Part shown: piece by piece, positions 1-21,150 of the stretch
Position numbering within the stretch: the first letter of the stretch is position 1
How the letters are laid out: every line of letters starts with the position of its first letter
From: a virus
Virus record (IMG/VR): IMGVR_UViG_3300017598_000745
Span: 1-21,150 of that record
Strand: one strand, 5' to 3'
DNA length: 21,150 nt
Notes under the pieces: model-generated
What the model was told of the DNA's origin: nothing
Databases searched by the model: none
What the model saw: only the letters and a program-made list of their open reading frames with translations
Made by a program: the position numbers and the translations under genes

Positions 1-663
1 ACGGACGGGTCTACTATCGGCAGGGCCCCCACTCGCATTGAAAAACCAGTTATGGATCAGCAATGGCCGGACTGGATGACCGATACCGGGGCCGCTGAAG
101 TTCAGCATTACATGTATAATGAGCAAGACCCTCTGAACTTCTATATTTATCCCCCGCAGCCTTCTTCAAGCCCGGGGTATGTGGAGCTGGTTTATTCTGC
201 TGTCCCGCCTCCACTCATCTATAAATGGTTGCCGTCCACCGCCATGTATTCCTATATCTATTCCGGTGGGGGGTATGTCCTGCCCACCAAGACCAACGGC
301 TATCTTTACCAGTCGCAAAGCTCTTATGATTCGTCCGATACCACCGGAAGTACGGAACCTGTATGGCCTGAATACACCGAAGGGTTGTTCCTCGCTGTCA
401 TTGATAACGACTTTGGATGGACCGCCGTACCTTTTGACGTCCTTCAAACAATTTCCCTGGCCAATGTCTATTCCCCGATTATCCTGGACTATATTCTGGC
501 CAGAGCTTACTCCGTTGATGCCAATATCAGCCCTGTGGCGGCTGGAAGAGCCGGGTTTCATCTAAACGCCTACCTGTCGGCCCTTGGCGCTGGTGAGCAG
601 GCTGAGAGTATTTACGATCCAAACATTCAGAGCGCCGCGAAACCTTCTTCCAGGGGGGTATAA
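1..663 (+). CDS. Phage adaptor (tail-connector) protein, 5' end cut by the window
   Basis: The frame is open from base 1, so the ATG at 52 is probably internal and the gene begins upstream. Visible residues 1-220 match a phage adaptor-type family I know as DUF6682. The hallmarks are HYMYNEQDPLNFYIYPPQP, then GYVELVYSA, and near the end a LANVYSPIILDYILARAYS stretch followed by a helical tail. Such proteins are thought to sit at the portal/tail junction of short-tailed phages. Between the two family blocks (about bases 217-450) lies a beta-rich insertion with an NG..Y...TTGSTEPVWP signature, a small bead module seen in many phage structural proteins. The next gene starts right after the stop codon, so the two are probably translationally coupled. 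The fold assignment is family recognition; the exact position in the virion is inference. Confidence 0.8.
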   Translation, partial: TDGSTIGRAPTRIEKPVMDQQWPDWMTDTGAAEVQHYMYNEQDPLNFYIYPPQPSSSPGYVELVYSAVPPPLIYKWLPSTAMYSYIYSGGGYVLPTKTNGYLYQSQSSYDSSDTTGSTEPVWPEYTEGLFLAVIDNDFGWTAVPFDVLQTISLANVYSPIILDYILARAYSVDANISPVAAGRAGFHLNAYLSALGAGEQAESIYDPNIQSAAKPSSRGV

Positions 664-1317
664 ATGGCAACAACAAGCCTAAGCACCTTCACATCGTATG
701 TGATTCCATACGTTTCTAACTGTCCACTCCCCACAATCAAACGCGCTGTTCAGGACGCCATTATTGATTTCTCCAACAGGACTTGGATTAAACAGTATGA
801 TTTTACTTGGAATATCACAGATACCGATGTCATGGAAGAGTTGAACGATGCTGTTGATCTGGATATGGACGGTGTATACGGGTACAGGCCGATAGAAGTC
901 CTTACCATGATAGTAGACGGCGAAGTCGTGGAATATAAGGAAAGACCTGCTATTGAACAGGAATTTCCTGAATGGTGGGACGATACAGGCTCAGGGGCGA
1001 CGTATTGGTACATTGTGGATGATGATACTATCCGGGTTTATCCTGTGCCTACTGATGATTTTACCATGTTCTTAAGGGTGGCTTTCAGACCAAAGAGGGA
1101 CGCAGAAACTTTTGACGACAATATCTATAAGAACTGGGCTGATGTTATCTCAGAAGGCGCTAAGTTCCGTTTGTTTACCATGCCTGCGAAACCCTGGACT
1201 AACCCCGATGCCGCTATTCTTGCAAAGGCCTTGTACGATAAAGGTGTAAGCAGGGCCAAGGTGGTTGTGAGGCGCAGACAGTTACCCATGCACGATTTCA
1301 AAAAAGGATGGATATAA
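664..1317 (+). CDS. Phage head-tail connector / tail accessory protein
   Basis: 217 residues. The start is supported by an AGGGGGG ribosome binding site five bases upstream, and the ATG directly abuts the previous TAA. The N-terminus (YVSNCPLPTIKRAVQDAIIDF) and the middle (PEWWDDTGS, then DDDTIRVYPVP and LRVAFRPKRDAE) match a conserved phage family found beside DUF6682-like adaptors. The last third (GAKFRLFTMPAKPW.NP) is the most typical part of that family. No enzymatic motif is visible. The likely role is a structural ring or adaptor component joining head and tail, consistent with its neighbours. It could alternatively be called a tail tubular A-like protein; I cannot separate these without a structure search. 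Confidence 0.75.
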   Translation: MATTSLSTFTSYVIPYVSNCPLPTIKRAVQDAIIDFSNRTWIKQYDFTWNITDTDVMEELNDAVDLDMDGVYGYRPIEVLTMIVDGEVVEYKERPAIEQEFPEWWDDTGSGATYWYIVDDDTIRVYPVPTDDFTMFLRVAFRPKRDAETFDDNIYKNWADVISEGAKFRLFTMPAKPWTNPDAAILAKALYDKGVSRAKVVVRRRQLPMHDFKKGWI

Positions 1318-1320
1318 AAA

Positions 1321-1800
1321 ATGGCCTATGTTGATACAGGTTCGGAAACAGCCGATGATACTGTTGTTTTGAGGGAATTAAAAGGCTCTCCGCTTAATAC
1401 TGATGAGTTTGATTCCAGCTTGGAGGTTATCGTAGATGCACTCAATGATTTGGATACCAGGATTACTGCTGCCGCTTCGTCCTTTGAGTTGCCGGAGACA
1501 ACGGAGACTATTGCCTCTGGTATATTAACCTTGACTGAATCCTATTCTCAGAATTGTGTTGCCGATACCGAAGGAGCCGCAGCTACCGACGAATTAACCC
1601 GGATTAGCGGGTTAGGTGCTGGAAATGTTATCCTTCTTCAATCAACTGCCGATGCAAGAGTTATTACCGTAGAACATGGGACATATTTAAGACTTACGGG
1701 TGGCAATGATTTCGTGCTTAACGATTCAAATGACTGTATCTTTTTCAGGTGTGACTCAAACGGAATTTGCACCGAAATTACGAGGTCGAGTAATGTATAA
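1321..1800 (+). CDS. Small tail-fibre-associated protein
   Basis: 159 residues. The only nearby Shine-Dalgarno-like sequence is AAGGA at 1304-1308, 12 bases upstream, which is a long spacing; coupling to the previous gene may help. The N-terminal third is acidic and probably helical (DEFDSSLEVIVDALNDLDTRI), as in fibre attachment segments. The C-terminal half (ARVITVEHGTYLRLTGGNDFVLNDSNDCIFF, quoted here only in part as TVEHGTYLRLTGG and FVLNDSND) is a beta-rich motif ending in EITRSSN that recurs in phage fibre and capsid-decoration proteins. It overlaps the next gene by eight bases. It is probably an adaptor between the tail and the long fibre encoded next; this is inferred from order and composition, not a precise match. 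Confidence 0.65.
   Translation: MAYVDTGSETADDTVVLRELKGSPLNTDEFDSSLEVIVDALNDLDTRITAAASSFELPETTETIASGILTLTESYSQNCVADTEGAAATDELTRISGLGAGNVILLQSTADARVITVEHGTYLRLTGGNDFVLNDSNDCIFFRCDSNGICTEITRSSNV
1782..1785 (+). promoter_or_regulatory. Ribosome binding site that sets the fibre start
   Basis: GAGG, seven bases before the ATG at 1793. It lies inside the preceding gene, eight bases before that gene's stop region, which implies coupled translation and supports the start that gives a signal peptide. Confidence 0.6.
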
Positions 1801-4800
1801 AAAACTCTTTTGGATAGTTCTATGTGTCTTGGGATTAATTGCCCCTCACGCATACGGGAGTGATGGCGATAATCTTATTGAACCACTTGATCTTACAAGC
1901 CAAGTCGGAACGTCTGTTCTTCCCGTAGCCAACGGGGGCACGGGGTTAAGTACACCATTGAGCAACGACAGGCTGATATGGTCTACGGCCGGCGGTATCG
2001 CGGAAACCGGGGCCACTTGGTCCGAATCTACCAATGATTTTTCTATTACCAAAGGCGGAACGACATTCGGAACCACCCTTTTTTCAAAGTCTACTGATGG
2101 AACAACTCAGTCCATTATCCGGAACACGGATTCAAGCCTTGCCAGTGAGACCTATCTCCTTGAGCTTCAACAGACTGCTAACGCCGATGCTCAGGGCGAT
2201 TTCATTAAATGTTCCGATGATTACGGTGGAACGCCTTTGACGGTTTTTAATGTTGAATATGATGGTAGGACAAGGATAGGAGACGTAACACAACTGGTTG
2301 CTCCTACTTGGTATGCTACGGCAGGGAAAGCAGATGAGGGTTTAATGTTTGAGGCATATGGGATAAGTTCAAGTGATGCCACGGTACTTCCTTTGATGAA
2401 TATTCAAAACGATTGGTCTTATAACCCCGCGTCATTGACATCTTATCTCGGTACAGGTTTATTTTATACAAAAAAAGCGGTTGACACAGGGAATAGTGAA
2501 GTTTCAAATGTTTACTTTTTAATGGATCAGGACGGTAACGGTCAAGCTTCTGCTATTAGTTTACACTCAAGGGTTTCTAAAAATACTTACGGCGGGGCTT
2601 ATGCTTCATGGTTTTCATCTCAAAGGATCAATACTGCATCGGATGGTCATGTCAATGTGTGCGTCGAAGTCAATTCCAGGGATTTGTCCAAAGACACAGG
2701 ATTCAAGGAGGATAAAGTTTCCCCTTTGTCTGCTGGTATATGGAATAGTCATAGTCCGTATACGGCTGATTTTGTAGAAAATGGCGATTTTACTACCGAT
2801 ACAGGCTGGACAAAAGGAACGGGGTGGACAATAAGCGGCGGGGATGCAAGTTGCGATGGTAGTCAAGTTGCTACAAGTAATTTAGCACAAGCAGAGGCCA
2901 CACATGACAATTACTGCTATATAATAACATTTACAGTCTCTAACTATAGCGCAGGATCTGTTACTCCGTATATAGCCACTGATGCAGGCAGGGCCGTTAG
3001 CGCAAATGGAACATATGTTCAATTAATTACTGCAACCGCTGATGGAACTACAGGGTATATTTTTGTTGCCAATAGTACATTTGTCGGTGAAATAGACGAT
3101 GTTTCAATAACATATTCAAATCAACCGCAGACCTTTGGTTATGCTTTAAATGGTAGAAGTGACGTTCATTCCGGTGTTTATAATGGACTGTGGTTTAACC
3201 ATACAGCTATTCAACAAAACGGTGTAGGAATAAACTTTACAAACACTTACGACACAGACATGGGGCCGTTACATAACATTAAATTCTACGGATATTACGG
3301 TGACTCATATGCCTCAACTGATATTGATATTGTTACTTTTGATGGTGTTGCAACCTGGGCAAATATTACATCGGACGTTGAAGCTGACGATTCAAGCTAT
3401 GCTAACAACTTTTTGACCGACAACAATGATGTTGTATTTATTGGGTCTACATATCTGTTTGATGCGATTAGATACGCAAAATTAGGGGCTTCCGATTATG
3501 CTGTGGGTGCTGGTCCTGTTATAATATATTACTATGATGGAATTGATTTTACTCAGGAGGTTGGAGGAATCGCAACAGAACGAGTAGCAGGACAAACAGA
3601 TGGAGTCGACAATGTTAAAGATACCGAAATAATAGAAAGGGTTATTGATGATGAAACTATGACAGGTATTGTATATACTGCTGTTGCTGATGGCGGTAAT
3701 ACTGGAGCTGCAACCTGTACCTCAAGCGGAACCCTCTCAACTGACTACGCGTTGGATTTTAAGATTGAAATAGACACTAATGGCACACCGGATACCTTTA
3801 AATGGTCACAGGATGGTGGGTTAACGTGGGTTTATACTAAGGTTGCCATAACTGCCGGGTTGCAAACGCTCGGTGATGGGGTGAAGATTACCTTTGATAG
3901 CACAACAACTGCACATTTAGGTGATATCTGGACTTTTAAAGCAGGTGATTGTTTCGCCCAAAACGGTACGATGAGATTTGCTATTCCTCAACAGTGGGCC
4001 ATTGGAGCCGATTCTTATAATGCTAATTTAGACTCTGATAAGTATTATATTGCCATTATGACTACCACAAGCCCTTCAACTGACCCTGACGCAGATTTGC
4101 TTGTCCCGTTTGATGGCGGTTACGGTGCCCATATTTACGCCGCTGATAGCAGTGTTGGACTTACTGTTAGGTCTGAGGCTGATGTGGTATTCCATGTTGG
4201 CAAGAACAGGGGCGGCCAGGTCTTCATAGGTGATAACAGCACTACTCTTTCATCAAGTGGATACTTATGGTTAGGGCCAGCCACAGGCGCTAATTTGTCT
4301 CTTGACACAAATGAGATCCAGGCCAGAAATAACGGGGTGGCCGTTGCATTATTGTTAAATGCTCATGGTGGGACTGTAGTTATTGGAGATCAAACTGCGG
4401 GTATTGATTTGTATGGTTCGTCGATTGATATAGGAGATGGAGTAGCGACGGCTGACTTATGGGTCGATTTCGATACAGGAGGCCAAGACGGAAGAATCAC
4501 TTGGGATGAAGACCCAGGGGAGTTTGATTTTGACGCTGACTTGCACGTTGGCGGAGATGTAAAGCTGGGAGATGCAAGTGCGATTTTAGATCACCATGCC
4601 AGCTACACACTGCTTCAGGTTGGAGATCAAGCTTCTATTTTTGGTCTTACGGCTGCGTCAGGCTCAGGTGATCTTAACATCGGCAACAATGCTTATTATG
4701 ATGAAACTACAGACAATAGATACGAATATATAAATACTGGCTATGCTACTCGGTATATTCAGACTGACAACTATCATCTATTTTCTACAGCTCCAAGTGG

Positions 4801-5566
4801 GACCACAAATGGTGCCATTACGTTTGTTAACCCTCTTATGATTCAAGCATCTACTGTTACAGTTGCCGGTGTGTTGGACGTTCACGATCAAGAAGATGGA
4901 GGGGCGTCAAGCGGGCCAATTATTAAGAAAACCTATCAGGCAGGGGAAACCTACTCAGGCACAGAAGCGGCTCTTCTCGTAAAGGCCTACGATAAAGACG
5001 CGACGGTCACCCATGGATCAGGGGAGCATGCGGGTTTGGCCCTGTTCTTCAAACCTCTTTCAAGGTCCGGCGCAGGTGGCGAAAATATGCTTATGACCCT
5101 GCACCAGCATTCAAGCGGGACACAGACCTTGACCGCAGGGCTTATGATGTACCCTAAAGCCGCTGATGCCGCATTCGCAGTCAGAGCGTCAACATTGTCC
5201 TACGGCCTTGATTTTGCCGACAGGTCTAATACCGTTATCACTACCGCCGATTTCAGGGGTCACGAAGGGGAGATTATCTTTAATAACCCGGACGGTAATT
5301 GGGATTTCGGGGATGCGAATATTATAATCCACAGTCCCACGCCTAACGGGAACCTCGTAGGTGGATTGATTTTAGGTAATGGTACAGCCGCGAGTGCTGC
5401 GGTTACGGATGGGATTCAGATTTATGCCGTTGATTGCTCAGACAGTAAATCAACACTTGGATTATACACAGAACAGGCGGTAGAGGCAGGGGCAATGACG
5501 CCCTCCCATAAGCTAAAGGTCCGTATAAATGGCGTGGAGTATTATATGTCACTTGACGCGGTTTAA
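1793..5566 (+). CDS. Long tail fibre / receptor-binding protein with N-terminal signal peptide
   Basis: 1257 residues. The frame can be extended to 1700, but 1793 is preferred: GAGG lies seven bases upstream, and the product then begins with a complete Sec-type signal peptide (Lys-Lys, a hydrophobic core LFWIVLCVLGLIA, a likely cut after HAYG at residue 22). Residues 42-51 carry the GGTG motif common near the start of phage fibres. Residues about 330-438 form a jelly-roll, carbohydrate-binding-like module opening with ENGDFTTDTGW. Residues about 620-720 are another phage bead module (SQDGGLTWVY, then LGDIWTFKAG). The rest is Gly/Asp/Ser/Thr-rich beta structure, and the end (HKLKVRINGVEYYMSL) is a common fibre terminus. 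No S74 chaperone is attached. The middle is visibly more A+T-rich than the ends. Host receptor binding is inferred. Confidence 0.8.
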   Translation: MYKKLFWIVLCVLGLIAPHAYGSDGDNLIEPLDLTSQVGTSVLPVANGGTGLSTPLSNDRLIWSTAGGIAETGATWSESTNDFSITKGGTTFGTTLFSKSTDGTTQSIIRNTDSSLASETYLLELQQTANADAQGDFIKCSDDYGGTPLTVFNVEYDGRTRIGDVTQLVAPTWYATAGKADEGLMFEAYGISSSDATVLPLMNIQNDWSYNPASLTSYLGTGLFYTKKAVDTGNSEVSNVYFLMDQDGNGQASAISLHSRVSKNTYGGAYASWFSSQRINTASDGHVNVCVEVNSRDLSKDTGFKEDKVSPLSAGIWNSHSPYTADFVENGDFTTDTGWTKGTGWTISGGDASCDGSQVATSNLAQAEATHDNYCYIITFTVSNYSAGSVTPYIATDAGRAVSANGTYVQLITATADGTTGYIFVANSTFVGEIDDVSITYSNQPQTFGYALNGRSDVHSGVYNGLWFNHTAIQQNGVGINFTNTYDTDMGPLHNIKFYGYYGDSYASTDIDIVTFDGVATWANITSDVEADDSSYANNFLTDNNDVVFIGSTYLFDAIRYAKLGASDYAVGAGPVIIYYYDGIDFTQEVGGIATERVAGQTDGVDNVKDTEIIERVIDDETMTGIVYTAVADGGNTGAATCTSSGTLSTDYALDFKIEIDTNGTPDTFKWSQDGGLTWVYTKVAITAGLQTLGDGVKITFDSTTTAHLGDIWTFKAGDCFAQNGTMRFAIPQQWAIGADSYNANLDSDKYYIAIMTTTSPSTDPDADLLVPFDGGYGAHIYAADSSVGLTVRSEADVVFHVGKNRGGQVFIGDNSTTLSSSGYLWLGPATGANLSLDTNEIQARNNGVAVALLLNAHGGTVVIGDQTAGIDLYGSSIDIGDGVATADLWVDFDTGGQDGRITWDEDPGEFDFDADLHVGGDVKLGDASAILDHHASYTLLQVGDQASIFGLTAASGSGDLNIGNNAYYDETTDNRYEYINTGYATRYIQTDNYHLFSTAPSGTTNGAITFVNPLMIQASTVTVAGVLDVHDQEDGGASSGPIIKKTYQAGETYSGTEAALLVKAYDKDATVTHGSGEHAGLALFFKPLSRSGAGGENMLMTLHQHSSGTQTLTAGLMMYPKAADAAFAVRASTLSYGLDFADRSNTVITTADFRGHEGEIIFNNPDGNWDFGDANIIIHSPTPNGNLVGGLILGNGTAASAAVTDGIQIYAVDCSDSKSTLGLYTEQAVEAGAMTPSHKLKVRINGVEYYMSLDAV

Positions 5567-5582
5567 AACGGGAGAGGATACT

Positions 5583-5816
5583 ATGAAAAAAGCGATATCA
5601 TTTTTAATTGTCGGGTTATTCCTGATAACCCCTAACGCCTTTGCAGATTATACCCTGAAAGCCAAAGATGATGTTGGCAAAATATTAAGCGCCTTTCTTG
5701 AGGAAGAACGGGGAAACAGGGTGACTTTGTTTTCAATGCAGGGTCTTGCGGTAGAAATAGAGAAGGCTTTTAACGCCAATATCAAGAGACCTGAAGTTAA
5801 GCAGGAGAAAAAGTAA
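5583..5816 (+). CDS. Small secreted protein of the fibre block
   Basis: 77 residues. The ATG at 5583 is chosen over an upstream extension because it has a GGAGAGG ribosome binding site at the right distance and yields a textbook signal peptide (MKKAISFLIVGLFLITPNAFA, cut before Asp22; the motif is AFA|D). The mature part is about 56 residues, mostly charged and probably helical, with GNRVT and MQGLAVEIEKAF. Its GNR-T-GL pattern resembles small proteins that accompany phage fibre genes, but I cannot name a family. It sits 16 bases after the fibre gene and overlaps the next start by one base. It may be an exported assembly factor or a surface factor that modifies host receptors; both are guesses. 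Confidence 0.7.
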   Translation: MKKAISFLIVGLFLITPNAFADYTLKAKDDVGKILSAFLEEERGNRVTLFSMQGLAVEIEKAFNANIKRPEVKQEKK

Positions 5817-6580
5817 TGAGCGTACAACACGAAGCATTAACCTACGCAGAACAGCATGTAATCCATAGATGGGTCTATGCAGATGCGACAGCGAGGACAG
5901 ACGCAATCGGTTTTACGTCTGATGATGTAAGAAAGTTGGCATACCAGGAGGACACTGACGCCTATTGGGTATTGACCAATCATAGTCCTATCACATGGTC
6001 TCAGGTTACGGTAGGGAATGTCTACACCCAATCAGAGGTTGACGCGCTGTTAGCGGCTATGGCGTCTGTCCCTACGGGTGCGATTCAGGCGTTTGGTGGT
6101 AGTAGCGCCCCCACTGGATATTTTATATGCAATGGTGCTGCCATAAACAGAACGACCTATGCCACTCTTTTTGCCGTGATTGGAGAGAATTACGGTGCCG
6201 GTGATGGTGCCACAACCTTCAATGTCCCGGACCTGAGAGGTAATTTCCCGAGAGGTAAAAATGCTGACAGTCTGGGTGACACTGACGGTGCGGAAACCCA
6301 GGACTTGTCACACTATCATACCACAGGCGACTGGGAACTTACCGAGGATGAAATGCCTGCTCATACCCATTACATCGAAACATATGTTAATTCACCTCCT
6401 ACAAGCGGGGGACATTCACGCAACCTTCCAGTGGCCGGAGGGGTTACACCGTTCGAAACTGAGAGTGCTGGTTCAGGCGATCCGCATAACCACGGGTCAA
6501 CATCAGGAGAAACCCCAGGGTTAAGTGCTCAAGATGTCATGAACCCGTACCTTGTTGTCAACTACATTATAAAGACCTGA
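5816..6580 (+). CDS. Short tail fibre protein with phage tail collar domain
   Basis: 254 residues; AGGAG lies eight bases upstream and the start overlaps the previous stop (TAATG). Residues about 15-64 form a small conserved phage module (ATARTDAIGFTSDDVRK...YWVLTNHSPITW). Residues about 85-145 are a clear phage tail collar domain: PTGAIQAFGG, PTGYFICNGAAINR, YATLFAVIGENYGAGDG, FNVPDLRGNFPRG. The His-rich C-terminal part has three HxH pairs (HYH 166-168, HTH 183-185, HNH 224-226), as in collar and short-fibre proteins such as T4 gp12, where His residues bind a metal ion in the trimer. It ends in NPYLVVNYIIK, the usual terminus. It probably forms a trimeric receptor-binding spike. The metal-binding role is inferred from the family. 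Confidence 0.9.
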   Translation: MSVQHEALTYAEQHVIHRWVYADATARTDAIGFTSDDVRKLAYQEDTDAYWVLTNHSPITWSQVTVGNVYTQSEVDALLAAMASVPTGAIQAFGGSSAPTGYFICNGAAINRTTYATLFAVIGENYGAGDGATTFNVPDLRGNFPRGKNADSLGDTDGAETQDLSHYHTTGDWELTEDEMPAHTHYIETYVNSPPTSGGHSRNLPVAGGVTPFETESAGSGDPHNHGSTSGETPGLSAQDVMNPYLVVNYIIKT

Positions 6581-6587
6581 GAACATC

Positions 6588-9500
6588 ATGCAGACTATCC
6601 TCTTATCCCTGTTTCAAGGCCGAGTCCCAAGACTTTCAGCCAAGCTTTTGAACCCATCACGGGCCTATGTTGCGACAAACTGTGATTTAAGGGATGGTAA
6701 CCTTAAACCCCTGAAAGATATAGAGATTGAAACCGAGTTAGCGGGGTTGACGGTGGTTGACTCCAATGGCGATACGGTGATTGATTCAGGCGGTGATACG
6801 GTGGTCGCGGGTTTATGTAACTCCTGTTATAACCTCGAAGACAACTGGCTGAAATGGGAGGGGGGGACGGTATCTGTTGTCCGGTCTTTCCTGAATGACG
6901 TGGATAACAGGATTTATTACACCGGGGACGGCAGGCCGAAACAAACCAATGAGACCATGGCCACAAGCGGCGATGGGTACACCTGGCCGACAAGCGTATA
7001 CCGGTTAGGGGTGCCCAAACCCGCATCAAAGCTCACCCTCGCCCCTGTGGTCCCTGATGAGGAACAGACCGTTGAAAGATCGGTCTCCTATGTCTGGACC
7101 TATGTCACAGAATGGGGGGAAGAATCCGCGCCGGCGGAAGTCAGCGAAACCGTAGACGTTTTCAAGATAAAGCAGAAGGTCTCCATTACCTGTCTTGCGG
7201 GTTCAGGTCTCGGGGGCAAATATTTCCTTTTGGCTACCACGACCCAGGAATATTATGTGTGGCTCAATTTTGCGGGAGAGGCAGAAGTCACTCAAATTAC
7301 CTGCCTGCCTGCTGCTGACCTCATAGGTGCGGAGTATTTCAACCTTTATTCCCCGGATGACAGTTATTACGTGTGGCTGAAACTTTTGGGGGAGTACGAA
7401 GTTACTCAGGTCACTTGCACGGCGGGGACTGCCTTGGCCGCAATGTATTTCAATATTAGTGCGCCGGAACAGGATTATTATGTCTGGTATTACATTACCG
7501 GGAGTGGTGGAAAAGAAAAGACAATCATCACCTGTTTGGCCGCTGGACTTCTAAGCGGCGGAGAATATTTTCAGATATATTCGCCTTTTGGCACTTATTA
7601 CGTGTGGTATGACCTTGATGCCGGATCAACAGATCCCGCAGGTTCCGGCACAGGGATTGAGGTAGACATTATAACCGGTGACACGGCAGATGATGTGGCC
7701 ACCAAGACGGCAGCCGCTATTGACGCTGTTTATGATTTTACCGCAGAGGTAGACCCAACCGCTGATGATGTGACCACAGAGAACGTGAGGCGGGGGGATG
7801 TCGTCACCACACACGATTCTGTTGCGGACCCTACTGGTTTTAACTTTGCCCAGGATACAGCCGGAACAGACGAAACCACAGACCCGGACGTTACCAATAA
7901 GATAGGTATCAGGGTAGACATAACCGCAGCCGACACGGCGGCGGAAGTTTGTGAAGCAACCTGTACCGCCTTGGACGCAAAGGCCGATTTTGAGGTCGGG
8001 GCCGTTGTGGAAATTAACTACGATGGGGGGCAGAATGAACCTTCGGTTGGAGACATTATACATACACTTACAGATACGGCATGGATTATTGTCTCTTACA
8101 CTGAGGTTGCGGGCTCATGGGCCGGGAATGACCAAACAGGGGTAATTTACGCTTACAAGGAGGCCACCCCATATGAAACGTGTGGCTTTGTCGATAACGA
8201 GGATATTGAAAACACCACCACAGGGGATACTTTAGCGGGTGGCGGTGGCCTTGGTGTCAACGTTGCTCCGGTTGCCGCTACGCGGTTCAGGGTGCGTAAT
8301 GTTGGCCGTGGGGATGTTGATTCAACAGCTGATGCAATTACCTTTGATGGAGATCCCACAAATCTGACCTTTGTTGATGGAGGCGTCGGAAGTGACACCC
8401 TGACGGATTCAGATAGCGGGTTTGGTGTTGATGGGTTTGAGTCTGGAATGACCATTACTGTAGCAGGCTCAACATCTAATGACGGGACTTACGTTCTGAC
8501 AAATGTTGCCGCGGGGACCCTTACCGTAGCCACTGCGAGTTGGGCTGCCGGTGAACCCGGGATTGCAAATATGACGTTAGTCGGCGGCACTGCTTTTGAG
8601 TTTTCCCAACTAACCGCCGGAACTGAAACCACGGAAGACCCAAGTAAGACAGGGATTCCAATAGAGGTTGAATTTAACTCTACCGATACGGCTTCAGCTC
8701 TTGCCACTGCCATAGCCGCCGCTATCCATGCCAAAGCGGATTTCACGGCTCTTTCAGATGTGGATGCGGTAATTGTGACTTGTGCTTCAGCGGGTGCCTG
8801 CACAAACGCCTCTGACGAAAACACAGGGTTTGACATCCAGGTGGGAACAGCAGGGACAGCAGGCTCCACAGACCCAGCTCCGGATGGAACAGGTATAGAG
8901 GTTGAAATTCTCGCAGAAGACACGGCAAGCGATGTCGCAGATAAAATAACGACCGTCCTCGATGCCATGTCAGCCTTCGACGCAGAAACCGCCAGTGGCG
9001 GCAAGGCCATCATCACAAACGCTGTAGCGGGGAAACCCTTGGCGAATGTGGCGGATGGGGACACGGGGTTTGCCTTTCCTGTCACTAATTATGGGTCTGA
9101 CGGCACCGTGGTTCTATCGGATTTTGTGGTCAACTCCGAGCTTAACCTTAACATCACACACGCCAGGATTTACAGGCTCGTTACCGGCACGGCATACTCG
9201 GACTATCAGATGGTGCCTTGTGAGATAGACGACTACGTCGCCGCAACTGCCTATGTTGTCGATGACAGGGTTATGTATAAAGAGACCGCCTATATTTGTA
9301 TCCAGGCCGGTACTGGCAAGACCCCTGATACGGAAACCGCCTACTGGACCGCCACAAATGCCGATTACATCCTGACGGATCTTGTTGCGTCCGATCTTAC
9401 AGACAGTTTTAAAGATAGCGATCTGTCCGACATACTCCCAACTGAGGATTGGGACGAACCCCCTACTGATATGGAAGGATTGATGGAGTTTAGTAACTCA

Positions 9501-10379
9501 GTCCTTGTGGGGTTTTCGGAAAAGAGCGTTTACCTGTCCGAACCTCTTTACCCGTATGCCTGGCCCTACTCTTACTCTTTTCCTGATACGGTTGTGGGGA
9601 TTGGGCGTGTTGGCCAGTCCGTGATTGTCCTGACCGATGGCGTCCCCTATGTTCTGACGGGTTACGACCCCGCGGCCATGAGCCAGGTTCCCCTAACCTT
9701 TGCCAAGGCCGCCAAGGGGCAGAGGAGTGTTGTATCAACGGAAGCAGGCGTTATCTATGCGGCAGAGGATGGCCTGTATATCATCAACCCTGATGGGAAC
9801 AAGCTCTTGACCGGGGCTCTTTACAGCAAAGCTCAATGGGCCGCCCTTGACCTTGAAACCCTTATTTCCGTCTTCTATAACGATATGTACTTTGCCTTCT
9901 TCTATAACACCGGCACGGCAATCATGATTGATGTCAGAACAGCGGAACCTGCCGTAATTGATATCAGCCTGTCCGATTACAAGATCCTTAATTACCATAT
10001 AGACGGTGAAACCCTGTATCTCCTGGCGCTCAGTGATGAGGCGTACACCTACAGTGTTTACAAATGGGAGGGCAGTTCGGATAAGCTGACTTTTACATGG
10101 CGGTCAAAACTCTTTCAGTCAATGATTCCAATGAATTATGCCGTGGGGCGTGTTATTGAGACCCTCGCGGCGTACTCGGGAGACAGCTCACAGGACGCTG
10201 TGACGTTTAAATTCTATGTTGACGGGGTGCTGAAACATACTGAAGTTGTCGCTGATACCGATGTATTCAGGATGCCAGGCGGTTTTTACGGGAATGATTT
10301 TGCCATTGAATTAACAGGCACCGCCTCGGTTGATATGGCAGGAGTGGGGGCGTCCCCCATGGAGTTGAGCAATGGGTAG
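6588..10379 (+). CDS. Tail hub / tail tubular protein with bead-repeat insertions
   Basis: 1263 residues; the ribosome binding site is weak (TGAG), but the product starts as this family does (FQGRVPRLSAKLLNPSRA). Residues 1-190 and about 955-1263 belong to a beta-rich tail protein family common in podovirus-like phages. Hallmarks are GLMEFSNSVLVGFSEKSVYLSEP, PYAWPYSY, VGQSVIVLTDGVPYVLTG and YAAEDGLYIIN. These are probably parts of a beta-propeller related in role to P22 gp10 or T7 gp12. Between them sit inserted modules: a duplicated VDSNGDTV/IDSGGDTV octapeptide at residues 57-72, four YYVW repeats (198-344), four 39-residue DTA modules, an Ig-like segment around 600-665 and a carbohydrate-binding-like module (about 881-925, AYVVDDRVMYKETAYICIQAG). 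The insertions roughly double the family's usual size. They may decorate the tail for surface adsorption. Confidence 0.8.
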   Translation: MQTILLSLFQGRVPRLSAKLLNPSRAYVATNCDLRDGNLKPLKDIEIETELAGLTVVDSNGDTVIDSGGDTVVAGLCNSCYNLEDNWLKWEGGTVSVVRSFLNDVDNRIYYTGDGRPKQTNETMATSGDGYTWPTSVYRLGVPKPASKLTLAPVVPDEEQTVERSVSYVWTYVTEWGEESAPAEVSETVDVFKIKQKVSITCLAGSGLGGKYFLLATTTQEYYVWLNFAGEAEVTQITCLPAADLIGAEYFNLYSPDDSYYVWLKLLGEYEVTQVTCTAGTALAAMYFNISAPEQDYYVWYYITGSGGKEKTIITCLAAGLLSGGEYFQIYSPFGTYYVWYDLDAGSTDPAGSGTGIEVDIITGDTADDVATKTAAAIDAVYDFTAEVDPTADDVTTENVRRGDVVTTHDSVADPTGFNFAQDTAGTDETTDPDVTNKIGIRVDITAADTAAEVCEATCTALDAKADFEVGAVVEINYDGGQNEPSVGDIIHTLTDTAWIIVSYTEVAGSWAGNDQTGVIYAYKEATPYETCGFVDNEDIENTTTGDTLAGGGGLGVNVAPVAATRFRVRNVGRGDVDSTADAITFDGDPTNLTFVDGGVGSDTLTDSDSGFGVDGFESGMTITVAGSTSNDGTYVLTNVAAGTLTVATASWAAGEPGIANMTLVGGTAFEFSQLTAGTETTEDPSKTGIPIEVEFNSTDTASALATAIAAAIHAKADFTALSDVDAVIVTCASAGACTNASDENTGFDIQVGTAGTAGSTDPAPDGTGIEVEILAEDTASDVADKITTVLDAMSAFDAETASGGKAIITNAVAGKPLANVADGDTGFAFPVTNYGSDGTVVLSDFVVNSELNLNITHARIYRLVTGTAYSDYQMVPCEIDDYVAATAYVVDDRVMYKETAYICIQAGTGKTPDTETAYWTATNADYILTDLVASDLTDSFKDSDLSDILPTEDWDEPPTDMEGLMEFSNSVLVGFSEKSVYLSEPLYPYAWPYSYSFPDTVVGIGRVGQSVIVLTDGVPYVLTGYDPAAMSQVPLTFAKAAKGQRSVVSTEAGVIYAAEDGLYIINPDGNKLLTGALYSKAQWAALDLETLISVFYNDMYFAFFYNTGTAIMIDVRTAEPAVIDISLSDYKILNYHIDGETLYLLALSDEAYTYSVYKWEGSSDKLTFTWRSKLFQSMIPMNYAVGRVIETLAAYSGDSSQDAVTFKFYVDGVLKHTEVVADTDVFRMPGGFYGNDFAIELTGTASVDMAGVGASPMELSNG
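6756..6803 (+). repeat. Tandem 24-base coding repeat
   Basis: Two adjacent 24-base units, 6756-6779 and 6780-6803, encode VDSNGDTV and IDSGGDTV. They share the ending gatacggtg/gatacggtg and match in frame. This D-S-x-G-D-T-V unit recurs in phage structural proteins, so it is probably a short expandable beta segment. Confidence 0.75.
7179..7622 (+). repeat. Four tandem YYVW-type repeats in the tail hub gene
   Basis: Four in-frame units start at 7179, 7287, 7401 and 7521, of 36, 38, 40 and about 34 residues. Each has a (V/I)TC core, then YF about 12 residues later, then YYVW. The DNA has diverged far more than the protein, so the array is old and kept by selection. Only the fourth unit continues into the module that normally follows YYVW; the first three look like partial copies. 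Confidence 0.85.
7623..8978 (+). repeat. Four dispersed 39-residue DTA modules in the tail hub gene
   Basis: Copies at 7623-7739, 7875-7991, 8628-8744 and 8862-8978 are each exactly 117 bases. Each encodes (T)DP near the start, then a GI.(V/I).(V/I) strand, then the helix pattern DTA..VA......DA...F. Segments with a TN/G...TGF pattern follow some copies. The spacing suggests a larger composite module of which parts have been lost or replaced. Confidence 0.85.
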
Positions 10380-10596
10380 AAATGTAAAGACACCGGCAAT
10401 TCCATCTGTCCCCCAAGGCCTTGACCATGGGCTATCCGACTTTTTGACGGCCATGAAGCAGCAGCTTGACACCATGACGGGGTTAGGGTCTGCCAAGAAT
10501 AAATATGTAACCCGTAGAGAACTTGAAAATATGGGGGTTGATTTAAAGCTGCTTGATTCGGACACCGGGAGGTATGATTTTGACAGTATCTTGTGA
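10372..10596 (+). CDS. Small conserved phage structural-operon protein
   Basis: 74 residues; GGAG lies seven bases upstream and the start overlaps the end of the hub gene by eight bases. The pattern IPSVPQGLDHGLSDFLTAMKQ...GLGSAKNKYVTRREL matches a short family often found right after this hub gene in phages, in which a proline-rich start is followed by a helix and a (R/K)xVTxRDL motif. No enzyme motif or membrane segment is visible. It may be a minor virion or assembly protein. Function unknown. Confidence 0.75.
   Translation: MGRNVKTPAIPSVPQGLDHGLSDFLTAMKQQLDTMTGLGSAKNKYVTRRELENMGVDLKLLDSDTGRYDFDSIL
10567..10572 (+). promoter_or_regulatory. Ribosome binding site of the GNAT-like gene
   Basis: GGGAGG is one base from the ATG at 10574 and seven bases from an in-frame TTG at 10580. 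The spacing favours the TTG; codon preference favours the ATG. Confidence 0.5.
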
Positions 10597-11158
10597 GTTA
10601 TACCCCTATGTTGAGATAGACGGCTGTTGGACTTTTACGGACACCTTTATCAAGGGCCTCTATCGGAAAATGTTTGATGACGACGACATTCAGCACACCT
10701 TCCTGGACGGCAGCGTTCAATCGGAAGACGATCTGGTAAGGCGATTGAAGAGGGACGACCACAAGGTATTTATCGTTGGCGGGGAAGAAAAGGTCAAAGC
10801 CCTTGTATGGCTGTCGGATTTCAGGCAGGCCACGGCGTATGCCCACTTCTGGGTTGCAAAGGAATACCGGGGAGGACTTGAGGCGGTTAATATTGCCTTT
10901 AAGTTCCTGGAAGAGATGCTTTATATGTCTGACCATGAGGGTTGTTTCATGTTTGATGTCTTATTCGCTTATGTGTCTGAAGAAAACAAGGGCGTGGTGA
11001 AACTGCTGAACAGCCTGTATGCTCTGTCACAGCAGGGAGACAGTGTTTTGTCTGGCAAAGTCCTTGGCGTTATTCCCAACGCCATGATCGACCATTATAA
11101 AAAGCGGTCCGTAAACGCTATTCTGGGTTACGCCACACGAAAGGAGAACGTATCATGA
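10574..11158 (+). CDS. GNAT-like (N-acetyltransferase-fold) protein
   Basis: 194 residues from this ATG. The start is uncertain: TTG at 10553 is possible but lacks a ribosome binding site, and TTG at 10580 has the ideal spacing (seven bases) to GGGAGG at 10567-10572, which is too close to the ATG at 10574. The sequence resembles divergent GNAT-like phage proteins located at this spot: a beta-strand around KVFIVGGEEKVKALVWL, a HFWVAKEYRGG motif where the acetyl-CoA loop would be, then helix and strand segments and an NAMIDHY stretch. The classic Q/RxxGxG/A loop is imperfect. It could acetylate a virion or host protein, or be a catalytically dead structural relative. It overlaps the previous gene by 23 bases and the next by four (ATGA). 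Confidence 0.6.
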   Translation: MILTVSCELYPYVEIDGCWTFTDTFIKGLYRKMFDDDDIQHTFLDGSVQSEDDLVRRLKRDDHKVFIVGGEEKVKALVWLSDFRQATAYAHFWVAKEYRGGLEAVNIAFKFLEEMLYMSDHEGCFMFDVLFAYVSEENKGVVKLLNSLYALSQQGDSVLSGKVLGVIPNAMIDHYKKRSVNAILGYATRKENVS

Positions 11159-12153
11159 ATTTTGGAGGCAGTTCGTCATCATCCGGCCAGTATTCAATAG
11201 ACCCGGCGGCATCGGCCCGTATGGCAGCGGTTCAGGAGCGTCAGGTGGCAATGGGAGAAGAGCAGTGGCGTCTTGGCCGTGAGCTGTTTGAACCCTATGA
11301 GAGACAGATGATTGAGGCTAATAGAGGTCTTATAGGTCCTAATGCTGAACTTGTAAAGGCTCAGTTTGAAAGCCAGAAGGGGCTTATGCCTGAGCGGGAA
11401 GCGGCTGAACGGGGGGCCTTACAGACCGCGCAACAGCTTTACGAAAAGGCTGGCACTCCCATTGACCCTGAACAGAGGGCAGGACAGGCGCAGGCCGATG
11501 TCACCCAGGCGTATACTCAGGGTGCGGGGAATATGAGACGGGATCTCAGTAGAATGGGCGTGGCTCCTGGTTCCGAAAGAATGACATCCGCTATGTCTGA
11601 TATGGCCATGGACAGGGCCAGGGCCATTGGCGGCGCCCGTACTGGAGCCAGAAGAAACGCGGAACAGGAAGAATTGTCACGTCTCGGTCTGGCATTGCAG
11701 GCACGCCCGGGTAACTTGCCATATCAAACAGGACAGGTGCAAATGGGAAATTATGGCCTGCAAAACCCCATGAACAGGGCTATGGGTTTTTACGGGAACG
11801 CTATTCAGGCGAATGCCGCCGGGATGAGGCCGTTGTCATTTGGAAGGGGTTCTTCATTCAGCGGGGGGTTTCTGTCGAGCATAAGGAGCATGAAAGAGGA
11901 CATAAGAGACCTTACAGGCATCGAGTTTGATAAGCTGTACCACCTAAAACCCGTCAGTTTCAGGTTTAAGGAGGATGTGCAGCCGAGACGTATGGGTTTC
12001 ATTGCCGAGGACGTGGAACCCCACGCAAATGAGCTTGTGGCAAGGGATGAATACGGGATTATGCAGGGTCTTTATTATCAAGACATTATCCCTCTTCTGG
12101 TAGGCGAGGTCCAACGGCTTAATAAACGGATAAAGGCACTGGAGGGCAAATAA
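11155..12153 (+). CDS. Helical virion protein with C-terminal peptidase S74 (intramolecular chaperone) domain
   Basis: 332 residues; AAGGAG lies eight bases upstream. Residues 1-230 are Gln/Ala/Arg/Met-rich and helical, with repeated ERQVAMGEEQWRLGRELFEPYERQ-like amphipathic segments (only short parts quoted), resembling internal virion proteins that leave the capsid with DNA. Residues about 242-332 are a peptidase S74 domain: SIRSMKEDI around the expected cleavage site (Ser242 aligns with the catalytic Ser), then LKPVSFRF, RRMGFIAEDVEPH, YYQDIIPLLVGEVQRLNKRI. In known cases this domain trimerises, guides folding of the preceding protein and cuts itself off just before the Ser. Here it follows a helical protein rather than the long fibre. 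The family's usual Asp after the Ser is Ile. Self-cleavage is therefore likely but not certain. Confidence 0.8.
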   Translation: MNFGGSSSSSGQYSIDPAASARMAAVQERQVAMGEEQWRLGRELFEPYERQMIEANRGLIGPNAELVKAQFESQKGLMPEREAAERGALQTAQQLYEKAGTPIDPEQRAGQAQADVTQAYTQGAGNMRRDLSRMGVAPGSERMTSAMSDMAMDRARAIGGARTGARRNAEQEELSRLGLALQARPGNLPYQTGQVQMGNYGLQNPMNRAMGFYGNAIQANAAGMRPLSFGRGSSFSGGFLSSIRSMKEDIRDLTGIEFDKLYHLKPVSFRFKEDVQPRRMGFIAEDVEPHANELVARDEYGIMQGLYYQDIIPLLVGEVQRLNKRIKALEGK

Positions 12154-12154
12154 A

Positions 12155-12394
12155 ATGGCATGGTGGGTGGCATTATCGGCGATTGCTAAGGCAGTAGGCA
12201 CAAAAGCGGCGGCAGGGGCGGCATTAGGTAAGGCGGCTAAGATAGGCGGTGCTGTTGCACAAATGCAGGGTGGTAGTCAGCCGCAAACACCTGGAGGCTC
12301 AACGCCGCCGCCCTTACCGTCAGATCAGACCGGACTTGATAGTGAAATGGCTAAACAGCTTGAAAGAAATCGAAGAATGGGCGGGATGGGATAG
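12155..12394 (+). CDS. Small Ala/Gly-rich hydrophobic protein
   Basis: 79 residues; GGAGGG lies eight bases upstream. Residues 1-36 are an Ala/Gly-rich amphipathic segment with WW near the start (MAWWVALSAIAKAVG) and could associate with a membrane. Residues 40-60 are a Pro/Gly/Ser linker, and the end is charged (EMAKQLERNRRMGGMG). I do not recognise a family. It lies between two candidate internal virion proteins, and its stop codon is inside the next gene's ribosome binding site. It may be a small ejection or membrane-active component. Confidence 0.6.
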   Translation: MAWWVALSAIAKAVGTKAAAGAALGKAAKIGGAVAQMQGGSQPQTPGGSTPPPLPSDQTGLDSEMAKQLERNRRMGGMG

Positions 12395-12399
12395 GAGGT
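12393..12399 (+). promoter_or_regulatory. Strong Shine-Dalgarno overlapping a stop codon
   Basis: AGGAGGT overlaps the TAG of the 79-residue gene and precedes the ATG at 12404. It is the strongest site in the window and suggests high expression of the internal virion protein. Confidence 0.75.
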
Positions 12400-12403
12400 A
12401 ATC

Positions 12404-13894
12404 ATGGTATTAGGAACCCCTCATTTACAATACGGCGCAGATATGGGCGGGTACAATGGGTCTTTAGGGTTAGGCATGGAGACAGCGGCCATGACCCCGC
12501 AGGATTCAGGAGCCTTGAAACAGCCGAAACAGTTTCAGGACCAGCAGAAGGCCGAACCAGACAAAGGCTATGACTTTGGGGATGTCCTTTTGAACTTTGT
12601 TTTCAGGGGTTATCCGGCGGCACTCGAAAGACTTGACCTACAGAAGAAAGACAGGAAGCTCGCTCAAGAATTAAGAATGTTGGAGACGCAGAGACAACAG
12701 GGGGTTTCGTATTTGAACCGTGCGTATGAAGCCTCACAAGCTGGAAAGTTGGAAGATGCGGCTAACTATCTCGGCAAGACATATGAATCTTTCCCTGACG
12801 GTGTTGAATACGGTGGCATCAGGTCTCCACGGCCAGATGAAGAAGGCAACCCGTTTGTGCATTTTAAAGACAAAGGCACAGGGGAGATGAAAGCGGCTTT
12901 CCCTCTTACAAAAGAAAACATTGATTACGCCTTGAAAGAGGCAAACGCCGGATTGCAAGACAAGAGTTACATGAAAGGGCGGATTGCAAGGCTCGGAGAA
13001 ATTAAGTTGACCAATGCAAAGCTCATTAAACAGGCTCAGATTTTAGAAGATGGTAGCGTGGCCTGGCAGCACATGACAAGGGACGGTGATATAGTCCAGA
13101 AAACCGGGTCGAAGGAAGAGTTTGAAAAAGTTGGTGGTCGATACGTGGATGCTCAGAGAATGGCTGATAAAATGAAGATGGATATTGAGATAGAAGAAAT
13201 AGGCCTTGAGAAAGCCCAGTTAGGCGTTAAAGAGCAGAAGGGCCGCATTAAACAGCAGGACCAAACCTATGGTCTTGGAGGGCTTAAAAAACAATATTGG
13301 ACGGCAAAGACTAGCGCGGCAAAGTTAGGCCTTGAAAATGCGAAATCAGGGACGCCAGGTAAGCCAAAAGTATCATTTAAGGAAAAGCAAGCGGCACTCA
13401 AAGCAGCTCAAAATTATATGAAGGAGATGGAGAGGGATATTGTCACAGACCGACTTATAGATCCCGACACTGGGAAACCGTTAAGCGAAAGACAAAAAAA
13501 GCAACTATTCAATGAGCTGGTGGATACTTTCACCGCTTATTATACCGGGGAGCAACCCGAACAGAACCAACCGCAAATGCCTTCAGAGGGACAAGAGGTT
13601 GTGGTTGATGGCAAGAAATACCGTGTATCCAAAAAGCCTGGGGCACAACAACCTACACAGTCTGTGCCAACAGCCATGGGAAAAATACCACCACAACCGC
13701 AAGGCAAACCTCCCCAACCTTCCGAAAGATCGCTCTTGAGTCGATTTCTTAGAACCGATGAGCAGAAGGAGGAACTCAAAGAAATGGCAGAGGGTATTAT
13801 GGAACGTGGGGTTAAACCGACCCATGAGGGCGTGAACTGGTTGCGTGACAAGATGCGAAAACTGTTCGGGACTGACAAAACATCCCAAAACTAA
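12404..13894 (+). CDS. Helical internal virion (DNA-ejection-like) protein
   Basis: 496 residues with the best ribosome binding site in the window, AGGAGGT. No catalytic motif is visible. Residues about 72-130 are long charged helices leading into a TPR-like helix pair (NRAYEASQAGKLEDAANYL, then YESFPDGVEYGG), a pattern seen in phage proteins in the gp15-like position. Residues 190-330 are Lys/Glu/Gln-rich and probably coiled coil. Residues about 385-445 are a Pro/Gln-rich linker containing a small beta hairpin (VVVDGKKYRVSK). Residues 446-496 are a basic amphipathic helix. Position and composition suggest an internal core protein that is ejected into the host with the genome. The T7 gp15 comparison rests on order and helix content, not on clear sequence identity. 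Confidence 0.65.
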   Translation: MVLGTPHLQYGADMGGYNGSLGLGMETAAMTPQDSGALKQPKQFQDQQKAEPDKGYDFGDVLLNFVFRGYPAALERLDLQKKDRKLAQELRMLETQRQQGVSYLNRAYEASQAGKLEDAANYLGKTYESFPDGVEYGGIRSPRPDEEGNPFVHFKDKGTGEMKAAFPLTKENIDYALKEANAGLQDKSYMKGRIARLGEIKLTNAKLIKQAQILEDGSVAWQHMTRDGDIVQKTGSKEEFEKVGGRYVDAQRMADKMKMDIEIEEIGLEKAQLGVKEQKGRIKQQDQTYGLGGLKKQYWTAKTSAAKLGLENAKSGTPGKPKVSFKEKQAALKAAQNYMKEMERDIVTDRLIDPDTGKPLSERQKKQLFNELVDTFTAYYTGEQPEQNQPQMPSEGQEVVVDGKKYRVSKKPGAQQPTQSVPTAMGKIPPQPQGKPPQPSERSLLSRFLRTDEQKEELKEMAEGIMERGVKPTHEGVNWLRDKMRKLFGTDKTSQN

Positions 13895-13905
13895 CAGGAC
13901 ACTAA

Positions 13906-16900
13906 ATGCCTATATTTCCGTCATTAGAGCCTGAATCAAAATCCCCGTCATACGACGAATTACGTAAGCAGTTGTCGGCACAGGGGTTAGACCTTGTCCC
14001 TGTCGAAGAACCCGCTGATAACGATGGGGTTTTCGAGAGTTTGGGGAAAGGGATAACCCACGGTACTTTAGGGTTGGGTCGTTCCATAGGGTCCGGCGTC
14101 CAATGGTTAGGAAACCGTCTTGGCAGTGAAACCATATCTGATTTAGGGGAAGACGCGGCGGGTTATTGGGGTAAACTTCAGGAAGGGTTTGAACCATCCA
14201 AAGACATTCAAGGAACCCTATGGGAAAAACCCGAACTGTTAGCAGATCTCTCCTGGTGGGTTTATAATATCGCTGATACGATCCCCTGGCTTATGGCATC
14301 TATCATTCCCGGTATCGGGGCGGCTAAGTATATCAAGATTGCCGGGAAAGCCGTTCAATTAACCCCACAGGCAATCGCCAGAATAGCCCACTACGGGGCC
14401 GCTTTAACGGGTGGCGCAACCGCTGGAAGCCTCGAAGGGGCGCAAACATATGAAGAGGTTTTAAAGCAGACCGGAGACGAGAAAAAAGCAGCAAGGGCCG
14501 GAGAAATGATGGCTGGTTTTGCTGCTGGCCTTAACGCTATCGGCGTCAGCAAAATTCTTGGAAAGGCTGGCTCTGGATTGGCAGGAAAGGCGAAGAAGGC
14601 TGGCATAGGTTTCCTCGCAGAGGGAACGACTGAGGCCCTTGAGGAACCCTCTGAAGAAATCGCAAAAGGAGTATCTCTTGGCTTGAGTGCAGGGCAGACA
14701 GCGGCCAACGCCGCAACAGCCCTTAGAGACAGGGGTTTAACGGTTTTCCCAATCGCTGGTGTTGCTGGTGCCGGTGCTTCGGTTATGACCAATATTACGG
14801 AACCGCCCAAACGCCAAAAGAAAACCAAATCTCCTGAAATGGACGCCCTCGTCAATCTCCTGAAACAAAAGGATCTCTCCCGCGAAGCCCTTGAGTCTAT
14901 GCGAAAAGACCTCAAGGACGACTCCCCCGCCGCACAAGAGATTGACAAGATCCTCTCTCTGTTGCCCGAGAAGGAAGGAAAGGGCGTTAAGGTAGAGCCT
15001 GAGAAGGAAGGGAAACCGATTGAGCTGACGGAAGAGATGGTAAAGGAGACGCCACATGCCGAAGAAATTAGAAAGAAAGCTGAAAAGCCAAGCGAAGAAA
15101 AAGGGGATGAAGGGGAAGAAGGCAGACGCTTACGTCTACGGGACGTTGAGAAAGACCGGGTGGAAGCCGAAAAAGAAGAAGAAATAAAGGAACCGCCGGA
15201 AGTTAAAGAACCGTGGGAGATGAGTCTTGTTGAATATGCCAAATCAAAACTTCCAAAAGAGCAAGCAGATCAGATAACGGATGAATCACAGGCTAAGTCA
15301 TTTCGAGGGCAATATATAAAAGATATGAAAGGGTGGATTGCTGCAAACAAAACCGTCCCCTCAGAAGTCCTAAAAGATTATCCCGACTTACAACCGCCAC
15401 CTGAAATCACTAAACCCATACCACCAGAAGCCGTCAAATCCACCACAAAGGAGGGACCCATTACATGGCTTGAAAAGCCTTGGGAATTACCTGAATCTGA
15501 AGCGACTGCATATATAAAGAATTTAGAAGAAGGCAAGAAGGGGGATTTGATAAAATTTGCAAAAACATGGGTTGATGAGAATGGTAATTGGCATATGCCA
15601 GGAGATACACTTGAGCAACAACTTAAAGGTCGAAGTGAAAAAGATATAGTTGAATTTATAAAATGGGCGCAATCGCAAAGTAGGCACGTAGAACGATTTG
15701 CAGCCTCTCCCGCTGCTACAGAATTACGAGTTCGAGGTGTTCCAGTAGACACCATTAAATGGCAACAAGAAAACCTAAGAGAAGCCGTCAAATCCACCAC
15801 AATCGACGAGGGGAAGAAGCCTACCACTGCTATGCCTAAGAAGGAGAAACCCTCTGAAGAGGCTAAAGTAGCCCCGGCAAAGGGTGAAGTAGGGGTTGTG
15901 GAGAGTGAGCTTGAACCTCTTACCCTTGAAGAGATAGAAGCAACAACTAAAGCTAATGCCATAGCAGAAACTAAGGATTTAATTGAACGTGAGTTGCGTT
16001 TGAACGGTGAAAGCCCCGTTGTGGAAGCCTTACGAAAAGGTCTTGATGTTTTAGAGAAACAAGCAAAACCGATATTACAACCTCCCCCCAAGGAAGCCAA
16101 GAAGGAGAAACCCTCTCCTGAGCCTGAAAAGCCTATTGTAGAGCCTGTTAAAGAGGCAAAGAAGCCTATCGTAACCGAATTTCGTCAACTCTTAACCGAC
16201 CTCAAAAAAGAACAAGGCGAAAAAGCCTATTTTGATGACCGCCTCAAAGGTCCAAGAGAACGGGAATCACAGGAAGTCTTAGACGCCTACCGAAAACAGC
16301 ATCCCAAGGGTCCGATTGTCCTTTACAAAGAAAAGGGTGACAGGGGTGTCATGATTACCCGTAGTTCAAAGAAGCCGGGTAAGTGGCAGATTACATCTTT
16401 TGACGAGCGCGGTTTTATAGGGGATACGTTAGCCGATACCGAAGAAGCGGCCATAGGCGAAGCATACCGTGAAGGAAACCGTATCCCTGACCCTGAACGT
16501 GCTGAAAAACAGATGGTATCTGAAGGGTTTCGTAAGGGGATTATAGAAACAGAGAAAGTGCAGGCTGAATGGCAAGAGAAGGCAAAGCAGTTTAAGGCAA
16601 AGAAGCCTATCACTGAAGGGGTCCGCAATAGAATATACAACAGGCTTAATTTGGCATTGCTGGCAGCAGAACGGTCTGGTATGGCGCCTGGTGTGGAACT
16701 TCCTGCAAGCATGGTTGAAGATTTAAGAAAAGATGCAAGGATAATGGCTGACTTAATAGCTGATGAATACGCCGAAAAGAAGGGGGCTGGAGCAATATGG
16801 CTATCTAAAAAATTAAAAGAAGATATATGGCTCATGGAACTTCAAGATAAGGCGATTGAGATCCAGAGACAAGAAAAACAACCTGGTATTAAAGTCGCCC

Positions 16901-19900
16901 CAACGAAGGAAGAGACAAAACCTTTATCCACCGAACTCCGCACCAAAACCGGCAAACCCTTCAAGACGGAAAAGTCGGCCAGGTTTCACCTTAAAACCTC
17001 TAAGAAATCAGAGTTTGACTATGACCTGATTAAAGAAGATAAGGGGTATATCTGGAGAGAGAAAGCCGAGAAACCAACCCCTTCCCAAAAGCTGCTCCTT
17101 GAAGATGAAAAAGCCGCTGATAGAAGGCGGGTGTTGGCAGAGGGAGCTAAGAACATCAGGATAGCCATAATGCACTCTGGCCGTCTAAGACGTTCGGACA
17201 AGAGCTTTAAGGGTGAGTTTAGGGATGCTTTAAAAGGTCCCGGGTCGTGGCCTCTCTGGATGTTCAGGAAAGATGGTTTATCCTTTGATGAGATGGTATC
17301 GGCCATGATTGAAGCCAAGTGGCTTCCAGAGGGTGCTACGGAACAAGACTTGATGGATGCCATAGAACAGAACATTACACAGAGGATATCCGGGGAAGGT
17401 ACACGAGAATATCTTAACAAGAAGATACAAGAAGAGATAGACTTATACAAGGATTTAGAACGTCAAGCGGGGGTGTCAAAAAATGACATTGCAAAAGCTG
17501 AAAGAGATGGCATACAAGCTGCAAATGAGGAAGCTAAGAAAAGAAAGGATAGCCGAGATCCAATCGATAAAGAAGGGTTTGATTGGGGAGCCGGGGAATG
17601 GACAAAAGAAGAACCGACCTTCAAGCTAACCCCTGAAGAACCTACCACACATGAGAAAGCCGCCCTTCTTGAAAAAGAAGGTGTGGTTAAACGTCCCAAG
17701 AAACAATCTTCCAAAAATGTATTCCCATCTGGTGAAGGGATAAAGACTGTCCCAGGCAAACAAAAGAAATTGTTTGGCCCTGAAAAGGGCGAGACTTTGG
17801 ATTTGTTTGACCAACCTACTACCCGCAAGTCTGTAGTTCCCACAGAAAAAGACTTAATTGCATATCATAATACCACTGAAACCGAGTTATTGTCAGCCTT
17901 AGAAAGTGGTGGTTTAGCCGTACCCTCCATCGCAATCACTCAAAAAGACATCCAATTTGACAAATACGGTGAGGTTACATTGGTAGGCAGAAAAGAATTG
18001 ATTGACCCTGCTGAATACGGGAATCGTGTTTTTGACTCAGATATATATTCCCCCCGCGTACCTGGTAAGGAATGGAATGTAAACAGGAAAGAGGGTAATG
18101 AGGTATTTGAACGCTTTGAGCCTGTCATGGATGAGGTAGATGAGTCTAAGTGGTTGTTTCAGAACGATTATGAAAAAGGGAAAGATTCATTTATTGACTA
18201 TGCTGATCGGTCTTCAGCCTTAAAGGTTGCTTTTTTAAGAGATCAGGGTGTCCCGGTTAGGATTCCGAGAAAACCAGTTTCGCTTCGGTTTGCGTTTTCT
18301 GACACAAAAGCGGTTTCGGACTACCTAAAGTCGCATGGAGGAAACATCCACAATATTGATTTCCAGAGTAAAGAGCATGAGGATTTGTCAAGAGTAGTTG
18401 AAGAAGGGATAAAAGAATATACTGAGAAACAATACCCTGGAAGGCGAAGCCTGGAAACAATATCCCAACGCTTAAAAGAAATGAACTTTGGAGAAGATGG
18501 ATTCCTTCATTACAATCTTTTAAGCCAACTTGGAGACGATGTTAAAACAGTCAAAGACAGACCAACAGAGGTAGATAAACGCAAATTAGAAAGCAGGGTT
18601 AAGGGAAAATTCACTAAAAAACTCTCAGCTCAATACTTAGATTGGGTCAATAAAATTGCAGATCCGATGTATGGTGATCCATACCTTAAACTTGGAAGAA
18701 AGAAAGTCCCTTACACCCTTGATAATATCGTTCAAGCGATTAAGAATGAGGGGTTGAAAGCCAAGGAAAAGACTATAGTTTTTGGTCCTGGTTCTGCTCG
18801 GGCTACTGCTGCTGAAGAAATTAGGTCAATTAAGGGGTTGCACAAACGAAAAGGCAGGCTGGTTTCAGGAGAAGAAGTATCTAAAGCAAAAGAATTGCAG
18901 GAAAAGGAACGAGAGGCTTTTACAGATCAGCTAATCAATAAATATAAATATAAGAATTGGCGCGGTGATGTTGACGTATGGAATGCTCTTGACGACGCCA
19001 TGAGATCTATAGGGAAGTTTCTATCTGGTAAAAATCGTTCTGTACAAAGGATGCAAAGCATTCTGAATCGACATGGATTTGAAAATGTAGGTGATACATT
19101 AGCCAGAAAAGGTATCCGTTTCGCTAACATACTTATTGATACCCCTACCCAGTATTTTGAAGCTAAACCCCGAAGGGCCGTTGATTTTAGTGAATTTACG
19201 GGAGCTGTTGTACCCACTACGGCAAGCAAGAAGCTAAAAGCGGCACTTACTAAAACAGGGTTGCAGGTCAGGACATATAAAAAATATGATGCAGAGAGTA
19301 GGCATAAAGCTGTGGCAGGGTTTCATAAGAAACCTGGGGTGTTATTTGCTACAGGAACAAAGACCCCCAAAGGCCTCCCATACAACACCGTCAGCGACAT
19401 CGTAGCCTCCATCTACTCCAAGCTCACCATGCCGGACGTTTCCGTTCGTGTTCTCCCTGATGTAGCCAACCTCGGACCTAAGAGAATTGACAGGTTCGGG
19501 ATTGACCCGGAAAAGCAGATGGTCAGGGGCGTATTCACCCAAGAAAACGGTAAGCCTGTTATCTACGTTTTCGCTAACGCCATGAACAGCAAGAAAGACG
19601 TGGTAAACGTGGCATTAGAAGAAGTTTTTCACTACGGCCTGTTTAAAGCATTGGGTCCCAAATATAATCTTGAACTAAGCCCAATCTACAAAAAGCATGA
19701 AAAGGCTATTAAGGACGCTCTTGGCGCTGATTACGATATTGACTTAAGGACTGTCGAAGGCCGCGCGGAGGCTGTAGATGAATGGCTTGTAAAATCCCTT
19801 GCTAAAGACCCTGATTCCGTCCCTGGCAGCGTGTGGTCTAAAATCATAGCTGCGGTTAAGAGGTTCCTGAGAAACGCAGGGGTGAAGGTCTCATACAGTG

Positions 19901-21150
19901 AGGGGGAGCTTAAACGCCTGATTGAAGATACGTTGACGAAAAAGCAACCGGATATTGGACAACTACCCACCAAAACTGCAAAAGGTGTCCCAATTAGATA
20001 TGTTCCGAAAAAGACTCTTGCTCCTGCATTTGGATTTTATGACCCAAAAGCGAATGAGATTTATGTGAGGGAAGATTTACCAAAGGCTGTAAAACGTTTC
20101 GTAACACAACATGAGATATATCATTCAACTGATGAAAACTTAAATAAGAAACTCACTTCTGAAATAAAAGCTAACTTCTTCCCTGGGATTAAAGACCCTA
20201 TTGGATTATTGAAAACAGTTGTAGCAAGCATGACACCTGAACGTTTGAAGTTTTACACAGGTGTTGGGACAGGCGACCCCACCCAAATCAAATCCATCTA
20301 CAATCAAGGCACATTCGACCCTCAGAACCCGGATATACGGTTCCAAGTCAGTGCCTACCAGGGGGGTCCCGCTGAGGTAGTAGGCGGGTATAAGGATGAG
20401 TTTATAGGTACGGGTGCAACGGGGGCGGCTTTCGGGTATGGGCATTATTTTTCGAGCTTGGAAGAAGTTGGAAGGGCGTATGCTCAAATAGCTGAAGACC
20501 GGCGCCAAGAGAAAATTAATGATGAAGTTGCCGCCAAATTAATTTCTAAACTAATCCCCTTGCGAGACAAAAAAACGATTACTGAAGATGCCTACCAGGA
20601 CGCTTTAGGCGATGCAGAAGTCCCTCATTTATGGGATCAACTAAAGAAATATCCATTTGACCTTGATGTTAATACTATTGTTGATTCTGTAGTTGATAAA
20701 TATAAAGGAAAACCGATTCGCCACCTCCATAAAGTTACACTCCACAAAGGCAAATCTCCGTCAGAATATAAGTGGTTGGATTGGGATAAGAAAGTCCCTG
20801 CAAAGGGTCTTGATAGGCTGATAGCTGAAGCAGAAAAGGAATCGAAAACTGATAAAGACATCCTTGAGCTTGTTCGAGAGCTTAATATGTCAAAGCAAAC
20901 TGGTGTCGATGGCGAAACCCTCTACAAGCGTATTTCCAGTGTCTTTGGTGAGATACGGAATAGGATAAATAAAGAAGAGGGCAGGATGTACTCGACATCT
21001 GGGCAGTCGTTTTATAATAGGGGTGCCTCCGCCTTCCTTCTCCGTGCAGGCATAGACGGTATCCGCTATCCTGCCGGTTCACTGTCCGGGATGAAAGATA
21101 AGGGTGCAAAGAATTATGTCGTATTTGACCCTAAAGCTATCACTATCGAG
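13906..21150 (+). CDS. Giant polyvalent phage protein (metallopeptidase-like and ADP-ribosyltransferase-like domains), open at window end
   Basis: 2415 codons without a stop, read through to the last base; AGGA lies six bases upstream of the ATG. In order: a Trp/Gly/Ala-rich hydrophobic region (about 111-310, including WWVYNIADTIPWLMASIIPG, then LAEGTTEALEEPSEE); charged Lys/Glu/Pro linkers; a GPIVLYKEKG...GKWQITSFDERGFIGDT module (about 800-855); a KTGKPFKTEKSARFHL module (about 1006-1050); a helical module (about 1070-1170); possible clamp-binding motifs (1286-1301); a large domain from about 1318 to 1790 with YHNTT, GGLAVPSIAI and YFEAKPRRAV; a zincin-like domain with EEVFH (1905-1909); a second with HEIYH (2069-2073); and an ADP-ribosyltransferase-like domain (about 2147-2415; IGTGATGAAFGYGHYF, AGIDGIRYP, NYVVFD). 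These are hallmarks of phage polyvalent proteins thought to be injected with DNA to act on the host. Activity is untested. Confidence 0.9.
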   Translation, partial: MPIFPSLEPESKSPSYDELRKQLSAQGLDLVPVEEPADNDGVFESLGKGITHGTLGLGRSIGSGVQWLGNRLGSETISDLGEDAAGYWGKLQEGFEPSKDIQGTLWEKPELLADLSWWVYNIADTIPWLMASIIPGIGAAKYIKIAGKAVQLTPQAIARIAHYGAALTGGATAGSLEGAQTYEEVLKQTGDEKKAARAGEMMAGFAAGLNAIGVSKILGKAGSGLAGKAKKAGIGFLAEGTTEALEEPSEEIAKGVSLGLSAGQTAANAATALRDRGLTVFPIAGVAGAGASVMTNITEPPKRQKKTKSPEMDALVNLLKQKDLSREALESMRKDLKDDSPAAQEIDKILSLLPEKEGKGVKVEPEKEGKPIELTEEMVKETPHAEEIRKKAEKPSEEKGDEGEEGRRLRLRDVEKDRVEAEKEEEIKEPPEVKEPWEMSLVEYAKSKLPKEQADQITDESQAKSFRGQYIKDMKGWIAANKTVPSEVLKDYPDLQPPPEITKPIPPEAVKSTTKEGPITWLEKPWELPESEATAYIKNLEEGKKGDLIKFAKTWVDENGNWHMPGDTLEQQLKGRSEKDIVEFIKWAQSQSRHVERFAASPAATELRVRGVPVDTIKWQQENLREAVKSTTIDEGKKPTTAMPKKEKPSEEAKVAPAKGEVGVVESELEPLTLEEIEATTKANAIAETKDLIERELRLNGESPVVEALRKGLDVLEKQAKPILQPPPKEAKKEKPSPEPEKPIVEPVKEAKKPIVTEFRQLLTDLKKEQGEKAYFDDRLKGPRERESQEVLDAYRKQHPKGPIVLYKEKGDRGVMITRSSKKPGKWQITSFDERGFIGDTLADTEEAAIGEAYREGNRIPDPERAEKQMVSEGFRKGIIETEKVQAEWQEKAKQFKAKKPITEGVRNRIYNRLNLALLAAERSGMAPGVELPASMVEDLRKDARIMADLIADEYAEKKGAGAIWLSKKLKEDIWLMELQDKAIEIQRQEKQPGIKVAPTKEETKPLSTELRTKTGKPFKTEKSARFHLKTSKKSEFDYDLIKEDKGYIWREKAEKPTPSQKLLLEDEKAADRRRVLAEGAKNIRIAIMHSGRLRRSDKSFKGEFRDALKGPGSWPLWMFRKDGLSFDEMVSAMIEAKWLPEGATEQDLMDAIEQNITQRISGEGTREYLNKKIQEEIDLYKDLERQAGVSKNDIAKAERDGIQAANEEAKKRKDSRDPIDKEGFDWGAGEWTKEEPTFKLTPEEPTTHEKAALLEKEGVVKRPKKQSSKNVFPSGEGIKTVPGKQKKLFGPEKGETLDLFDQPTTRKSVVPTEKDLIAYHNTTETELLSALESGGLAVPSIAITQKDIQFDKYGEVTLVGRKELIDPAEYGNRVFDSDIYSPRVPGKEWNVNRKEGNEVFERFEPVMDEVDESKWLFQNDYEKGKDSFIDYADRSSALKVAFLRDQGVPVRIPRKPVSLRFAFSDTKAVSDYLKSHGGNIHNIDFQSKEHEDLSRVVEEGIKEYTEKQYPGRRSLETISQRLKEMNFGEDGFLHYNLLSQLGDDVKTVKDRPTEVDKRKLESRVKGKFTKKLSAQYLDWVNKIADPMYGDPYLKLGRKKVPYTLDNIVQAIKNEGLKAKEKTIVFGPGSARATAAEEIRSIKGLHKRKGRLVSGEEVSKAKELQEKEREAFTDQLINKYKYKNWRGDVDVWNALDDAMRSIGKFLSGKNRSVQRMQSILNRHGFENVGDTLARKGIRFANILIDTPTQYFEAKPRRAVDFSEFTGAVVPTTASKKLKAALTKTGLQVRTYKKYDAESRHKAVAGFHKKPGVLFATGTKTPKGLPYNTVSDIVASIYSKLTMPDVSVRVLPDVANLGPKRIDRFGIDPEKQMVRGVFTQENGKPVIYVFANAMNSKKDVVNVALEEVFHYGLFKALGPKYNLELSPIYKKHEKAIKDALGADYDIDLRTVEGRAEAVDEWLVKSLAKDPDSVPGSVWSKIIAAVKRFLRNAGVKVSYSEGELKRLIEDTLTKKQPDIGQLPTKTAKGVPIRYVPKKTLAPAFGFYDPKANEIYVREDLPKAVKRFVTQHEIYHSTDENLNKKLTSEIKANFFPGIKDPIGLLKTVVASMTPERLKFYTGVGTGDPTQIKSIYNQGTFDPQNPDIRFQVSAYQGGPAEVVGGYKDEFIGTGATGAAFGYGHYFSSLEEVGRAYAQIAEDRRQEKINDEVAAKLISKLIPLRDKKTITEDAYQDALGDAEVPHLWDQLKKYPFDLDVNTIVDSVVDKYKGKPIRHLHKVTLHKGKSPSEYKWLDWDKKVPAKGLDRLIAEAEKESKTDKDILELVRELNMSKQTGVDGETLYKRISSVFGEIRNRINKEEGRMYSTSGQSFYNRGASAFLLRAGIDGIRYPAGSLSGMKDKGAKNYVVFDPKAITIE
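15426..15448 (+). repeat. Direct repeat in polyvalent gene linker, copy 1
   Basis: 23 bases identical to 15780-15802, encoding EAVKSTT. The two copies are 354 bases (118 codons) apart and frame one small Trp-rich module. They lie in linkers, as expected if a module was inserted or duplicated through short homology. Confidence 0.9.
15780..15802 (+). repeat. Direct repeat in polyvalent gene linker, copy 2
   Basis: Identical to 15426-15448. After it the sequence turns into a Lys/Pro/Glu-rich linker. Confidence 0.9.
15838..16116 (+). repeat. Second linker repeat pair, KKEKPS
   Basis: 18 identical bases at 15838-15855 and 16099-16116, encoding KKEKPS, 261 bases (87 codons) apart. They flank a helical segment (EEIEATTKANAIAETKDLIE) that stands alone between linkers. 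Confidence 0.85.
16154..16611 (+). repeat. Third linker repeat pair, AKKPI
   Basis: 17 identical bases at 16154-16170 and 16595-16611, encoding AKKPI in both copies, 441 bases (147 codons) apart. They bracket the module with GKWQITSFDERGF. Confidence 0.85.

Follow-up and report, generated by a model that had tools for sequence, protein, structure and literature searches.

The window analyzed here is an entire IMG/VR record of 21,150 bp, classed as linear; it is a metagenomic fragment and is open at both ends. A single open frame fills its last third. The question raised by this locus is what kind of protein such a frame encodes and where in the infection that protein would act.

Extent and surroundings of the open frame

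The frame begins with an ATG and continues for 2415 codons without a stop, as the preliminary description had stated and as the ORF listing and translation bear out. It finishes on the final base of the window, closing a whole codon. The encoded protein (the giant) amounts to 270 kDa so far, and its C-terminus lies beyond the contig. Since the window is the complete linear record, both ends are assembly ends and the record has no downstream DNA; because the record stops inside the frame, the true C-terminus is unseen. The last 30 bases have no match in any other viral contig that could serve as a downstream overlap for the 3' end.

A frame of 2415 codons greatly exceeds what chance would give: in 50 first-order Markov sequences matched in length, stop-free runs reached 255 codons at most. 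GC1 is higher than GC2 and the first position is purine-rich in 16 of 16 consecutive 450-bp blocks, and over the gene neither alternative forward frame stays open for more than 70 codons. An internal frameshift, which the preliminary description had named as a finding that would count against it, was not seen, the codon-position pattern being uniform and the alternative forward frames closed. The antisense ORFs of 100-283 aa within the gene look like shadows. Common gene callers do list genes that run off the end of a contig, and the earlier remark that they would miss the giant was overstated. An assembly artefact (sequences wrongly joined, or a broken frame read through) might be suspected in a metagenomic fragment with two open ends. 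Such an origin is extremely improbable, as the codon-position signal is uniform with no alternative frame across 7.2 kb, the modules recur in relatives, and the absence of cysteine extends over the full length.

Table 1. Features of the window and of the giant (residue numbers are those of the giant)
Feature	Position	Strand	Basis
SU10-adaptor-type protein 1	1-663	+	cut by contig start
SU10-adaptor-type protein 2	664-1317	+	directly after first adaptor
Internal virion/tail protein (IVP), 1263 aa	6588-10379	+	phrog_511, E=1.7e-93
Probable GNAT acetyltransferase	10553-11158	+	phrog_1249, E=0.012 (weak), and syntenic GNAT position
S74-chaperone (tail-fibre-type) protein	11155-12153	+	Pfam S74, E=5e-9; zero Cys; gene order of relatives matches
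496-aa orphan directly upstream of giant	12404-13894	+	zero Cys; slot by synteny
Giant gene	13906-21150	+	ORF listing, translation
Gly/Ala-rich hydrophobic N-terminal module, aa 152-294	14359-14787	+	iterative profile
Charged K/E/P-rich linker and small domains, aa ~301-1300	14806-17805	+	composition
PBECR5 and obligate C-terminal half, aa ~1309-1814	17830-19347	+	PF18814, relatives, AF2 model
Degenerate zincin-like module 1, aa 1874-2006	19525-19923	+	profile common to Vibrio D96a, douglas, BcepMigl and POI1126 giants
Metallopeptidase-like module 2, HEIYH	19978-20235	+	phrog_87 metallo-protease, E=2.5e-5
ART-PolyVal tail motif, aa 2124-2147	20275-20346	+	35 relatives
ART-like domain, aa 2150-2415	20353-21150	+	profile; closes with the contig's last codons

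Upstream of the giant, the order is two SU10-type adaptors, a large tail protein, a tail-collar protein, the IVP, GNAT, the S74 protein, and the orphan (Table 1). The frames 1321-1800 and 1700-5566 overlap by 101 bases, and the 1288-aa tail protein (1700-5566) probably begins downstream of its listed GTG. The phrog_511 protein ties the phage to Bcep22, Parlo, Skulduggery, Vibrio D96a, and Stx-phage-type (933W-like) podoviruses. Compared with a Vibrio homologue of ~540 aa, it carries an insert of ~640 aa (aa ~190-832) that splits two conserved halves. A carbohydrate-binding-module-like stretch at aa 883-920 (E=0.004) is below the cut-off.

The order IVP - (GNAT) - (S74) - protein of 400-960 aa - giant of 2307-4877 aa is conserved in nine podoviruses (Parlo, Skulduggery, BcepMigl, KpnP_ZX1, POI1126, Atu_ph08, TM27B, D96a, and douglas); the giant of Atu_ph08 is encoded on the opposite strand. 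Judged by gene order, the giant of the window occupies the DarB-like giant slot of Bcep22/Parlo/Skulduggery-type podoviruses. The slot was tested independently with loci gathered solely by similarity to the neighbouring IVP. Among the open downstream giants of these loci, the N-terminal module is found in nine, the zincin module in five, and the ART module in four; zincin and ART modules are adjacent in L134, L140, and L170. Full-length homology between the window giant and its slot-mates is not detectable. Bcep22 gp75, JC1 gp69, BcepMigl gp69, and Parlo gp81 are nevertheless like the window giant in late slot, giant size, and lack of cysteine, and the zincin module is common to the BcepMigl and POI1126 giants. 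DarB-like giants of Bcep22-type podoviruses are also preceded by a cysteine-free protein of 400-540 aa, as in the window. No sequence relatives were found for the 496-aa orphan, and by analogy of position it is predicted to be a partner ejection protein in the slot of JC1 gp68. Mass spectrometry of JC1 virions detected both its giant (gp69) and the preceding protein (gp68) (PMC9144972).

Modules of the giant

Phage polyvalent proteins combine domains of disparate activities in one polypeptide, are encoded by late virion genes, and are packaged and delivered into the host (Iyer 2017, PMC5512222). The giant had been assigned to this class from its domain string, and the assignment is supported by PBECR5, the shared modules, and the DarB-like slot. 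Several disparate domains are present (PBECR5, two zincin-like, one ART-like, and the N-terminal hydrophobic module), and the gene lies among late virion genes, preceded on its own strand by those for the adaptors, the collar protein, the IVP, and the S74 fibre. PBECR5 is the only polyvalent domain of the giant above a curated cut-off; the other modules also occur in giants bearing LPD22, LPD38, LPD39, InPase, ddrB-ParB, and ART-PolyVal. The giant adds one more polyvalent protein, from an uncultured phage, to a class that is already known. Compared with DarB-like giants, it has PBECR5, a second peptidase, and a Q-type ART, and the DarB-type N6-adenine methylase and helicase dyad has no Pfam match in the 2415 aa, from which the C-terminus is missing. 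Matches to Coronavirus NSP10, PASTA, ICA69, and Kil were dismissed as below cut-offs or very short.

Single-sequence queries with the giant, or with its N- and C-terminal pieces, found no close relatives in IMG/VR. Module alignments were therefore used instead, with boundaries set by iterative profiles. Sequence searches of the PDB gave chance matches only.

The search against Pfam that the preliminary description had proposed as a check placed PBECR5 (PF18814) at 96.5 bits (E=3e-27), well above the gathering score of 25. In the iterative profiles the unit spans aa 1313-1804, and its C-terminal half carries YFEAKxxRAVxxxEF. An alignment-based scan of viral contigs yielded 265 relatives, from which 80 were retained, and H1321, S1341, E1752, K1754, R1757, and E1763 are invariant in 84-89 aligned relatives. 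AlphaFold2 modelled aa 1299-1830 from 55 rows as one continuous unit (pLDDT 93.2, pTM 0.85), implying that the Pfam family covers about half of an integrated domain of ~510 residues. With this model, Foldseek found eleven viral giants at E < 1e-3 and no solved structural relative (best E=0.77), and no BECR structures were among the PDB matches. In the BECR clade as described, an N-terminal helix bears the catalytic His, strand 4 has Ser/Thr, and the core is compact, with a helix and four to five strands, whereas the 510-aa model places H1321 in strand 1. Given this position, the RNase label stays a prediction that the model does not confirm. An ART-like reading from a DarT1 match (rank 15, E=3.1) was too weak. 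The PBECR5 giants of Acinetobacter phage Ab9, Cobetia phage Carin1, and Bacteroides phage BF1-TP2 share the 510-aa PBECR5-YFEAK unit at 23-30% identity, and that of Carin1 also has the N-terminal hydrophobic module. They differ from the window giant in their cargo (LPD22, LPD38, InPase, and GNAT) and belong to other phage types.

The N-terminal module is common to 46 relatives and to nine slot-mates found independently of the giant. Hydrophobic segments of the giant lie at aa 122-140, 201-219, and 276-298. The module resembles membrane-active internal proteins and is likely to be membrane- or channel-associated. The linker that follows has no family matches, and a profile at aa 430-520 was rejected as an artefact that had drifted into tail-nozzle proteins.

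Two metallopeptidase-like modules follow PBECR5. The first reads LEEVFHYG, against LHEVVGHYG or LHEAFHxG in relatives. It therefore lacks HExxH or HExxxH and has EEVFH at 1905-1909. A sequencing error is unlikely to have caused the loss of the histidine, as the codon of E1905 (GAA) is two base changes away from His. The giants of Vibrio phages D96a and douglas 12A4 are cysteine-free, occupy the same slot, and have a homologous module 1; they differ in keeping the peptidase motif intact and in bearing LPD38/LPD39, InPase, and methylase. Module 2 has an intact HExxH (HEIYH, H2069-H2073) with weak to moderate profile support, and its similarity to DUF6782 (E=7e-4) is below the cut-off.

Between peptidase module 2 and the ART-like domain lies the motif QIKS..N.GTFDPQNPDIRF, which also closes Pfam-confirmed ART-PolyVal domains. 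Here it stands without the catalytic N-terminus and appears to be a vestige, a trace of a past ART-PolyVal domain loss. The ART-like domain itself shows moderate similarity to the ART-PolyVal profile (E=3e-4, with a profile-comparison probability of 40%). It starts with AYQGG (codon CAG), where nearly all relatives have [YFW]HG[ST]. In terms of the H-Y-D triad (His in strand 1, Tyr in strand 2, Asp in strand 5), Gln stands at 2152 while Y2181 and D2408 are kept. A slot-mate giant (L117, 15934-20373) also has a Q-type start, WQGGP, which speaks against sequencing error as the cause of the change from His to Gln. Together the two giants point to a putative Q-type ART subgroup. A structure model of aa 1855-2415 was discarded (pLDDT 52).

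The loss of the key histidine in two enzyme-like modules would fit a structural part of the virion, acting as an internal scaffold or in the manner of a tape measure, that remains in the particle or does no more than line the channel and whose enzyme-like domains are relics with no function in the host. The likeness of the N-terminal module to membrane-active internal proteins agrees with such a part, as does cysteine exclusion, which fits channel proteins and tape measures too (P1 Sit, for example, has no cysteine in 1140 aa). We consider this unlikely, because PBECR5 keeps H1321 and S1341, the second peptidase has an undamaged HEIYH, and slot relatives swap methylase, helicase, InPase, and ART cargo in an effector-like manner.

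Cysteine exclusion and passage through the tail

The 2415 residues of the giant include no cysteine. About 20 would be expected from the other proteins of the window (P about 3e-9). TGY triplets are common out of frame in the same gene (34 and 100), indicating that the absence acts at the protein level. Thirteen named giants with ~46,000 residues have four cysteines in all, and 80 PBECR5 giants have 0.44 per 1000 pooled, 52 of them having none. By comparison, other ORFs of at least 300 aa at the same loci as the PBECR5 giants have 6.5 per 1000, and long non-giant ORFs (at least 800 aa) have 4.95. Cysteine is the sole outlier in the composition of giants (log2 -3.9), the next residue being threonine (-0.46). 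Near or complete absence was observed at 13906-21150 and in the giants of loci L002-L015, L016-L095, and L177-L217; other phage proteins differ.

The protein directly before the giant is cysteine-free in 10 of 10 phages checked, and the S74 protein is cysteine-free wherever identifiable; most IVP, GNAT, portal, and fibre proteins, by contrast, do contain cysteine. Known ejection proteins (T7 gp15 and gp16; P22 gp7, gp16, and gp20; N4 gp50-52) also have none, compared with 7-13 per 1000 in the remaining proteins of the T7, N4, P22, and P1 genomes. Cysteine exclusion thus appears to mark the ejection set, to which the giant, its upstream neighbour, and perhaps the S74 protein would belong. The mark has exceptions and does not hold everywhere: the namesake P1 DarB (2255 aa) contains nine cysteines, and a single one occurs in each of T7 gp14 and gp6.7. 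In N4-like virion RNA polymerases, the absence has already been noted and ascribed to passage through the tail or periplasm. Cysteine is not mentioned in the paper on polyvalent proteins (PMC5512222) or in an open review of ejection proteins (PMC8954989), and its exclusion from polyvalent giants seems to be new to the literature.

It could be argued that the giant is made early or late in the cell and acts there unpackaged, its cysteine depletion having some other cause. This is very improbable: the late-gene position and the virion proteomics of JC1 (PMC9144972) speak against it, and so do the other proteins of the same genomes (T7, N4, P22, and P1), which are not cysteine-free.

We consider it very likely that the giant is a polyvalent effector of a Bcep22/Parlo/Skulduggery-type short-tailed phage, packed in the head and ejected with the cysteine-free protein encoded upstream. 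T4 Alt and the N4 virion RNA polymerase are precedents for injection. The latter (Schitoviridae gp50) is likewise giant and cysteine-free and is ejected through a narrow tail with two cysteine-free partners; it differs in its RNA polymerase module, which is not found in the window giant. We infer that the giant would be synthesised late, loaded into the phage head, and released via the tail with or before the DNA, alongside the product of 12404-13894. It would have to unfold for the narrow tail, and Gram-negative hosts would add an oxidising periplasm; unfolding and the crossing of this compartment are proposed as the reason why cysteines are excluded. The N-terminal hydrophobic module would probably sit in a channel or membrane. 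Every catalytic role is conditional as well: once in the cytoplasm, the peptidase with the intact HEIYH could process its own chain or a target, the PBECR5 unit may act on host or phage RNA or on another early target, and the degenerate peptidase and Q-type ART would probably be binding or relic modules.

Prophages with named hosts were used to compare the tail with the periplasm; they come from binned genomes with partial ORFs and small numbers. Giants of Pseudomonadota (seven loci) have 0.27 cysteines per 1000 pooled, four of the seven having none, while those of Clostridia/Erysipelotrichia (n=22) have 1.36 per 1000 pooled, with one zero (Mann-Whitney p=0.004, a statistic that ignores relatedness). 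Local backgrounds are mostly 6 to 24 per 1000. Depletion is about ten-fold in Clostridia prophages, whose hosts lack an outer membrane, which implicates tail passage or packaging, and the comparison points to an additional push to zero in Gram-negative hosts. The PBECR5 giant L217 (6857-15889), from a bin of Gastranaerophilales (non-photosynthetic cyanobacteria), contains more cysteine than any other giant with a named host (12 residues, 4 per 1000).

Taken jointly, these results may mean that near-total cysteine exclusion is a general sequence mark of tail-ejected phage proteins and identifies the ejection set of Bcep22/933W-type phages, that tail passage acts everywhere with a Gram-negative push to zero, and that PBECR5 is a distinct fold of ~510 aa, not a small BECR RNase. 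We put this joint reading forward tentatively. The 510-residue unit, modelled with confidence and lacking a solved relative, is a domain present in hundreds of phage contigs. Cysteine exclusion extends from N4-like virion RNA polymerases to polyvalent giants and their upstream partner, and its pattern is relevant to the question of which of the two, tail channel or oxidising periplasm, imposes the constraint. Counting cysteines offers a cheap, genome-based test for ejected phage proteins.

What the first reader, a model, noticed from the sequence alone, without database searches (positions are those of the whole stretch)
19618..20124. Two metallopeptidase-like domains in tandem, the first with its first zinc ligand replaced
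The first domain aligns in pattern with the HE..HxGL zincin of polyvalent proteins, but reads EEVFHYGL (residues 1905-1912), so the first His is Glu. The helix that would carry the third ligand is present (EGRAEAVDEWLVKSLA). About 160 residues later a second domain has an intact HEIYH (2069-2073). The first may have become a regulator or substrate-binding domain, while the second could process the giant chain.
Basis: partly seen in the sequence, partly recalled or inferred. Interest (0 to 1): 0.75.

Follow-up and report, generated by a model that had tools for sequence, protein, structure and literature searches.

The report
Phage metallopeptidase with rewired metal site
A giant phage protein carries two protein-cutting-type domains side by side; in the first, one of the usual metal-holding histidines is replaced by glutamate together with matching changes around the metal site, so it looks like a rebuilt metal site rather than a randomly broken enzyme, although no activity has been measured.

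Summary
In a 2415-residue, 3'-open ORF of a phage contig, EEVFHYGL (1905-1912) and HEIYH (2069-2073) lie where stated. Domain 1 (D1) is a zincin of the phage polyvalent-protein metallopeptidase family: AlphaFold pLDDT 85; best solved-structure neighbours are zincins; 62 aligned relatives keep the base Glu, second His and third-ligand Glu without exception. At the first-ligand position they have His (52) or Glu (10), nothing else. The ten Glu rows fall in two clades about 17% identical to each other. All ten also have Lys at third-ligand Glu+4 (2 of 52 His rows) and Asp at Glu-1 (4 of 52). Those are the two positions whose side chains hold the first and second His ligands in thermolysin and DPP III. 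So His-to-Glu comes with a matching second-shell change. I think D1 most likely keeps a Glu/His/Glu metal site with altered metal preference; a metal-free pseudo-site bridged by Glu1905-Lys1963 fits nearly as well. Domain 2 is a different, M78/ImmA-like insertion with a complete HExxH...E set, absent from the nearest relative. "Regulator" is not shown; random decay is unlikely. New variant of a known kind; no biochemistry exists.

The parts
13906..21150 (+). Giant polyvalent-type ORF, 2415 aa, cut by the contig end
   Evidence: downstream of virion structural genes
17836..18450 (+). PBECR5 nuclease-like domain, residues 1311-1515
   Evidence: Pfam PF18814 E 3e-27
19366..19953 (+). D1: zincin domain of the HEx(2,3)HxGL polyvalent family with Glu in the first ligand slot
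   Evidence: alignments; AlphaFold pLDDT 85.1, pTM 0.79; zincin neighbours
19618..19620 (+). Glu1905, first-ligand slot (His in 52 of 62 rows)
19621..19623 (+). Glu1906, general base, invariant in 62 of 62 rows
19630..19632 (+). His1909, second ligand, invariant in 62 of 62 rows
19777..19779 (+). Asp1958, second-shell slot of the second ligand (Glu1959-1); Asp in 10 of 10 EE rows, 4 of 52 HE rows
19780..19782 (+). Glu1959, third ligand, invariant in 62 of 62 rows
19792..19794 (+). Lys1963, second-shell slot of the first ligand (Glu1959+4); Lys in 10 of 10 EE rows, 2 of 52 HE rows
19954..20274 (+). D2: M78/ImmA-IrrE-like domain inserted between D1 and the ART-like domain
   Evidence: phrog_87 E 1.2e-7; BLASTP to an M78 phage protein E 3e-7; absent between D1 and ART in L002
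20110..20124 (+). HEIYH, intact zinc motif of D2
20161..20163 (+). Glu2086, candidate third ligand of D2 (SEIKAN, opposite EREAN of the M78 protein)
   Evidence: alignment A5
20275..20343 (+). Recurrent inter-domain linker DPTQIKS..N.GTFDP.NPDIRF
   Evidence: 7 loci including the window carry a version
20353..21150 (+). ADP-ribosyltransferase-like domain, cut by the contig end
   Evidence: E 3e-20 to the L002 domain, E 1e-4 to the L078 domain, which has a sub-threshold ART-PolyVal match; no Pfam ART match for the window domain itself

Best explanation
D1 is a gluzincin-type domain of the phage polyvalent-protein metallopeptidase family whose metal site has been rebuilt: Glu1905 takes the place of the first His ligand, Lys1963 (third-ligand Glu+4) takes the place of the group that normally holds that His, and Asp1958 keeps holding the second His. 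Shown: the alignment, the invariant residues and the co-occurring substitutions. Inferred: the site still binds a divalent ion through Glu1905, His1909 and Glu1959, more carboxylate-rich than usual and so shifted towards Mn(II)/Fe(II) or a broader choice, with Glu1906 still free as the general base, so D1 may still hydrolyse peptide bonds. D2 is a separate M78/ImmA-like metallopeptidase with a standard site, inserted between D1 and the ART-like domain in this lineage. Either could process the long chain or act on host proteins after entry; the data do not choose.
For: Fold and family. First slot is His or Glu only: 52/10 of 62 aligned rows; 44 His/8 Glu of 52 loci found with a pattern that left that residue free; among 80 listed hits of a second free-slot pattern, 6 family members had 5 His/1 Glu while the 74 non-family hits had I, P, V, G, R, L or A and never H or E. 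Glu1906, His1909 and Glu1959 invariant in 62 of 62. The only two columns with one residue in all 10 EE rows and under 10% of HE rows are 1963 and 1958, which are the +4 and -1 second-shell positions of thermolysin (Asp170, Asp165) and DPP III (Glu512, Glu507) in PMC3268031. Extended set: Lys in 10 of 10 Glu rows, 3 of 68 His rows. Only 10 of 165 columns are invariant in the EE rows and 6 are these site residues. His to Glu needs two nucleotide changes. Precedents: TldD H262A keeps wild-type Zn/Fe because a Glu carboxylate takes over; Volvox QEXXH protease prefers copper; EEXXH in ZIP8 is needed for Mn transport.
Against: No biochemistry. A Lys beside the site could replace the metal instead of supporting it. 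TldD H262A bound metal but was inactive; DPP III H450Y lost its zinc. Lenart et al. find first-His-to-Glu enriched among substituted zincins and call substituted ones inactive. The ten EE rows are two clades, one of them near-copies, so only two independent contrasts exist and the sign test cannot reach 0.05; a single origin of all EE rows is not rejected (AU p 0.457).
Confidence: 0.45

Rival explanations
1. D1 is a metal-free pseudo-zincin: a Glu1905-Lys1963 salt bridge, with Glu1959, has replaced the metal and holds the two helices together; the domain serves as a scaffold or substrate-binding part, while D2 does the cutting.
For: Lys in exactly the slot next to the first ligand in 10 of 10 EE rows; TldE is a natural metal-free partner of the HExxxH protease TldD; here D1 lies beside an intact zincin motif.
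Against: The general base Glu1906, His1909 and its acid partner Asp1958 need not be kept, yet are invariant in all EE rows. The L002 and L007 records have the EE domain without a PHROG 87 domain, so it does not need D2 as partner. His plus Lys occurs (L003, L020, L148).
Confidence: 0.35
2. D1 binds a metal through Glu/His/Glu only as a structural or sensing site, without peptidase activity.
For: TldD H262A: metal kept through a carboxylate, no activity.
Against: Glu1906, needed for catalysis in classical zincins, is invariant.
Confidence: 0.12
3. Random decay of a dispensable active site.
For: D2 could make D1 redundant; substituted zincins are common.
Against: Only His or Glu is seen in the slot; the other site residues are invariant and second-shell changes match.
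Confidence: 0.05
4. The motif is misaligned: the family is HExxxH and Leu1904 stands in the first slot.
For: Most relatives are HExxxH (51 of 68 motif hits) and LEEVFH fits LExxxH.
Against: Upstream block fits EE opposite HE in 54 of 54 relatives; L007 has EE with the longer spacing; HExxH-spaced relatives exist in MetMV and as HELFHYGL in L124.
Confidence: 0.03

Closest known systems
Zincin-like MPTase domains of polyvalent proteins (Iyer et al. 2017, PMC5512222; section 8 read whole, other passages)
   Same: Giant multidomain phage protein; fold; HExxH and HExxxH spacings; base Glu, second His, third Glu; more than one such domain in a chain is reported there; neighbours PBECR and ART.
   Different: First His is Glu with second-shell Lys; no EE form is mentioned in section 8 or found by term search of that paper.
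ImmA/IrrE Peptidase_M78 (PF06114), PHROG 87
   Same: D2: strands, HExxH and E.xAN layout, E 1.2e-7 to PHROG 87.
   Different: Embedded in a giant virion-type chain; Pfam finds only a sub-threshold DUF6782 hit, no M78.
TldD/TldE (PMC5810440; section 12 read whole)
   Same: HExxxH; a Glu carboxylate can stand in for the first His; an active and an inactive homologue work together.
   Different: Different fold and Cys third ligand; the first-His change there is a laboratory mutant.
Volvox VMP3 QEXXH metalloproteinase (via PMC7717551 passages; the original paper was not seen)
   Same: Natural first-His replacement with changed metal preference (Cu).
   Different: Gln not Glu; HxxGxxH-type third ligand.
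ZIP8/ZIP14 EEXXH transporters (PMC10457451, PMC5661630 passages)
   Same: Natural first His to Glu in an HEXXH motif, tied to Mn or broader metal choice.
   Different: Membrane transporters; relatedness not tested.
Peptidase M2 members with first His to Glu (PMC3650047 passages)
   Same: Same substitution in an HExxH peptidase family, reported as non-random.
   Different: Different family; not examined here for the second-shell change.

Membership tests
Polyvalent-protein zincin-like MPTase (D1) | Core fold: N-terminal helix, three strands, motif helix, third-ligand helix | tested here: met
   Model SS H6-17, E26-30, E55-60, E63-69, H76-90 (motif), H130-147 (Glu1959), pLDDT 85.1; zincin-like 2ejq Z 6.8 rmsd 3.4 over 79 and 3e11 Z 5.8 rmsd 3.5 over 79 top the list. 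Z under 8, so read with the family evidence.
Polyvalent-protein zincin-like MPTase (D1) | First zinc-ligand His | tested here: not met
   Glu1905
Polyvalent-protein zincin-like MPTase (D1) | General-base Glu, second His, third-ligand Glu | tested here: met
   Invariant in 62 of 62 rows; listed as invariant in the 40-row alignment A4
Polyvalent-protein zincin-like MPTase (D1) | Sequence homology to HE-type members | tested here: met
   tblastn to MetMV E 2e-5; the profile of A2, which includes the window row, re-finds it at E 9e-46 (not independent)
Polyvalent-protein zincin-like MPTase (D1) | Peptidase activity with a bound metal | not testable with these tools
   needs protein
Peptidase M78 / ImmA-IrrE (D2) | HExxH plus downstream Glu | tested here: met
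   HEIYH 2069-2073, Glu2086 opposite the Glu of M78 EREAN
Peptidase M78 / ImmA-IrrE (D2) | Profile match above the curated threshold | tested here: not met
   No PF06114 match; DUF6782 E 8e-4, 19.2 bits against cut-off 27; PHROG 87 E 3.4e-4 and 1.2e-7, no curated cut-off. I therefore call D2 M78-like, not M78.
Peptidase M78 / ImmA-IrrE (D2) | Fold | tested here: inconclusive
   Single-sequence model pLDDT 45.2
TldD-type pair (active plus dead homologue) | The two partners are homologous | tested here: inconclusive
   D1 and D2 match different sequence families; only an E=130 overlap of D2 with the D1 profile

The most novel reading that the evidence does not exclude
A second natural class of zincin metal site, EEx(2,3)H...DExxxK: a His-to-Glu ligand swap charge-compensated by a second-shell Lys, fixed in one or two lineages of phage giant proteins and giving an active peptidase that uses a metal other than zinc, perhaps so that it stays off in the virion and on (or the reverse) in the host cytoplasm.
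Probability: 0.3. Interest if true: 0.8.

Novelty: new variant of a known kind. Interest (0 to 1): 0.55.

Why it matters
HExxH is the textbook zinc-protease signature, and zincins lacking it are commonly written off as dead. Here the change at the first ligand is tied to the exact second-shell positions that biochemistry on thermolysin and DPP III points to, in natural sequences and in both HExxH and HExxxH spacings. That makes a clean, cheap test of whether a zincin can be rebuilt on a Glu/His/Glu site with a different metal, and gives a rule (look at third-ligand Glu+4) for telling remodelled from dead zincins in annotation. It also bears on how giant phage proteins are processed: about 36% of polyvalent proteins in the set of PMC5512222 were reported to carry such domains.

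Tried and rejected
Rejected: D1 and D2 as a recent duplicated pair (different families). Rejected: the LExxxH register. Disfavoured: decay. Led nowhere: D2 relatives in viral contigs (none confirmed out of 3 and 121 pattern hits), D2 in phages at E 0.01 (none) and at E 10 (14 weak records, of which I read four: an Anoxybacillus M78 protein, a Bordetella-phage internal protein D and two others); D2 structure (pLDDT 45); sequence search of solved structures for D2 and D1 (best E 0.092 and 0.034, not taken as homology); NCBIfam (none); D1 alone in Pfam (none). Foldseek against PDB had no hit at E 0.001; its first five rows are MATCAP chains. A profile search of 299 genomes of one phylum found 2 with a match. 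Absence in print of an EE polyvalent zincin rests only in an open-access library.

Rows dropped: from 69 distinct D1 rows seven were left out of the tree and counts (L041, L057, L089 short or off-family; L071, L066 divergent; L052, L059 near-copies), after leaving out exact or near duplicates L006, L009, L010, L012, L016, L025, L030, L045, L051, L062. L041 is an EE row without the third-ligand region; L057, L052, L059, L066, L071 are His rows. The extended table adds 16 His rows; L124 has two matching domains and was counted once.

Full report
What was checked. The window is a 21,150-base IMG/VR virus record. Its last ORF, 13906..21150 on the + strand, runs 2415 residues and is cut by the contig end. 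It follows virion structural genes (PHROG matches to head/packaging and tail proteins), a place where injected giant proteins are often found (my inference). EEVFHYGL, the EGRAEAVDEWLVKSLA helix and HEIYH are at the stated residues and bases.

What D1 is. Pfam has no model for it. Its near relatives are L002 (EEILHFGL, 50% identical) and L007 (TEEVIGHAGLR, 33%); an intact relative is the Methanosarcina virus MetMV protein AZF89913.1, with HELTHSGL at the same place. L007 led to phage and plasmid relatives mostly of the form HExxGHxGLR, i.e. the HEXXXH form that Iyer et al. described in polyvalent proteins. In 16 aligned rows only three columns are invariant: the base Glu, the second His and the third-ligand Glu. 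An AlphaFold model from 40 rows has pLDDT 85.1 and pTM 0.79. The motif lies in helix 76-90 and Glu1959 (model residue 139) in helix 130-147, preceded by three strands. VIA-align's top rows are the zincin-like 2ejq (Z 6.8, rmsd 3.4, 79 aligned) and 3e11 (Z 5.8, 3.5, 79), with a DPC-repair protease (6mdw, Z 5.0, 4.0, 100), jannalysin (4jix, Z 4.9, 5.9, 99) and IrrE (3dte, Z 3.7, 3.0, 60) lower; these are modest scores. Foldseek's first rows are MATCAP (E 3.8e-3), itself an HExxxH enzyme (PMC10499314 passages). In the viral library six hits reach E 0.001, several of them long phage proteins named as large polyvalent.

Is the Glu an accident? A DNA pattern that fixed E..GHYGLR but left the first-ligand residue free found 52 loci: 44 His, 8 Glu, no other letter. 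The eight Glu loci are one clade (MREEIIGHYGLR or close). A second free-slot pattern gave, among 80 listed hits, six family members (5 His, 1 Glu, the Glu being L007's own contig) and 74 unrelated ORFs whose residue at that place was I, P, V, G, R, L or A. So the restriction to His or Glu belongs to the family, not to the pattern. In 62 aligned rows the slot is His 52, Glu 10, while Glu1906, His1909 and Glu1959 are 62 of 62.

The second shell. I compared every column between the 10 EE and 52 HE rows. Only two columns carry one residue in all EE rows and under 10% of HE rows: 1963 (Lys 10 of 10 against 2 of 52) and 1958 (Asp 10 of 10 against 4 of 52). They are third-ligand Glu +4 and -1. In thermolysin Asp170 (+4 from Glu166) bonds the first ligand His142 and Asp165 (-1) the second, His146; in rat DPP III Glu512 (+4) and Glu507 (-1) do the same for His450 and His455, and replacing them raised zinc dissociation constants by factors of 10 to 10^5 (PMC3268031, part 1 of 3 read). 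Two named columns being the best two of 164 has a naive chance of 7.5e-5; that number ignores relatedness and was worked out after seeing the result. Residue 1963 in the HE rows is acidic in 21, His in 13, N/Q/S/T in 6, Lys/Arg in 6, other in 6 of 52. With 16 further His rows the table is Lys 10 of 10 for Glu and 3 of 68 for His. So Glu without Lys was not seen, while His with Lys was (L003, L020, L148), which would fit Lys coming first.

How many times. On a tree built without the motif columns, EE rows form two clades (window+L002+L007, 99/95; the L028 clade, 100/100), 0 of 200 bootstrap trees unite them, but the AU test does not reject one origin (p 0.457), and many branches are long. With two contrasts no formal test of the Glu-Lys link is possible. 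If there was one origin, the site signature has been kept down to about 17% identity between window and L028-clade rows; if two, it arose twice.

D2 and its surroundings. L002 goes from D1 to the ART-like domain with a 33-residue gap, and MetMV-type and L078/L083 proteins do likewise with 16-29. In the window about 130 residues lie between, holding D2 and a linker DPTQIKSIYNQGTFDPQNPDIRF of which versions recur in six other loci. D2 resembles ImmA-type M78 proteins (PHROG 87 E 1.2e-7; 33% over 58 residues to an Anoxybacillus phage M78 protein) and keeps H, E, H and a downstream Glu2086. I found no close relative of D2. D2 is most simply an insertion in this lineage; loss in L002 is not excluded. 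The L002 and L007 records have EE without a PHROG 87 domain, so EE does not depend on D2.

How it may work. Iyer et al. propose that these domains process the giant chains before packaging or after entry, or attack host proteins. For D1 I favour a kept metal site with Glu/His/Glu ligands. A deprotonated Glu cannot donate a hydrogen bond as His does, so an acceptor at +4 would be useless and a Lys donor useful; the base Glu1906 stays free because a second Glu fills the slot (inference). In TldD, removing the first His left normal metal content because the base Glu moved onto the metal, and activity was lost; having two Glu residues could avoid that cost. Metal choice moving away from zinc has precedents: copper for a QEXXH protease, manganese for EEXXH in ZIP8. 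The opposite reading, Lys1963 in place of the metal, explains the same covariation and I cannot exclude it; it explains less well why Glu1906, His1909 and Asp1958 are kept. Substituted zincins are generally listed as inactive, and first-His-to-Glu is a known enriched change, frequent in peptidase M2 (PMC3650047 passages); snake-venom zincins with other substitutions in the motif are reported inactive (PMC5086652 passages).

Verdict. The extra result, the second-shell swap, is what makes this worth a bench test. It belongs to the polyvalent zincin family by descent but fails one defining residue, so I file it as a new variant of a known kind, not as a plain member.

Noticed in passing
window 20275-20343: Versions of the linker DPTQIKS..N.GTFDP.NPDIRF recur in six other loci (L003, L004, L011, L069, L073, L074); it could be a processing or hinge site of giant phage proteins.
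   Followed up: partly
L124 ORF of 2742 aa, residues 2125 and 2378: Another giant protein carries two intact D1-family zincins in tandem, HELFHYGL (HExxH) and HEVLGHAGL (HExxxH), the first being the His form of the window's motif.
   Followed up: partly
window 20353 onward and L002: The ART-like domain begins AYQGG / AWQGG where L078, L083 and MetMV-type relatives have HGTPH: the His there is Gln in both EE proteins.
   Followed up: no
window 17836-18450: PBECR5 nuclease-like domain (E 3e-27) upstream of D1.
   Followed up: no
L003, L020, L148: His-type D1 domains with the second-shell Lys: possible intermediates between the two site types.
   Followed up: partly
window 1700-5566: ORF overlaps the gene before it and has an internal Met followed by a signal-peptide-like stretch (MYKKLFWIVLCVLGLIAPHAYGS), so the real start may lie downstream.
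   Followed up: no
HExxH-spaced rows: MetMV clade, Pseudomonas phage Rollin (L017), window and L002: The HExxH and HExxxH spacings change three times by parsimony on one family tree.
   Followed up: partly

Follow-up and report, generated by a model that had tools for sequence, protein, structure and literature searches.

Among the described ADP-ribosyltransferases (ARTs), DarT has DNA bases as its substrate, and in the Thermus enzyme the strand-1 histidine H13 contacts the adenine-side ribose and the glutamate E160 is needed (extracts of PMC9967889). The ART glutamate of DarT1 is E152 (extract of PMC11543638). Two further clades are recognized by their motifs: in the Tpt1 clade (H-H-h) a hydrophobic residue replaces the glutamate (extracts of PMC9967889), and the HYD2 clade is characterized by H-Y-D, with the aspartate located in strand 5 (extract of PMC5512222). 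The PBECR5 family has been placed elsewhere, namely among the predicted RNases of the BECR type (barnase/EndoU/colicin/RelE). No mention of the name “PBECR5” was found in open-licence PMC papers, where a search by title and abstract start also retrieved no proposal of an ART fold for this family. The term “BECR” has 0 occurrences in the accessible portion of a survey from 2022 on NAD/ADP-ribose systems of viruses (PMC9503650).

Here we describe a PBECR5-type domain encoded on a virus contig of 21,150 bases; the window analyzed is this entire record. Judging from predicted structures, it is likely that residues 1313-1803 of a giant phage protein form a divergent, DarT-like domain of the ADP-ribosyltransferase superfamily, which is housed in a probable ejection protein and has been misnamed as an RNase. 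We outline the genomic setting, conservation and predicted fold of the domain, weigh the alternative explanations and compare it with the known systems.

Genomic setting and domain architecture

The domain is part of a polyvalent protein, which is encoded on the plus strand by one stop-free frame of 2415 codons that runs open off the 3' end of the contig (Table 1). The upstream genes match head and packaging, tail collar and S74-chaperone tail-fibre families, and an internal virion gene matches phrog_511 (E 1.7e-93). Between the internal virion and the tail-fibre genes lies a 201-aa protein (10553-11158) with no Pfam or PHROGs match. In Cobetia phage Carin1 the homologue, gp32, is located after the nozzle and a putative lysozyme, and in Acinetobacter phage Ab9 it is preceded by proteins annotated as internal virion protein and endolysin. 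Since the neighbours here, in Carin1 and in Ab9 are tail and internal-virion genes, the setting suggests that the giant protein is an ejection protein, which would enter the host cell along with the phage DNA. A search of open-licence PMC papers for virion proteomics of Carin1 found no publication.

The four motifs from which the initial annotation had started are all present in this one frame at the places noted, and residue 1321 is a histidine in the translation. The annotated range of residues 1318-1770 likewise captured the domain; its end, however, fell about 30 residues short, as a conserved helix and strand continue to about residue 1800. Natural relatives, L099 among them, have a much reduced insertion between the two conserved parts of the domain. 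Two short versions, L099:6001-7014 (338 aa) and L103:6001-7038 (346 aa), lack most of it and, at about 340 aa, are convenient constructs for structure work.

Table 1. Position of the PBECR5-type domain and its conserved elements in the window. Assigned roles of single residues are predictions.
Feature	Position	Strand	Basis
Polyvalent protein gene, 2415 aa	13906..21150	+	Single open frame; closes run of tail/head/internal-virion matches
Whole PBECR5-type domain, aa 1313-1803	17842..19314	+	phrog_22978 match; AlphaFold2 model of 17815-19305
YHNTT, aa 1320-1324, end of strand 1, with His1321 (predicted NAD+-ribose-binding histidine)	17863..17877	+	Alignment, model
GGLAVPSIAIT, aa 1335-1345, turn and strand after helix 1	17908..17940	+	Alignment, model
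YSPRVPG, aa 1381-1387, after Asp1379	18046..18066	+	Alignment
Mostly helical insertion, aa 1394-1588	18085..18669	+	Secondary structure of both models
Central beta-hairpin, aa 1589-1602	18670..18711	+	Window model
Conserved central motif YTLDNIV...GPGSARA, aa 1603-1633	18712..18804	+	Alignment
YFEAKPRRAVDF, aa 1750-1761, strand with Tyr1750, Glu1752 (predicted catalytic glutamate) and Lys1754	19153..19188	+	Alignment, model
C-terminal strand-helix-strand, aa 1764-1791, including Pro1770	19195..19278	+	Alignment, model

Further elements were observed downstream of the domain in the same protein. An intact zincin-like HExxH motif, HEIYH, is found at 20110-20124 (aa 2069-2073), in a region with matches to the metallo-protease family phrog_87 (E 3.4e-4) and, below the cut-off, to DUF6782 (E 0.0015). 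A degenerate-looking zincin-like copy, LEEVFHYGLF, lies upstream of it (19615-19644, aa 1904-1913). Zincin-like peptidases may serve the processing of polyvalent proteins. The end of the frame (20341-21150, aa 2146-2415) reads AYQGG ... GTG ... GYGHYF ... NYVVFDPKAI and resembles a phage ART-type domain, with a glutamine at the expected histidine position. Its only Pfam match, to RES, is sub-threshold (E 0.21), and the region may be a second ART that has decayed or changed.

Family assignment and conservation

PF18814 (PBECR5) is the sole Pfam family above its cut-off across the whole 2415-aa protein, and the match spans residues 1311-1515 (E 3e-27, 96.5 bits versus a cut-off of 25). The complete domain matches phrog_22978, a family of function unknown (E 5.7e-31). 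Given these matches and the 279 IMG/VR stretches with a relative, the set of motifs is far beyond chance. The initial annotation had proposed an uncharacterised enzyme, and indeed a single large domain is conserved here, which is probably enzymatic and for which no assay was found; yet the family is already named PBECR5 and bears a nuclease prediction. An NCBIfam scan of the domain gave chance-level matches only, and sequence searches of solved structures, both with the domain and with the alignment, returned nothing below E 0.2.

Conservation was mapped in an alignment (A2) of 63 domains, comprising the window and 62 of 80 virus loci; the other 18 were left out, being more than 85% identical to a retained locus. 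Mean column identity is 25%, and the invariant residues therefore stand out: Ser1341, Gly1355, Asp1379, Tyr1750, Glu1752, Lys1754 and Pro1770 are identical in all 63 domains. His1321, which had been singled out from the sequence as a conserved polar residue, ranks among the most conserved positions (61 of 63, with one Asn and one gap). Arg1757 is retained in 60 of 63 domains, and position 1381 is occupied by Tyr (56) or Trp (7). The member with Asn in place of the strand-1 histidine, L063:6001-7404, retains both the Glu and the Lys.

The PF18814 match stops after approximately the first 205 residues, which leaves about 235 residues between its end and the YFEAKPRRAV block, and the most strongly conserved stretch of the domain thus lies outside the Pfam model.

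Predicted structure and fold comparison

Two members that are 28% identical were modelled with AlphaFold2, using different first sequences: the window domain with 63 sequences (pLDDT 95.2, pTM 0.86) and the short relative L099 with 60 sequences (pLDDT 94.6, pTM 0.90), of which 338 aa are matched versus 485 in the window query. For the L099 model, an alignment (A5) was used in which the window was joined by 51 of the 62 virus loci in A2 and by 8 of the 26 loci from bacterial genomes. Since the two sequence sets overlap, the models are only partly independent. Both show the same order of elements, a strand-helix-strands unit, followed by helices with a central hairpin and finally a strand-strand-helix-strand unit. 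The histidine resides in the first strand of each model (residues 14-20 with His18 in the window model, residues 11-17 with His15 in L099), and Glu1752 is located in the strand that opens the C-terminal group, i.e., a late strand, in both. ARTs carry a His or Arg in strand 1 and an acidic residue in a late strand close to the NAD+ site; the histidine (61/63) occupies the first of these positions and the late-strand glutamate (63/63) is a candidate for the second, which supports an assignment to this superfamily.

Foldseek found no match in the PDB at E <= 0.001 for either model. Upon comparison with VIA-align, which was run over Foldseek's best 1000 chains, ranks 1-4 were occupied by ART-superfamily structures only for both models (Z 6.7-8.2), and the next entries reached Z 5.0-5.3. 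For the window model these were yeast Tpt1 at rank 1 (7yw4, Z 8.2, 100 residues, 3.2 A), DarTG (7omu, Z 8.1, 136 residues, 3.4 A), DarT1 with NAD+ (8baq, Z 8.0, 139 residues, 3.4 A) and a Chromobacterium effector (8htc, Z 7.2, 140 residues, 4.1 A), followed at rank 5 by a sodium channel that aligned through helices only (Z 5.0). The L099 model matched DarTG of M. tuberculosis at rank 1 (7yk3, Z 7.7, 136 residues, 3.4 A), CteC with NAD+ (8ux2, Z 7.2, 147 residues, 3.8 A), DarT1 (8baq, Z 6.9, 142 residues, 3.6 A) and Tpt1 (7yw4, Z 6.7, 99 residues, 3.2 A), and a serine racemase took rank 5 (Z 5.3, 54 residues). We take 8htc and 8ux2 to be one protein, CteC.

Z values of 7-8 in VIA-align are often reached without a clear match and can reflect a common arrangement, but here the comparison gains weight because four ART entries agree, twice, with a gap to the remaining entries and with alignments that cover the domain end to end (e.g., model residues 10..488, 13..494 and 9..497). 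The domain probably adopts an ART fold that, in prediction, is closest to DarT, CteC and Tpt1, and in which the sheet is interrupted by helical insertions between its N- and C-terminal portions. At the outset, a clear match to the fold of a known enzyme had been named as an observation that would speak against a novel enzyme, and it has come about in part: the predicted structures match the ART fold, and this hints at a function other than that in the database name.

Does the domain, as its database name implies, instead belong to the BECR-fold, metal-independent endoRNases, which would employ a histidine and a serine or threonine in the active site and cut host or phage RNA after injection? 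The PF18814 match is well above the cut-off and extends to all 63 aligned members, and column 1358, situated within a strand, holds Thr or Ser in all 63 domains and may be the conserved Ser/Thr that BECR RNases have in a late strand of the core. Both predicted structures, however, open with a strand that holds the histidine rather than with a helix, and the Pfam match, ending at residue 1515, omits the block with the invariant Tyr, Glu and Lys. Moreover, no BECR enzyme was recognized among the VIA-align rows shown for either model, an absence that by itself excludes nothing. We consider a BECR RNase unlikely.

Two CdiA-CT/CysK complexes at ranks 30 and 34 of the L099 comparison (chain lengths 313-314) look like matches to the CysK chain, amid other enzymes of that kind. 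A sample of PBECR4 intended as a BECR control yielded 1 match in 199 genomes, too few for use. With Foldseek, 11 viral models matched at E <= 0.001. Several of them bear the label “Nuclease” or polyvalent-protein domain, and the 11 look like the PBECR5 family under its database name. Overall, the published functional class of PBECR5 as an RNase looks wrong, since the predicted fold of the whole domain fits an ART and is devoid of the PBECR-defining N-terminal helix with its histidine.

Profile comparison with DarT and KptA

The family was compared by hhalign with reference alignments of DarT (11 of 15 loci aligned) and KptA (7 of 8). At full length, no significant similarity to the 11 DarT sequences was obtained (Prob 0.2%, E 0.31); as a check of the tool, DarT and KptA themselves were aligned with Prob 72%. 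In the best alignment of the N-terminal block, His1321 is placed on the strand-1 histidine of DarT. The alignment of the C-terminal block begins after the glutamate of DarT, but prolonging its register across 7 columns free of gaps brings Glu1752 onto column 154, a glutamate invariant in the 11 sequences. The blocks were picked after the model had been seen, and column-shuffled DarT reached their scores 11 times and 7 times in 150 trials each; the register amounts to a hint rather than proof. Membership in the DarT family (PF14487) was rejected, as the window domain has no Pfam DarT match at E <= 1; a further mark of that family is a second-site arginine (R51 in Thermus DarT).

The top rank of yeast Tpt1 in the window-model comparison raises the question of whether the domain is an RNA 2'-phosphotransferase of the Tpt1/KptA type, which removes 2'-phosphates. 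The KptA profile showed no similarity to the family, either at full length or with the blocks, and the invariant Glu1752 stands against the glutamate-free motif of the Tpt1 clade mentioned above. A 2'-phosphotransferase thus appears very improbable.

Proposed mode of action

As an ADP-ribosyltransferase, the domain would arrive in the cell with the phage DNA and bind NAD+ in the cleft between the two sheet parts. His1321 in strand 1 would hold the adenine-side ribose, and Glu1752 in the YFEAK strand would activate the nicotinamide ribose, aided by Tyr1750 and Lys1754. ADP-ribose would then be passed to a host macromolecule. DarT acts on DNA bases, and the structure of the Chromobacterium effector retrieved by VIA-align was solved with ubiquitin; hence, the fold does not reveal the target.

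An ART fold might also be put to a use other than transfer, either as a binding or structural module or as an NADase that merely destroys NAD+. The lack of any assay found, and the 1 of 63 members with Asn for the histidine, are compatible with such a role, which is nevertheless of low probability in our view: Glu, Lys, Tyr, Ser and Asp residues are kept in 63 of 63 domains at a mean column identity of 25%, and this would be unusual for a purely structural domain.

We tentatively put forward the possibility that PBECR5 represents a new and widespread clade of virion-delivered ARTs, marked by a Y-x-E-x-K signature and by large helical insertions in a DarT/Tpt1-like core. Such enzymes would modify the transcription machinery or host DNA, tRNA or mRNA during the initial minutes of infection, and the nuclease name would long have hidden them. 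If the ADP-ribosyltransferase reading is right, a family that counts hundreds of members in giant proteins of phages would pass from predicted RNases to predicted NAD+-dependent ADP-ribosyltransferases, and the relevant assay would concern NAD+ and ADP-ribose, instead of RNA cleavage. Furthermore, a DarT-like fold would join the weapons carried in by phages, and there may be a link to NAD+-based bacterial defences.

Distribution of the domain

Within the searches made, the PBECR5-type domain is mainly found in phages. By tblastn, the window domain retrieved 3 of 50,697 phage records, and a Lachnoclostridium-type member as query added Bacteroides phage BF1-TP2, which brings the phage records to 4; cultured phages with the domain include Carin1, Ab9 and BF1-TP2. 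An IMG/VR scan with a five-sequence alignment as query identified 279 stretches that encode a relative. In 78 of the best 80, which were kept, the frame around the domain comprises at least 1000 codons, many of these frames being cut by contig ends. A scan of bacterial genomes yielded 26 loci, nearly all metagenome-assembled, with titles that include Proteobacteria, Chloroflexi, Gemmatimonadaceae, Phycisphaerales, Clostridia, Sulfurimonas, Porphyromonas and others. The spread among conjugative elements assumed in the initial annotation was not borne out: the window domain matched 4 of 72,556 plasmid records, from Vibrio, and two other members as queries gave no match.

Two Vibrio replicons (0.9 Mb) harbour stand-alone copies of 545 aa beside ndk (L004:8977-10614 and L005:4977-6614), and the occurrence of the domain as a separate protein makes its borders easier to fix. 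No antitoxin was recognized beside the Vibrio stand-alone copy, where 4 nearby proteins were scanned and gave no Pfam family. Two unusual arrangements were also observed. A Puniceicoccales protein (L101:1-7602) carries three N-terminal and two C-terminal domain motifs, i.e., tandem copies, and in the human gut phage record MT836973 (L003:4800-6780) the domain is split over two frames, which is a frameshift or a sequencing error.

Comparison with known systems

By sequence the domain is a member of PF18814 (PBECR5), as reflected in its score, and it differs from the family's description in that the complete domain, as predicted, folds without the initial histidine-bearing helix. With Tpt1/KptA (PF01885) it has in common a predicted fold that extends over about 100 residues (Z values of 8.2 and 6.7), in contrast to the absence of profile similarity and to the Glu1752 present in 63 of 63 domains where the Tpt1 clade has no glutamate. 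The polyvalent-protein ARTs of the HYD2 clade (Iyer et al. 2017) are similar in that they, too, belong to giant phage proteins and possess a strand-1 histidine, whereas the late-strand acid is an aspartate in HYD2 and a glutamate in all 63 domains here; at E <= 1, Pfam gave no ART-PolyVal match for the window protein. CteC, the Chromobacterium mono-ADP-ribosyltransferase, has a fold like the one predicted for the domain (Z 7.2 with either model), but it is a bacterial effector rather than phage-borne, and no sequence link was seen.

DarT/DarT1 (PF14487) differ from the domain in size (about 200 aa versus about 490 aa), in lacking significant sequence similarity and in their context, since the domain is part of a giant phage protein and no antitoxin was recognized here. 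They are alike in predicted fold (Z 6.9-8.1), in the spacing around the strand-1 histidine, which in the most frequent form of the family reads H-x5-N-L...G-G-L (Asn in 36 of 63 domains, Glu in the window protein), and in a glutamate that is followed by a strand-helix-strand unit.
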